Source of the DNA: Halobacteriales archaeon QS_6_71_20
GTDB lineage: Archaea > Halobacteriota > Halobacteria > Halobacteriales > Haloferacaceae
DNA length: 64,000 nucleotides
Direction of reading: 5' to 3'
NCBI GenBank assembly: GCA_003020945.1
Contig: PXRU01000002.1
Location: 158,097-222,096, forward strand
Made by a program: the position numbers and the translations under genes. Every line of letters begins with the position of its first letter. The first letter of the stretch is position 1. The notes beneath the pieces were generated by a model. It saw nothing but the letters and a program-made list of their open reading frames with translations. It searched no databases and was not told the origin of the DNA. This document shows, piece by piece, positions 1-64,000 of this stretch.

Positions 1-323
1 CGCCGACGCCGGGGCGACAGGCCGGCCTCGGCGAGTGGGGCGCCGGCGGCGACGACGACGCGGCCGCCGAGCGCGTCGAGGCGTTCGCCGTCCTCACGAC
101 CGAGCCGAACGACCGCGTGGCCGACCTCCACCACCGGATGGCCGTCGTCCTCCCGCCGGACCGCGAACGCGACTGGCTCGCCGGCGACCTCGGGAAGCCG
201 GAGCTGCTGGAGCCGCACCCCGGCGACGACCTCCGCTGGTACCGGGTGTCGACGCGGGTGAACTCCCCCGCGAACGACGACCCGTCGCTGATCGAACCGG
301 TCGACGCCGAGGCTGGCTCGTGA
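1..323 (+). CDS. SOS response-associated peptidase (SRAP/YedK-HMCES family), C-terminal part, truncated by window start
   Basis: Open frame from base 3: ...AERVEAFAVLTTEPNDRVADLHHRMAVVLPPDRERDWLAGDL, typical SRAP C-terminal motif (LTTxxN..xxxxHxRMPVxL). Confidence 0.75.
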   Translation, partial: PTPGRQAGLGEWGAGGDDDAAAERVEAFAVLTTEPNDRVADLHHRMAVVLPPDRERDWLAGDLGKPELLEPHPGDDLRWYRVSTRVNSPANDDPSLIEPVDAEAGS

Positions 324-581
324 CTACTCGTGACCGTCGGGATAGCTCCCCCGACGCTCTCGGCTCCACGCGGACGCTCCTGGCCGTTCGATCCTCGCGA
401 GCGACCGCCCGGACCGGGTGGTCACTGGCAGATTCGATATAGCCACATGCGATTTATTCGACTGCACTAGACCGGCCGAACGTGACGACGCACGGAGGTC
501 AGTTTCTCACCCGAGCGGAGATCGGGCCGCGGTGGCGGCGAGCGGCCGGCTCCTCCGACCGACCGACCCTCGTCGTCTCGG

Positions 582-1691
582 TCACTCCAGCAGCGAGTAG
601 ACGTGTCGTTCGTACGTTTCGCGGACGTTGTCCCCCCAGTTGTGGGTGTACGTGTCGATGATGTCGTCGGCCACGTCGCCGCGGAGGTACTTCACGACGC
701 CGCGGTCGCCCGTGCGGTCCCGGAGATGGGTCGTGAAGAAGTGCCGGAAGTAGTGTGGGGTGACGTTCCCCGTGGCGCCGGCGCCGCGCTCGTACCAGCC
801 CGCCCGCGCGGCGTGCTCGCGGACGACGCGGCCCACCTGCTCGGGCGTGAGCCGCTCGCCCCAGCCGCTGGCGGTGCCCACGAACAGCGGCTCGGCGGGC
901 GAGACGGCGTCCGGGCGCACCACGAGCCACCGGACGAGCGTCTCCGCGAGTTCCCCGTCCACCGGGATCACGGTCCCTCGCTTGCGCTTGTTCGAGGCGG
1001 TGCGCTCCTCGCCGTTGTACGGCTCGCCGACGGCCGGCTCGCTGGCGACGTACAGCGAGTCCGGCCGCCCGTCCAGCTGCGCGCGGTCGCCCGGGTCGTA
1101 GCCCGGGAGCCGGCGATCCAGCGTCAAGTCCCGCAGATCGAGGTTGCACAGCTCGCCGACGCGCATACCCGTTTTCAACAGCGTGATCACGAGCGCTCGC
1201 TCCAGCGGGTGGTCGATCTCGGCGACGAACTCCCGCATCCGGGGGACGGAGATCTCCCGGCGCGTCGGGTCGGGGTCGATGCGCTCGTCGAGCTCCTCCA
1301 TCACCAGCGTCATCGGGTTCGCGTCGAAGGCGCCGACCTGCGTCATGTACGCGAAGAAGCGGTGGAGGTACGCCGCGTACGTCGCGGTCGTCGACTCCGC
1401 CAGCTCCGGGTCGCGGCGGAGGGCGTGGACGAACGCCATACAGTCGCGGTGGGAGGCCTCACCCGGATCGGCCGCGCCGCCGCCGGGCCCCCGATCGGGG
1501 TCCCGAAGGAACGCCGCGAACCGCCGCAGCACCCGACCGTACTCGGCGCGGGTCCGGTCGCTTTTGCCGTGTAGCTCCATGTCCTGCAGGAAGTAATCGA
1601 TCGGGTCCCCGCCGACGTCGGCGGTCGCTCCCGGAGCGGCGTCCCCAAGAGCCGATTCTCCGCCCGCCCGGTCCCGTTCCCCGCCACTCAT
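582..1691 (-). CDS. Tyrosine recombinase / phage-type integrase (XerC/D-like)
   Basis: N-terminal SAM-like core-binding region; catalytic motifs LKTGMRVGEL (Arg), HYFRHFF (HxxR) and terminal ETYERHVY (Tyr). Confidence 0.85.
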   Translation of the reverse strand: MSGGERDRAGGESALGDAAPGATADVGGDPIDYFLQDMELHGKSDRTRAEYGRVLRRFAAFLRDPDRGPGGGAADPGEASHRDCMAFVHALRRDPELAESTTATYAAYLHRFFAYMTQVGAFDANPMTLVMEELDERIDPDPTRREISVPRMREFVAEIDHPLERALVITLLKTGMRVGELCNLDLRDLTLDRRLPGYDPGDRAQLDGRPDSLYVASEPAVGEPYNGEERTASNKRKRGTVIPVDGELAETLVRWLVVRPDAVSPAEPLFVGTASGWGERLTPEQVGRVVREHAARAGWYERGAGATGNVTPHYFRHFFTTHLRDRTGDRGVVKYLRGDVADDIIDTYTHNWGDNVRETYERHVYSLLE

Positions 1692-2149
1692 CGCTCCACC
1701 AGGGTGTACCCGCCGTCGCGGCCGCTGTGGCGGACCCGCCCGCGCGACTGGAGGTCGCCCATCGTCTCGTCGACACGCTGCTCGATGTCGCCGGCGACCG
1801 ACTCGACCAGTCCGTCGAACGACATGACGCCCTCCCGTTCGAGCGCGTCGAGGAGCCGGTCTTCGAGGTCGCTACCCCCGGGGTCGGCGGAGGGAGAGGG
1901 GACATCCTCGCTCCCGGCGCTCGCTGCCGGTTCCTTGTGATCCGGTCCCTCCGCTCGGTCGGCCGCGTTCGGGGGGCCGAACTCCTCGGCGATCCCGAGG
2001 TCGCGGCGGCCGGCTTGGACCATCGTCCGGAGAAACTCCGACTGTGACATGTCGAGCCGGTCGGCGTCGGCGACCCACGCCTCCTTCTGGTATGCCGGTA
2101 CCCGCGCGGTGACGGCGACGCGTTCGGTGTCGGCGTCCGCCTCGCTCAT
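1688..2149 (-). CDS. DUF5805-like (ribbon-helix-helix type) haloarchaeal protein
   Basis: MSEADADTERVAVTARVPAYQKEAWVADADRLDMSQSEFLRTMVQAGRR; 4-nt overlap with the downstream integrase. Confidence 0.65.
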   Translation of the reverse strand: MSEADADTERVAVTARVPAYQKEAWVADADRLDMSQSEFLRTMVQAGRRDLGIAEEFGPPNAADRAEGPDHKEPAASAGSEDVPSPSADPGGSDLEDRLLDALEREGVMSFDGLVESVAGDIEQRVDETMGDLQSRGRVRHSGRDGGYTLVER

Positions 2150-3272
2150 ATCCGCCACTCCACGGCGAACCACATGAATCTGGTGCACTTCCGAGTCCTA
2201 AGGCTGTAATTCTGTGTCGTGCATCGAGAATCGCGGTACGAGAAATAGCCGGTTGACGGTGATCTCACCGCGGTCCGAGGGAGAATGAGGGGAGAGATGT
2301 TGACGCCGACCGTGAAGAAATAATCAGTCTTACTGCGTCGACTTGAGCGGCGGCGGCCCGTTCGAGTCGTCGTCCCCGGCTCCGGTCGCGAGTTCTCACT
2401 CCGGCGGTTGTCGCTCCCCGGCCGCGGCGTGGCTCCGCGGGGGCGACGCCCCGCTCGACGCTCAATGCGTGCTCGCACCCCGCGTCGGCGGCTCGCTGCG
2501 GTTGACGACGAGACCGACGCGCTCGTCGTCGACCCGAGAGGTCCGCCGGCGCGTCGCTTGCCGATGGGACCGGCGCAGCACCGTCACAGCCGAAGGTCTC
2601 GACGCCCGGGCTGTCCGCTTGCACGCGCTTGTGAGCGGGCCGCGCGTCGGTCGTGACGGGCTCGCGCGGAACTCTCCTGGCCCTCCATGCGACGCTCCGC
2701 TCGCGTCTCCGTCGAAGTGTGCCGTCGGTGACCGGAGCGAGCCTGGTGCCGACGATCCGCCCGGGGTACAGTGTCGGTTCCGCCAAGTCGGCCCGCGTCG
2801 CCGCAGGTGCATGCCGTCTTGTTTGCTACCCTCGATAGCCGCTGTGACCGCGTGGACCCCTTCCGAGCCCCGTCACCCGGTCACGCCCCTCCGCTCGCCG
2901 CCGTCGGTTCGAGCGACCCGTCTCCGATCCGCGTCACCGGTTCGCGAGGCTCCGCCCGTCGGAGTCGGTCGTCGAGGTAGCCGTCCGCCTCCGAGAGCCG
3001 GCTCCTCGTGACCTGTCGGTCTCGGTTTCGTTCCCGGGGGCCGCGGTCGGACGACCGAGGGCGGTCGTGTATATTGTATTTCGCTATATCTAATGCCGCG
3101 CGTTGGGTTTCGGATATTCACGTACTCCAGATCACTTGGGGAGACTCAAACTTCTATGGTAGATTCATTCTGCACTACGTGAGTCTCTGTTCACAGCGTG
3201 TTTATTTGCACAGGGGACATAGCTTTCTCACCAGTTCGAATATTTTGCCTGTAGTATTAATTCAGACACTAA

Positions 3273-3290
3273 CTAAAAATATATGCCATC
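3273..3290 (+). promoter_or_regulatory. Candidate archaeal TATA element upstream of the secreted serine-protease-like gene
   Basis: AACTAAAAATATATGCC about 35-40 bp upstream of the in-frame ATG at 3321 (MSDGSERP...). Confidence 0.35.
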
Positions 3291-3320
3291 CCTTCTATGC
3301 ACAATCCCGGGGTTCAAACG

Positions 3321-4451
3321 ATGTCAGACGGCTCAGAAAGACCACGCGTACAGGACATTCATAAAAAGAAACTCTCGAAGATGGGACGACGTTGTTTCTC
3401 GAAAACCCTTCTCGGCCTCGGGTTTAGTGCGACAACGGCAGCTACCATTACCGCAGAAGACGTTCGCGGGGCGAGCTCTGATCAGGTCCCGATTTCCATC
3501 GGTCTCACTACCGATGAGACGAAGAACGTACCCGCAGACTGGTACAACGACTACCAGCAGGCGGAGCGAGTCAATCAACGTGTCCGCTTTATCGACAGGC
3601 ATACCGATATCGTCGGTCAATGGCTCGTGCCCGGAGACTACGGAGGTAAAAACTCCCGAATCAACGTAGAGATCCGGATGGACTCTACTGCGAATCCTCG
3701 AGGAGTTATTCCTGAGCAAGTCGAAGGAGTTCCTATCGAGGTCACAGAGGTCGGAGAGCGAAAGCCGGTGGATGGGTGTCACGGAGGCGACGACTACGGC
3801 TCAGACGTTCCTGGCGGCGTTCAAGTCGCTTCTCCAGACGGCGGTGGTTCAGGGGGACCACGGGTCCTCAACACCGACGACGATGTGGAATACTTCGGCA
3901 CCTGTCAACACATCTACGACACCTGTGGTTCGAACACAGAGGGCAGAAAGCTCTATCACCCATACGGCGGTGATTCAGTTGGTAAAGTCGAAACGGCGCT
4001 GAACTTCGAGGATTTCGTCGCGGTAAACACGAACAGTTCACACGATCCGCTCCCGAAGATCGCTAAGCCAGACTCCACTCCATCTGATCCCTCCTACTTC
4101 GATATCACTGATTCGTTCACGAAAGACTCCCTCTCTGACAGAAAAGCAGCAGGTAAAGGGGTCAGGAAGGTCGGGGTAGCTTCCTGTCAAACCTTCGGCG
4201 ATCTCAAGCAGATCTCCGGTACTGTCGTCGACGACAACACCTGCACCGGCGAGAAGAAAGGACAGGTCCAGTGGGGCCAGGACAACGACGTCACTAGTGG
4301 TGACAGTGGCTCAGTAGCCTTCGCGGAGGAGAACGGAAACTGGTACGTATCCTCTCTGGTCAATGGTCAGTCGCCCACTGATGCTTATTCATACGTTTTC
4401 GGCACAGGGATCTACCGAATTAAAGACAAGAGCGGGTACTACTACGGCTAA
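3321..4451 (+). CDS. Secreted (Tat-like signal) trypsin/chymotrypsin-fold serine protease-like protein
   Basis: Signal MGRRCFSKTLLGLGFSATTAA; GDSGSVAF active-site serine motif, TCQH candidate histidine; track ORF begins at 3297 but ATG 3321 fits the upstream TATA better. Confidence 0.6.
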   Translation: MSDGSERPRVQDIHKKKLSKMGRRCFSKTLLGLGFSATTAATITAEDVRGASSDQVPISIGLTTDETKNVPADWYNDYQQAERVNQRVRFIDRHTDIVGQWLVPGDYGGKNSRINVEIRMDSTANPRGVIPEQVEGVPIEVTEVGERKPVDGCHGGDDYGSDVPGGVQVASPDGGGSGGPRVLNTDDDVEYFGTCQHIYDTCGSNTEGRKLYHPYGGDSVGKVETALNFEDFVAVNTNSSHDPLPKIAKPDSTPSDPSYFDITDSFTKDSLSDRKAAGKGVRKVGVASCQTFGDLKQISGTVVDDNTCTGEKKGQVQWGQDNDVTSGDSGSVAFAEENGNWYVSSLVNGQSPTDAYSYVFGTGIYRIKDKSGYYYG

Positions 4452-4463
4452 CCCCTTGTAGAG

Positions 4464-5201
4464 TCATACTGCTCTGCTTTCTTCTGAGGATACTCCTGAA
4501 TTACCGCCAGCAAGTCGTTTCAGGCCGACTCCAACTGCGAACCAGAACGTCCCCAGAACGATTGCCACTCCAAGGGCAATCGCTCCTGCGTAAATCATGT
4601 CCACGAGCGGTGGTTCGCTGTTGCTCGCAAGGAATCCATCAAGAAGAAGAGCATACGGAAGCCCGAACGACAAGACCCAGCTGATGAGCAACCCTTCGTT
4701 TCTGAAGCTTTGATATGCAGTGGGGAGACCGATCAACAAGGATCCGATCAGATATGCCGAGAGCGAACCACCTGGGACTCCGGCAAGGAATCCCTGTGCG
4801 TTCGACGTGCTAAGGAATACGAATGCCAATATAAAGCTGATAACCCCGGCCGTGATCCACCCGATCGCGATCTTGGAGCTTTGGCCGGTTAGCAGGTCAT
4901 CTAAACGAGTAGCCTCCCATTCCTCGTCTACTCGCGCTCTGGCTAGTCTACCAAGGCTGATTCCGACTACGGTTACGGGGATAGTTACTGCCAGCGCCCA
5001 GAATACAGATTCAAGTACCGGATCCAGTAGCAAGGTAGCGTCGGTCAGGAAGAACTGACCAGTCCAAAGTGCAACCGGCAAAAATACGACTGTACCTGTA
5101 GCCGGTATGCTGACGCCACGAAGTGCAGTGAACGCAGCGATTCCTACAAGCGCGACGACGCCGAGTGCTAAGTACGACTCCTGCATAGAAGCCTGTAGCA
5201 C
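4464..5201 (-). CDS. Multi-pass membrane protein of unknown function
   Basis: 245 aa, several hydrophobic TM segments; convergent with the preceding protease-like gene; no recognized family. Confidence 0.6.
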   Translation of the reverse strand: MLQASMQESYLALGVVALVGIAAFTALRGVSIPATGTVVFLPVALWTGQFFLTDATLLLDPVLESVFWALAVTIPVTVVGISLGRLARARVDEEWEATRLDDLLTGQSSKIAIGWITAGVISFILAFVFLSTSNAQGFLAGVPGGSLSAYLIGSLLIGLPTAYQSFRNEGLLISWVLSFGLPYALLLDGFLASNSEPPLVDMIYAGAIALGVAIVLGTFWFAVGVGLKRLAGGNSGVSSEESRAV

Positions 5202-5260
5202 GTATAGGTAAAAAGTCGTAACGTACGTTCATACACTCTTTTTAGCGACTCATTGCCTTC

Positions 5261-5476
5261 TCACGCGGAAGATTTCGATGAGAGATAGTATGACAGTCCC
5301 CCACAGAGGAAGCCGATCGCGACCGGAATTGTAGTTGCTGGGTCTCCCGCTGAAGCGTTATTCTGGATGCCGAATAGCATGGACCCATCGACAACTATTC
5401 CAACTACAAAGCTCACGAGTAAGAGGAAAAAGAGGAATAAAGAGAGTACGTCCGACAAATCAAATTTATCTGTCAT
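5261..5476 (-). CDS. Small two-TM membrane protein, unknown
   Basis: 71 aa: LSLFLFFLLLVSFVVGIVVDG ... TTIPVAIGFLCGGLSYYLSS; AT-richer context. Confidence 0.5.
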   Translation of the reverse strand: MTDKFDLSDVLSLFLFFLLLVSFVVGIVVDGSMLFGIQNNASAGDPATTIPVAIGFLCGGLSYYLSSKSSA

Positions 5477-5702
5477 TATATCAGTAAACGATTGAGGGCT
5501 GCATTGACTTCAGATCAATAGAGTTTCCGAGTCAGCCATACGAGGCGACCTCGCTACAGAGCTCTTTTTCACAGCCAGATTCGCTATCGTCACTCCTCTT
5601 ACCCGCTTACGATCTCTCCGGTCAGTGAGGGCGTGTTCCGCATTCGTTTCTCTACGCCCCGCGATCGCGTCGGCCGGCCGTCACACCACTCGAACGGCCT
5701 CC

Positions 5703-7157
5703 TCAGTCGTCGCCGCGACCGTACCGTCGGGCCATCACCGTCCCGGGCGACTCGTACCCGCTGTCGTGACGGACGCACGCGCTGGTCCGACCGTCGTCGC
5801 CGACCCGGTGTTCCTCGGGCCGTCGCTCGTCGCAGACGGAGCCGAACGCGTCGGTGAGGATCGCGGTCGCCTCGGCGTCGTCCCCGCGGCGTGCGGCGTT
5901 CACCGCCGACTCGACGGCCGCCCGGGCCTCGCCCGACAGCAGCGGCTCGTCGGGTCCGAGCCCTTCGGCGGTCGACCCCCCGCCGGGGTGCCAGCCGAAC
6001 AGGTCGGCGACCACCTCGTCGATGTCGTCGGCGGCCACGGCGAGGCCGAGACGACGCTTCAGTCGCTCCGCGATCCCCGTCTCGGCGTTCGTTCGCTCGC
6101 GGAACACCGTGTGGAGCGCGTCCAGCCGCTCCCACGCCGTCCCGGAGAGGTGGGCGAACTCGTCGGGGCGGATCTTCGCCGGACACCGCGTCGCGAACCG
6201 ACAGCCCTCCGGCGGGTCCCGCGGCGACGGCGGCGTCCCGCGTAGCGTCACGCGGTCGCGGTCGGTGCCCGTGTGGCTCCCCGGGATCGCCGACAGCAGC
6301 GACCGGGTGTACGGATGCGCGGGGTCGGCGTACACCGCCTCCGTCTCCCCCAACTCGACGACGTCGCCGAGGTACATCACGGCGACGCGGTCGGCGATGT
6401 GGCGGACGACGCTGAGGTCGTGTGCGATGAACAGATACGTCAGCCCGAGCTCGTCCTGCAGGTCCTCGAGGAGATTGATCACCCGCGCCTGGACGCTCAC
6501 GTCGAGTGCCGAGACGGGCTCGTCGAGCACCAGGAACTCCGGTTCGAGCGCGAGCGCCCGCGCGATGCCGACGCGCTGGCGCTGCCCGCCCGAGAACTGG
6601 TGCGGGTAGCGGTAGTAGTGCTCCTCGATCAGCCCCACGAGGTCGAGCAGCTCGAACACGCGGTCGCGCCGCTCCCCGGGGGTGCCCCAGTCGTGGGCGT
6701 CGAGCGGCTCGCGTACGATCTCGCCGACGGTCATGCGGTCGTTCAGGCTGGCCTCGGGGTCCTGAAAGACCATCTGTGCGTCCCGCTGCCACTCGCGCAG
6801 CTCCCGGCCCGAGAGGCTCGCCACGTCGCGCCCCTCCGAGACCACCTCGCCGCCGGTGGCCTCCTCCAGGCCGAGGACCGTCCGCCCGAGCGTCGTCTTC
6901 CCGCAGCCGGACTCGCCGACGAGCCCGAGCGTCTCCCCGCGTCGGATGTCGAAGGAGACGCCGTCGACCGCCTTCACCGGGTCGTCCCCGAGGAAGCCGT
7001 CGTCGTCGTAGTACGTCCGCAGGTCACGGACCTCCACGATCGCGTCGTCGGCGTGGGGGTCGGGCGCGGCGGAGCCGGCGCCCCCCGCGGCCGACCGCGA
7101 GCCGTCGTCCGACTCCTCGCCCTCGTCACGCTCCGTCGGGGCGTCGGACCGGCTCAT
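5703..7157 (-). CDS. Oligo/dipeptide ABC transporter ATP-binding protein (DppF/OppF-like)
   Basis: Walker [12 protein letters not shown], signature [14 protein letters not shown], Walker [13 protein letters not shown]; atypical C-terminal extension. Confidence 0.9.
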
Positions 7158-8293
7158 CCGAGCCCACCCCCGTCGGTCGCGGCGTCGGCGCCGTCCGTCG
7201 GGTCGCCGCGGCCGTCGGCACTCCGGCGCGACGGCCCGTCCTCGTGTTCGTACGCCTCCTCGTGGAGCAGGCACGCCGCGGTGTGGTCGGGCCCGACGCG
7301 GACCGCCTCGGGGTGGACCCGCTCGCAGGCGTCGAACGCGTCCGGACACCGCTCGGCGAAGCGACACTCCGCGGGCTCCGTCGTCGGCGTGGGCACCTCG
7401 CCGCCGATCGTCGGCAGGCGGTCGCCCGACACCGTCCGCCCCGGGATCGACGCGAGCAGCCCCCGCGTGTACGGGTGTTGCGGGGACTCGAACAGGGCGT
7501 CGACGGGCGCCGACTCGACGATCTCGCCGGCGTACATCACGTTCACGCGGTCGGCCGTCTCCTCGATGACGCCCATGTCGTGGGTGATGAACACGATCGC
7601 CAGGTCCTCCTCGCGTTGGAGCCGGCCGAGCAGCTCCAGGATCTGCGCCTGGATCGTCACGTCGAGGGCGGTCGTCGGCTCGTCACACACCAGTAGGTCG
7701 GGATCACACGCCAGCGCGACGGCGATCACCGCCCGCTGGCGCATCCCGCCGGAGAACTGGTGGGGGTACTCGGAGATCCGCCGGCGCGCGTCGGGGATGC
7801 CGACCGCCTCCAGCAGCCGCACCGCCTCCTCCCGGGCCGCACGCCCGCGCAGCCCCTGGTGGATGCGCAGCGTCTCGCGGATCTGGTTGCCGACGGTGTA
7901 CACCGGGTTCAGCGAGTTGCTGGGGTCCTGGAAGACGATGGAGACGTCGCCGCGGTGGGCGTCCCAGTTGCCGCCGGTCAGCTCCTCGCCACGGAACCGG
8001 ATCGAGCCGGCCTCGATGACGCCGGGCGTGTCGATCAGCCCCAGCACCGAGCGGGCGGTGACCGACTTCCCGGAGCCGGACTCCCCGACGATGCCGAGCG
8101 TCTCGCCCGCCCTGACGACGAAGGAGACGTCGTCGACGGCCCGGATCGTCTCCTTATCGGTGTGAAAGACGGTCGTCAGCCCCTCGACCGCGAGCAGGGG
8201 ATCGCCGCCGTCCGCGCGGGCGCTCCCCGCGTCGGGCCGTTCCCGACCGCCGGTCGCGGCGTCCGGTCGCTCCCGAGCGCCGTCCGGCCGCAT
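7154..8293 (-). CDS. Oligo/dipeptide ABC transporter ATP-binding protein (DppD/OppD-like)
   Basis: [49 protein letters not shown]; 4-nt overlap with 5703..7157. Confidence 0.9.
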
Positions 8294-9747
8294 CAGGCAC
8301 CACCCCCGCGGCCGCTGGCGCCGCCCGCCTCCTCGGCGTCGGACTCGGGGTCGATCGCGTCGCGGACGCCGTCGCCGAGCGCGTTGAACCCCGTCACGAC
8401 GAGCGTGATCAGCACGCCGGGGATGAGCGAGATGTGCCAGGAGGCGGTCGTCACGTACTCCTGGCCGGCGTTGACGGCGCGACCCCACTCCGGCGTCGGC
8501 GGGTTGACGCCGAGGCCGAGAAACGACAGCCCCGCGATGGCGATGATCGCGCCGCCGAGCGTCATCGAGCCGTACACGAGCACGTAGCCGGTGATGTACG
8601 GGAGCATGTGCTTGCGCATGATCGTCGTCGGCGTCTGGCCGAACGACTTCGCGGCGTCGACCCACTCGCGGTTCGACACCTGCAGCGCCGGCCCCCGGAA
8701 CGACCGCCACATCGCGGGCCAGCCCGTCCCGGCGAAGATGAGCGCGAGCACGAACGCCCCCGAGTAGATCTTCCCGATCCACGTCCCCGAGAGGATCACC
8801 GACAGCATGATCAACAGGAGCAACTGCGGCATCCCGAGCACGGCGTCGGAGACCAGCACCGCCCCCAGGTCGACCTTCCCCTTGTAGTACGCCGACAGCA
8901 GCGCGAGCACGATCGCAACGGTCACCGAGAGTCCGACCGAGACCAGCCCGATCACCAGCGAGATCCGCGAGCCGTGGGCGATGAAGGTGAACAGATCCTT
9001 CCCCCCGGGCAGCGTCCCGAACGGGTGGAACCGACCGAAGTCGTCGTACTGCATCGGTCCGACGTTCTCCTGCGGCGTCCCCTGGGACCCCGACCCGAGG
9101 TTCGCCTGGCCGACGGTGACCGTCTCGGTTCCGCTGCCGGTCCAGTAGGTGATCTCGTGGCTGTACGGGTTCTCCAGGTTCGCCGCGGTTGTCGTCGGGC
9201 TGAGCGCGGGCGCGAACGCCACCATCACGAGGAACATGACGACGACGGCGACGCCGAACAGCCCCCACCTGTGGCCCCGGAAGCGGTCGATCACGTCGTC
9301 GCGGGGCGTCCAGTCGGCGATGCGGTAGTGGGTTCGGTAGCGCTCGTAGCCGACCCACAGCCACCCGAGCGTCACGAAGGAGTAGGCGTAGATCAGCGCC
9401 GCGCGCAGCAGCCACGCCACGTCCGGCGCCAGCCCGAGGAACGTCCCGACGTAGCCGCTGCCGTCGTAGTACCCCCGATTGGGGATCGTCTCCCGCGACA
9501 GTAACGTCGGGATCGCGTCGGCGGCCCGCTCCAGCGCCGCCAGCCCCGCGGGGACGGCGACTCCGGGGAGGGCCGCGACGGCGTCCGCGAGCCCAGAGGC
9601 GAGCAGCTGCGCGACGGCGCCCGCCTGGAGCCCGAACAGCACGGCGGCGACCCCGACCCACACCGCGGCCGGCCGGGGGTTTCGCATGACTCGTCGGGAG
9701 AGCGGTGCCGCCTCGCGGTCGGTGTACGTGGTCGGTGGTGTCGCCAT
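8293..9747 (-). CDS. Oligo/dipeptide ABC transporter permease (DppC/OppC-like), with N-terminal extension
   Basis: Permease EAA-region EWVDAAKSFGQTPTTIMRKHMLPYI; GLSFLGLGVNPPTPEWG. Confidence 0.88.
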   Translation of the reverse strand: MATPPTTYTDREAAPLSRRVMRNPRPAAVWVGVAAVLFGLQAGAVAQLLASGLADAVAALPGVAVPAGLAALERAADAIPTLLSRETIPNRGYYDGSGYVGTFLGLAPDVAWLLRAALIYAYSFVTLGWLWVGYERYRTHYRIADWTPRDDVIDRFRGHRWGLFGVAVVVMFLVMVAFAPALSPTTTAANLENPYSHEITYWTGSGTETVTVGQANLGSGSQGTPQENVGPMQYDDFGRFHPFGTLPGGKDLFTFIAHGSRISLVIGLVSVGLSVTVAIVLALLSAYYKGKVDLGAVLVSDAVLGMPQLLLLIMLSVILSGTWIGKIYSGAFVLALIFAGTGWPAMWRSFRGPALQVSNREWVDAAKSFGQTPTTIMRKHMLPYITGYVLVYGSMTLGGAIIAIAGLSFLGLGVNPPTPEWGRAVNAGQEYVTTASWHISLIPGVLITLVVTGFNALGDGVRDAIDPESDAEEAGGASGRGGGA

Positions 9748-9750
9748 CGG

Positions 9751-10797
9751 TCAGGTCCCCTCGTAGCCCACGCGGGGGTCGATCAGCGTGTAGAGAACGT
9801 CCTGTGCGAGGTTGATGCTCAGGAGGAGGACGATGAACACGAACATCAGCGACCCCACGAGCGGGAGGTCGCCCTGGATCGCCGCGTCGAAGAACAGCTT
9901 CCCCATCCCGTTGATGCCGAACACCGACTCGACGAGGACGCTCCCGCCGATTAGCAGGAACGCCTCCGTGGTGATGACGGGGACCAGCGGGACGAGCGCG
10001 TTCCGGAACACGTGCTTCCAGACGATCGCGCGCCCCGAGACGCCGCGAGCGCGCGCGAACTCGACGTACTGTTCGTTCTTCGCCTCCAGCACGGCCGTCC
10101 GGCCGATCCGCATCTCGTTGCCCATCGACGCCGACCCCAGCACGACCGCCGCGGGGAGGACCTTCTTGATCGCCGCGAGGGTGTCGCGCGGCTGGGTGAA
10201 CAACGCCAGCGGGTCGCCGGCCATGTACGACAGCCCCGGATTGCCCGTCACCCCCGTCGGAAGCCGGATCAGGAACGAGTCCCAATCGAACCCCAGCAGC
10301 GACTCGGAGCCGACCAGGACGGCAAGCAGGATGACCGCCAGCCAGAAGTTCGGCATCGCGCGCCAGACGATCCCCGAGACGGAGGCGATGTAGTCGGCGA
10401 CGGTGTTCGAGCGGATCCCGGCGTAAAACCCCAGCGGGATCCCGACACAGACCGCGATGAGCACCGACCAGAAGCCGAGCCACACCGTCCGCGGGAGGAA
10501 ATCGAGCACGAGCGCGCCGACGCTGGAGCCGGGGTAGATCAGCCACGTCTGGCCCAGATCCAGCGTGAACAGACTCCACATCCAGTCGACGTAGTGTTGC
10601 AGCGGCGGCTGGTCGAGGCCCAGCTCCGTCCGGGCCGCCTCGTACTTCGTCTCGGTGAGGCGTTCGCTGCCGCTGAGGAGGTTCGCCGCGGGGTCCACCG
10701 GGCCCTGATAGATGATGAACCAGGTCATGCTGGTTCCGAGCCACAGGACGGGGACGGCCATCAGGACCCGCTTGAGTATGTATTTCAGCCGGTTCAT
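9751..10797 (-). CDS. Oligo/dipeptide ABC transporter permease (DppB/OppB-like)
   Basis: MNRLKYILKRVLMAVPVLWLGTSMTWFII...; EYVEFARARGVSGRAIVWKHVFRNALVPLV. Confidence 0.9.
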   Translation of the reverse strand: MNRLKYILKRVLMAVPVLWLGTSMTWFIIYQGPVDPAANLLSGSERLTETKYEAARTELGLDQPPLQHYVDWMWSLFTLDLGQTWLIYPGSSVGALVLDFLPRTVWLGFWSVLIAVCVGIPLGFYAGIRSNTVADYIASVSGIVWRAMPNFWLAVILLAVLVGSESLLGFDWDSFLIRLPTGVTGNPGLSYMAGDPLALFTQPRDTLAAIKKVLPAAVVLGSASMGNEMRIGRTAVLEAKNEQYVEFARARGVSGRAIVWKHVFRNALVPLVPVITTEAFLLIGGSVLVESVFGINGMGKLFFDAAIQGDLPLVGSLMFVFIVLLLSINLAQDVLYTLIDPRVGYEGT

Positions 10798-10880
10798 TGG
10801 TGTCGGAGGCGTCGAAGTCGTTGGGTCGTTCGATCGCGGTACGAAAACCCTGACGGAACGCGGACGGCCCGCCGCGCCGA

Positions 10881-13043
10881 TCAGCTCCCGTCCTGGTCCT
10901 CGAGGGTGAGGGTGTCGAACGTCTGGTCCTCCATCGTGCCGGACATCCGGACGTTCACGCGGTCGTGCCACAGGCGCTGGTTGACCGAGTGGACGAGCGG
11001 GAGCTCCTGGACGGCCGCCCAGTTGACCTCCTCCTGGAGGTAGTACACCTCGTTGCGGGCGCGCTGCTCGGCGTCGCTGGGCCCGCGGTTGTCGAGGTAG
11101 CTGTCCCACGCCCGGTCGGCTTCGAGCATGAGCGGGTCGAACGGCGCCTGCGTCGACTCCGCCTCGCCGTGGTCGTAGCCGGCGTCGTCGATCGCCGTCT
11201 CCAGCTCGTCGGGGGCGACGTCCTCGATGGCGACACGGACCTCGTTGCCGTCGGTGTTGACCTTCACGTGGTCCTCGGGGAAGTCGCCGTCGAGCTGCTC
11301 GTACACGTTTGCGCGCACCGTCGAGCTGTCGTCGCCGTCGAAGTCGACGTCCGAGCAGACGACCTGGTACGTCCACCGCGTGAACATCCCGCTGGGCTCG
11401 TCGTACGGCGGGATGAACCGGAGGAAGTTGTCCGACTCCGGCCACTCCATCCCGTCGCCGAGCGAGAACATGTCCATCGCGCCGTTGAGCGCCTGTCCGA
11501 TGACCGTCCCGAAGTCGGCCTTCACGATGTTGATGTCGATGTAGGCGGCCTGCGCCTTGTCGCGCAGCGTCTGGGCGATCGAGTCCCAGGCGCCGTCGCC
11601 CGAGAACACCGTGAATTCCACCTCGTAGGGATCGTCCTCGCCGTAGCCGGCCTCCTCCATGACGCGCTGGGCCTCGCCGATCCGGGCCTCGCCGGCCCCG
11701 TACGGGTAGCCGTCGGAGAACTGATCCAGCTGGTTGCGGAAACCGTCCTCGTAGTGTTTCGTGTAGTTCTCGCTGGGGTTCTCGTCCTCGCGGGTCATGA
11801 ACGCGCCCGGCGGCGTGAGGTGGTACGCCGACGGGGAGAGCCCCTTGTACACGTCCTGGGAGATCCGCTCCTGGTTGATCAGGTACGCGATGGCCCGCCG
11901 GACCGGCTTCGGCGTTCGCGCGCAGTTGAAGACGATGTAATCGGTGTCGAGCGCGGGCGCCTCGCCGTAGTTGACCGTCTCGCCGTTCCCGAGGTCGTAC
12001 GTCCCCGTGCGGTAGGTGCCGCGGTCGCGGTCGATGCTGCGGTCGTCGGCGTTGAACTCCGCGGTCGGCATCCCTTCCTGCTGCTCGAGCAGCACGTCGA
12101 GGTTCCCGTTCGTGAACCTGGAGAAGCGGGTCTGCTGATTGCCGATCACCGTGTAGACCATCTCGTCGATGTACGGCCCCTCGTCGTGGTAGTCGTCGAA
12201 CGCCGTCAGCGTGAGCGAGTCACCCTTGCTCCACGACTCCACCTCGAAGGGACCGGTACCCGCGAAGAACGGCCCGTCGCCGTCCGTCGAGAAGTACTCC
12301 TGGTAGTCGTACTCGCCCTCGTACATGAGCCCGTCCACGCCCTCGTGGTCCTCGTAGTCCTTGGGGTACGCGACCGAGCCCTCCGGGATCGGAGCGAACG
12401 CGCCGCCCGCGATCTGTGCCAGCGTCTCGGTGAACGCCGACTCCAGCGTGAACCGGAACGTGTAGTCGTCGACCGCCTCGACGGCCAGCGTCCCCGGGAT
12501 GTACGCCGCGACGCCGTCGATGTCGTCCTGCTTCTCGTGTCGAACGGTGAAGGTGTCACCGACGATGTCGTCGGCGTTGCGGGTCTCCTCGGCGCCCGCG
12601 AGCCGCTCCCACGAGTAGACGAGGTCGTCGGCCGTCAGCTCCTGACCGTTGTGGAACTGGACGCCCTGCTTCAGCTGGAAGGTGTACGTGAGTCCGTCGT
12701 CGGAGACCTGATAGTCCTCCGCGAGGTTGCCCACCGGCGGGAGGTCGCCGTCGGGGAACGTGAGCAGCGACCCGTTGTACTGGTTGTAGCCCGCGCCCGA
12801 CCCCTTCGCGTTGACGGGGTCGAGCGTCTGGACCGGCCCGTCGGACGCGAGCTGGAGCGTCCCGCCCGTGTACTCGTTCTCCGACTCCGGGGTCGCCGTC
12901 GCCGTCTCCATCGAGCCCTCGGTCTCGGTGGCCGTCTCCGTCGACTGTTCGTCCGGTTGGTTCCCCGAGCAGCCCGCGAGCGCCGCCGCCACGCCCGAGC
13001 CTGCCGCCGCGAGGAAGCGCCGCCGAGTGGTGTCCTCCGACAT
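10881..13043 (-). CDS. Oligo/dipeptide ABC transporter substrate-binding lipoprotein (SBP family 5)
   Basis: Tat+lipobox TTRRRFLAAAGSGVAAALAGCSG; Gln/Asp-rich SBP_bac_5-type sequence; first gene of the minus-strand operon. Confidence 0.9.
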   Translation of the reverse strand: MSEDTTRRRFLAAAGSGVAAALAGCSGNQPDEQSTETATETEGSMETATATPESENEYTGGTLQLASDGPVQTLDPVNAKGSGAGYNQYNGSLLTFPDGDLPPVGNLAEDYQVSDDGLTYTFQLKQGVQFHNGQELTADDLVYSWERLAGAEETRNADDIVGDTFTVRHEKQDDIDGVAAYIPGTLAVEAVDDYTFRFTLESAFTETLAQIAGGAFAPIPEGSVAYPKDYEDHEGVDGLMYEGEYDYQEYFSTDGDGPFFAGTGPFEVESWSKGDSLTLTAFDDYHDEGPYIDEMVYTVIGNQQTRFSRFTNGNLDVLLEQQEGMPTAEFNADDRSIDRDRGTYRTGTYDLGNGETVNYGEAPALDTDYIVFNCARTPKPVRRAIAYLINQERISQDVYKGLSPSAYHLTPPGAFMTREDENPSENYTKHYEDGFRNQLDQFSDGYPYGAGEARIGEAQRVMEEAGYGEDDPYEVEFTVFSGDGAWDSIAQTLRDKAQAAYIDINIVKADFGTVIGQALNGAMDMFSLGDGMEWPESDNFLRFIPPYDEPSGMFTRWTYQVVCSDVDFDGDDSSTVRANVYEQLDGDFPEDHVKVNTDGNEVRVAIEDVAPDELETAIDDAGYDHGEAESTQAPFDPLMLEADRAWDSYLDNRGPSDAEQRARNEVYYLQEEVNWAAVQELPLVHSVNQRLWHDRVNVRMSGTMEDQTFDTLTLEDQDGS

Positions 13044-13239
13044 CACGTGGACAGCACTATCGACGCATCAAATAGCTTGCCATCCGCGTCCCCGTGTGGA
13101 TATTGTGCGTTATATATCCCTCCCACGTGCACGTCCGTGTATTTGCGGACATTGTCCATTGAGGATAGCCGCCGGGCCGCCGGCGCGGTCGACCGGGCGG
13201 GACCGGGGCCGTTTTGGGGCGGGTGGCCCAGACGTCCGT

Positions 13240-14205
13240 ATGGTCTCACCCCTCGACCGCGACGGGCCGCCGTCGGGGCTGCCGATGGCACGCCTCGCAC
13301 TGCCCGCGACCGACGACCGAACGCGCCTCGCCGTCGTCGCCGACCCCCACCTCTCGACGCGGGAGTCGGGCACATCGAAGCTGTTCGAGCGCACGGAGAC
13401 GCACGTCGCGAACGCCGTCGCCGACATCGCCGAGCGCGACGTGGACGCGACGCTGTGCGTCGGCGACATCACGAAGGACGGCGAGCCGTGGAACTTCGAC
13501 CGCTTCGACGAGCTGATCGGCGACCTGGACGCCCCGTTCTACTCCATCCCGGGCAACCACGACGTCCCGAAGGAGGGGTACGACCACGAGAACCTTCCGA
13601 TGGGGGCGTTCGCCGAGCGGTACACGCCCGACGGCGAGGGGTTCCCCTTCCACGCCGAGGTCGGCGGGCTGGACGTGTTCGGCCTCAACACCGCCGGCAC
13701 GGCGGACCGGCTGTACGACTCTCACGCCGGCCGCGTGCCGCCGGCCCACCTCGACTGGCTCGACGAGCGGCTGCCCGAGGCGGACGCGCCGGTCGTGCTC
13801 GCGCACCACAACCTCCCGGCGATGTCCGAGCAGGTCCACGAGCACCGCGACCTCGCGGAGCCCGACATGTTCATCCCGCCCGAGATGGACGACCCCGAGC
13901 CGTTCGTGGAGACGCTCGTCCGCCACGAGGCGCCGCTGCTGCTCACGGGTCACCTCCATATGCCCTCCGCGGTCCGGGAGGGTCCCGTGCGGGAGCTGAT
14001 GATGCCGACCACGTGCTCGTTCCCGCAGGGCTACTGCCTCGTCGACGTGGGCCCCGAGGGCACCGAGGTCCGGTTCGTCCCCGTCGCCGACTTCGAGGGG
14101 ACGGTCGCCGGCCACCGGGAGCGCGCGACGGACTCGGTGACGGCCCGCGGGCTGACCGCGATGGCGGCGACGCGACTGGCGCAGTTCCCGCTGGTCGAGG
14201 AGTAG
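13240..14205 (+). CDS. Calcineurin-like metallophosphoesterase
   Basis: VVADPHLS, VGDITKDG, SIPGNHDV, LAHHNLP, LLTGHLHMP motifs. Confidence 0.85.
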   Translation: MVSPLDRDGPPSGLPMARLALPATDDRTRLAVVADPHLSTRESGTSKLFERTETHVANAVADIAERDVDATLCVGDITKDGEPWNFDRFDELIGDLDAPFYSIPGNHDVPKEGYDHENLPMGAFAERYTPDGEGFPFHAEVGGLDVFGLNTAGTADRLYDSHAGRVPPAHLDWLDERLPEADAPVVLAHHNLPAMSEQVHEHRDLAEPDMFIPPEMDDPEPFVETLVRHEAPLLLTGHLHMPSAVREGPVRELMMPTTCSFPQGYCLVDVGPEGTEVRFVPVADFEGTVAGHRERATDSVTARGLTAMAATRLAQFPLVEE

Positions 14206-14208
14206 GCC

Positions 14209-15234
14209 GTGACCGACTCGGAAGCGACCGACGGCGCGGTCGAACCCCGTGGCGACCGCGGGACCGACGCGGCCGACGTGGCCGACCCGGCCGACGGGGT
14301 CGGAGACGCCCCCGAGGTCGTGACGGTCGGCGCCGCGACCGTCGACCGCACCTACCGCGTCTCCAACATGCCTCGCCCGGACGGCGGCGCCTACGCCAAC
14401 GCCGTTGAGGAGTCGTTCGGCGGCGTGGGGGCGAACGTCGCGTGCGCGGCCGCGCGACTCGGCCGCTCGGCGGGCCTGATCGCCCGCCTCGGCGACGACG
14501 AGGCCGGCGAGCGCGTCGCCGCCGATCTCGCGTCGAGCCCGATCGACGACGACCGCGTGCGGCGGGAGCCGGGAACGAGCACGCACTGCGTGATCCTCCG
14601 CGACGGCGACGGCCGTCGCAGCATCGTCACGGCGGGCGACTCGGCCCGTCGCCTCCGGCTGGACGCCGCCGACCGTCGCCGCCTCGCGGGCGCCGACGCC
14701 GTCTTCCTCACGGCGTACAACCCCGACCCGGTCCACGGGACCGCGCTCGACCTCGCCGGGCGGTCGGACGCGCCGTCGGTCGCGTTCGACCTCTCGGGAC
14801 CGCTCGCGGAGCTGGCCGGGCGCGGCGCGAGCGAGTCGACCGTCGACCGCTGGGTCGAGGCGGCCGACCTCTTCGTGGTGGGTGACGTCGCCGCCGAGTC
14901 GTATCTCGGCCGCACCGGCCGCGAGGCCGCCGAGGCGCTCCGCGCCCGGGGCGCGGACCGGGTCGCCGCCACCGGCGGCTCGGCCGGCGCCGTGCTGGCG
15001 GACGGAACGGGCGTCCACGAACTGCCCGCCTTCGACGTGGCCGTCGCCGACGAGACCGGCGCTGGCGACGCCTACGTCGCGGCGCTGATCGACCGGTGGC
15101 TGCTGGCCGGTGAGCCCGCACGCGAGGCCGGGCGGTTCGCCGCCGCCGCCGCGGCGCTGAACGTACGGGAGCCGGGCGCGCGCGGCGGGCTCGCGACCGC
15201 CGACGCGGTCGAGGCGTTCCTCGCGGAGCGATAG
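14209..15234 (+). CDS. PfkB-family carbohydrate kinase (GTG start)
   Basis: FGGVGANVACAAARLG and DETGAGDAYVAAL signatures. Confidence 0.85.
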   Translation: MTDSEATDGAVEPRGDRGTDAADVADPADGVGDAPEVVTVGAATVDRTYRVSNMPRPDGGAYANAVEESFGGVGANVACAAARLGRSAGLIARLGDDEAGERVAADLASSPIDDDRVRREPGTSTHCVILRDGDGRRSIVTAGDSARRLRLDAADRRRLAGADAVFLTAYNPDPVHGTALDLAGRSDAPSVAFDLSGPLAELAGRGASESTVDRWVEAADLFVVGDVAAESYLGRTGREAAEALRARGADRVAATGGSAGAVLADGTGVHELPAFDVAVADETGAGDAYVAALIDRWLLAGEPAREAGRFAAAAAALNVREPGARGGLATADAVEAFLAER

Positions 15235-15263
15235 GTCGATCTCGACCGCCTGGCAGCGACGAT

Positions 15264-16073
15264 CTACTCCCGTGCCGCCGCGACGAGCGCCCGGACGCGC
15301 TCCTCGGAGACGGGGTTGCCCACGTCGCCGTCGACCTTGAGCGCGGTGCCGACGACGACGCCGTCCGCGAGGTCGAGCAGATCGTCGACCGTCTCGGCGG
15401 TGACGCCGCTGCCGACGAGGACCGGGGTGTCGAGGTCGTTGGCGTCGCGTCGCTCGACGGCGTGTTCCAGGTCCGAGCGGTCGGTCGCGTGTCCCGTGCC
15501 GCTGCCGGTGACGACGACGGCGTCCGCGAGGCCGCGCTCGACGCCGTCGGCGACCGACTCGGCGGTGAACCCGCGGGCGGCGATCGGCGCGGAGTGTTTC
15601 ACGTCGTGGTCCGCGAGAACGGCCACGTCCGCGTCCAGCCGCTCGCGCAGGCGCATCGTCTCGTGGGCCCGCCCCTCGACGATCCCCTGGTCGGTCACGC
15701 GGGCGCCGGTGTGGACGTTCACTCGAACGAACGCCGCCCCCGTCGCGGCCGCGACCGAGAGGGCCGCCTCCCCGTCGTTGCGGAGGACGTTCACGCCGAC
15801 CGGGAGGTCGACCGCCTCCACGACCGCCCGCGTCGCGCGGGTCATGCTCGCGACGACGTGTTTGGGCACGTCGTCCGGGTAGAAGGGCGCGTCGCCGAAG
15901 TTCTCGACCATCACGGCGTCGACGCCGCCGGCCGCCAGCCGGCGAGCGTCGCGCTCGGCCGTCTCCACGATCGTCGCGCGGTCGCCGTCGAACCCCGGCG
16001 CGCCGGGCAACGCCGGGAGGTGGACCATCCCGACCACCGGGCTGGTGTCGTCCGGGAACAGGGAATCGAACAC
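15264..16073 (-). CDS. BtpA/SgcQ family protein (TIM-barrel)
   Basis: VGMVHLPALPGAP, VDAVMVENFGDAPF, VNVLRNDGEAAL, ADHDVKHSAPIA; GTG at 16073 gives VFDSLFPDD N-terminus. Confidence 0.8.
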   Translation of the reverse strand: MFDSLFPDDTSPVVGMVHLPALPGAPGFDGDRATIVETAERDARRLAAGGVDAVMVENFGDAPFYPDDVPKHVVASMTRATRAVVEAVDLPVGVNVLRNDGEAALSVAAATGAAFVRVNVHTGARVTDQGIVEGRAHETMRLRERLDADVAVLADHDVKHSAPIAARGFTAESVADGVERGLADAVVVTGSGTGHATDRSDLEHAVERRDANDLDTPVLVGSGVTAETVDDLLDLADGVVVGTALKVDGDVGNPVSEERVRALVAAARE

Positions 16074-16594
16074 GACCCCCGCTTCCGTCGGTTCCGGCGT
16101 GAGTCTGGCGGTTCGGGTGCGAAGTCGGTCGGGGTCGTACGGACGAGCTTGCGGTCGAGCGACCACAGATAAACAAAATGTCGCTATATCAAATCCGTCT
16201 CGGGGCGTTGAGACGCCGGTGTTCGGAGAAAAGGGGACGGGCGACGTGGACGACGTGACCGACCCGGAAGCCCCCGGCATCTCGACGGTCGGATGACGGC
16301 GTCGAATCGTACGTCGACCACTCGACGTGCGAGCGTCGAGTGATCCGTCGAACGACGGTTCGGCGCGATCTATGACTCGGAGCCGTCATCTGTAACCGAG
16401 TGAATAGGACACTCGAACGATTCGAGATGTGGCGATACGAGGGTGCCGGTTCGGTAAACAGCTGTGAGTTCATCAGACTACCGGTGTAGCGCTCTCTGGT
16501 GAACGAATGAGATACTCGGAAGGCCAAACCGAGGGCTACAGTGCCCTGCTGCCGCCGGAAACTATTAGTAGCATATCGACTATCACCGATCTGT

Positions 16595-16708
16595 ATGACC
16601 GACTCGCTACTCGGCAAGATCACGGACACGCTGTTCGGAACTGCGTCCGGGACCGACGACGACGCTTGCTGTGGCGTCACGATCGAAGAAGTCGACGACG
16701 AAGCGTAA
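16595..16708 (+). CDS. 37-aa microprotein with Cys-Cys motif, upstream of arsR (absent from ORF track)
   Basis: ATG..TAA: MTDSLLGKITDTLFGTASGTDDDACCGVTIEEVDDEA; ends 6 nt before the ArsR ATG region, same strand. Confidence 0.6.
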   Translation: MTDSLLGKITDTLFGTASGTDDDACCGVTIEEVDDEA

Positions 16709-16714
16709 CCGAGC

Positions 16715-17095
16715 ATGGCCGACTCCGTTCCAGAGTCCACACGACGGACGCTCGACCGGCTCTACGACGATCCGGACGACCGGCTCGGATCGCTGTTCGA
16801 ACTGACGGTCGACGACACGACGGTCGACGCGACACGAGCGATCTTCGGAGCGCTCTCGAACGAGCACCGGATCCGTATCCTCGAAGCGCTCAGAGACGGG
16901 GAGCTGTGTGCGTGTGAGATCCAGGCCGTCCTCGACGCTCCCCAGTCGACCGTCGGGAGCCACCTCCGTGAACTCAGAGACGCCGGACTCGTCAACACGC
17001 GGCGACAGGGCAAGTGGACGTACTACCGAATCGGTGATACGGCCGTCCTCCAGTTGCTCGATGTCGCCGACGCCCTCGCGGAGGAGACGGCGTGA
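16715..17095 (+). CDS. ArsR-family winged-helix regulator
   Basis: ALSNEHRIRILEALRDGELCACEIQAVLDAPQSTVGSHLRELRDAGLVNTRRQGKWTYYRI. Confidence 0.9.
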   Translation: MADSVPESTRRTLDRLYDDPDDRLGSLFELTVDDTTVDATRAIFGALSNEHRIRILEALRDGELCACEIQAVLDAPQSTVGSHLRELRDAGLVNTRRQGKWTYYRIGDTAVLQLLDVADALAEETA

Positions 17096-18045
17096 TCCCG
17101 TCCGGTATCGAGACCGTACTGCTGGATTCGTGGGCGTACTTCGTCCACCTGGCGACGGTTCTCGTGCCGCTGTTCATCGGAGCGTCGTTCCTCGTGGGGC
17201 TCGCCGAGGAGTACCTGCCGCCGGAGAAAATCGAGGCGATGCTCCGGAAGCGCAACCGCGGGAGCGGAAACGTCGCGGCGGCGGGACTGGGTGCCGTGAC
17301 GCCGTTTTGCTCGTGTTCGACTGTGCCAGTCCTCGCGGGGTTGCTCGGTGCCGGCGCACCGCTCGGACTGTCGTTTTCGTTCCTGCTGGCGTCCCCCATC
17401 GTCAACGAGATCGCCGCTGTCCTGCTGTTGGGACTGTTCGGCGTCGAGGTGACGGCGGTGTATCTCGTCTCCGCGCTGGTGGCTGCGATCGTCGGTGGAA
17501 TCGTCATCGACGCGTTCGATCTCGATCACCTGGTCAAGGACGTTCGGATCACGACGGGCGACCGCACGGTCGCAACCGACGGCGGCACGGCATCGTGTTC
17601 GTGCTCGACGCAGAACGCGGAGACGACGAAGACCCACAGGGAACGGTTCGAAGCTGCGGCCGGGGGCGCGTGGTCGTTCTTCGAGGACACGTTTCCGTAT
17701 CTGCTGCTCGGGATGACGCTGGGTGCGCTGATCCACGGCGCGGTTCCCGCCTCGTGGCTCCAGCAGGTCGCCGGGAGTTCGCTCGCGGTCCCGCTGGCCG
17801 CACTTGCAGGCGCACCGGTGTACGTCAGTATGGCGGGAATGCTCGGCATCGCTGCGCCGCTCGTCGACCAAGGCGTCCCGATCGGGACAGTCATCGCGTT
17901 CGTCGTCGGCGGTGCAGGGGTCAGTATCCCGAACCTAATCCTCCTCAACAGGATCTTCGAGCGGGAACTCCTCGCCGTCTACGCCGCGACCGTCGTCACG
18001 ATCGGGACGGTCCTCGGGTACGGAGTGAACTTCCTGTTCGTCTGA
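17092..18045 (+). CDS. Permease, ArsP_1/DUF318 family (arsenic/metal efflux type)
   Basis: TPFCSCSTVPVLAGLLGAGAPLGLSFSFLLASPIVNEIA; second Cys cluster CSCSTQ; overlaps arsR stop by 4 nt. Confidence 0.85.
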   Translation: MIPSGIETVLLDSWAYFVHLATVLVPLFIGASFLVGLAEEYLPPEKIEAMLRKRNRGSGNVAAAGLGAVTPFCSCSTVPVLAGLLGAGAPLGLSFSFLLASPIVNEIAAVLLLGLFGVEVTAVYLVSALVAAIVGGIVIDAFDLDHLVKDVRITTGDRTVATDGGTASCSCSTQNAETTKTHRERFEAAAGGAWSFFEDTFPYLLLGMTLGALIHGAVPASWLQQVAGSSLAVPLAALAGAPVYVSMAGMLGIAAPLVDQGVPIGTVIAFVVGGAGVSIPNLILLNRIFERELLAVYAATVVTIGTVLGYGVNFLFV

Positions 18046-18294
18046 CCGTCATCTCTGCTGTTCAGGTCGCTCGAACGTGACAGCCGACGTCTCGAGCACG
18101 CGAACAATGGGACGGACGTGTGTGAGCTACGAAAGCGAGGAACAGAGAAACGGACGAAAGGAGCGCTTCCGACCGAGTACGAAGCCGTATGCATCGAGAC
18201 GACCGGTTCCGACTCTCGGGTCTCGTCCCCGAGTTTCCGTGTCGAGGGAACGCCGAGCGTCGACGGCGTCGGGCGAGGTCGACCGCCCCGCCGC

Positions 18295-19743
18295 TCAGGA
18301 GACGAGCGAGTCGATGGTCTCGGGCCGGAACTCGAAGCGCGCCCCGTTCGCCTCCGAGTCGCCGATGGAGAGCTCCCAGCCGTGCGCGTCGGCGATACCG
18401 GCGACGATGCCGAGGCCCAGTCCGGTGCCGCCGCCGGAGGCGTAGCCGAGGTCGCGGACGCGCTCGCGCTCCGCGGGGGGGATCCCGGGTCCGTCGTCGT
18501 CGACGGCGAACCCGGGCCCGTCGGGGAGGGCGTCCACGACGACCGTCACGTCGGGGCCGCCGTGGTCGACGGCGTTGCGGAGGAGGTTCTCGAGCAGCGT
18601 GCAGATCCGGCGCCGATCCCCGTCGACGACGGGGTCGCCGGCGACCCGCAGCGTCGCGTCGGGCGCCTCGACCGTCCGCCACGCCTCGCGGGCCACCGAG
18701 CCGATCTCGACGGGCTCGGCCGCCGAGACGGGCTCGTTCAGCCCCCGGAGCGACTCCAGTGAGGTGACCAGGTCGCCCACGCGGTCGACGCCGCGCCGCG
18801 CCGCCTCCAGGTTCCGGCGCGCCTCGACGGCGTCGGCCGGCAGCAGGTCGACCGCGAGGTCGGTCCGCCCCTCGATGATCTGGACCGCGTTGCGCGCGTC
18901 GTGGGCGACGGCGCTCGCGAGCCCTTCGAGGCGGTCGCGCTCCTCCCGCAGCAGCCGCTCGCGCTCGACCTGCTCGGTCACGTCGCGGTAGATCCGCGCG
19001 ATCCGGTCGCCGTCCGCCCCCCGCCCGTGGGGGACGTGGACGACCTCGACGGTGCGGTCCTCGCCGGACGCCGCCAGCTCGACCCGGTGGTCGACGCGCT
19101 CGCCGGTCGCCGTCGCGCGCTCGGCGTGCTCCCGGAGCGACGCGGCCGTCGACCCGGGGAGGAGGGCCGCGTCGGTCGACCCGAGGATCTCCCGTTCGGG
19201 CCGCCCGAGCAGGTCGACGCACGCCCCGTTGACGAGGCGGTAGCGGCCGCCCTCAAGCACCGCCATCGCGTCGGCCGCCGACTCGACGAGGAACTCGTAT
19301 CGGCCGGCCTCCCTCCCGGATCGGCCGCCGGCGGCCGCGGCGCCGTCGGACCGCCCCCGTCGGACGGCCTCGCGCGCGCCGGCCGCGATCCGCTCGCATG
19401 GGTCCGGCTCCGCCGCCCGGACGTACTCCGTCACGCCCGCGGAGACGGCCTCGCTCGCGACGGCCTCGGACCCCTCCCGGACGAACAGCACGAACGGCAG
19501 CGCACCCTCCCGCTCGCGGACGGTCCGCAGCAGGTCGATCCCGTCGGCGTCGGGAAGTCGGTACGCGCTCACGACGCAGTCGACCCGGGGTCGTGACCCG
19601 TCGACGGCCCACGCCGCCGCGGCCGCGCTCGGGACCGTCTCGACGGTGGGGTCGTCGAACGACCCCGCCAGCTCCGCCGCCAGCCGGTCGCGGCGTCCCG
19701 GCTCGCCGGCGACACACAGGACGCTCGGGGTCCCGGAACTCAT
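18295..19743 (-). CDS. Receiver-PAS-histidine kinase
   Basis: Receiver-like N-terminus, PAS (ADAMAVLEGGRYRLVNGA), H-box AVAHDARNAVQII, N/G boxes NLLRNAVDHGG, DDGPGIPP, GGTGLGLGIV. Confidence 0.85.
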   Translation of the reverse strand: MSSGTPSVLCVAGEPGRRDRLAAELAGSFDDPTVETVPSAAAAAWAVDGSRPRVDCVVSAYRLPDADGIDLLRTVREREGALPFVLFVREGSEAVASEAVSAGVTEYVRAAEPDPCERIAAGAREAVRRGRSDGAAAAGGRSGREAGRYEFLVESAADAMAVLEGGRYRLVNGACVDLLGRPEREILGSTDAALLPGSTAASLREHAERATATGERVDHRVELAASGEDRTVEVVHVPHGRGADGDRIARIYRDVTEQVERERLLREERDRLEGLASAVAHDARNAVQIIEGRTDLAVDLLPADAVEARRNLEAARRGVDRVGDLVTSLESLRGLNEPVSAAEPVEIGSVAREAWRTVEAPDATLRVAGDPVVDGDRRRICTLLENLLRNAVDHGGPDVTVVVDALPDGPGFAVDDDGPGIPPAERERVRDLGYASGGGTGLGLGIVAGIADAHGWELSIGDSEANGARFEFRPETIDSLVS

Positions 19744-19825
19744 CACGCCCCGATAGCGGACCCCATATGTTAATGTTGGTTGTTCGACCCGACCGCCGAC
19801 GCCGGCGGGGCGACCGTCCGTCGTG

Positions 19826-19945
19826 GGACAGTCGGAACGGGACGCGTCGAAGCGAGGAGCCTCCGGGCGGGACGCGTCGTGGCGAGACGCATCCGCGTAA
19901 GGCACATCGAAACAGGGTGTATCAGAGCGGGACGTGTCGAAGCGG
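19826..19945. repeat. Degenerate 15-nt tandem repeat, 8 in-register units
   Basis: GGACAGTCGGAACGG|GACGCGTCGAAGCGA|GGAGCCTCCGGGCGG|GACGCGTCGTGGCGA|GACGCATCCGCGTAA|GGCACATCGAAACAG|GGTGTATCAGAGCGG|GACGTGTCGAAGCGG. Confidence 0.8.
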
Positions 19946-19971
19946 GGCCCGACGGGGCGGCGACCGCCAGC

Positions 19972-20871
19972 TCACTCCGGGGAGAGCGCGGTGTCGATGT
20001 CCTCGGCGAGCGCGATCTCGAGCGACCGCGTCGCCCTCGTCGCCTCCGCCTCGTTCTCCATCAGCACGGTCTCGCTGGGGAACAGGTCCTCGCCGAGGAC
20101 GAGTCCGTGGTCGCGGGCGGTGCCGCCGGTGACGGTGAGGTAGACGCCGAGGCCCGTCTCCGCGATCGCGGCCTCCTCCTCCTGCCCGGGCGTCGGGTAG
20201 ACGAACTCGACGCCGTCGAGCGCGTCCGTCCCCAGCACCGCCTCGACGAGCCGCTCGTACCGGGGGGAGATACACAGCGGCCCCTCGTGGTCGGCGACGA
20301 ACGCGCGGTCCAGGTCCGTGCCGGCCGGCACCGTCTCCGGCGTCGCCATCAGGGTGTGACGGACGGTGTCGCCGAGGCCGGTCACCACGCGGACGTCGGT
20401 GTCGCGCGGGTCGATCCGGGCGTTCACGTCCGAGAGGTCCCTGAGCCCTTCGGGGCGGAGGCCGACGACCTCCTCCAACACCAGGTCCGCGGAGTCGAAC
20501 CCCAGCGCGAACTCGTGGGTGCGCAGCGCGCGGAACGGCTCCTCGCGGCCCACCAGCCGGACGTCCCGGCCGTCGACCGCGACGAGCGCGGAGTCGAACA
20601 CGATCCGTCGGGGGAAGCCGTCGCGGTCGTCGCGAACGAGGGTGTACTCCGGGCCGCGCCCGTCCGGGTCGCTGTACGCCGCGAGCCGGTCGTACACGCC
20701 GCGCTCGTCGCGGTCGATCCCCTTCGTGACGGCCTTCTCGTAGCGGAGCGTCGACGCCACCTCGTCCGCGAGCGTCGTGGCGTCGTCGCCGACGACCGCG
20801 GCGATCCGTCCGAGGGCGGCCTCCAGCGGCCGTCCCTTGCGGGGAACGGCGACGGAGACGGGACTGCTCAT
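19972..20871 (-). CDS. Conserved protein with HisG-like (ATP phosphoribosyltransferase) features
   Basis: N-term VAVPRKGRPLEAAL; C-term ISPRYERLVEAV...GLGVYLTVTGGTARDHGLVLGEDLFPSETVLMEN resembling HisG catalytic end; family call tentative. Confidence 0.45.
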   Translation of the reverse strand: MSSPVSVAVPRKGRPLEAALGRIAAVVGDDATTLADEVASTLRYEKAVTKGIDRDERGVYDRLAAYSDPDGRGPEYTLVRDDRDGFPRRIVFDSALVAVDGRDVRLVGREEPFRALRTHEFALGFDSADLVLEEVVGLRPEGLRDLSDVNARIDPRDTDVRVVTGLGDTVRHTLMATPETVPAGTDLDRAFVADHEGPLCISPRYERLVEAVLGTDALDGVEFVYPTPGQEEEAAIAETGLGVYLTVTGGTARDHGLVLGEDLFPSETVLMENEAEATRATRSLEIALAEDIDTALSPE

Positions 20872-20933
20872 TGGCGGACGGTCGTGGTCCCGGTGCAAAA
20901 GCGGCGCGTTTCGTCGGGGCGGCGCCCGCCGGA

Positions 20934-22535
20934 CTACTCCGCGCTCCCGTCGCCGGGGCCGAACACCGACGAGAGCCGCTCCCGGAACTCCTCGAACCCC
21001 GCGAGCTCCTCGTGGACCTCCTCCAGTTCCGAGCGCATCTCCGAGAGCCCGTCGTCGACCGTCGCGGAGACGGACTCCACCTCCTCGCCCAGGTCGGCCA
21101 GCTCCTCGCGCAGGTCCGCGACCGCCTCGTCGTCGCCCTCGACCTCCTCGGCGACGTCGTCGAGGTCCCCGCGCAGCTCCTCCAGCCGCGACTCCAAGTC
21201 CTCGGTCGTCTCCGCCAGCTCCGCCTCCAGCGCCGCGACGTCGTCGCCGACGGCGTCGACGTCGTCGTCGACGGCCGCCACGTCCGAGCGGATCCCGTCG
21301 CGCTCGTCGGCGGCGTCGTCGAGCTCCGCCCGCGTCTCGTCGATGGCGTCGTCGAGCTCGTCGAGGTCGGCCTGTAGCCCGTCCATCCACTCCTCGGCGA
21401 AGCCGTTCTCGTCGACGAACGCCTCCAGCGCGTCCGCGTAGGCGGCCACGTCCTCCACCTTCGACTGGAGGCGGCCGATCCGGGCGTCGACGCTCGTCGA
21501 GTGGTTCAGCTCCAGCTCCTCGGTCAGCGTCTCTCGGTCCGCCTCGGAGACGTTGCCCGCGCGCAGCTCCGCGGCCAGCGCCGCGGCGACGCCCTCCGTG
21601 CCGTCGCCCGCGGCCGCGCCGCCGACCGCCCCGCCGGCCGGGGTGTCCGCCTCGACGGCCCCGCCGTACTCGTCGTCGGACTCCATCGCAGCGGCGGTTT
21701 CGTCGGTCTCGACCGCCTCGGAATCGTCGATGTCGGTGTCCGCGTCGAGATCCAGCGGCTCCGCGGGCTCGGGCTCCGTCCCTGCGTCGGCGTCGACCTC
21801 GGCGTCCGCGTCGCCGCTCTCCGAGTCGTCGAGATCGTCGCTCCCGAGGTCGAGATCCGGAGTCGCCTCGTCGCTCTCCCCGTCCGCGCCGGCGTTGCCT
21901 CCGGCGACGGTGGCGGCGTCGTCCGGTTCGTCGAGGCCGACCGGCCCGGCGCCGCCGTCGTCCGTGACTGCCCCGTCATCGGCCGCGAGCGGATCGGCGT
22001 CGGCGGCACCGAGGTCGGCCTCGGCGGCCGCGAGGTCGATCCCGCCGTCGTCCGCGTCGTCGTGGGCGGCGTCCGGCCCGTCGGCGTCGGCGCCGGCGAG
22101 CACGTCGCGGACCGCCTGGGAGGAGTCGTCGCCGATCACGTCGGCCACGTCGCCGACGGGGTCGTCCTCGTCGGTCGCCTCCGCGACGGTCGGCTCCCCG
22201 AGGAAGCGCTCCCCCTCGGCGGGGTCGTCCGTCCGGATGCCGTACACCGTCGTCACCTCCTCGCCGGGGTCGAGCCGGCGGCGGTACTCGACGCGGTGGT
22301 CCTGGTACGCCGTCCAGTGTTCGGACTCGTACTCCGGGTGGAATCCGATGCGGTCCATCGGAAAGTCCGCGGGGATGTCGTCGACGAGGCGGAACTCGGT
22401 CGGCTCCTCGCGGTCAAGGCGGAGGACGAACTCGATCGCGGGGACGGGGAACTCGTCCGCGCTGAACCGCTTCTCGACGGTGACGCCGTCGGCCTCGACG
22501 GTGACGACCCCCTCCGTATCGGACCCCTGGCTCAT
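20934..22535 (-). CDS. Acidic coiled-coil protein of unknown function
   Basis: Globular N-terminus, D/E/A low-complexity linker, long coiled-coil C-terminus (RAELDDAADERDGIRSDVAAVDDDVDAV...). Confidence 0.65.
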   Translation of the reverse strand: MSQGSDTEGVVTVEADGVTVEKRFSADEFPVPAIEFVLRLDREEPTEFRLVDDIPADFPMDRIGFHPEYESEHWTAYQDHRVEYRRRLDPGEEVTTVYGIRTDDPAEGERFLGEPTVAEATDEDDPVGDVADVIGDDSSQAVRDVLAGADADGPDAAHDDADDGGIDLAAAEADLGAADADPLAADDGAVTDDGGAGPVGLDEPDDAATVAGGNAGADGESDEATPDLDLGSDDLDDSESGDADAEVDADAGTEPEPAEPLDLDADTDIDDSEAVETDETAAAMESDDEYGGAVEADTPAGGAVGGAAAGDGTEGVAAALAAELRAGNVSEADRETLTEELELNHSTSVDARIGRLQSKVEDVAAYADALEAFVDENGFAEEWMDGLQADLDELDDAIDETRAELDDAADERDGIRSDVAAVDDDVDAVGDDVAALEAELAETTEDLESRLEELRGDLDDVAEEVEGDDEAVADLREELADLGEEVESVSATVDDGLSEMRSELEEVHEELAGFEEFRERLSSVFGPGDGSAE

Positions 22536-22636
22536 GCGTTCACGGACCCCGTGCCGGCATAAAAAGTCACCGGGCCGATTATCGACGCGTCGATCCGGGT
22601 ACGCGCCGCGGCCCGCGGCGAGGAGGGGCGGCCCGC

Positions 22637-23083
22637 TCACTCCGTGACGACCGTCACGGGGACCGACGAGTCCAGGATTATCCGCTGGGTGTCGTCGCCG
22701 AACACCGCCTTCCCGGTCGGCGAGCGGTTCTTCCCGGCGAGGAACACGTGGTCGCAGTCGCGGCGGCGCGCCTCCGTGAGCACGGTTTCGGCGCGGTCGC
22801 CGAGGCTCCCGACGGTCTCGTACGCGATGTCCACGTCGTCGAGCACCTCCCTGCCGATGTCGGCGGCGTACGCTCGGGCGCCCTCGACGGCCTGGCCGAC
22901 GCTGTAGGTGGAGTCGCCGCGGGAGATCTTCGCGAGCTGTTCGCGCTGTTCGTCGTACTCGTCCTCGTCGGTCACGTGCAGCAGGGTCAGGTCGGCGCCG
23001 ACGCCGGCGGCGAGCTTCCCCGCCTCCCGCGTCAGCGTCTTTGCGGTTTCGGTCGGGCCGACGACCGCGAGCGCGTGATCCAT
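22637..23083 (-). CDS. Universal stress protein (UspA family)
   Basis: MDHALAVVGPTETAKTL..ADLTLLHV...DHVFLAGKNRSPTGKAVFGDDTQRIILDSSVPVTVV. Confidence 0.88.
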   Translation of the reverse strand: MDHALAVVGPTETAKTLTREAGKLAAGVGADLTLLHVTDEDEYDEQREQLAKISRGDSTYSVGQAVEGARAYAADIGREVLDDVDIAYETVGSLGDRAETVLTEARRRDCDHVFLAGKNRSPTGKAVFGDDTQRIILDSSVPVTVVTE

Positions 23084-23176
23084 GTCTCCCGTCTGACCGG
23101 AGCCCATCAAAAATCCTGAGGTTCCGGACACGTGATCGCGTGGCACGGATCCGGGCGTCGAGCGTCGGCCGCCCGC

Positions 23177-24028
23177 TCACAGATCGAGCCGGTCGCCGAT
23201 CTCGACGACGTCGAGCCGGTCGGGGTACTCGAAGCCGCGGACGTGGTCGTGGAGGGCGGTCGGGTCGGCCGTCAGCCCCTTCCACATGTCCCAGTGGCTC
23301 GGGAGCAGGCGGTCGGCGCGCAGCGCCTCCGCCACCGCGACGGCCTGGTTCTCGTCGCAGTACCACCGGGTGCGCTCGGGCTCGCGGGTCCGCTTGTCCG
23401 GGACGCGCCCGACTGAGCCGAACGCGACGACCGCGAGGTCCACGTCGTACGCCGCGCCGAGGTCCGCGAAGCCGTCGGACGGCTTGGTGTCGCCGCCGTG
23501 GAAGACGGTCGTGTCGCCGTGGCGGATCACGTAGCCGACGGGGTGGGTGGCGTCCGGGTCGTTGACCCGAACCACGTCGACCTCGAAGTCGCCGACCGAG
23601 AACGAGTCGCCCTCCTCGACCTCGACCAACTGGTCGTCGCGCACGTCCCAGCCGTCGGTCCATCCCTCTTCCTCCGTCACGGCGAGGGAGTCGTCCGCGC
23701 CGTAGAAGGTCGCCCGCGAGTCGGCGAGGATCGGCGCCTGCGAGGGGCCGTGGACGTGGTCGGTGTGTTCGTGGGTCGCAAGCACCGCGTCGGCGTCGTA
23801 CACGTCCGCGGGGTCGAACGGCACCGGGATCATCCGGACGGTCCGGGGCGGGTCGCCGAGGCCGACGTACGGGTCGATCCAGAGGCTCGTCTCGTCGCGC
23901 CCCTTCAGCACGAAGCCGTTGCAGCCGAGATACCACAGCGCCAGCCCGTCGGGCTCGGCGGCCTCGATCGTTCGCGGCAGCCAGTCGCCCCAGTCGGAAG
24001 CGATCGTCGGGTCGCTCGCGTCGTTCAT
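23177..24028 (-). CDS. MBL-fold metal-dependent hydrolase (UlaG-like)
   Basis: LATHEHTDHVHG, TVFHGGDTKPSDGF, LLPSHWDMW. Confidence 0.85.
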   Translation of the reverse strand: MNDASDPTIASDWGDWLPRTIEAAEPDGLALWYLGCNGFVLKGRDETSLWIDPYVGLGDPPRTVRMIPVPFDPADVYDADAVLATHEHTDHVHGPSQAPILADSRATFYGADDSLAVTEEEGWTDGWDVRDDQLVEVEEGDSFSVGDFEVDVVRVNDPDATHPVGYVIRHGDTTVFHGGDTKPSDGFADLGAAYDVDLAVVAFGSVGRVPDKRTREPERTRWYCDENQAVAVAEALRADRLLPSHWDMWKGLTADPTALHDHVRGFEYPDRLDVVEIGDRLDL

Positions 24029-24090
24029 GCGCGGTGGTTCCGAGGGGGAGCCGTAAGGTCTGTCGGCTCGGGCGGGCGGTAGGCGGATCC

Positions 24091-24173
24091 TATCTGCCGT
24101 TGCCGACGGGTACCTCACGCAAACCGGGGAGTACTGTCCGCAAGCCGACGAATACCTCCCGCAAGCCGCCGAG
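24091..24173. repeat. Short tandem repeat, about 3-4 units of 21 nt
   Basis: TACCTCACGCAAACCGGGGAG / TACTGTCCGCAAGCCGACGAA / TACCTCCCGCAAGCCGCCGAG, preceded by a weaker 20-nt unit. Confidence 0.7.
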
Positions 24174-24208
24174 TAACTATGCCCCCGAGTGTCGTTCCCC
24201 GAAAGCAT

Positions 24209-24343
24209 ATGACACAGCACTCGGAGGACGCGGACATGGAGTCGGGAGCGCATCGGACGATGGAGTTCGCCGCGATGCGGGACAACATCGCGGAGTGCGT
24301 CGCTCTGGTGGACGCACAGACGTTCGGGACGACGGCGAACTGA
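24209..24343 (+). CDS. Possible 44-aa small protein (absent from ORF track)
   Basis: MTQHSEDADMESGAHRTMEFAAMRDNIAECVALVDAQTFGTTAN; ATG to TGA, sits in the gap between two genes transcribed leftward. Confidence 0.35.
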   Translation: MTQHSEDADMESGAHRTMEFAAMRDNIAECVALVDAQTFGTTAN

Positions 24344-24442
24344 GCGGCCGACCCCGCGAGCGGGACCGGGAGGACGCGCGACGAGCGCGGCGTCAGGCCT
24401 GTCGCGTCCGCCACCGACGTTTCCCTCACCGCTCGCGCGCCC

Positions 24443-25480
24443 TCACCAGGTGCCGTGGAACGTGTCGAACTCCAGGTCCTCGAGCGGCTCGTTGCCGACG
24501 GCGATCTCGTACTCGCCGGGCGTGAGCATCGGCTTGTGGAACTGCGGCCCGTCGTCGGTCGTGATCCGGGGACAGCCGGTGTTGACGAAGGCGTCGAAGT
24601 CGAAGTTTCGGAGGCGGTCGGGCGTCACCTCGTCCATCGTGATGAGGTGGGCGTCGTCGTCGTTCTCGACGATCTCCTCGGCGGTGTCCCAGCGGCCCTG
24701 CCCGATCTTCGTACAGAAGATGACGCCGAAGCTGTCGGCGTCCATCGCGCGGTGGACGGCGCCGTAGCGCTGCTTCAGGAACTTCTCGGTGTCGGCGACC
24801 GTGACGACGTTGTTGACGGGGTCGCCGATGACCACCGTCTTCTCGGGGTGTTCCATCGCGAGCCCGAGGGGGTGGAACTTCCCGCCGCCGACGTACAGTA
24901 CCTGGTCGGCGTCGATGTCGGCGCTGGCGTAGTTGCAGCCGAGCACCTGCCCCTCGTGGGTGAGCCGGTCGTCGCCGCGGCGGGTGTGGACCTCGAAGCC
25001 GCGCTCCTCCAGCCAGTCGACCATGTCGCCGAAGCGGTTCATGTGCTGGGCGGTCGTCACCAGCCCCACGTCCGGGTCGTCCTCGGGGTCCGCCAGCTCC
25101 GCCAGCGACTCCTCCATGATCGGGAACGGATCGACGTTCGAGAACAGAGGGACGTAGATGATCTTGTCGGAGTCTTTCATCGGCGAGTGGCCGAAGTGGA
25201 CGAACACGTCACACCGCCGCATGAGGTAGGTGTCGAGGTCGCAGGCGCCGTAGCAGGGCTGGCCGGAGATGAGGTACGTCACGTTCTCGGTCAGCTCGCG
25301 GAGGTCGTCGGCGACTGCGGGGGCGCGGCGCTTCAGCCCCTCGGGGAACTGGAGGCCGACCTTGTCGGCGTCGCGCTCCTCGACCGCCTCGACGATGCGG
25401 TCGAGCTCGTAATCCCACTCGCGGTCGTGTTTGAGCGACATCCCCGTGTTCGTGAGGTCGCCCTCGCTCCGCTGGCTCAT
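24443..25480 (-). CDS. dph2: Diphthamide biosynthesis protein Dph2 (archaeal)
   Basis: VGLQFPEGLKRRA, SGQPCYGACDLDTYLMRRCDVFVHFGHSPM, NTGCPRITTDDG. Confidence 0.9.
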   Translation of the reverse strand: MSQRSEGDLTNTGMSLKHDREWDYELDRIVEAVEERDADKVGLQFPEGLKRRAPAVADDLRELTENVTYLISGQPCYGACDLDTYLMRRCDVFVHFGHSPMKDSDKIIYVPLFSNVDPFPIMEESLAELADPEDDPDVGLVTTAQHMNRFGDMVDWLEERGFEVHTRRGDDRLTHEGQVLGCNYASADIDADQVLYVGGGKFHPLGLAMEHPEKTVVIGDPVNNVVTVADTEKFLKQRYGAVHRAMDADSFGVIFCTKIGQGRWDTAEEIVENDDDAHLITMDEVTPDRLRNFDFDAFVNTGCPRITTDDGPQFHKPMLTPGEYEIAVGNEPLEDLEFDTFHGTW

Positions 25481-25506
25481 TGCCTCTCGGTAGCTGCCGG
25501 AGGCGG

Positions 25507-25656
25507 TTAAGCGGCGCGCTCCGGCGACTTCCGAGCGAACGCCTCACACGGCCCGGACGTGATCTTACCGTCGCCCGTCCGAGTCGTCGCCGGGAACGAC
25601 GAGCCGACCGCGGCTCCGACGAGCGCGAGGCCCACCCCCACCCCGAGCGAGATCAT
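25507..25656 (-). CDS. Small 49-aa membrane-associated protein
   Basis: MISLGVGVGLALVGAAVGSSFPATTRTGDGKITSGPCEAFARKSPERAA; hydrophobic N-terminal helix. Confidence 0.4.
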   Translation of the reverse strand: MISLGVGVGLALVGAAVGSSFPATTRTGDGKITSGPCEAFARKSPERAA

Positions 25657-25700
25657 GACGGGTGCGCGAGCGCCGTCAAAAACGCCTGACTGCCGGCCGA

Positions 25701-26327
25701 CTACGCGATGTCGCGGGAGGTGTCGATAGCGACCTCCTCCTCCAGCTTCAGCTTCACCGTCTCGTCGAGCGCGCGCCCGCCGCGGAACTTCGGGACGGCC
25801 AGCTTGTTGACCACGTCGTCGCCGCGGACCTGTGTGTCGAGGTCCCACACCACGTCGGCGACGTGTGCGGTCACCGCCCGGTTGCGCGGCTCGTCGTCCC
25901 CCTTCATCGCGTGGAGGAAGGCGACGCTGCCGGTGTTGACCATCGCCGTCTGTAGCTCGTTGAGGAAGCGCCGGTAGCGGGAGCGGTCGGTCCGCTCCAG
26001 CGGGTCGAGCGCGTCGACGACGAGGTTGGCGTTCTCGGGAAGCGCGCTGATCAGTCGGTTCGCGGCGTCCAGCGGCGCGTCGCCGCCGATGTCGCGCACG
26101 GTCGGGGTGCCGACCCGCGACTTCGTCCGGTCGACGGCGTCCTCGACGGCCTGGTCCGACCGGAGGCTCGTCAGGTACAGCGTGCCGCGCGCGGCCGTGA
26201 GTTCGTACAGCAGCAGCTCCGACTGGCTCGCGGGGTCCGCCGAGAACAGCACGATGCTGCCCGCGGGGATGCCGCCGTCGAGTCGACGGTCGAGCACGTC
26301 GATGCCGGTCGGGAGCCGCTGCGCCAT
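25701..26327 (-). CDS. RAD55/KaiC-like RecA-superfamily protein
   Basis: LPTGIDVLDRRLDGGIPAGSIVLFSADPASQSELLLYEL (degenerate Walker A), NLVVDALDPLERTD. Confidence 0.75.
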   Translation of the reverse strand: MAQRLPTGIDVLDRRLDGGIPAGSIVLFSADPASQSELLLYELTAARGTLYLTSLRSDQAVEDAVDRTKSRVGTPTVRDIGGDAPLDAANRLISALPENANLVVDALDPLERTDRSRYRRFLNELQTAMVNTGSVAFLHAMKGDDEPRNRAVTAHVADVVWDLDTQVRGDDVVNKLAVPKFRGGRALDETVKLKLEEEVAIDTSRDIA

Positions 26328-26352
26328 AGCAGGGACCACGGACCTCCCGGGT

Positions 26353-27036
26353 TTAACGGTTTCTCACGGGTGCACCCTCCCCCCCGTGACCGTCCTCAGT
26401 GGTCGCGAGCGTCTCCACGGCCTCCCGGCACGCCGACCGGAGCCGGTCGGACTCGACGGCCGGCTCCCGGACGCGAGGGATCCGGGCGACGATCGGACAG
26501 CCCAGCAGGTCGGCCACGCCCGGCGGGACCGCGGTCGCGCAGGTTACGACGGCGCCGACGACGGGCGTGCCGAGGCGCCGCGCCATCGCCCCGGCGGTGG
26601 CCGCGTCGCGGAGCGCGGCGGCGCACGGCTCGGCGACCAGCAGCGCGCCGTCGGCGACCCGAACCGGCGCGGCCGCGTCGGGACCGGCCCCGGCGGGACA
26701 GTCGAGGAACACGCGGGCGTCCGACGGTGCCCCACGCCGAACGCGACGAAGCAGGGACTCCGTGTCGTGCGCCCGCGGTCGCTCCGGCGCGGGGAGTACG
26801 CGCGGCCCGGAGTCGTACGGCGCCCGGACGGCGTCGAGGGGCGAGCCGGCGGCCGCTTCCTCGCCGCCCGGATACTCGACCCGGCGGCGGGCGCCGGCGA
26901 CCGCGCCGAGGTCCGGGAGGTCCCAGTCGGCGTCGACCGCCAGCGCGTCGTCGCCGCCGGCGGCGACCGCCCGGGCCAACCCGAGCGTCGTCGTCGTCTT
27001 CCCGGTTCCGCCCTTCCCGCCGGTGACAGCGAGCAC
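26353..27036 (-). CDS. ParA/MinD-family ATPase
   Basis: MLAVTGGKGGTGKTTTTLGLARAVAAGGDDALAVDADWDLPDL deviant Walker A. Confidence 0.85.
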   Translation of the reverse strand: MLAVTGGKGGTGKTTTTLGLARAVAAGGDDALAVDADWDLPDLGAVAGARRRVEYPGGEEAAAGSPLDAVRAPYDSGPRVLPAPERPRAHDTESLLRRVRRGAPSDARVFLDCPAGAGPDAAAPVRVADGALLVAEPCAAALRDAATAGAMARRLGTPVVGAVVTCATAVPPGVADLLGCPIVARIPRVREPAVESDRLRSACREAVETLATTEDGHGGEGAPVRNR

Positions 27037-27130
27037 GGGACGGCTGCGTCGCTATCGGGTTTCAATTCTCGCTCTCGCTCCGAGAAGTGACACCCGACTC
27101 AGCAACCGCCGGACGCGGCTCGACAGCGAC

Positions 27131-27532
27131 TCAGTCCTGACAACAGCCGCCGGCCTCGCCGCCGAAGTCGACCGTCAGCGGCTCCGAGACGGCCTCGTTC
27201 AGCGTCTCCAGCCGGTCGCGGAGCTCGTCCTGTGCGGCGACGTACTCCGACATGACGGGCAGGGAGTGGAGCGCCTCCTGGGCCTCCTGTACCTTCCGCA
27301 TCGCCGCCTCGTCGGCGCGGCCGGCCTGGCGGGCCATCGCGAACTCCTGTCGGAGCTGCTCGAACTCCGAGATCCGCTCCTGGGCCTCCTCGTCGGCCTG
27401 GACGGCGGCTTTCGCCTCCTCGAGGCGACGGTACTCGGACGTCTCCGCGATGGCGTCGCCGAGCCTGGCCGCGAGCTCCTCCGGGGAGTCGTCCGACGCG
27501 GCCGTCTCGGCGGCGTCCGTTTCGATACTCAT
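27131..27532 (-). CDS. YlbF-family regulator-like protein with C-terminal Cys-Cys
   Basis: ELAARLGDAIAETSEYRRLEEAKAAVQADEEAQERISEFEQLRQEF ... GGCCQD. Confidence 0.75.
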   Translation of the reverse strand: MSIETDAAETAASDDSPEELAARLGDAIAETSEYRRLEEAKAAVQADEEAQERISEFEQLRQEFAMARQAGRADEAAMRKVQEAQEALHSLPVMSEYVAAQDELRDRLETLNEAVSEPLTVDFGGEAGGCCQD

Positions 27533-27607
27533 GGTACGACACAGGCGTCGGCCGCTGTTAAGCCCCCCGATGTGCCGGCAGCCGACCGCTCGACGGCGCG
27601 GCCGCCG

Positions 27608-27868
27608 CTACGTCACGACGGCGTACGCCGCGGCCGCCACGGTGGCGAGCACGACGACCGCGGTCCAGACCCGCGGGGTGTCGACGGCGGCGTACGGGCC
27701 GCCCTTCCTGGTGAACAGGTAGAGGAAGTACACGGCGACGGGAACCAGCCGCACGGGCGTCGAGACGGGCACGCCGGCGAACAGGTCGAGCCCGACCGTC
27801 AGGGCGACCGCGCCGAGCGCGGCGGCGACCGCGACCGTGAGATCCGCACGGGCGTCGCTGAGGTCCAT
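27608..27868 (-). CDS. Small membrane protein
   Basis: 86 aa, three hydrophobic segments (LTVAVAAALGAVALTVGL, VRLVPVAVYFLYLF, AVVVLATVAAAAYAVV). Confidence 0.55.
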   Translation of the reverse strand: MDLSDARADLTVAVAAALGAVALTVGLDLFAGVPVSTPVRLVPVAVYFLYLFTRKGGPYAAVDTPRVWTAVVVLATVAAAAYAVVT

Positions 27869-27944
27869 CGGTTCGGGTGACGGGAAAACCGAAGTAATCC
27901 GTGTCGGTTTCGCGTGAGTCCGCCGTGCCGGCCGGGTATCCGCG

Positions 27945-28946
27945 CTACTCGTCGGCGTCCTCGAGCTCCTCGACGAGCTCGTCGGCGTCGACATCGACGT
28001 CGTCCATGTCGACGTCGTCGAGCGCCTCCTCGAGCTCCTCGCCGCCCATGCCGCCGCCGCCCATGCCGCCCATCATGCCGCCCATGCCGCCCATCATCCC
28101 GCCGCCGGTGCCGTCGATGACCTCCTCGATGACGACGCGGTCGAGGCCGAGCCGGCCCATGACGTCCTGGGCGATCTGCTGTTTGGAGAACATCCACTGC
28201 TGGTTCATCTGCATCATCGGCGTCGCCTCGATGACCAGCGAGCGGCGCGAGACCTCCCGCGTCTCCGTCTCGCCGTCCTCGCCGTCCTCGACGGCGACCT
28301 CCTCCTCGACGGTGTCGTCCTCGATCCGGACCTCCGGCGTCTCCTGGAGGTACATCCCGATCATGCCGGCGGCCTGCTCCTCCTCGTCGTCGACGAGTTC
28401 GAGGACCTCGTAGTCGTACTCGAGGTCGTCGCCCGCCAGCGGGTGGTTGAAGTCGACGCGCGAGCGCCCGCCGATCACCGTCTCGACGTACCCCTGCTCG
28501 CCGTCGATGGTCACCTGGGCGCCCGGGTAGCGGTCGTCCTCGGGGATCTTCTCGGCGCTGATGGTCCGTACGTCGTCCGGGTCGAACTCCCCGAACGCCT
28601 CCTCGGCGGGGACGGTGACGACGTCGCTGTCGCCGACTGTTCGGCCGATCAGGTCCTCGTCGACGGAGGCGAACACGTGGCCCTCGCCGACGACGATCGT
28701 GCGCGGCGAGAAGTCGTACTCGTCGTCGTCGATGCCGGCCTCCTCGGCGACCGCCTCGCTGGTCGTGTCGACGACACGACCCTCCTCTTCGCCCTCGCCG
28801 GGGACGGTGCGGACGGTGTACTCGATCCGGACGAAGTCGCCGTCCCGGATCCCGTCGGAGCCGTCGGTCTCCGCCTCGGCGTCGTCGGCCGCATCATCGC
28901 CGGCGTCGGCGGCGTCCGCCGCCTCGGCCTGCTCTTCTTCGCTCAT
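27945..28946 (-). CDS. FKBP-type peptidyl-prolyl isomerase (SlyD-like) with Gly/Met-rich tail
   Basis: DGDFVRIEYTVRT, GEGHVFASVDEDLIGRTVGD, RVDFNHPLAGDDLEYDYEV; tail GGGMMGGMGGMMGGMGGGGMGG. Confidence 0.88.
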   Translation of the reverse strand: MSEEEQAEAADAADAGDDAADDAEAETDGSDGIRDGDFVRIEYTVRTVPGEGEEEGRVVDTTSEAVAEEAGIDDDEYDFSPRTIVVGEGHVFASVDEDLIGRTVGDSDVVTVPAEEAFGEFDPDDVRTISAEKIPEDDRYPGAQVTIDGEQGYVETVIGGRSRVDFNHPLAGDDLEYDYEVLELVDDEEEQAAGMIGMYLQETPEVRIEDDTVEEEVAVEDGEDGETETREVSRRSLVIEATPMMQMNQQWMFSKQQIAQDVMGRLGLDRVVIEEVIDGTGGGMMGGMGGMMGGMGGGGMGGEELEEALDDVDMDDVDVDADELVEELEDADE

Positions 28947-29081
28947 GTGCGGACCGTCGCCCGTCCGCTTCTTAACAGTCACGTTTCGGGCGGGCGAACG
29001 CGCGACGGCTCGCCGACGCGATCCGGCCCCGCTCGACCCGGTCACGCCACGCTTTTGCCGACCCCCGCCGACCGTCGACGC

Positions 29082-29708
29082 ATGTACGAGGTGGAGGTGA
29101 AGGTGCGGGCCGACCACGACGGCGTCAGGGAGCGACTGGCCGCGATCGGCGCCGAGCGAACGGCGTCCGTCCGGCAGGTCGACACCTACTACGACGCCCC
29201 CCATCGCGACTTCGCGGAGACAGACGAGGCCCTCCGGCTGCGTCGGGAAACCGTCGCCGACGATTCTGCGGCCGACGGGGCCGGCGTCTCCGACGACGGT
29301 CGCACCCCCGAGACGGGCGACCCCGAGACGCGAGTCACGTATAAGGGGCCGCTCGTGGAGGCGGCATCGAAGACGCGCGAGGAGTTCGAGACGGCCGTCG
29401 CCGACGCGGCGGCGACCGAGGGGATCCTCGGAGGCCTCGGCTTCGAGGCGGCCGCGACCGTCGAGAAGCGCCGAGATCTCCACTCAGTCGGCGACTACAC
29501 CGTCACGCTCGATTCGGTGTCCGGGCTCGGTGAGTTCGTCGAGGTGGAGCGCGAGGCGACCGAATCCGCCGTCGAAGCGGCTCGCGCGGGCGCCTACGAC
29601 GTGCTCGCCGACCTGGGGCTCGACCCCGCGGACCAGATCCGGACCTCGTACCTCGGCCTCTTGATCGCGGCGGACGCGGACGACGAGGAGCGAAATGCTC
29701 AACGGTAA
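29082..29708 (+). CDS. CYTH-domain protein (class IV adenylyl cyclase-type)
   Basis: MYEVEVKVRAD (ExExK), VDTYYDAPHRDFAETDEALRLRRE, VTYKGP, VSGLGEFVEVE. Confidence 0.88.
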   Translation: MYEVEVKVRADHDGVRERLAAIGAERTASVRQVDTYYDAPHRDFAETDEALRLRRETVADDSAADGAGVSDDGRTPETGDPETRVTYKGPLVEAASKTREEFETAVADAAATEGILGGLGFEAAATVEKRRDLHSVGDYTVTLDSVSGLGEFVEVEREATESAVEAARAGAYDVLADLGLDPADQIRTSYLGLLIAADADDEERNAQR

Positions 29709-29768
29709 TCTCACGGTCGTCGTCTGTTTTCGCAAGTTATAGAGCGGCCGGCGACCACTGCGGGGACA

Positions 29769-30983
29769 ATGAGGAACATTCAGGTCTCCGAACTCGACCG
29801 GCGCGCGGTCGAGGACCAGGACGTGGAGATCGTCGAACGCAAGGGGGTCGGCCACCCGGACTCGATCTGCGACGGGGTCGCCGAGGCCGTCTCCCGCGGG
29901 CTCTCGCAGCTCTACCTCGACCGCGTCGGGAAGGTCCTCCATTATAACACCGACGAGACGCAGCTGGTGGCGGGGCGCGCGGCGCCCGCCTTCGGCGGCG
30001 GCGAGGTGCTCGACCCGATCTACGTGCTCATCGTCGGGCGGGCGACGAAGGCGTACGAGCTCGACGACGGCACCGAGCTGACGCTGCCCGTCGAGCGGGT
30101 CGCGCTGGAGTCGGCCCGCGCGTACCTCAACGAACACATCCCGGAGCTGGACGTCGGCACGGACGTCGTCCTCGACGTGAAGCTCGGGGAGGGGTCGGGC
30201 GACCTGCAGGACGTGTTCGGCGAGGAGGACGTCCAGGTGCCGATGGCGAACGACACCTCCTTCGGCGTCGGCCACGCGCCGCTGACCGAGACCGAGCGGA
30301 TCGTCCGCGACGCCGAGCACGAGCTCAACGGCTCCTACGCCGACGACCACCCGGAGCTGGGCCCCGACGTGAAGATCATGGGGAAACGGGAGGGCGACCA
30401 CATCGACATCACCGTCGCCGCGGCGATGGTCGACGGGTACGTCGACGGCCTCGACGACTATCGGGCGGCGGTCGACCGGGTCGAGACGCACGTCACGGAG
30501 CTGGCCGAGGAGCGCACCGACCGCGAGGTCGACGTGGACGTCAACACCGCCGACGACCTCGACGAGGGGTCGATCTACCTGACGACGACCGGCACGTCCG
30601 CCGAACAGGGGGACGACGGCTCCGTCGGGCGCGGCAACCGCGCCAACGGGCTCATCACGCCGAACCGCCCGATGAGCATGGAGGCCACCTCCGGAAAGAA
30701 CCCCGTCAACCACATCGGGAAGATCTACAACCTGCTCTCGACGGAGATCGCGGAGGCCGTGGTCGAGGAGGTCGACGACATCCGCGACCTGCAGGTCCGC
30801 CTGCTCTCGCAGATCGGCCGCCCTATCGACGAGCCTCACGTCGCCGACGCGCAGGTGATCACCGAGGAGGGGGTCGCCGTCTCCGACATCGAGGCGGAGG
30901 CAACCGAGATCATCGACGACCGGCTCGCGAACGTCACCGACGTAACCCGTCGGGCGATCCAGGGCGACCTCTCGACGTTCTGA
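29769..30983 (+). CDS. mat: Archaeal S-adenosylmethionine synthetase
   Basis: [80 protein letters not shown]. Confidence 0.95.
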
Positions 30984-30986
30984 GGA

Positions 30987-31100
30987 GTGCGGCCGACCGA
31001 CGAGAGGCCGCAGAACCCAGCGGCGAGGTCATTATGCCGAGCCGCTCACGATAACAGCGCGGCCGATCACCGGGAGACCGCGAAACGCGGCGGCGCGGTC
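30987..31100. repeat. Imperfect 44-bp direct repeat (two copies, about 75% identity)
   Basis: Copy 1 30987-31030, copy 2 31057-31100 (33/44 identical by eye), downstream of mat. Confidence 0.65.
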
Positions 31101-31263
31101 GCGTTGGGACCCCCTGCTCCGAGGCGATTGGCGTACACCCGGCGCTCGTCGTCGCGCGCGGCGGTTCGCCGGGGGTTTCGCTGGCCGCCGCGCGACCGTC
31201 GTCAGGTCACACCGCGGGTGGTTCCGTTTTCGGTGAAAAGGGTTCGGCCGCTCCGGCCGCGGC

Positions 31264-31737
31264 TCAGTCGTCGGTCAGTTCCCGCGTCAGGTACGTCGCG
31301 ATGTCGACGTCCGCCGACTCGACGAACCGGGCGACCTCCTCGCCGTCCTCGAACGCGATCACCGTCGGGATCCGGGTGACGCCGTGCTCGTCCATTTCCG
31401 GTCCTTCCTTCTCGCCGTCGACCGTTTCGACGGGGAACTGCTCGACGCGGTCCGCGGGGACGCCGGCGGCCGACAGCGCCGCCGCGAAGGCGGGCAATTG
31501 GCCGGTGCAGTCCGGGCACCAGTCGCCGCCCCACACCTTGTACGTCAGCCCCTCGCGGCCGAGCGCCTCGACCGCGTCCGGGTTCGCGTCCGCGTCGAAC
31601 TCCCCGTCCGGCTCCATCGTCGCGAGTGTCGCGCTCACGTCTCCGGCGAGGTCGCCGACGCCGTTAAACGCGACGGGGACGCCGGCGTCGGCGCACGACC
31701 GTCGCAGGGTCGACCACGGTCGGGACGGGACCGCCAT
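31264..31737 (-). CDS. Thioredoxin-family protein
   Basis: TYKVWGGDWCPDCTGQLPAFAAAL ... GVTRIPTVIAFEDGEEVARFV (cis-Pro). Confidence 0.8.
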   Translation of the reverse strand: MAVPSRPWSTLRRSCADAGVPVAFNGVGDLAGDVSATLATMEPDGEFDADANPDAVEALGREGLTYKVWGGDWCPDCTGQLPAFAAALSAAGVPADRVEQFPVETVDGEKEGPEMDEHGVTRIPTVIAFEDGEEVARFVESADVDIATYLTRELTDD

Positions 31738-31835
31738 ACCCGTCCCCACTCGTCCGTGCCCGATCGTGTGCGGCGGCCGCCCGAGGGCTTGCCGGCGACT
31801 GGGGAGGCTTTAGGGGCGACACGACTACCGGGGGC

Positions 31836-32807
31836 ATGGACGATTCCGTACTCGACACCGTCGGCTCGCCGCTCGTCCGGGTTGACTCCCCGGCGGGGGC
31901 GACGGTGGCGGCGAAGCTGGAGTCGCGGAACCCGGGCGGCTCCGCCAAGGACCGCCCGGCGCTCCGCATGATCGAGCGGGCGGAGGCCGACGGGACGCTC
32001 GCCCCGGGCGACGAGATCGTCGAGCCGACCTCCGGCAACACGGGGATCGGGCTGGCGATGGTCGGTGCGGCGAAGGGATACGACGTGACGCTGGCGATGC
32101 CGGCCTCGAAAAGCGAGGAGCGCCGACGCGTCATGGCGGCCTACGGCGCCGACCTCGAGCTCGTGGAGGGGGGGATCTCCGAGGCGAAAGACAGGGCCGA
32201 CGAGCTGGAGGCCGAGGGGATGGTCCAGCTCCGACAGTTCGAGAACGCCGCCAACCCGGACGCCCACTACGGGACGACCGCCGGGGAGATCCTCGACCAG
32301 CTCGACGGTCGAGAGCCGGACGCGCTCGTCGCCGGCGTCGGCACCGGCGGCACCGTCACCGGCGTCGGCCGCAGACTCCGCGAGGCGTTCCCCGCGATGG
32401 ACGTGGTCGCCGTCGAGCCGAGCGACTCGGCGGTGCTGTCGGGCGAGGAGCCGACCGCCGACTCCTTCCAGGGGATGGGACCGGGCTTCGTCAGCCCCAA
32501 CCTCGACACGGACCTGCTCGACGGCGTCCTCGCCGTCGACGTCGAGGAGGCGGAGGCGGAGTGCCGGCGGCTCGCCCGCGAGGAGGGGATCCTCGTCGGC
32601 CAGTCCTCGGGCGGGTCGAACGTCCGCGCCCGCGACGTGGCGGCGGCGTTCGCAGCCGGCGAGGACCCCGGCTACCGCGACGTCGCGCTCGACGGCTGGG
32701 AGCCGCGCGACGACGACGCCGTCGGCGTCGCCGGCGACGACCCGCTCGTGCTCACCGTGTTCTGGGACTCCGGCGAGCGGTACATGTCGACCGGACTGTA
32801 CGAGTAG
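31836..32807 (+). CDS. PLP-dependent cysteine synthase family protein
   Basis: NPGGSAKDRPALRMI (PLP Lys), PTSGNTGIGLAMVGAAKGY, GVGTGGTVTGVGR. Confidence 0.9.
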   Translation: MDDSVLDTVGSPLVRVDSPAGATVAAKLESRNPGGSAKDRPALRMIERAEADGTLAPGDEIVEPTSGNTGIGLAMVGAAKGYDVTLAMPASKSEERRRVMAAYGADLELVEGGISEAKDRADELEAEGMVQLRQFENAANPDAHYGTTAGEILDQLDGREPDALVAGVGTGGTVTGVGRRLREAFPAMDVVAVEPSDSAVLSGEEPTADSFQGMGPGFVSPNLDTDLLDGVLAVDVEEAEAECRRLAREEGILVGQSSGGSNVRARDVAAAFAAGEDPGYRDVALDGWEPRDDDAVGVAGDDPLVLTVFWDSGERYMSTGLYE

Positions 32808-32903
32808 CCGGTCGACGGCGGAGGGCAACTCCGGACGGCGGCCCCAGGTCGAGTCACGGACGGGGCAGACGCGACGGGCGCGAGCGGTCCCGCGTCGGCG
32901 GCG

Positions 32904-33359
32904 TCAGTGCTCGAACTCCTCGCGAGTGACGCGCACGCCCACCGTCTCCGGGACGTCGCGGAGGTCGTACTCCGGCAGGTCGGCGCCGTCGCTCCTGGCG
33001 AGGTACATCGGCTCCACGAGTCGACCGTCCGCGACGCCGTACAGCTTGAGGAAGCGGTCGGTCTCCTCGCCCGGCACCGCGTCGTTGCGGACGGCGGTCG
33101 CGAGGTCGCGCGAGAGCCACTCCGTCTCGGAGACGGACGGCTCCCGGACCAGCGTCTCCTCGACGAACCGGACGAGATACCAGTTGAGGTCGTTGCACAG
33201 CGACACCGCCGCGCCGAGGCTGACGGTGTCGAGGGCGACGGAGTTCTCGAACGGGGAGCGGAGGTCGTACGTCGCCAGCGCGTCGCGGGCGGTCTCCCGC
33301 GACAGCAGTTCGTAGCGCAGGTCGGTCTCGGGGCCGCCGACGAGACAGACCGTGGTCAT
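32904..33359 (-). CDS. DUF5804-like haloarchaeal protein
   Basis: MTTVCLVGGPETDLRYELLSRETARDALATYDLRSPFENS...NDLNWYLVRFVEE. Confidence 0.65.
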   Translation of the reverse strand: MTTVCLVGGPETDLRYELLSRETARDALATYDLRSPFENSVALDTVSLGAAVSLCNDLNWYLVRFVEETLVREPSVSETEWLSRDLATAVRNDAVPGEETDRFLKLYGVADGRLVEPMYLARSDGADLPEYDLRDVPETVGVRVTREEFEH

Positions 33360-33440
33360 ACTCCCGGGTGGCCGCCGCCGGGCAAAGCGGTTACGCTCCC
33401 CGGCTCCCCGTCGCCGGGTCGGCACCGCGCCCGCCGGCGG

Positions 33441-35551
33441 CTACTCCCCGGCGGCCCACTCCAGCGCCGCCGCGAGGTCGTGGGCCGGCGGCGAGCAGGC
33501 GAAGTCCCGACACGCGTACGCCGTCGGCTCCCCGTCGCGTGCGCCGCGGCCGCGCCACACCGGCGGCGCCTCGTCGAGGCCGAGGCGGTCGAGCCACCCC
33601 TCAAGCGCCGCCTCGGTCGGGGGCCGCGGGGCGACGATGACGCCCGGGAGATAGCGGCTCGCGAGCGTCGCTCCAGCGGCGCCGCGGTCACGGCGTCGGC
33701 GTGGGTCGCCACCACGTCTCGGGCGACGGCCTCGAACCCCTCGTCGGGCGCGAACACGTCCAGATCGAGCAGGAGCCGGGTCGCCACGCCGAGGCTCGAC
33801 GGCGTGGAGGCGTCGGTCGGCTCCTGCGGGCGGACGACGAGGTCCTCGGCGTCCGCGGGCGTGGAGTAGACGGTGCCGTCGTCGGCGTCGTAGAAGGCGT
33901 CGGCGACGACACGCGCCAGATCGAGCGCGAACCCGAGGTGGTCGACGTCGCCGGTGACGCCGTACAGGTTGAGGGCCCCCCGGCCGAGATACGCGTAGTC
34001 CTCCAGATAGCCGATCCCCTTCACGTCGGCGCTGCCCTCGTGTTCGATATACCGACGGCTGAGCCGGTCGCCGTCCCAGAGGCGATCCCGAACGAACCCG
34101 AGGGCGTCGGCGCCGCGGTCGGCGAGCCCCGGGTCGAGCGTCCGCGCCCCGGCGGCGAACGCGGAGATCGCGAGGCCGTTCCACCCCGCCAGCACCTTCT
34201 CGTCGCGGGGCGGCCGCTCCCGGTTCGCCTCCCGGTGGTCGTACAGCGCCGTCCGCGCGGCCATCAGCCGCTCGCGGGTGTCGTCGACCGTGCGGTCGTA
34301 CGTCTCCGCCAGCTCCGCGACCGGCGTCGACCGCGTGAGGACGGTTGTGCCGCCCTCGAAGTTGCCCGCGTCGTCGACTCCGAAGCGGTCACACACCATG
34401 TCGACGGTGTCCCCGTCGTCGAGGCCGGCGGCCGCGAGCGCGTCCGCGACGCCGTCCGGCGTCCAGACGTAGAACTGGCCCTCGCCCTCGCCGGAGTCGG
34501 CGCCGAGGGTCCCGTAGAAGCCGCCGTCGGGGTGGGAGAGCTCCCGGTCGACGAACGCCAGCGTCTCCCGGGCGACGAGCGCGTACTTCGGCCGGTCGAG
34601 CAGGCGGTGGGCGTCGAGGTAGCTCCGGGCGAGCTCGGCGTTGTCGTACAGCATCTTCTCGAAGTGCGGCACCACCCACTCGCGGTCGGTGCAGTAGCGG
34701 TGGAAGCCGCCGCCGACCTGGTCGTACAGGCCGCCGTCGGCCATCGCGTCCAGCGTCTCGACGGCGGTCTCCAGCGGCTCCTCGCGGCCGCTCCGCGCGT
34801 ACGCCCGCAGGAGGAGGTCGACCCGCCCGGACTGCGGGAACTTCGGTCCCGACCGGCCGAAGCCGCCGTACTCGCGGTCGGCGCTCCGCAGCGCCGCGGT
34901 GACGGCGTCCGAGAGCACGTCCGCCGACGGCCCGCCGGCGTCGTCCGAGCCCGTCGTCGCGTCCGCGCCGTTCTCGGGCGGTCCCGTCGCGCCGGCGGCG
35001 TCGGACGGGGCGTCCGTCCCCGACGACTCGATCTCGTCGCGGGCGGCGTCGGTCCACTGTTCGGCCCGCCGCTTCATGTCCGAGCGCTGCCCGGGGTCGC
35101 CCCAGGAGTTCGCGATGTTGCGACACACCTCCAAGAACCCGGGCATCCCCTGGCGACCGTCCCGGGGGAAGTACGTCCCGACGTAGAACGGCTTCCCCTC
35201 GGGGGTGAGCCACGCCGAGAGGGGCCAGCCGCCCCGTCCGTTCACCAGCTGGCAGACCGTCTGGTAGACGCGGTCGAGGTCCGGCCGCTCCTCGCGGTCG
35301 ACCTTGACGGGGACGAACTCCTCGTTGAGCACCGCCGCGACGGCGTCGTCCTCGAACGACTCCTCCTCCATCACGTGACACCAGTGGCACGCCGAGTAGC
35401 CCACCGAGAGGAAGATCGGCACGTCCCGCTCGCGGGCGGCCGCGAGCGCGTCGTCGTCCCACGGCTGCCAGTCGACGGGGTTGTCGGCGTGCTGGCGGAG
35501 ATACGGGCTGGCCTCCCCCGCCAGCCGGTTTCTCGCCGTCGGATCGGTCAT
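33441..35551 (-). pseudogene. Thioredoxin-domain/DUF255 (YyaL/SSP411-like) protein with frameshift near 33670-33690
   Basis: N-terminal frame: RNRLAGEASPYLRQHADNPVDWQPW, GYSACHWCHVMEEESF. Expected C-terminus (ATLASRYLPGVIVAPRPPTE...YACRDFACSPPAHDLAAALEWAAGE, stop 33441) is in another frame; original frame runs into Arg/Ser-rich nonsense. Confidence 0.8.
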
Positions 35552-35851
35552 TGTTCATACGTCGGCCGCGGGAGGGATAAACGGGGCGGACGCGCGAACG
35601 GCCGGCGACGAGAGTCCCCGACTGCACAGGGCCGAGCGGCCGACGACGGGCGGATCGAACGGTCGACGACGGATTGAGCGTGCGGTCGGCAAGGGCAGAT
35701 CGTAGGGTTAGCCACGGACTGAGCGTGCAGCCAACGACGGGGGTGGGCTGGCGCCGTGGAAGCTGGCCGGCCGACCACTGATCCGCGAACGTGAATATCG
35801 ACTGTCGTGGAGACCGGAACGATTACACTCCCGTGCATGGTCCTCTCGACC

Positions 35852-37013
35852 ATGTCGGAGACAGTTCTCCTCGTCGGCGGCGGCGGCCGCGAGCACGCCA
35901 TCGCCCGCGCGCTCGCCGACGACTGCACGCTGTACGCCTGTGCGAGCAACCGCAATCCGGGGATCGCGTCGCTGGCCGCCGGGATCGAGACGGTCGACGA
36001 GCGCGACGCGGAGGCGGTCGTCGCCCACGCCGAGGACGTGGGGGCGGACCTGGCGGTGATCGGCCCCGAGTCGGCGCTTTCGGCGGGGGGGGTACGAGAC
36101 GTTCGACTCCGCGGACGCCGCCGCCGACTACGTCGCGGCGTACGACGGCGACGTGGCGGTGAAGCCGGTCGGCCTCACCGGGGGGAAGGGCGTCCGCGTG
36201 ACCGGCGACCAGTTGACCGCCGAGGCGGCCGTCGACTACGTCCGCGAGGCCGGCTACGACGAGTGGGTGGTCGAGGAACGGCTCGTCGGGGAGGAGTTCA
36301 CCGTGCAGGCGTTCGTCGCCGACGGCGAGGTGCGGACGACGCCCGCCGTGCAGGACCACAAGCGCGCCTACGAGGGCGACGAGGGGCCCAACACCGGCGG
36401 GATGGGGAGCTACTCGGACACGGAGTCGACGCTCCCGTTCATGACCGACGAGGACTACGACGACGCCGTCGCGGTCGTCGAGGCCGTCGTCGACGCGCTC
36501 CCCGGGTACAAGGGCGTCCTCTACGGACAGTTCATGCTCGGCGCGGACGGGCCGAAGGTCGTGGAGTTCAACGCCCGCTTCGGCGACCCGGAGGCGATGA
36601 ACACGCTGTCGGTCCTGGAGACGCCGTTCATCGACGTGCTGACGGCCGCCCGCGACGGGGAGCCGCTCCCGCAGCTCGACTTTTCGGGGGAGGCGACCGT
36701 CTGCAAGTACGCGGTGCCCGCCGGCTACCCGGTCGAGCCCGACGCCGGCGCACGGATCGAGGTCGACGCGTCCAGCGTCGGCGACGCGCTCCTGTTTCAC
36801 GCCAGCGTCGACCAGCGCGAGGACGGCCTGTTCACGACCACCTCCCGGTCGTTCGCGGTCGTCGGCCTCGGCGACTCCGTCGCCGCCGCGGAGGCGGACG
36901 CCGAGGAGGCGCTGTCGGTCGTCGACGAGGGGTTCCACGTGCGCCACGACATCGGCACCGCCGAGCTCGTGCAGTCGCGTGTCGACCACATGAGGGAACT
37001 GCGCGGCGAGTAG
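35852..37013 (+). pseudogene. purD: Phosphoribosylamine-glycine ligase (PurD) with internal deletion/frame break at about 36085-36092
   Basis: MSETVLLVGGGGREHAIARAL...VIGPESALSAG, then G8 tract, then in another frame YETFDSADAAADYVAAYDGDVAVKPVGLTGGKGV...; roughly 40 residues of the conserved region missing. Confidence 0.8.
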
Positions 37014-37344
37014 CCCGGGAACTCTCCCGTGCGTTCGCGGTCGTTGCCGGCGCCGCTACCCCCGACCGCCGGCCAGCTCCGTCGCGTCGTCGCCGCGCCC
37101 GAGCGCGAGCATCGCGAGCGTGTCAACGGCCGGACCGACCGCAAGCGGCGCGAACGCCCACCGCCAGCCGACTGCGCTCGCAACGACTGGCGTGAGCTGG
37201 ATCGACGCGACCCCGCTCGCGGAGTCGACCCCATCACGGCCCCCGAACGGCGCGGGCGTCGAAAGCGTTCCTCCCCGATGCGCGGCCGACGCACCGACGA
37301 CGCGGACGCACGAGATTGATTACGCCCCGGATCCACCACCGACC

Positions 37345-38007
37345 GTGCGCAGCGACGACAGGGAGGCCGACGACGACGTGACCGGGGCGGACCGCGACGG
37401 CGGCCCCGCCCGCCACGAGCGCCTGGAGCGACACCCGACGCCGGGCGGGCGCAACTCCCTCCGGTACTGGACGGACGCCAAGTCGCCGCTGACGGTCGCC
37501 CACAACTACCTCGTCGTCTGGCTGATCCGGATCTCGCCGAGCCTGCGGCTGAAGACGTGGCTGCTCCGGTACCTCGGGGCGACCGTCGGCGACGGCGTGT
37601 CGTGGGGGCTGGAGGCGACGCCGGACGTGTTCTGGCCCGAGCGCGTCACGCTCGGCGACGACGCCATCGTCGGCTACGACTCGGTGCTGCTGTGTCACGA
37701 GTTCCTTCAGGACGAGTACCGCCTCGGCGACGTCGTCGTCGGCGACCGAGCGATGTTGGGCGCGAACGTCACCGTACTGCCGGGCGTCCACGTCGGCGCC
37801 GACGCCCAGGTGGCGGCGAACTCCCTCGTCGCCGACGACGTGCCGCCGGGGACGACCGTCGCGGGCGTGCCGGCGGAGCCGGTCGGACGGGCGGGGGACG
37901 GGGGCGGACCCGAGGACGACCGCGACCACGGGGCCGACGAACGGACCGCCGCCGACGACCACGGGGTCGATGACGAACGGGCCGACGACGGATCGACCGG
38001 CGGTTGA
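37345..38007 (+). CDS. Left-handed beta-helix (hexapeptide) acyltransferase (GTG start)
   Basis: GDGVSWGLEATPDVFWPERVTLGDDAIVGYDSVLLCHEF...GDRAMLGANVTVLPGVHVGADAQVAANSLVADDVPPGTTVAGVPAEPVG. Confidence 0.8.
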   Translation: MRSDDREADDDVTGADRDGGPARHERLERHPTPGGRNSLRYWTDAKSPLTVAHNYLVVWLIRISPSLRLKTWLLRYLGATVGDGVSWGLEATPDVFWPERVTLGDDAIVGYDSVLLCHEFLQDEYRLGDVVVGDRAMLGANVTVLPGVHVGADAQVAANSLVADDVPPGTTVAGVPAEPVGRAGDGGGPEDDRDHGADERTAADDHGVDDERADDGSTGG

Positions 38008-38010
38008 GGC

Positions 38011-38859
38011 TCACTCCCGCAGTCTGACGATGCCGTCGGTGAACGCGCGGCGGTTGGGCACGACGTACTCCTCGTCGTCGCTCTCGACGTGCGTGACGAA
38101 CACGTTCACCTCCTGGACGACGCCGTCGGTGTCGCCGATGCGGACGCGGTCGCCGATCGTGTACGGCTGCTGGAGCAGGAGATAGAAGCCGACGGCCCCG
38201 GACGCCAGCAGGTCGCGGAACGCCAGCGCGCCGAACAGCACGACTGCGAAGCCGTAGGTGCCCAGCAGGACGACCAGCGCGTCCGTGTGGATGCCGACCT
38301 GTCCCAGCGCGACGAGCACGGCGACGAACACGACCGACCACTTCGCCAGCGACGGGATGACCCCGGTCTGTGGGAGCTTCACGCCGCGGAGCCGCTCGTC
38401 GACGAGCAGTTCGACCTTGTCGCCGACGACGAGCCCCAGGATGAGCACGAGCGCCGCCAGGAACAGCGAGGGGAGCAGCTCGGCGACGCCGTTCCAGAAC
38501 GTCGTGATGTACCGCACCCGGGCGACGGTGAGCGCGACGATGACGCTCAGGATGAAGATGAAATAGCCCGTCAGATCCGCCACCAGCGACACCGTCGACG
38601 TGCCGAACTCCCGGGCCGTACGCTCGAAGGCGGTGCCCTCGATCGTCTCGGGGACGCCCGCGCCGACGAGGAGCCGGCGGTTCACCGCGGCGACGAGCGC
38701 GGCCAGCACCGCCCCGAACAGCACCACGCCCACCGCGAGCCACAGCCGGGCCGGAACGCTCGACAGCGCGGACCGCAGCATGTCGACGGCCGACTGCAGC
38801 GGGACCCCGGTCGGGGAGACCGCCGTCTCCGCGGTCGGGATGGGGACGGGGTCGGACAT
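38011..38859 (-). CDS. MscS-family mechanosensitive channel
   Basis: TM helices then LLLQQPYTIGDRVRIGDTDGVVQEVNVFVTHVESDDEEYVVPNRRAF. Confidence 0.85.
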   Translation of the reverse strand: MSDPVPIPTAETAVSPTGVPLQSAVDMLRSALSSVPARLWLAVGVVLFGAVLAALVAAVNRRLLVGAGVPETIEGTAFERTAREFGTSTVSLVADLTGYFIFILSVIVALTVARVRYITTFWNGVAELLPSLFLAALVLILGLVVGDKVELLVDERLRGVKLPQTGVIPSLAKWSVVFVAVLVALGQVGIHTDALVVLLGTYGFAVVLFGALAFRDLLASGAVGFYLLLQQPYTIGDRVRIGDTDGVVQEVNVFVTHVESDDEEYVVPNRRAFTDGIVRLRE

Positions 38860-38862
38860 CTG

Positions 38863-39675
38863 TCAGTACTCCTCCGGATCGAGTTCGAGAACGAGCGACC
38901 CGCCCTTGAACGCGCGGACGAGGCCGTCCGACTCCGAGAGGACGATGGCGATGGCGTTCGTGTCGCGGGTGATCGCGCCGCCGGCCATGTGGCGCGCGCC
39001 CAGCCCCTTCGGGATGTCGACGCCCTCGGCGCCCGGCTCCAGGTAGCGGTACGCCGAGACGATCTTTCCGGAGTCGCTGATGACGAACGCGCCGTCGAGC
39101 CGGGAGAACTCCTTGAGCATCACGTTCACGATGGGGTCGCCGACGTGAACGTGGCTCTTCTCGAAGGGGTTGTACGAGAGCGGGCGCGACTTGTTCATCA
39201 CCTTCCCCGCGTCGCCGACGACGAACAGCGCGCCGACGGGCTTGCCCTTCTGACCCTTGTTGCCGAGTTCGATCGCCACGTCGAACACGTCGCGGACGAC
39301 GTTCGGGTCCGCCCGGGAGTTGGCGAACAGGTCGTAGATCCCCGAGTGGATCGACTCCGTGACCGACGTGCGGATCACGGCGTCGGTCGAATCGCCGAAC
39401 ACGCCGACCGCGCAGGCGACCTCGTCGCCCTCGGCGCAGTACCCGTGGTCCATCGCCCCTTCGACGCCGAACCGGATCCGGTCGCGGACGTTGTCGAACG
39501 CGAGCGGCAGCTCGACGTAGCGCTCGGCGTCGTGGTCGTTCTCCTGGGCGACGACGACGGCCGGCTCGTCGTCGACCGCGGCGAACTCGTCGTACGTCGA
39601 CCCGTTCGGCGCGAAGAGGAACACGCCGTCGACGTCGTCGACGAGGTCGGCGAGGAGATCGCCCGAAGCAGTCAT
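38863..39675 (-). CDS. dacZ: Diadenylate cyclase (c-di-AMP synthase, DacZ-type)
   Basis: C-terminal DAC domain: EFSRLDGAFVISDSGKIVSAYRYLEPGAEGVDIPKGLGARHMAGGAITRDTNAIAIVLSESDG. Confidence 0.9.
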   Translation of the reverse strand: MTASGDLLADLVDDVDGVFLFAPNGSTYDEFAAVDDEPAVVVAQENDHDAERYVELPLAFDNVRDRIRFGVEGAMDHGYCAEGDEVACAVGVFGDSTDAVIRTSVTESIHSGIYDLFANSRADPNVVRDVFDVAIELGNKGQKGKPVGALFVVGDAGKVMNKSRPLSYNPFEKSHVHVGDPIVNVMLKEFSRLDGAFVISDSGKIVSAYRYLEPGAEGVDIPKGLGARHMAGGAITRDTNAIAIVLSESDGLVRAFKGGSLVLELDPEEY

Positions 39676-40383
39676 GCTCCTACCGATTCACGGCGCGGTG
39701 ATATCAATTTCGGCACCGTCATGCGTGTGTCTTGCGCCATGTCCCGTCGCATTCGGGAGGTCTCGGTTCCGGCCACTGCCGACCCGCGGATCCCCCGTTG
39801 CTCGCCGTCCCGGATCGGTTCGAACGGGTGACTCCGCTTGCGGGTCGGTACCGGGACCGATCCGACGAGGGAGTCCGTCGATCCCCGTCGGAGGGGACGA
39901 AGACGCTAGCTACACCACTGTTTTGAGCTCGTAGTCGTCCGCCGAGGTCGGGTCCTCGGCGACGCTCGTCGTGATCGATCGGTTGCGTTCGACCTGGAGA
40001 GCGAGAACGGTCGAACGCCGCCGAATCCGATTTCGCCCGTTCTACACCCGTCTCCGACGCTCTCGGCCCCGACGAACTTTTTGCAACACGTCCGGTCACA
40101 AAACCCATGAGACTGTCTCGCTCGGTAATCCGAGTCCACAACGATCGTTCGGAGTCTACCGTTCGTGGAACGTCAGTAACCATCAAAAAATCGCAGTCTC
40201 AAACCCGTTGCGGAGAGCCACCGACGTCAGGTCAATCCAATAACACTTGATTCGCTAACGTCGGCATTAAAATTCCAACCGGAACGTACCCCTATATCGG
40301 CTTTACGATCCGTTTTTGGGACCGCCGCATAACGAAATGGGTCGTCGGAGTGGGTAGTCATGGCCGCGAGGCCGTGACGCTCA

Positions 40384-40791
40384 ATGACAAGTGAAGAAAC
40401 CCCTGAAGACGGAGAACGGCGGACGTTCATGAAAGGAGCAGTGGCCACCGGTGTCGCCGCGACCGGTCTCGGGATGTTCGGGTCCGCGACGGCCCAGCAG
40501 AGCATTCGGAACCTGAACGTTCAGCTCAGTGATTCGGATGGACTCGTGGTGGTCGACGTAAGTAACACCAATGTGCTGAACAATGTGGAGGTCGAGGACG
40601 TCGCAGTCACTGTCATCGGTGACGATGTGGACGTCGACATCGAGAACCTCCTGAACGATCTCGACGTGGATGTGGACGTCGACGACGTCGTGAACGATAT
40701 CGATTTGGACGTGGATGACGTTCAGGTGGCGGTCACCGTGCTCGGCGAGTCCGACATCGTCGGTGCGGGTTCCGACGCGCTCGACCTCTAA
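40384..40791 (+). CDS. Tat-exported low-complexity Asp/Val-rich protein
   Basis: ERRTFMKGAVATGVAATGLGMFGSATAQQ signal; DDVDVDIENLLNDLDVDVDVDDVVNDIDLDVDDVQVAV. Confidence 0.65.
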   Translation: MTSEETPEDGERRTFMKGAVATGVAATGLGMFGSATAQQSIRNLNVQLSDSDGLVVVDVSNTNVLNNVEVEDVAVTVIGDDVDVDIENLLNDLDVDVDVDDVVNDIDLDVDDVQVAVTVLGESDIVGAGSDALDL

Positions 40792-40902
40792 TACGTCCGT
40801 CCGAGGATTCGTCTTTTATTTTGTCGCGTGAGTGACGGTCGACCAGCCGACCGCTCAACAGCACCACACGGCGGGAGGTGTCCACTCGTGTGAGGAGAAC
40901 GA

Positions 40903-40925
40903 TGCGCGGGACCGGATTCGAACCG
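40903..40925. repeat. Exact 23-bp duplicate of tRNA-Leu 3' end (att-like)
   Basis: TGCGCGGGACCGGATTCGAACCG, identical to 41018-41040 inside the tRNA-Leu gene. Confidence 0.85.
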
Positions 40926-41017
40926 CAGTCGTTCCGCTCGCTGACGCTCGCTTCACTCCCTGCTTCGAATCCGTGCCTGCTCGTTCGCTCCGGACGGCTT
41001 CGCCGTCCTCCGCTCAC

Positions 41018-41102
41018 TGCGCGGGACCGGATTCGAACCGGCGGACCCCTACGGGACAGCGTCCTAAGCGCTGCGCCGTTGGCCTGGCTTGGCTACCCGC
41101 GC
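41018..41102 (-). tRNA. tRNA-Leu (anticodon TAG)
   Basis: Reverse complement GCGCGGGTAGCCAAGCCAGGCCAACGGCGCAGCGCTTAGGACGCTGTCCCGTAGGGGTCCGCCGGTTCGAATCCGGTCCCGCGCA: paired acceptor, variable arm, T-loop GGTTCGAATCC. Confidence 0.93.
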
Positions 41103-41186
41103 TCGACCCACAGTATCCCGATCCGGCCTAAGTAGCTGTCGGACCGGAGGCACGACTTATGTCCGTCGGCGCACAACGACAACTCG

Positions 41187-41394
41187 ATGTACCGCGCCAG
41201 CGACGAGGTCAACAACGAGGAGTGGCTCGCCCGCCTCCAGCGGGCCGCGGAGTCGCTGGAGCTGTCGGCGGAGGCGCGGTCGAACGCCACCGACCTCTTC
41301 CTCTCGGCGGTCCCCGAGGCTGACCCGGCTCTCCGTCCAGCAGCACTGGAAGGGGCTGCTGGAGGACGCCGGCTTCACCCCGCCGACCTGGTGA
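41187..41394 (+). pseudogene. Small TFIIB-family-like protein with internal deletion/frame break near 41318-41326
   Basis: Frame 1 MYRASDEVNNEEWLARLQRAAESLELSAEARSNATDLFLSAVPEA; frame 2 after it RLSVQQHWKGLLEDAGFTPPTW*; cyclin-like middle apparently missing. Confidence 0.6.
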
Positions 41395-41446
41395 GACGTC
41401 GGCCTCCGAGGGGACCGACGGGGGACGACCGAGCGCCGCGGACGGC

Positions 41447-41671
41447 TCAGGCGTACTCCTCCGCGAGCAATCGGTAGGCGAGCAGCGCCAGCCCCGCGAA
41501 CGCGCCGAGCTGCCCGAGGACGAACAGCGCGCCGCCGACGTACGCGAGCAGGCTGTCGGGGTCCCGGCCCGCGTAGCGGATGCCCTGGTAGCCGACGAGG
41601 AGGCAGATCCCGCCGACGAGCAGCAGCTGCGTCGTCCGCGAGCGGCGCGACAGCCAGCCCGCCGCGTCCAT
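41447..41671 (-). CDS. Small membrane protein
   Basis: 74 aa, two TM helices (TQLLLVGGICLLVGYQGI, LAYVGGALFVLGQLGAFAGLALLAYRLL). Confidence 0.55.
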   Translation of the reverse strand: MDAAGWLSRRSRTTQLLLVGGICLLVGYQGIRYAGRDPDSLLAYVGGALFVLGQLGAFAGLALLAYRLLAEEYA

Positions 41672-41672
41672 C

Positions 41673-42173
41673 TCACTCGGCGTCCGGCCGGGAGGTGCCG
41701 CGCCCCTCGCGTCCCGGCGTGAGGTTGCCGTGGCGGTCGATCTCGCCGTTGACGATCCGTGTCGAGGAGATCCGGTCGCCGTCCTCGGCGGGGACGTGGT
41801 CGACGACCTCGACCCGGAGACTCGGCAGCCCCTTCCGCTCGCGGATCTCGTTGACGCGCTTGGCGCCCGGGCGCGTCTCCGGAGAGACGACCAGTGCGTC
41901 GAAGCCCGGCTCGACGGCGATCCCGGTCGGCTCGGTGAGCTCGCGGATCTCGTACTCGCGGTCGTGCTCGGCCGAAAGCGGCGCGAGCTCCCCGTCGAGG
42001 TCGCGCTTCCGGTCGTCGAACGACCGGACGTACCGGTCCTGGCGACGGGTGTCGGGGGCGAGCTCGTCGGCCGTGAGGCCGACGGTGAGGTCCCCGAGCT
42101 CGAACGCGCGCTCGAACAGGGCGCGGTGGCCGTCGTGGACCGGATCGAACGTCCCGCCCAGCGCGACGTGCAT
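41673..42173 (-). CDS. coaD: Phosphopantetheine adenylyltransferase (archaeal)
   Basis: MHVALGGTFDPVHDGHRALFERAFELG, VSPETRPGAKRVNEIR, ISSTRIVNGEID. Confidence 0.92.
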   Translation of the reverse strand: MHVALGGTFDPVHDGHRALFERAFELGDLTVGLTADELAPDTRRQDRYVRSFDDRKRDLDGELAPLSAEHDREYEIRELTEPTGIAVEPGFDALVVSPETRPGAKRVNEIRERKGLPSLRVEVVDHVPAEDGDRISSTRIVNGEIDRHGNLTPGREGRGTSRPDAE

Positions 42174-42209
42174 ACCCGAGGGAGGGTACCCCGACATGTA
42201 AAACCGACG

Positions 42210-42728
42210 TTAGTTCCCCTCGTCGTCGGCCGTCTCGACGGAGATGTGTACCGGCTCGTCGGCGTCCGCGGCCGGCTCCTCGCCGTTCAGTCGGGCGTCG
42301 AGGTTGAACACGGTGTTCAGCTGGTCCTGTACCTGCCCGACGGCCCCCTCCACCAGCGCGGCCGGCTCGATCGTCTCGTACTCGTAGGGGTTGTTGCCCG
42401 CGCCCGACGACTCCCGCTTCAGCCGGGTGACCGTCCCCTCGCCGTGGAGCTCCGCCAGCGCCTCCCGGACCGTGCTCGGGTAGAGGCCGGTGCCGTCGGC
42501 GACCTCCTCGCTCGTGGAGCCGGGGTGCTCGCGCAGGTAGACGTAGATGCGTGCCCGGGTTTCCGTGTCGAGCAGCCACGACAGCAGGTCGACGATCCGC
42601 TCGTCGAAGCCGCTCGCGACCTCCGTCGCGCTCTCCTCGATCCGCTCGGCGGCCTCGCGAAGCCCCTCGCGGGCCGAGTCGTCGCCGGTGCTGTCCGCCT
42701 CGTCGTCGGGGACGTCGTCGGTCGCCAT
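42210..42728 (-). CDS. Winged-helix transcriptional regulator
   Basis: LLDTETRARIYVYLREHPGSTSEEVADGTGLYPSTVREALAELHGEGTVTRLKRE. Confidence 0.8.
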   Translation of the reverse strand: MATDDVPDDEADSTGDDSAREGLREAAERIEESATEVASGFDERIVDLLSWLLDTETRARIYVYLREHPGSTSEEVADGTGLYPSTVREALAELHGEGTVTRLKRESSGAGNNPYEYETIEPAALVEGAVGQVQDQLNTVFNLDARLNGEEPAADADEPVHISVETADDEGN

Positions 42729-42790
42729 GTGTCGTATTTCGACGGTCAGAACTCCGGAGTGAAAACCCCGTCGCCGGCGACGACGCCCGG

Positions 42791-43900
42791 CTACTCGCCG
42801 TGCTCGTCGACGAGCAGGTCCCGACACAGCGCGTCCAGTCCCGCCTCCTCGCGGATGCGGCGCTGGCGGCGCGACCCCGACTCCCGCTCCAGCAGGACCC
42901 GCGGCCCCTCGATCCCGAGGCGGTCGCAGTCGCGGTCGACGACCGTCGCGAGGTCGACGACGGAGTCGCCGTCCCGGTCGAGGAAGTCGGCCTCGCGGCC
43001 GTGGCGGATCGCCCGCCACTTGTTCTCGTCGAGCAGTTCGCGACGGAGCGTGTCGCCGCCGTCCGCCGGGGTCGGGTCGGCCTCGTCCTCGTAGCGCTCC
43101 GCGAGGTCCGTCACGAGCGCGTGGACGTACTCCGCGAACGCACAGACGACGTCGGGGTCCGACTGGCCGTCGGGGGTGCGGACCTCGACGGTGCCATGGC
43201 CGGTGTGCGGGCGGACGTCGAACCAGAGCTCGCCCCGGTCCTCGACGGAGCCGTGCTCCACCATCCGGCGCTCGAACCGCCGGTACGCCTCGAAGTCGGC
43301 GAAGCGACCCGGCATCCCCGTGTTCGGGAGGGTTTCGAACACCGTCGCCCGCGCGGACGCGAGCCCGGTGTCGAAGCCGTTCCAGAACGGCGAGTTGGCC
43401 GACAGCGCCAGCATCGGCGGCAGCGACCACCGCATCCCGTTGGCGATCCACGTCGCCTTGTCCGCGTCGTCGACGCCGACGTGGACGTGGAGCCCGGCGG
43501 TCGTGTTGCGGTGTTGCGGGTACCGGATCCGGTCCAGCTGGGAGCGGTAGCGGGGCTTCTGTGCGTGGTCGAGCTCCCGCCACGTCGCCGCGGGGTGGAG
43601 ACCCGCGCCGGCGATCCGGAGGCCGTACGACTCGGCGTGCTCCGCCAGCGCCTCCCGCACCGAGACGACGTGCTCGCGCACCGACCCCGAGTCCTCGATC
43701 AGCGGCGTCTGGCTCTCGACCACGAACTTGAACAGCTCGTGATCGATGCGGCCGGCGAGCGGCTCCGGCGGGTCGCGGTCGCCGTACACGAGCTGGTCGC
43801 TGCCCGACGTCGGTCTGCCCTCGTCGTCGACGACGTAGAACTCCTCCTCGACCCCGAGGGTACCCATCCGGTCGAACGCCGACGCCGAACCCGTATCCAT
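42791..43900 (-). CDS. gshA: Glutamate-cysteine ligase (GshA-type)
   Basis: [54 protein letters not shown]. Confidence 0.88.
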
Positions 43901-44072
43901 CGGCGACGGCTTCGGTATCGGTCGGTATATATCTCGGGAAACCGGCCGCGAGACGACGGCGGTCCGACCGCCCGCAGCCGCCGGCTCGGCGGCCGACCCC
44001 GCGACTGTGAGCGACGACCGAGCCACTGTGACGGCGCGACCGCCGGGCTCGCGATGGGGGACGGCGGCCGCG

Positions 44073-44747
44073 CTACCGCGGCGTCGCGACGACGCCGAGG
44101 TGGTCGTCGTGGAAGCGGTCGAGACGGCGGGTCTCGAGCACCTCGTACGTCTCCCGGAGCTCCGCGAGCACCGTCTCGAAGACGGCCTCGGGCGCGGCGG
44201 CGACGTCCTCCGAGCGCGCCTTCACCGCCAGCAGGAGGCGGCCGTCGTCCGCGAGGAACCGCCGGTTGCGGGCGGCCACGTCCGCCTGTCCCCGGGTCGC
44301 GACGTCCTGCACGAGCACGTCGCAGTCGGCCTCGACCACGTGGGCGTACGTCTCCGGCCGCCTGGCGTCTTTCAACAGCGGGAACAGGTTCGACCGCGAC
44401 TCGCAGACGTCGAGCAGGTCCCGGACGGGGCGCGGGGAGAACTCGACGGCGTACGTCGGGCCGGCGAAGTCGGCGACGTGGCCGACGGTGGTGCCGTTGG
44501 CGGCGCCGAGATACAGCGCCGTCTCCCCGCCGACCAGCCCCGTCTCCATCCCGAGTTCGAGCATGCCGCCGAGCTTCGACCGGCCGGCGTCCCACGCCCG
44601 CCACTCGCCGTCGGTCGGCTCGCCGTACACCGGCTCACCGCGCGTGCAGAGCCGGTCGTCGCCGTCGACGCGCCGGCGGCTGACGCCCGCCGGCAGGGAT
44701 CCGTCCGGCTCGCGGTCGGCGTCGCCGGCGATGCCGTCGTCACTCAT
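44073..44747 (-). CDS. flpA: Fibrillarin-like rRNA/tRNA 2'-O-methyltransferase
   Basis: [73 protein letters not shown]. Confidence 0.93.
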
Positions 44748-45621
44748 CGGATCCGCCTCCGTCGCCCCCGGCGTCGCCGTCCTCGGCGCGGGCCCGGATC
44801 GTCCGGATCCGCTCGTTGAGTTCCGCCTCCAGTTCGGGGCGGCGGTCGCCGGCGTAGTGGTCGATCCGCGCGGCGATGGTCAGCTTGCCCGCCAGCGCGC
44901 GAGAGGCCGACCCCCGGTCCTCGGGTCTGGTGCCGCGGACGTACTCGTGGGTGTAGATGACGCCGTGTTTCGGCGAGGAGCCGTGGCCGCGGAGGTGCGC
45001 GAACAGCGCGTCCTCCGCGCCGAGCACCTGCAGGGTGCCGGACGGCTTCTTCGCGAGCGTCTCCAGCCCGCCCGCAAGCGAGATCAGCCGGGCCGCGAGC
45101 ACCGGCCCCGCCATCGACGCCAGGTTCGGCGCGGCGACGGGCGCGCGCGACTCGATGAACGCCCGCAGTTCGTCGGCCTCGCGGTCGAGGTCGGCGACCC
45201 GGCTCGCCAGCGAGACGACCCGCTCCTCGACGGGGCCGTCCGGGTCGCGTTCCGCGAGGTCGAGACAGCCCTCGACGCCCGTCCCCGCGTCGGGGAACAG
45301 GGTCCCCGCCCACTCGGCGACGCGCTCGGCGAGTTCGTTCGCGACGCGCTCGGCGTCGTCCATCGCGCGAACCGCGTGGAGGAGCTGCCGGTCGTCGGCC
45401 CGCTCGCGCTCGGCCGCCGCCGCCCGCGCGGCCGCGGTCGTCGCCTCGCGGAGGCGGTCGTAGTACTCCGACTCCGCGTCGACGTACCCCCGCTCCACGG
45501 CCAGCGCCGGCCAGTCGCGCGGCTCCTCGGCCGTCCCGGCCGTCACCGTCTCGGCCGCGTCGGCCGGGTCGGCCGACCCCGCCCGCTCGAACCAGCCGCG
45601 TCCGCCGTCGCTTTCGGTCAT
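44740..45621 (-). CDS. NOP5/NOP56 family C/D RNP protein
   Basis: APNLASMAGPVLAARLISLAGGLETLAKKPSGTLQVLGAEDALFAHLRGHGSSPKHGVIYTH (NOP signature). Confidence 0.95.
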   Translation of the reverse strand: MTESDGGRGWFERAGSADPADAAETVTAGTAEEPRDWPALAVERGYVDAESEYYDRLREATTAAARAAAAERERADDRQLLHAVRAMDDAERVANELAERVAEWAGTLFPDAGTGVEGCLDLAERDPDGPVEERVVSLASRVADLDREADELRAFIESRAPVAAPNLASMAGPVLAARLISLAGGLETLAKKPSGTLQVLGAEDALFAHLRGHGSSPKHGVIYTHEYVRGTRPEDRGSASRALAGKLTIAARIDHYAGDRRPELEAELNERIRTIRARAEDGDAGGDGGGSDE

Positions 45622-45754
45622 GCCGGGAGATGCGTCCGCGGTCGTTTATACGATTCGTCGGAGGCCCCCGGCGCGGTAATCCGGGCGTGGCACTGCGTAA
45701 CGAACCTATAACAATCCCCGCCTCCGAAGTAACCGCACGAGGGCTCCTTCCGAT

Positions 45755-46606
45755 ATGGACGACGACACCGAGCCGGACTCGCCCGACCGACTCGCAGTGA
45801 CCGCCAGGGAGACCGGGGAATCGGCGTACACGGGGGTTCGTGACACGGTGTTGACCGGCGTCGCGATCCTCGTCCCGATCGCCGTCACGGTTTACGTCCT
45901 CTCGCTCGTCCTGGATTTCATCGCGGAGGCGTTCGCCCCGGTCGTCGACGTGCTGCAGTGGCTGGGGGTCGTCGAGTCGTTCGAACACATCCAGGTCATC
46001 CGGCTGCTCATCGATCTGGGCATCTACCCGCACGTGATCGGCTTTTTCGCCGAACTGATCGCCGTCGGGGTGCTATTGGGGCTGGTCATGGTGGTCGGAT
46101 CGGTCGGCCGGAACCGGTACGGCGAGCGGATCATCGACCTCTTCGACCTGGTGATCACCTCCATCCCAGGGGTCGGGACGGTGTACAAGACCTTTCGGCG
46201 GATGGGCGACGCCGTCCTCGACGACGGAGCCGAGGACTTCCAGGAGGTGAAACTCGTCCAGTGTCTCGACGACGACATGTACGTGCTCGGGTTCCAGACG
46301 GGGCAGTCGCCCGGGACCATCGAGGACTCGACCGGGCACGAGGAGATGGTCGCCGTCTTCCTCCCGCTGGCGCCCAACCCCGTCACCGGCGGGTTCCTCA
46401 CGTACGTCCCGGCCGGGCAGGTCTACGACATCGACATGACGGTAGAGGAGGGGATCAGGAGCATCCTCACGAGCGGTATCGCTACCGGCGAGGACGCCGA
46501 CGGACGGCCGGAGCTCACGATGGCCGACCTGGGCGAGGTCGCCGACTTCGAGCAGCTTCAACAGCGGATCACCACGGAGGGCGGCGGCGACCAGCGGGAG
46601 CCGTAG
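45755..46606 (+). CDS. DUF502 membrane protein
   Basis: TGVAILVPIAVTVYVL, SIPGVGTVYKTFRRMGDAVL, AVFLPLAPNPVTGGFLTYVP. Confidence 0.88.
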   Translation: MDDDTEPDSPDRLAVTARETGESAYTGVRDTVLTGVAILVPIAVTVYVLSLVLDFIAEAFAPVVDVLQWLGVVESFEHIQVIRLLIDLGIYPHVIGFFAELIAVGVLLGLVMVVGSVGRNRYGERIIDLFDLVITSIPGVGTVYKTFRRMGDAVLDDGAEDFQEVKLVQCLDDDMYVLGFQTGQSPGTIEDSTGHEEMVAVFLPLAPNPVTGGFLTYVPAGQVYDIDMTVEEGIRSILTSGIATGEDADGRPELTMADLGEVADFEQLQQRITTEGGGDQREP

Positions 46607-46757
46607 CGCCCGTCGAACGGAACCACCCCGTGACCAGCTGTGTCTCCGGCGTGCCCCACCCGGGTCGGAGATCCGGCACCCCGTCGTGCGGGCGCTCCGG
46701 CACCGATCACCGGTATACCCCGAGTAACATTCCACGCTCCCGGGTAACGTCCGGTCG

Positions 46758-47961
46758 ATGGAACCGCCGGAACGACAGCACCCGGAGCCGCCTCGGGTGA
46801 AGGAACTCTCCCCCCCGAACCGAACGCTGATGGGACCCGGCCCCAGCGACGTCCACCCGCGCGTCCTCCGGGCGATGAGCACGCCGCTGGTCGGCCACCT
46901 CGACCCCTCGTTCGTCGAGATCATGGACGAGACGCAGGAGCTGCTCCGGTACGTCTTCCGGACGGACAACCGGTGGACGATCCCCATCTCCGGCACCGGC
47001 TCGGCGGCGATGGAGGCCGCCGTCGGCAACCTCGTCGAGCCGGGCGACACGATGCTCGTGCCGACGAACGGCTACTTCGGCGGGCGGATGGCCGAGATGG
47101 CCCGTCGCGCCGGCGGGAGCGTGGTCGAGGTCGACGCGCCGTGGGGCGAGCCGCTCGACCCCGCCGACGTCCGGGCGGCCTTCGACGAACACCAGCCCGA
47201 CGTGTTCGGCTTCGTCCACGCCGAGACCTCCACGGGCGTCCGCCAGCCCGACGTGTCCGAGCTGACGGAGATCGCCCACAGTCACGACTCCTACGTCGTC
47301 GCCGACTGCGTCACGTCGCTGGGCGGCGTTCCCCTTGAAGGTGGACGAGTGGAACGTCGACGTGGCGTACGCCGGGCCCCAGAAGTGCCTCTCGTGCCCG
47401 CCGGGCGCGTCGCCGCTCACCCTGAACGACCGCGCGATGGACAGGGTGCTCTCCCGCGAGACGCCCGCGCGGTCGTGGTACCTCGACCTCTCGCTGCTTG
47501 AGGGGTACTGGGGCGACGAGCGCGCGTACCACCACACCGCGCCGGTCACGAACGTCTACGCGCTGCGGGAGGCGCTCAGGCTCGTCGCCGAGGAGGGCCT
47601 CGAGTCGCGGTGGGCGCGACACCGCGAGGTGGCCGGCGCCCTGAAGACCGGGTTGGAGGCGATGGGGCTGGAGACGAACGTCGCCGACGATCACTGGCTG
47701 CCGAGCCTCAACGCCGTCCGGGTGCCCGACGGCGTCGACGACGGCGCGGTCATCGACGCGCTGCTCGCGTCGTACGACCTGGAGATCGCCTCGGGCCTCG
47801 GCGATCTGGAGGGGGATATCTTCCGGATCGGCTGCATGGGACACTCCGCGCGGCCGGCGAACGTCTCGCTGCTCGTCTCCGCGCTGGGCGAGACGCTCCG
47901 GAGCCACGGCGCCGCCGTCGACGTGGGCGCCGGCGTCGAGGCGAGCGCGTCCCGGCTGTAG
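46758..47961 (+). pseudogene. Alanine-glyoxylate/serine-pyruvate-type class V aminotransferase with single-base frameshift near 47328-47334
   Basis: Frame 1 ...LMGPGPSDVHPRVLRAM...VADCVTSLGGVPL; frame 2 KVDEWNVDVAYAGPQKCLSCPPGASPLTLNDRA... to stop 47961; one extra base in GGCGTTCCCCTTGAAG restores GVPLKVDEW if removed. Confidence 0.85.
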
Positions 47962-48094
47962 CCGTCGCCGTCGCCGTCGCCGCGAGCGACCGCCCGGTGC
48001 CGGCGGTGAAAACACCCGTGGACGACGAGAGCGAACCGATCGTCCGAGGACGGCGGCGCGGCGTCTTCTTTGCCGTCCGCCGCGTAGGTGTTCC

Positions 48095-48535
48095 GTGGTC
48101 ACACTCCTCGACACCTACATCGAGAACCGCACGCGCGTCCAGCCGGACGACACCAACAACCACGACACCGCCCACGGCGGCAACGTCGCCAAGTGGATGG
48201 ACGAGGTCGGCGCGATGTCGGCGATGCGGCTGGCCGGCTCGCCGTGCGTCACCGCGAGCATCGACCGCCTCGACTTCGAGCGACCGATCCCCCGGGGGGA
48301 CACCTGCGTCATCGAGTCGTACGTGTACGCGACGGGTCGCACGTCGGTCCGGGTCCGGCTCCGGGCCTCGCGCGAGGACCCCGAGACCGGCGACCGGGAG
48401 CGCACCACCGAGGCGTCGTTCGTCTTCGTCGCGATCGACGACGACCTGACGCCGACCGGGGTGCCGGACCTGGCCGTGGAGACCGAGCGGGGGGAGGCGC
48501 TCCGGGCCGAGGCGGTGGCCGGCGAGGAGGAGTAA
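48095..48535 (+). CDS. Hotdog-fold acyl-CoA thioesterase
   Basis: DTNNHDTAHGGNVAKWMDEVGAMSAMRLAGSPCVTASIDRLDFERPIPRGD. Confidence 0.88.
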   Translation: MVTLLDTYIENRTRVQPDDTNNHDTAHGGNVAKWMDEVGAMSAMRLAGSPCVTASIDRLDFERPIPRGDTCVIESYVYATGRTSVRVRLRASREDPETGDRERTTEASFVFVAIDDDLTPTGVPDLAVETERGEALRAEAVAGEEE

Positions 48536-48664
48536 CGACAGTCGACGGGTCCGAACGGCGGACGCGCCGCTCACGGCTCGGTTCGTTCGTCGCTCGCTTC
48601 GAGGTCTCGCCTCGTTCGACCTCGTTCCGCTCGCGTGGCTCGTCACGATGTATCGCAGCAGAAG

Positions 48665-48738
48665 CGGGCTGGGAGGGAGTTGAACCCCCGACCGACGGAT
48701 TAAGAGTCCGTCGCTCTCCCTGACTGAGCTACCAGCCC
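48665..48738 (-). tRNA. tRNA-Lys (anticodon CTT)
   Basis: Reverse complement GGGCTGGTAGCTCAGTCAGGGAGAGCGACGGACTCTTAATCCGTCGGTCGGGGGTTCAACTCCCTCCCAGCCCG folds as a cloverleaf. Confidence 0.95.
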
Positions 48739-48846
48739 ACGCGCGTTTCGAGATACGACGGTACGCTAAAAGACCTTCCGTTTCCCCGACGGCGCGACGC
48801 AAACGAACATCACCGCTTAAGTGGCGGCCGACTCGATCCGAACGAC

Positions 48847-50322
48847 ATGAGTACCGGTGTCTCCGCCTCCTCGATGTCGACGTACGCCATCCTCGGCTGC
48901 GGGAGCGTGGGCCACGCGGTCGCCGACGAACTGACCGGGGAGGGGAAGGACGTGCTCATCCTCGACGTGGACGAGTCCCGCGTCGAGGCCCTGCGGGACC
49001 AGGACCTCAACGCCCGAGTTCAGGACATCGCCCGCCCCGACGTCGCCGAGGCGGTCGCCGACCGCGACGTGATCCTCATCCTCTCGTCGGACGTGGACGC
49101 CAACGAGGAGGCGGTGAAGGCCATCCGCGAGCACGGCGGCGACCAGTACGTCGTCGTTCGCGCCTCCGACCCCGTCAGCGAGGACGAACTCGCCGCCCTG
49201 GGCGCGGACGTGGTAGTCAACCCCTCGACGGTGATCGCCGACTCCGCGCTCCGGTCGCTGGAGTCGGGGGAGCTGGAGTACAAGGCTCGACAGCTCTCGG
49301 AGATCCTCCGCGACACCGCCGGGAAGCTGGCCGTGCTCGCGCACGACAACCCCGACCCCGACTCGATCGCCGCGGCCGTCGCGCTGCGGGCCATCGCCGC
49401 CGAGTTCGACGTGGAGGCGGAGATCCGCTACGACGGAGAGATCGGCCACCAGGAGAACCGCGCGTTCGTCAACACGCTCGGTATCGACCTGAAGGCCCGC
49501 AGCGAGGGGCCGCCGCTGTCGGAGTACGGCGCCCTCGCGCTGGTCGACTACGCCGAGACCGACGCGACCGAGGTCGACGCCGACGTGGACGTCTACATCG
49601 ACCACGACGACCCGGAGGAGCCGATCGACGCGGCGTTCACCGACATCCGGCGGAACGTCTCCTCCACGTCGACGATCCTCACGAAGTACCTCCAGGAGTT
49701 CGACCTCTCGCCCGACGAGACGGTGGCGACCGCCCTGCTGTACGGCATCCGCGCGGAGACTGTCGACTTCAAGCGCGACACCACCCCCGCGGACCTGACG
49801 GCCGCCGCCTACCTCCACTCGTTCGCCGACCACGACACCCTGGAGGACGTGGAGTCGCCGAGCATGAGCCCGGAGACGCTGGACGTGCTCGCGGAGGCGA
49901 TCCAGAACCGCGAGGTCCAGGGGAGCCACCTCATCTCCAACGCCGGCTTCGTCCGCGACCGGGAGGCGCTCTCGCAGGCGGCCCAGCAGCTACTCAACCT
50001 GGAGGGGATCACCACCTCCGCCGTGTTCGGCATCGCCGAGGACACCATCACCCTCGCGGCCCGCTCGAAGGACATCCGCATCAACATCGGGAACGTGCTC
50101 CGGGACGCCTACTCCGACGTCGGCGAGGCGGCGGGCCACTCCAAGCAGGGAAGCGCCGAGATCCCCCTGGGGCTGTTCACCGGGCTGGAGACGACGGAGT
50201 CGAACCGCGACACCCTCCTCCAGCTCTCCGAGGAGGCCGTCAGGCGGAAGCTGTTCGACGCGATGGGCGTCGAGAGCTCCGGCTCCGGGTCGAGCTCCGG
50301 GGACTCCGGCAACGGCTCCTGA
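48847..50322 (+). CDS. RCK/TrkA-N plus DHH-family phosphoesterase fusion
   Basis: YAILGCGSVGHAVADEL (Rossmann), LAVLAHDNPDPDSIAAAVAL, LALVDYAETD, DVYIDHDDPE (DHH motifs). Confidence 0.88.
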   Translation: MSTGVSASSMSTYAILGCGSVGHAVADELTGEGKDVLILDVDESRVEALRDQDLNARVQDIARPDVAEAVADRDVILILSSDVDANEEAVKAIREHGGDQYVVVRASDPVSEDELAALGADVVVNPSTVIADSALRSLESGELEYKARQLSEILRDTAGKLAVLAHDNPDPDSIAAAVALRAIAAEFDVEAEIRYDGEIGHQENRAFVNTLGIDLKARSEGPPLSEYGALALVDYAETDATEVDADVDVYIDHDDPEEPIDAAFTDIRRNVSSTSTILTKYLQEFDLSPDETVATALLYGIRAETVDFKRDTTPADLTAAAYLHSFADHDTLEDVESPSMSPETLDVLAEAIQNREVQGSHLISNAGFVRDREALSQAAQQLLNLEGITTSAVFGIAEDTITLAARSKDIRINIGNVLRDAYSDVGEAAGHSKQGSAEIPLGLFTGLETTESNRDTLLQLSEEAVRRKLFDAMGVESSGSGSSSGDSGNGS

Positions 50323-50379
50323 GCGGGGTCCGCTCGCCCGGACCGGGGCGGGGACGACGACCGGGCGTGAACCGGCTCG

Positions 50380-50520
50380 GAACCGGGATCGGGTAACCCA
50401 CCCGAGCCGAGCATCGACCTCGAACGGGTGCCCACCTCGAACCGGATACCGGGCGACCGGGCGGAATCGAGCGACCGACCCGCATCGAGCGGTCGAGCGG
50501 ACCCGAGCGATCGATCGCGG
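50380..50520. repeat. Degenerate 15-18-nt intergenic repeat tract
   Basis: Recurring (A)TCGA(A/G)CGG-type units, e.g. GGAATCGAGCGACCG ACCCGCATCGAGCGGTCG AGCGGACCCGAGCGATCG. Confidence 0.4.
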
Positions 50521-50616
50521 CGCTACGGCTCCGGAGTCCTCGTCTCCTGTGCGCGTCGTCGGGAAGCGCCGCCGGGTCGACGGGCCGGCGGCACGACGGC
50601 CGTCGGGGACGCCGGA

Positions 50617-50913
50617 CTACGCGACCGCCTCCTCGCCGTCGGTCTCCTCCTTCAGCCGCTCGATCGTGTCGTTGACTAAGATCACGTCGCCCACGGCGCG
50701 CACCCAGCGGTACGGGATCATCACGCCCTTCCCCGGCTCGACCCGGGCGGCGAACAGTTCGTCGCTGAGCCGTGACAGCGCGAGCCCGGTCACGGCCTGC
50801 GAGCTCAGGTCGAGCCGCACGTCCTCGACCTCCCCCACGAACACCCCGTTGTTCGAGTAGACCTCGCGCCCGACCAGCGACGTGATCTCCTGCGGCGCGG
50901 CGTCGGCGTTCAT
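50617..50913 (-). CDS. PRC-barrel domain protein
   Basis: ITSLVGREVYSNNGVFVGEVEDVRLDLSSQAVTGLAL...IPYRWVRAVGDVILV. Confidence 0.88.
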   Translation of the reverse strand: MNADAAPQEITSLVGREVYSNNGVFVGEVEDVRLDLSSQAVTGLALSRLSDELFAARVEPGKGVMIPYRWVRAVGDVILVNDTIERLKEETDGEEAVA

Positions 50914-51007
50914 GTCCCGGCGAACGGCCGGCCGGGTCTTAAACCCGTTCCCCGGGTCCCACGTCCGTCCGACGCGGGACGGACGCCGCGGCGACGACGG
51001 CGGGTCG

Positions 51008-53287
51008 CTACGGCTCCGGGGGCGCGATCGCCTCGATCGGATGCTCGGTGGACCCGTCCAGCAGCGCGTCCAGTTGGTCCGTACAGGAGGTGCCGGACGC
51101 GAGCACGCGCGCCGCGTCGCCGAACTGGTCGGCCAGCGGTTCCCCCACGTCCATCGACAGCTCGTAGTACTCGGACTTGTAGCCGAAGCTCCCGGCCATC
51201 CCGCAACACTCCGTCTCGGAGGTCGTCACCCCGTACCCCAGCCGCTCCAGCACCGCGACCGTGTGCGCCTCCAGCCCCAGCGTCCGCTGCTGGCAGTGGG
51301 CGTGGTACGCCACGGCCTCGCCGTCGCCCGCCGTCAGCCCCTCCGGGTCCGCGCCGTTATCCAGCAGGCCGAACACGTACTCCAGCAGCTCGTAGCTCCC
51401 GTCGGCGATCCGCTCGGCGTCCGCCGTCGGCAGCAGTCGCTCGTACTCGCGGTCGAACGCCGCCAGATCGCTGGGCTCGATCACGACGACGTCGCGGCCG
51501 GCCTCGATCTCCGGGAGCAGCACGTCGCGACAGCGCTCGGCCGACCGACGGGCCGTCTCGACCATCCCCTGCGACAGCGGCGCGCGCCCGCTCCCGACGG
51601 CGGCCGACTCGGGGACGCGCACCCGCACGCCGAGCGCCTCCAGCGTCCGGACCGCCGCCCGGCCGCGCCCGACGGCGACGTGGTTCGTGTAGACGTCGGG
51701 GTAGATCACCGCCTCCCTGCGGGCCATTCCCTCGGGGACGCGCGGGCCGCCGCGCGCGGCGAACCAGTCGACGAGCGTCTCGCGCTCGAAGGACGGAAGC
51801 TCCCGGTCGCGGGCGACGCCGAGCCACCGGTCCATCGCCGCCCGCACCGGGCCGAGGTCGGCCGCCCAGTTCGACACGGGCACGGTCGCGCTGCCCAGCC
51901 GCGCCAGCGTCTCGAAGTTGCCGAACAGTCGCTTGGCGGGGTCGAGTCCGGTCGACTCCTCGTCGGGGACGAGCCCGTCCACGAGGTGGTCGAACTCCCC
52001 CGGCTCGGCCGAGCGGTTGATGCGGTCGCGGACCGCCGTGTTGATCCAGGGGATGTCGATCTCCACGGGGCAGGCCGGCACGCAGCGCGTACAGCCCGTA
52101 CAGAGGTCGTTGAACTCGTCGGCGGTGTCGAGCCCCTCGATCCCCGCCTCCCAGCCGGCCGCGATGCCGCCGGAGTACGTCTCCCCGCCGAACGCGTGAC
52201 CCCCGACCGACTGGAAGTTCCCGCAGGAGTTCGAGCAGGCGCCACACCGGATGCAGTACAGCGTCTCCCGGAGGTCGTCGTCCTCGCGCATCGAGCGCCG
52301 GCCGTTGTCGACGAGGACGAGGTGGAACTCCCGATCCGGGTGCGGCTCGGTCGCGCCGTCGCCGGCGGCGGTCCCGGGCTCGGCCATCGGCTCGTCGGGC
52401 TCCGCGGACTCCGTCCGCTCCGCCGAGGCGCCTCGCGCCTCGCCGAACTCGACGGGCGGCGACGGCGTCGGCGGCGTGAACAGCGAGACGTACGAGGTGA
52501 CGTCCTGCCCGGTGCCGGACCGGCCGATCAGCTCGACGAACGGCGCGAGGTCCTCGACGGTCGGGATCACCTTCTCCACGCCCGCGACCGCGACGTGGGT
52601 GTCCGGGACGACCGCGGTCTTGCGGGCGTTCCCCTCGCTGGTCACCAGCGCCATCGTCCCCGAGTCGGCCGTCAGGAAGTTCGCGCCCGTCACCCCCACG
52701 TCGGCGTCGCGGATCTCCGAGAGCAGCTTCTCGCGGGCGAAGCGGGTGAGCTCCTCGGCGGTCTCGGGCGGGTCGTCGGGGTCGAACCGCTCGCGGAACA
52801 GCTCCGCGATCCCCTCGCGGGACTTGTGGATCGCGGGGCCGACGATGTGGCTCGGCTCCTCGTCGGCTAGCTGGAGCACCCACTCGCCCAGGTCCGTCTC
52901 GGTGACGCGGGCGCCGTCGGCCCGGAGCGCGTCGTTCAGCTCCAGCTCCTCGGTGGTCATCGACTTGCTCTTGACGACGCTGCCGCCGTCGACGACCTCC
53001 CGCACGTACTCGTTGGCGTCCGCGGCGTCGTCGGCGACGTAGAGGTGGCCGCCGTTCGCCTCCACGGAGTCGCGGAGCTCGTCGATCAGCTCTGGCAGGC
53101 GCTCGACGGCGTCCTCCTTGATCGCCCGGGCCTCGGACTTCAGCGACTCGTAGTCGTCCAGCTCGTCGGTCGACTCGTAGCGACCGCGGTTGAAGCCGCG
53201 GGTGTTCTCGGCGACGGCGTCGCCTTCGGTGTCCAGCAGGTGCTCGATGCGGTTCGCCGTCGCCTCGCGGGAGTCGGACCTACTCAT
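51008..53287 (-). CDS. LUD domain + Fe-S (LutB-type) + CCG domains fusion, lactate utilization-like
   Basis: LUD N-terminus (VVKSKSMTTEELELNDAL), CIRCGACSNSCGNFQ and CTGCTRCVPACP clusters, CCGMAGSFGY. Confidence 0.85.
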   Translation of the reverse strand: MSRSDSREATANRIEHLLDTEGDAVAENTRGFNRGRYESTDELDDYESLKSEARAIKEDAVERLPELIDELRDSVEANGGHLYVADDAADANEYVREVVDGGSVVKSKSMTTEELELNDALRADGARVTETDLGEWVLQLADEEPSHIVGPAIHKSREGIAELFRERFDPDDPPETAEELTRFAREKLLSEIRDADVGVTGANFLTADSGTMALVTSEGNARKTAVVPDTHVAVAGVEKVIPTVEDLAPFVELIGRSGTGQDVTSYVSLFTPPTPSPPVEFGEARGASAERTESAEPDEPMAEPGTAAGDGATEPHPDREFHLVLVDNGRRSMREDDDLRETLYCIRCGACSNSCGNFQSVGGHAFGGETYSGGIAAGWEAGIEGLDTADEFNDLCTGCTRCVPACPVEIDIPWINTAVRDRINRSAEPGEFDHLVDGLVPDEESTGLDPAKRLFGNFETLARLGSATVPVSNWAADLGPVRAAMDRWLGVARDRELPSFERETLVDWFAARGGPRVPEGMARREAVIYPDVYTNHVAVGRGRAAVRTLEALGVRVRVPESAAVGSGRAPLSQGMVETARRSAERCRDVLLPEIEAGRDVVVIEPSDLAAFDREYERLLPTADAERIADGSYELLEYVFGLLDNGADPEGLTAGDGEAVAYHAHCQQRTLGLEAHTVAVLERLGYGVTTSETECCGMAGSFGYKSEYYELSMDVGEPLADQFGDAARVLASGTSCTDQLDALLDGSTEHPIEAIAPPEP

Positions 53288-53828
53288 CGCCGCCACCCCC
53301 GTCGGCGGCGAGCGTGTCGGCGCGCTCCCCGCCGTCGTCCACGAGCACGACGTCGACCGCCCGCGGGCCGTGCGCGCCGATCACGAGCTCCCCCATGTCG
53401 GCGGTCGCGGACGGCCCCGTCGCCAGCACCGCGCCGGCGCCGGCGCGGAGGCGGTCGCCGAGCGTCCCGAACGCCTCGCGCATTCCGGGCACCACGTCGG
53501 CCGCACGAAGCACCGCGACGTGGCGCTCGGGGAACAGCGATATCGCCTCGCTCCCGGCGGCGTCGGACTCCAACACGAGGCTCCCGTAGTCGGCGATCCC
53601 GAGCCCCGCCGCGGTGACGCCCGTGTTCGCGGCGTCCAGCTCCGCCGGCGTGGGGTCCGTGGCGACCGACTCCGGGAGGTCGAACTCCCACGGCAGTTCG
53701 ACGCCGACGGCGGGCGGGTCGACCAACTCCGCGACCGTCCCCGCCACCGCGTCCGGCTCGACCCGGTGGACGGTCGCGTGGTGTCGTTCGGCGTTGTCGA
53801 CGAACGCCGAGAGGGTGTCCGCGCTCAT
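53280..53828 (-). CDS. LUD domain protein (LutC-like)
   Basis: MSADTLSAFVDNAERHHATVHRVEPD...GIADYGSLVLESDAAGSEAISLFPERHVAVLRAADVVPGM; overlaps next gene start. Confidence 0.82.
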   Translation of the reverse strand: MSADTLSAFVDNAERHHATVHRVEPDAVAGTVAELVDPPAVGVELPWEFDLPESVATDPTPAELDAANTGVTAAGLGIADYGSLVLESDAAGSEAISLFPERHVAVLRAADVVPGMREAFGTLGDRLRAGAGAVLATGPSATADMGELVIGAHGPRAVDVVLVDDGGERADTLAADGGGGDE

Positions 53829-53942
53829 ACACCTCCTTGTGAACCCGCGGTTCTTGTGCGTTGTGCTACCAATCACCCCGGCCCGTCCGGCACCCCTCCC
53901 CGCGGGGCTTATGTGACTCGCACGCACAGTTTCGACAACTCG

Positions 53943-56900
53943 ATGGCCTCCGACGCCCCGCCCCCGCCGGACGACGGACCGGACCTGACCGACGCCGACT
54001 ACGACTACGGCTCCGCGGACGTCGCCCGCCCGGACCTGGTGGCCGACCTGGAGGGGATCATCGACGGCGACGTTCGCTTCGACACCTACTCCAGACAGCT
54101 GTACGCGACCGACGCCTCCGCGTACCGTCGGACGCCGATCGGGGTCGTCATCCCGCGCCACACCGACGACGTCGCCGCGGCGATGGCGTACTGTGCCGAA
54201 CGGGAGATCCCGGTGCTGCCGCGCGGCGGCGGCACGTCGCTGGCGGGACAGACCGTCAACGAGGCGGTCGTCCTCGACTTCACCGCCCACATGGACGGGA
54301 TCCACCAGCTCGACCCCGAGGCCCGCGAGGCGACCGTGGACGCCGGCTGCATCGTCGGCGACCTCAACGAGGCGGCCGCCCCCCACGGGCTGAAGTTCGC
54401 GCCCGACCCGGCCTGGCGCGACAAGTCCGCGATCGGCGGCGCCATCGGCAACAACTCCACGGGCGCCCACTCGCTGGTGTACGGCAAGACCGACGCCTAC
54501 GTGGAGTCGTGTGAGGTCGTGCTCGCGGACGGCTCCGTCGAGACGTTCGGCGAGGTCGCCGTCGACACCCTCCGGGCGGAGGGCGACCCCGACGGCGAAC
54601 TCCTCGAACGGATCTACGCGGCGGTCGCCCGCGTCATCGACGAGCAGGGCGACGAGGTGACCGCCCGCTACCCCGACATGAAGCGGAACGTCTCCGGCTA
54701 CAACCTCGACGTGCTCGTGAAGGAGGCGCGCGGCGAGTGGGACGGCGCCGCCGACCCCGCGGCCGGCGGCTCCGACGAGGCCGGCGTCGTCAACCTCGCG
54801 CGGCTCATGTGCGGGAGCGAGGGGACGCTCGGGATCGTCACCGAGGCGACCGTCTCGCTGGTCGAGGTGCCCGAGACGAAGGCGGTCGCGCTGCTCACCT
54901 ACGGCACGCTCACCGAGGCGATGGCGGACGTGGCGCCGATCCTCGACCACGACCCCGCCGCCGTGGAGGTGATGGACGACACCCTGCTGGACCTGGCGCG
55001 GGAGACCCCGGAGTTCGCCGACGTGGTCGACCTGCTCCCCGATGGGACCGACTCGGTACTGCTCGTGGAGTTCTACGCCGGGAGCGACGACGAGGGCCGC
55101 GAGAAGGTCGCGGACCTCGTCGCCGACCGCCGCCCGGGCACGGACACCGAGGCGGCGCCGACCGCGGGGCGCGTCGAGACGGGCGAGCCGGTCCGCGCGC
55201 TCGCGGCGCTGGAGGCCCACGACGCCGACCGCCGGGCCACGTTCTGGAAGATGCGCAAGTCCGGCCTCCCGATCCTGCTGGGGCGCACCACCGACGCGAA
55301 ACACATCTCCTTCATCGAGGACTGTGCGGTGCCGCCCGAACACCTCGCCGAGTACGTCGAGGGGTTCCAAGAGCTGCTGGACGAGGTGGGGACGTTCGCC
55401 TCCTTCTACGCCCACGCCGGTCCCGGCGTGTTGCACGTCCGCCCGCTGGTGGACACGAAGTCGCTGGACGGGCTCGACCAGTTCGAGCGCATCGCGGAGG
55501 GCGCCACCGACCTCGTCGTCGAGCACGGCGGGAGCGTCTCCGGCGAGCACGGCGACGGTCGCGCGCGCACCCAGTGGAACCGGAAGCTGTACGGCGACGA
55601 CCTCTGGACCGCGTTCCGCGACCTCAAGACCGCGTTCGACCCCGACTGGCTGCTCAACCCGGGCAACGTCTGCGGCGACCACAGCCTCACCGAGCACCTC
55701 CGGTTCGACCCCGAGTACGCGTTCGACGCGGGGTTCGATCCGGAGCTCCACTGGGACAACGAGAACGGCTTCCGCGGGATGACGGAGCTGTGTCACGGCT
55801 GCGGCGGCTGTCGGGGCGAGCAGTCGACCACCGGCGGCGTGATGTGTCCCACCTACCGCGCGGCCGACGAGGAGATCCAGAGCACACGCGGCCGGGCGAA
55901 CATGCTCCGGGGGGCGATGAACGGCGAGGTGCCCGCCGACCCGTTCTCCGAGGAGTTCGCCGACGAGGTCATGGACCTGTGTATCGGCTGCAAGGGCTGT
56001 AAGAAGGACTGCCCCAGCGGCGTCGACATGGCGAAGCTGAAGGCAGAGGTGGCCCACGAGCGCCACGAGCGCGAGGGGCCGAGCCTCCGCGACCGGCTGT
56101 TCGCCAACGTCAACCTCGTCTCCCGGGTCGGCTCGGCGCTGGCGCCCCTCTCGAACCTCGCGACGCGGCTGCCCGGCGCCGGCGTCGTCGGCGAGACGCT
56201 GCTCGGTATCGCAGCCGAGCGCGACTTCCCCGCCTTCAGTCGGGAGACGCTCGTCGACTGGTTCGCGGCCCGCGGCGGCTCGACGGTCGCCGAGACCGAG
56301 GCCGAGCGCGTCGCCGTGCTCGTTCCGGACACGTATACGAACTACAACCACCCCGACGCGGGGAAGGCCGCGGTGCGGGTGCTTGAGGCCGCGGGCGTCC
56401 GCGTCGAGCTGGCGGACGTGGAGGACACCGGCCGCCCGGCACACAGCATGGGCTTTCTCGACAAGTCCCGCGAGCTGACGGCCGAGGCGGTCGCGGACCT
56501 GGCCCCGCGAGTGGAGAACGGTCGGGACGTGGTCGTCGTCGAGCCCAGCGAGGCCGTGATGCTGCAGTCGGATCTGCTCGACCTCCACGACTCCGAGGCG
56601 GCGGCCGTCGTTGCGGCCAACAGCTACGGCGTGCTCGAGTACGTCGACGCCTTCCGGCTCGACGAGTCGATGGATCTCTCGGGCGCGGGCTCGCTCACCT
56701 ACCACGGCCACTGCCACCAGAAGGCGACGAAGAAGGACCACCACGCCGTCGGCGTGCTCCGGCGGGCCGGCTACGAGGTGGACCCGCTGGACTCGACGTG
56801 CTGCGGGATGGCCGGGAGCTTCGGCTACGAGGCCGAACACTACTCGATGAGCGCGTCGATCGCGTCGATCCTCTTCGAGCAGGTCGACGACAGCCCCGGC

Positions 56901-57011
56901 GAGGAGGTCACCGCGCCCGGCGCCTCCTGCCGGTCGCAGCTGGCCGACCGCGAGGACGCCGACGGCGACCCGCCACACCCGGTCGAGAAGGTCGCCGCGG
57001 CGCTCGCGTAG
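53943..57011 (+). CDS. FAD-binding oxidase (GlcD/Dld-like) fused to Fe-S/CCG (GlpC-like) module
   Basis: VLPRGGGTSLAGQTVNEAVVLDF, GNNSTGAHSLVYGKT, SGEHGDGRARTQW, CIGCKGCKKDCPSGVDM, CCGMAGSFGYEAEHY. Confidence 0.92.
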   Translation: MASDAPPPPDDGPDLTDADYDYGSADVARPDLVADLEGIIDGDVRFDTYSRQLYATDASAYRRTPIGVVIPRHTDDVAAAMAYCAEREIPVLPRGGGTSLAGQTVNEAVVLDFTAHMDGIHQLDPEAREATVDAGCIVGDLNEAAAPHGLKFAPDPAWRDKSAIGGAIGNNSTGAHSLVYGKTDAYVESCEVVLADGSVETFGEVAVDTLRAEGDPDGELLERIYAAVARVIDEQGDEVTARYPDMKRNVSGYNLDVLVKEARGEWDGAADPAAGGSDEAGVVNLARLMCGSEGTLGIVTEATVSLVEVPETKAVALLTYGTLTEAMADVAPILDHDPAAVEVMDDTLLDLARETPEFADVVDLLPDGTDSVLLVEFYAGSDDEGREKVADLVADRRPGTDTEAAPTAGRVETGEPVRALAALEAHDADRRATFWKMRKSGLPILLGRTTDAKHISFIEDCAVPPEHLAEYVEGFQELLDEVGTFASFYAHAGPGVLHVRPLVDTKSLDGLDQFERIAEGATDLVVEHGGSVSGEHGDGRARTQWNRKLYGDDLWTAFRDLKTAFDPDWLLNPGNVCGDHSLTEHLRFDPEYAFDAGFDPELHWDNENGFRGMTELCHGCGGCRGEQSTTGGVMCPTYRAADEEIQSTRGRANMLRGAMNGEVPADPFSEEFADEVMDLCIGCKGCKKDCPSGVDMAKLKAEVAHERHEREGPSLRDRLFANVNLVSRVGSALAPLSNLATRLPGAGVVGETLLGIAAERDFPAFSRETLVDWFAARGGSTVAETEAERVAVLVPDTYTNYNHPDAGKAAVRVLEAAGVRVELADVEDTGRPAHSMGFLDKSRELTAEAVADLAPRVENGRDVVVVEPSEAVMLQSDLLDLHDSEAAAVVAANSYGVLEYVDAFRLDESMDLSGAGSLTYHGHCHQKATKKDHHAVGVLRRAGYEVDPLDSTCCGMAGSFGYEAEHYSMSASIASILFEQVDDSPGEEVTAPGASCRSQLADREDADGDPPHPVEKVAAALA

Positions 57012-57454
57012 GCGAGGCGGGCGCTCGGTCCGGGTTCGTAGCGGCGAACTCGGCGGCCGAGTAACGGCCGTGGACTGCCGCGCCCGGGACCCGAGGAACC
57101 CACCGTGGACCGCCGACCGCTCGCGACACCGTTAACCGGGATCGCGGCGAGCGCCGGACGTGAACCGGCAGATCCTTCTCCCCCCGCTCGGCTTCGTCAC
57201 CGTCTTCGGCGCGCTGCTGCTCGGGGGCGCGTTCGAGGGCGTGCCGCCCGCCGACCGGGCGGGCGCCTTCCTGCTGGGGCTGGTCGCGGTCGCGGCACCG
57301 GACCCGGACCCGACGCGGGCGACGACAGGGAGCCGTAGTTCGCCCGGCGGCGTCGCTCTGGGCGTCCGAAGCCGTGGGGAACACATCGCCGTCGACGACC
57401 GCGGTGCGGTCGGCGCCGACGGCCGGCATTCGGCGGTCGGCGGTCCGCGCGGGG

Positions 57455-58669
57455 TCAGAGGCCGTCCAGCACCGCGCCGAGGGCGTCGAGCGCGGCGGCA
57501 CACGCCTCGGGGTCGCGCCCGAGGGAGACGCGAACCCCCTCGTCGGCGCCGAAGAAGCGGCCGGGGACGACGAGGACGCCGGCGTCGTGCGCCGCCTCGC
57601 CGACGGCGTCGCCGTCGACGCGGTCGTGCTCCAGGAGCGCGAACGGCGACCCCGGCGGGACGACCCCCGAGAGGTCGTCGCGTTCCGCGAGGAACGCCGC
57701 GAGCAGGTCGTGGTTCCAGCGGCAGTGGTCGCGCGCGTCGGCGACGAGGGCGTCGCGGTGGGCGAAGAAACGCCGCGCGAGCGCGGCGGCGGGCGCCGAC
57801 AGCGCGGGGACGTGGCGTTCGACCGTCCGCGCCCGCTCGATGAACGCCGGCGGCCCGGTGAGCCACCCGATCTTGAGCCCCCCGAGTCCGTGGAACTTGG
57901 TGAGCGATCCGATCGTGACCGTCGCGGGCTGTCCCGCCGCGGTCGGCCCGCCGAAGGCGTCCGCGGCGCCGTCGCGTCCGCCGCCGGTGCGCGCGTCGTC
58001 GTCGTCCACCGTGTAGGGGGCGTACACCTCGTCGACGAGGAGGTAGCCGTCGTGGTCGTCGACGACGGCCGCCGTCTCGGCGAGCCTCCCGCGATCGGCC
58101 ATCCCGCCCGTCGGGTTGTGGCGGTTCGTCACCGTCGCGTGCGCGAGCGGCCCCGGAAGGTCGGCGGCCGCGGCAGCGACGCGCTCGGGGTCGAGGTCGG
58201 CGGTCGGCCCGGGGCGACGGAACCGCGCGACGCGCGACCCCGCTCCCCTCGGCGTCTCGACCAGGGGCTCGTAGCCGGGCGCCTCGACGAGCGCCCACGG
58301 GTCTGCGGCCGTCGTGGGGTCGGCGGCGTCGGCCGCATCGGTCGTGTCAGCCGTGCGGGCCGTGTCGACCGCATCGACCGGCGTAGCGCGCTCGCGCGCG
58401 AGGTCCGTCGCCGTCGCGGCCGCGAGGAACCCCGCGTGCGTCGCGCCGGCCGTGAGGAGCACGCGCGAGGGGTCGAGCCCGTACTCGGCGGCGACCGACT
58501 CCCGGAGCGTGATATCGTCGTCCGGAGGTGAAAGCCCCGCCAGTCGCGCCGGAACCGGGTCCGCCGGGTCGCCGTCGGCCGTCCGGCGGAGGTCGCTGGA
58601 GCCGAGGTCGTGGTCGGCGGCGGCCGGGCGCCCCTCGATCCACCGGAGATACGCGAGCGGCGGAAACAT
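57455..58669 (-). CDS. PLP-dependent class I/II aminotransferase
   Basis: VTNRHNPTGGMADRGRL, YLLVDEVYAPY, TIGSLTKFHGLGGLKIGWLTGP. Confidence 0.88.
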   Translation of the reverse strand: MFPPLAYLRWIEGRPAAADHDLGSSDLRRTADGDPADPVPARLAGLSPPDDDITLRESVAAEYGLDPSRVLLTAGATHAGFLAAATATDLARERATPVDAVDTARTADTTDAADAADPTTAADPWALVEAPGYEPLVETPRGAGSRVARFRRPGPTADLDPERVAAAAADLPGPLAHATVTNRHNPTGGMADRGRLAETAAVVDDHDGYLLVDEVYAPYTVDDDDARTGGGRDGAADAFGGPTAAGQPATVTIGSLTKFHGLGGLKIGWLTGPPAFIERARTVERHVPALSAPAAALARRFFAHRDALVADARDHCRWNHDLLAAFLAERDDLSGVVPPGSPFALLEHDRVDGDAVGEAAHDAGVLVVPGRFFGADEGVRVSLGRDPEACAAALDALGAVLDGL

Positions 58670-58801
58670 GGCCGGGCGTTCGGAGCCGGTCACAAAAGGC
58701 CATTACATCCGCTCCCGCTCCGTCCTACCCCGTCCGCCCCGTCTCATCGCATCTCACATCGTCATATACAGCCCGTGGGAGGCGGGACAAGGCCGGCTCA
58801 G

Positions 58802-59236
58802 TCAACCGTCGAGCGCGTCGTACACGTCCGCGACGGCCGACTCGACGGCGGCGACGGAGTCGTAGAACGCGAGGTGGGAGCGGCAGTCGCAGTCGGAGGC
58901 GCCGAACCCCGGGACCGGGTCGGCCGTCGCGGCCCGGTCCGCCAGCGCGCGGGCGACCCGACACTCCGCGTCCAGCGCGTCGCCGGCGCGCTCGACGCCG
59001 ATCAGCGAGACGGCGGGGTGGCCGCCGAGGTGGTCGACGTGCCAGTGGCGCACGTCGTGCTCGCCGGCGGCGACGCGGCGGTGTCTGTCGATCCGGGAGA
59101 AGCCGCCGGCGCCGAGCGCGCTCCCGGTGTAGGCGTAGCCGCCGGCCGGGAACTCGCGGGCGCCGAGCGCGCCGACCTCGATCTCGACCGGGTCCGGGAC
59201 CGCGTACACCAGCGTGTAGGTGCCGCGCTCGGTCAC
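58802..59236 (-). CDS. DUF123 (GIY-YIG-related) protein, GTG start
   Basis: GTYTLVYAVPDPVEIEVGALGAREFPAGGYAYTGSALGAGGFSRIDRHRR...HWHVDHL...DCDCRSHLAFY. Confidence 0.82.
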   Translation of the reverse strand: MTERGTYTLVYAVPDPVEIEVGALGAREFPAGGYAYTGSALGAGGFSRIDRHRRVAAGEHDVRHWHVDHLGGHPAVSLIGVERAGDALDAECRVARALADRAATADPVPGFGASDCDCRSHLAFYDSVAAVESAVADVYDALDG

Positions 59237-59706
59237 GCGTCCTCCCCGCCGGCGGCCGGCCCCGTCGCCCCGTCGTTCGCGTGGTCCCGGAGCGTCGTCC
59301 GGAGCGTGTCGTCGCGCTCGTGGTCGAGGAGGCGCCGCTTGAGCCCCGGGCCGCCGTCCGCGGCGACGACCCGGTGGCACGGGACGACGAGCGGGACGGG
59401 GTTGCGCCCGCAGGCGGCCCCGACCGGCTGCGGGGCGTTGTCGAGGGCCGTCGCGATCTCGCCGTACGTCCGCGTCTCGCCGTACGGGATCGCCGCGATC
59501 GCGCCCATCACCAGTCCGGTGAACCCGGCCGGGTAGCTGACCGGAAGGTCGAACGCATCGCGGTCGCCCTCGCGGTACTCCCGCGCCTGTCGGCGGATCG
59601 CCGCCTCCTCGGCGTCGACGAACGCGGCGTCGAGCGTGATCTCCCCGCCGGGGACGGCGATCGTCACGGGGTCCGGCTCGTCCACGGTCTCGGCCGTCTG
59701 CTGCAT
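59233..59706 (-). CDS. ogt: Methylated-DNA-protein-cysteine methyltransferase
   Basis: AIPYGETRTYGEIATALDNAPQPVGAACGRNPVPLVVPCHRVVAADGG. Confidence 0.93.
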   Translation of the reverse strand: MQQTAETVDEPDPVTIAVPGGEITLDAAFVDAEEAAIRRQAREYREGDRDAFDLPVSYPAGFTGLVMGAIAAIPYGETRTYGEIATALDNAPQPVGAACGRNPVPLVVPCHRVVAADGGPGLKRRLLDHERDDTLRTTLRDHANDGATGPAAGGEDA

Positions 59707-59838
59707 ACCGGCCCTCACGACCGCGCGGCAATCAACCCGACGGCGCCGAGGGGGCGCTCGCGATGGATGGCGACGGCGGCACGCGGACGCTGGCCGCGTC
59801 ACGACAGCGTTTTTCGGCTCCGGCCGAAACCTCCGCAT

Positions 59839-60264
59839 ATGCGACACCCGGCCGACCGCATCGCCGCGCTCCCCGACGCCGAGTTCGCCGCCTTCGTCGA
59901 GCGACTGGGCGACGTCTGGCCGGAGTACGGGGCGACAGCCTCCCCGGTCACGCCGGACGGCACCGTCGAACTGTCCCTCGCGCGGGAGCGCCCGGGCGAG
60001 GAGCCGGACCGGGCGCTCGTCCGGGTCTCCCGGTCGGAAACGACCGTCGAGGCGGTCGACGACTTCGCCGTGCTCGCCGCCGAGCGAGGACTGGAGTTCG
60101 CGGTGCTTGCCACCGTCGACGAGGTGTCGTCGGACGCGGCGGCCCGGGCGCGCGCCGCGCCGGTCGAACTGTACGACGGCGTCGGTCTCGTCGCGCTCGC
60201 GCGGGACGCCGACGTCGAGCTCCCCGACGCGGACGTCGACGCCGACTCCGAGCCGGAGTCGTGA
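59839..60264 (+). CDS. Small conserved protein, possible Mrr/restriction-endonuclease-like fold
   Basis: RALVRVSRSETTVEAVDDFAVLAAERGLEFAVLATVDEVSSDAAARARAAPVELYDGVGLVALA. Confidence 0.5.
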   Translation: MRHPADRIAALPDAEFAAFVERLGDVWPEYGATASPVTPDGTVELSLARERPGEEPDRALVRVSRSETTVEAVDDFAVLAAERGLEFAVLATVDEVSSDAAARARAAPVELYDGVGLVALARDADVELPDADVDADSEPES

Positions 60265-60330
60265 CCCGACGGCCGTCGTCGGGTCGCCGGCGGGCCACCG
60301 TTCATACCGTCGCGGGTCCTACCGCTCGTC

Positions 60331-60786
60331 ATGCCGAGCGTCCAGGCGAGCGTCGAGATAGCCGCCCCCCCGTCGGCCGTGTGGGCGGTCCTCGTCGGCT
60401 TCGAGACGTACCGGGAGTGGAACCCGCTGATCCGTCGGGTCGACGGGCGGCCCGAGCCGGGGCACCGGCTCCGGGTCGTCATCGCCCAGCGGGGGCTGCC
60501 GCCGACGCTCATCGCGCCGGAGGTGACGCGCGTCGTCCCCGAGCGGGAGCTGTCGTGGCGCTCCGCGGCGCCGATCCCCGGCGCGTTCGACGCGAGCCAC
60601 AGCTTCCTGCTGGAGCCGGTCGACGGCGGCTCGCGGACCCGGTTCACGCAGACGGAGACGTTCGGCGGCGTCGCCGGCGCGCTGGTGTCGGTCGCGCTGT
60701 GTGGCCGGGTCCGCGAGGGGTTCGTGTCGATGAACGGGGCGCTGCGCGACCGCGTCGAGGCGCGCGAACGCCGGCGCCGGGAGTGA
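60331..60786 (+). CDS. SRPBCC (START-like) domain protein
   Basis: VEIAAPPSAVWAVLVGFETYREWNPLIRRVDG...RTRFTQTETFGG. Confidence 0.85.
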   Translation: MPSVQASVEIAAPPSAVWAVLVGFETYREWNPLIRRVDGRPEPGHRLRVVIAQRGLPPTLIAPEVTRVVPERELSWRSAAPIPGAFDASHSFLLEPVDGGSRTRFTQTETFGGVAGALVSVALCGRVREGFVSMNGALRDRVEARERRRRE

Positions 60787-60846
60787 CCGTCCGCCTTCGC
60801 CCGCGGGGTTCGGCCGACCGCAACCCGTAAGCGCCGCCGTCCCCAG

Positions 60847-63303
60847 GTGCAGATAGCTGTGGACGACACCGTCGAGTGGCTCCGCTCGCGTCCCTACTAC
60901 AAGGGGCAGATCGCGGACCACCGAACCCTCCCCGGCCGCGAGGCCGCCTTCGCCGACGTGGACGTGGAGCCGCGGCTCGCGGACGCGCTCGCCGACGACG
61001 GGATCGACTCGCTGTACGACCACCAGGCGCGGGCGGTCGAGGCGGTCCGCGACGGCGGCGACGTGGTGTTGGCCACCCGGACCGCGAGCGGGAAGTCGCT
61101 GGCGTACACCGTCCCCGCGTTCGAGCGGGCGATGGACCACGGCGGCCGCACGCTGTATCTCGCCCCCCAGAACGCCCTCATCGCCGATCAAGAGGAGACG
61201 CTCTCGGAGCTGGCGCAGGGGCTCGGCTTCGGCTCCCGCGTCTCCGTCGACCAGTACACCGGCCGCCTCTCGAACTCCGAGAAGCGGGACGTCCGCGACC
61301 GCCGGCCGACGGTGCTGCTCTCGAACCCGGACATGCTCCACTACGGGCTGCTCCCGTGGGCGTACAAACACTGGGAGTGGTTCTTCTCGTCGCTGGAGAC
61401 GGTCGTCGTCGACGAGGTGCACGGCTATCGCGGCGTGTTCGGGAGCCACGTGGCGCTGGTGTTGCGGCGGCTGAACCGCATCTGCGAGCGCTACGGCGCG
61501 GAGCCGCAGTTCGTCTGCTGCTCGGCGACCATCGGCAACCCCGTCGAACACGCCGCGCGGGTGACCGCCCGGTCGGAGTCGGGGTACACGCTCGTCGACG
61601 AGGACACCTCCGCCCGGGGACCGCGCCACTGGCTGCTGTGGAACCCGCCGGAGTACGAGGGCCGGCAGGCCGACCAGCAGACCGGACGGCGTCGCTCCAG
61701 CCACACCGAGACGAAGCGGATCTTCTGTGACCTCGTGCAGCGGGGGTATCAGACCCTCGTGTTCACGCGGGCGCGCCAGACGGCCGAGCGCTACGCGACC
61801 GACTCCGCGGCGGAGCTTCGCCAGCGCGGGGAACACGACGCGGCCGGACGGGTGGAGGCGTACCAGGCGTCGTTGACCGACGGACGCCGCCGGGAGATCG
61901 AGGCGGGCCTCCACTCCGGCGACGTGCTCGGCGTCTGGTCGACGAACGCGCTGGAGCTGGGCGTCGACGTGGGCGGGCTCGACGCGGTGATCCTCGACGG
62001 CTATCCCGGGACGCGGATGTCGGCGTTCCAGCAGGCGGGACGCGCCGGTCGCGGCGCCGACGACGCGCTCGTGGTCATGGTCGGCGGCGAGGACCAGCTC
62101 GACCAGTACCTCATGTCCACCCCCGACGACCTGTTCGAGGGCGACCCCGAGCGGGCGATGATCGACCCCGAGAACGGCGAACTCCTCCCCGGCCACGTCG
62201 CCAGCGCGGCCGACGAGAACTGGCTGCGCCCCGAGGACGACGCCCACTTCGGCGCGACGTTTCCGGACGTGGTGTCGTCGCTCGAAGCGGCCGGCGAGGT
62301 GGAGCGGATGGACACCGCTCGCGGCGTGCGCTGGACGCACGACGGCGAGGGGAGCGCCCAGCACTCGATGAGCCTCCGCACGATCGACGACCGCGAGGTC
62401 GACCTCATGGACGCCCGCACGAACGACACCGTCGCGTCGCTGTCGTTCGCCGACGCGCTCCGGGACGCCCACCCCGGCGCGATCTACCACCAGCAGGGGG
62501 AGACGTACGAGGTGGACGAGCTCGACCTCGATCGGGACGTGGCGCGGCTCCGCCCGACGTGGGCCGACTACTACACGCGCGTCCTGACGGACAAGGACGT
62601 GACCGTCAACGAGGACCTCCGGAGCCGGCCGCTGGAGTCCCGCGAGGACACCGAGGTCCGCTTCGCCGACATCACCGTCGTCGAGCGGATCACCGGGTTC
62701 GAGCGCAAGGACGGCTCGACGGGCGAGACGCTCGGGTCGCAGCCGCTGGACCTGCCCGAGACGGAGCTACGGACGCGGGCGCTGTACTACACCGTCCCCG
62801 AGGACGTGGAGCGGGAGATGCGCAGGCTAGCGTGCGAGGCCGAGCAGGGCGAAGCCTCGAAACGAGCGGGGAGCGACGCGACCCGCGAGTACGGCGAGGC
62901 CGGGCGGGGGGATGCGGGGTTCAACGGCGGCATCCACGCCGCCGAACACGGCTCCATCTCGCTCATGCCGCTGGACCTGCTGTGTGACCGCGGGGACATC
63001 GGCGGCGTCTCGACGCCGTACCACTCCCACACCGACCGGTCGACCGTCTTCATCTACGACGGCTACCCCGGCGGCGTCGGACTGACGCGGGAGGCGTACC
63101 GGACGGCCGACGACCTGCTGGCCCGGACCGCTCGCATGATCGCCGCCTGCGACTGCGCGGACGGCTGTCCCGCCTGCGTCCAGTCGCCCCACTGCGGTAA
63201 CGCCAACGAGCCGCTGTCGAAGCCGGAGGCCGTCACGCTGTTGAACGCGCTCGCCGGCGTCGACGAGCCCGTGCCGGAGCCCCCGGCGTCGGCCGGGGAG
63301 TGA
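60847..63303 (+). CDS. DEAD/DEAH-box helicase, MrfA/Hrq1-like with C-terminal Cys cluster (DUF1998/MZB)
   Basis: LATRTASGKSLAYTVP, VVDEVHGY, CCSATIGNP, QQAGRAGRG; CDCADGCPACVQSPHCGN. Confidence 0.9.
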   Translation: MQIAVDDTVEWLRSRPYYKGQIADHRTLPGREAAFADVDVEPRLADALADDGIDSLYDHQARAVEAVRDGGDVVLATRTASGKSLAYTVPAFERAMDHGGRTLYLAPQNALIADQEETLSELAQGLGFGSRVSVDQYTGRLSNSEKRDVRDRRPTVLLSNPDMLHYGLLPWAYKHWEWFFSSLETVVVDEVHGYRGVFGSHVALVLRRLNRICERYGAEPQFVCCSATIGNPVEHAARVTARSESGYTLVDEDTSARGPRHWLLWNPPEYEGRQADQQTGRRRSSHTETKRIFCDLVQRGYQTLVFTRARQTAERYATDSAAELRQRGEHDAAGRVEAYQASLTDGRRREIEAGLHSGDVLGVWSTNALELGVDVGGLDAVILDGYPGTRMSAFQQAGRAGRGADDALVVMVGGEDQLDQYLMSTPDDLFEGDPERAMIDPENGELLPGHVASAADENWLRPEDDAHFGATFPDVVSSLEAAGEVERMDTARGVRWTHDGEGSAQHSMSLRTIDDREVDLMDARTNDTVASLSFADALRDAHPGAIYHQQGETYEVDELDLDRDVARLRPTWADYYTRVLTDKDVTVNEDLRSRPLESREDTEVRFADITVVERITGFERKDGSTGETLGSQPLDLPETELRTRALYYTVPEDVEREMRRLACEAEQGEASKRAGSDATREYGEAGRGDAGFNGGIHAAEHGSISLMPLDLLCDRGDIGGVSTPYHSHTDRSTVFIYDGYPGGVGLTREAYRTADDLLARTARMIAACDCADGCPACVQSPHCGNANEPLSKPEAVTLLNALAGVDEPVPEPPASAGE

Positions 63304-63456
63304 CGCCCGCGGGAGCGCGCCGCCGCCCGGGTCGACGTTCGCGAATAGTACAGTGTCCGTCGTACCGTATTTTCACTCGGGAAGAAAGTAAATTTCGAAA
63401 AGAATTAAGTGGCGGGTTCCAGAATCGCTGACAACTGTTCGCACGGAGGAACGACA

Positions 63457-64000
63457 GTGACGGACACGAACACAACTCGACGAGACGTACTGAAGGGCGC
63501 CGGCGGCCTCGGCGCGGCGGGACTGACCGGTCTCGCCGGCTGCACCGGCGGAGGCGGCGGCGAGGGCGGCGGGTCCGTCGAGGTGCTTCACGGTTGGACC
63601 GGCGGCGACGGCGAGACCGCCGCCGACGCGCTGACGGAGGCGTTCAACGAGGAGTACCCGGACACGGGCCTGGACATGAACCCCATCGGCGGTGGCGGCA
63701 ACGAGAACCTCGACGCGGTCGTCGCCAACCGACTCCAGAACGACGACCCGCCGAGCACGTTCGCCAACTGGCCGGGTCCCAACCTCGCGCGCTACGAGGG
63801 CGTGCTCGGCGACGTGAGCGACCTCTGGGAGGAGGCGGGCTTCACCGACAGCCACGTCCAGGAGGCCGTCGACCTCCACCAGTACGACGGCACCTTCCGC
63901 GCCGTCCCGCTGGGCTCTCACCGACTGAACTGCCTGTTCTACAACACCTCGGTCGTCGAGGAGGCGGGCGTCGACCCCGACTCCCTGGACAGCGTCTCCG
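63457..64000 (+). CDS. Extracellular solute-binding lipoprotein (sugar ABC type), truncated by window end
   Basis: GTG start after GGAGGA; TTRRDVLKGAGGLGAAGLTGLAGCTGGG Tat+lipobox; VEVLHGWTGGDGETAADALTEAFNEEYPD. Not listed in ORF track because it runs off the end. Confidence 0.85.
   Translation, partial: MTDTNTTRRDVLKGAGGLGAAGLTGLAGCTGGGGGEGGGSVEVLHGWTGGDGETAADALTEAFNEEYPDTGLDMNPIGGGGNENLDAVVANRLQNDDPPSTFANWPGPNLARYEGVLGDVSDLWEEAGFTDSHVQEAVDLHQYDGTFRAVPLGSHRLNCLFYNTSVVEEAGVDPDSLDSVS

Follow-up and report, generated by a model that had tools for sequence, protein, structure and literature searches.

A frame-broken purD gene in a Halobaculum genome assembly is very probably an assembly artefact

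The broken purD gene and its junction

The 64,000-nt stretch analysed here (the window; positions 158097-222096 of contig C2) belongs to a 2.65-Mb assembly of 32 contigs that is 93.9% complete and has a G+C content of ~70%. On its forward strand, at window positions 35852-37013, lies a broken purD, the gene for phosphoribosylamine--glycine ligase, whose reading frame changes at a tract of eight G residues (G8). Gene order in the window matches that of five congeners throughout, and the orthology of purD is supported by its syntenic setting and by 78-88% amino-acid identity to three congeners; related sequences place it in the genus Halobaculum, the closest named match of its C-terminal part being Halobaculum litoreum (86%).

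The 5' part of the gene (35852..36088, + strand) starts with the ATG at 35852, reads MSETVLLVGGGGREHAIARA...VIGPESALSAG over 79 aa and corresponds to PurD residues 1-79. It matches the PurD family model (TIGR00877, E 1e-14) and a truncated GARS_N domain (PF02844) that ends at Pfam model position 77 of 100. The 3' part (36093..37013, + strand), in another frame, opens with YETFDSADAAADYV at 36093 and supplies PurD residues 123-428 and the stop codon (37011-37013); Pfam detects GARS_A in it from model position 20, the first 19 positions being missing, together with GARS_C. Between the two frames, the letters at 36085..36092 (+ strand) are GGGGGGGG, the G8 tract, within the surrounding sequence ...GAGTCGGCGCTTTCGGCGGGGGGGGTACGAGACGTTCGAC... 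at 36072-36110, and it is at this junction that PurD residues 80-122 are absent. No single continuous frame runs over GARS_N, GARS_A and GARS_C. The halves are spaced by 4 nt here against 129 nt, in frame (43 codons), in every congener examined, which leaves 125 nt absent. The initial annotation had described purD as broken at the G8 tract with about 40 conserved residues gone; the frame change at 36085-36092 is confirmed, and the loss measures 43 codons.

Both halves match known PurD (TIGR00877; PF02844 GARS_N, PF01071 GARS_A, PF02843 GARS_C; PDB 2yrw, 1gso). Intact orthologues in the same genus are 428 aa long and have the same neighbours as purD here; unlike them, the gene in this assembly lacks the 125 nt at the GARS_N/GARS_A border, has lost its frame, and has neither half above the curated TIGR00877 cut-off of 288 bits (260.3 and 53.2 bits for the two pieces, compared with 392 bits for an intact congener). 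The missing piece covers both the last part of GARS_N and the way into the ATP-grasp domain, so the product predicted from this sequence could not be functional. What remains of the gene shows zero stops in either part, with amino-acid identities to three congeners of 79-86% (5' part) and 87-88% (3' part), and its differences from one of these congeners (G004) fall at third codon positions in 27 of 39 cases in the N-terminal part and 68 of 108 in the C-terminal part.

The G8 tract at purD is the sole run of at least eight G or C in the 259 kb of contig C2, and three congeners have no such run in their syntenic 280 kb. At the junction, the codon preceding Phe/Tyr is one for Asp in most relatives (90 of 110), and Gly is found there in just 2. 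Given that the contig has no second tract of this kind and that Gly is so rare at this codon, some of the Gs may be spurious.

PurD in relatives and in the rest of the assembly

Residues 80-122 were present, with neither gap nor stop, in all 110 haloarchaeal PurD sequences fetched, so that the shorter arrangement, whose presence in close relatives would have spoken against the initial annotation, was found in 0 of 110. Nine positions of the segment are invariant in this set (F92, P94, A99, E102, T103, D104, K105, R109 and F111), and the E-T-D-K positions among them fall at the GARS_N/ATP-grasp border. The PurD cut-off was passed by 37 of 40 related genomes; the three below it include one with no match and one with a weak ATP-grasp match, both of them incomplete assemblies.

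A second purD copy had been proposed at the outset as one way out, and the search of the assembly speaks against it. Run over the whole genome, the PurD profile recovered, apart from the two halves, only two weak matches, of 39.6 and 20 bits, in other frames of ATP-grasp type; no second purD was found in the 2.65 Mb and 32 contigs, an assembly that is 93.9% complete and contains gaps. purD DNA is single-copy, and a search of the assembly for the segment absent from the gene brought up no convincing match, the best having an E of 0.19. An intact PurL is present.

Many congeners (G001-G007, G009 and G010) carry a PurD-like ATP-grasp paralogue of ~440 aa that scores ~85-103 bits (for example, G004:C1:1719126-1720148). 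As a backup for purD this paralogue was rejected, as it was not found in the present assembly.

Frame-breaking lesions on two contigs and in congeners

Further lesions lie in the window. The gene adjoining purD, which encodes a DUF255/thioredoxin-domain protein (33356..35551, - strand; PF03190), lacks ~91 nt near 33668 relative to three congeners, and also relative to G001 and G006, and this deletion puts its C-terminus out of frame. A short conserved gene (41187..41394, + strand) lacks 101 nt near 41322 relative to each of three congeners. An aminotransferase-like gene of ~400 aa, named from reading of its sequence and with its span set by DNA alignment (46812..47960, + strand), carries one extra base near 47332-47339 that shifts its frame relative to five congeners, three of them again on retest.

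We surveyed 455 kb on two contigs (C2, 259 kb, and C1, 196 kb) by piecewise comparison with congeners, counting a deletion when the piece was absent relative to at least two of them; two candidate positions in divergent genes (C2 152719 and C1 194034) were left out of the count. Twelve gene-breaking deletions free of N, of ~14-150 nt, were found, affecting purD and at least eleven other genes, equivalent to the loss of one piece of coding sequence in about every 38 kb. Those on C2 measure 14, 70, 91, 125 and 101 nt, and include 14 nt absent from guaB, encoding IMP dehydrogenase (G000:C2:17534), and 70 nt absent from the topoisomerase VI subunit B gene (G000:C2:128380), each a sole copy by model search. 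On C1, frame-breaking lesions lie in unrelated genes at positions 4648, 53100, 55938, 91008, 120891, 122761, 175781 and 177213 (G000:C1). The deletions on this contig (53, 128-152, 79, 76, 55, 76-91 and 40-55 nt) affect genes for a TrkA-domain protein, an S9 peptidase, DUF2071 and DUF92 proteins, a PhoU-domain protein, MoeA and a trpD-like protein, and C1 also carries a one-base change. The survey tally is two single-base indels against a dozen clean gaps of 14-150 nt. By eye, several deletion junctions have 3-6 nt of shared sequence. The G+C content of the absent pieces is barely above that of random segments (mean percentile 0.65).

The same contigs contain explicit N runs, at G000:C2:96060-96096 (37 N), G000:C2:230137-230149 (13 N) and G000:C1:92057-92232 (176 N). 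The place of the 37-N run is taken by 225 nt in two congeners and that of the 176-N run by 205-275 nt in congeners. Since the runs are shorter than the congener DNA, they show that gaps were written too short, scaffolding having underestimated their sizes. The 32 contigs and the N runs together suggest that this is a draft or metagenome-derived genome.

As a control, three congeners (G010, G004 and G003) were put through the same frame test, each being compared with the others along ~480 kb; in none of them did two references agree on the size of a frame-breaking deletion of at least 14 nt. At the DNA level, size-consistent gaps numbered one in G010 (35-36 nt), 0 in G004 and 0 in G003, against six in C2 of the present assembly, two of which (21-42 and 24 nt) are small and possibly natural. 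With the control near-empty, the lesions are a property of this assembly rather than of the genus. In the syntenic regions of G003 (L127-L130, L173-L182 and L213-L222), several one-base frame shifts were seen relative to two congeners; these are perhaps sequencing errors of that genome's own.

Origin of the purD break

We conclude that the purD break is very probably an assembly artefact and that purD is most likely whole in the living cell. Breaks of this kind are frequent among unrelated genes of the assembly but almost lacking in congeners; one of the lesions is an explicit N gap of the scaffold, shorter than the DNA it replaces; and the genes hit are functionally unrelated, among them the sole guaB and topoisomerase VI subunit B genes and MoeA, TrkA-, PhoU- and trpD-like genes. 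Neither half of purD contains a stop, most of their differences from congeners lie at third codon positions, and PurL is intact. That the same type of lesion recurs in many unrelated genes, while size-consistent frame-breaking deletions are absent from G010, G004 and G003, is what an artefact would be expected to leave. At purD, a short G-rich end would have served to join two pieces of the chromosome, with loss of the ~125 nt between them; the assembler, or a gap closer, would have made this join where coverage of a G+C-rich stretch was poor. Loss of coverage driven by G+C content may be the cause, but the tendency is weak, the absent pieces being only mildly enriched in G+C. One point against an artefact is the 3-6 nt shared at junctions, as this is also expected of true microhomology deletions.

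Such shared sequence would fit illegitimate recombination, and hence a real and very recent deletion that inactivated purD; the organism, or the strain that was sequenced, would then be auxotrophic for purines and live by salvaging them. We consider this improbable. The sole purD is indeed broken, and so is guaB, another purine gene, but unrelated genes including that for topoisomerase VI subunit B are hit alike, which purine salvage does not explain, and the lesions are neither confined to nor enriched in the purine pathway (purD and guaB broken, PurL intact and many unrelated genes broken). One lesion is a scaffold gap, neither half of purD has decayed further, and purD is whole in every relative with a good-quality match to it; the auxotrophy would require a coincidence with similar breaks in unrelated genes of these 455 kb, topoisomerase VI and MoeA among them. 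It is equally improbable that purD and guaB were both truly lost by recent short deletions, leaving a Halobaculum dependent on the purines of its neighbours. If true, a Halobaculum would here provide a rare example of purine auxotrophy; a literature search for a purine auxotroph in this genus returned nothing relevant.

A general wave of pseudogene formation in the lineage, with purD as one instance, is very unlikely. The dozen or so genes broken within 455 kb and a genome of 2.65 Mb, compared with ~3.0-3.8 Mb in congeners, would agree with such genome decay, but the remaining parts of the genes are stop-free and highly similar to their counterparts, a dozen clean gaps of 14-150 nt against two single-base indels is unlike ordinary decay, and the small size is explained by an incomplete draft (93.9%, 32 contigs, N runs). 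A run of eight G is a classical slippery sequence, and PurD could in principle still be produced by slippage on it, yet we give this almost no credence, as rejoining the frames would leave out the 43 residues, with the invariant E-T-D-K, that are kept in 110 of 110 relatives.

Among the three readings put forward in the initial annotation, then, the assembly lesion is the one borne out, by the many unrelated genes hit, while true auxotrophy and a second copy both fared badly. Read as an assembly artefact, the purD break is almost certainly no biological feature and tells us nothing new biologically. This assembly is no basis for inferring auxotrophies, that for purines included, and calls of broken or missing genes in it are untrustworthy; the congener control offers a cheap, read-free way to detect such assemblies.

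There are documented cases of pseudogenes made by assembly (PMC11017572) and of genes falsely scored as lost where the sequence is G+C-rich (PMC9516821). The account of spurious pseudogenes by Cooley and Wright 2024 (PMC11017572) puts its emphasis on frameshifts and internal stops in bacterial genomes, whereas here the usual lesion is the absence of 14-150 nt, in an archaeon with 70% G+C; the shared sign of a poor assembly is an excess of broken genes over relatives. The false gene losses described from short-read assemblies (PMC9516821) concern vertebrates, and the G+C excess of the absent pieces is weak in our case, but they too involve G+C-rich DNA with short N gaps and absent pieces of coding sequence.
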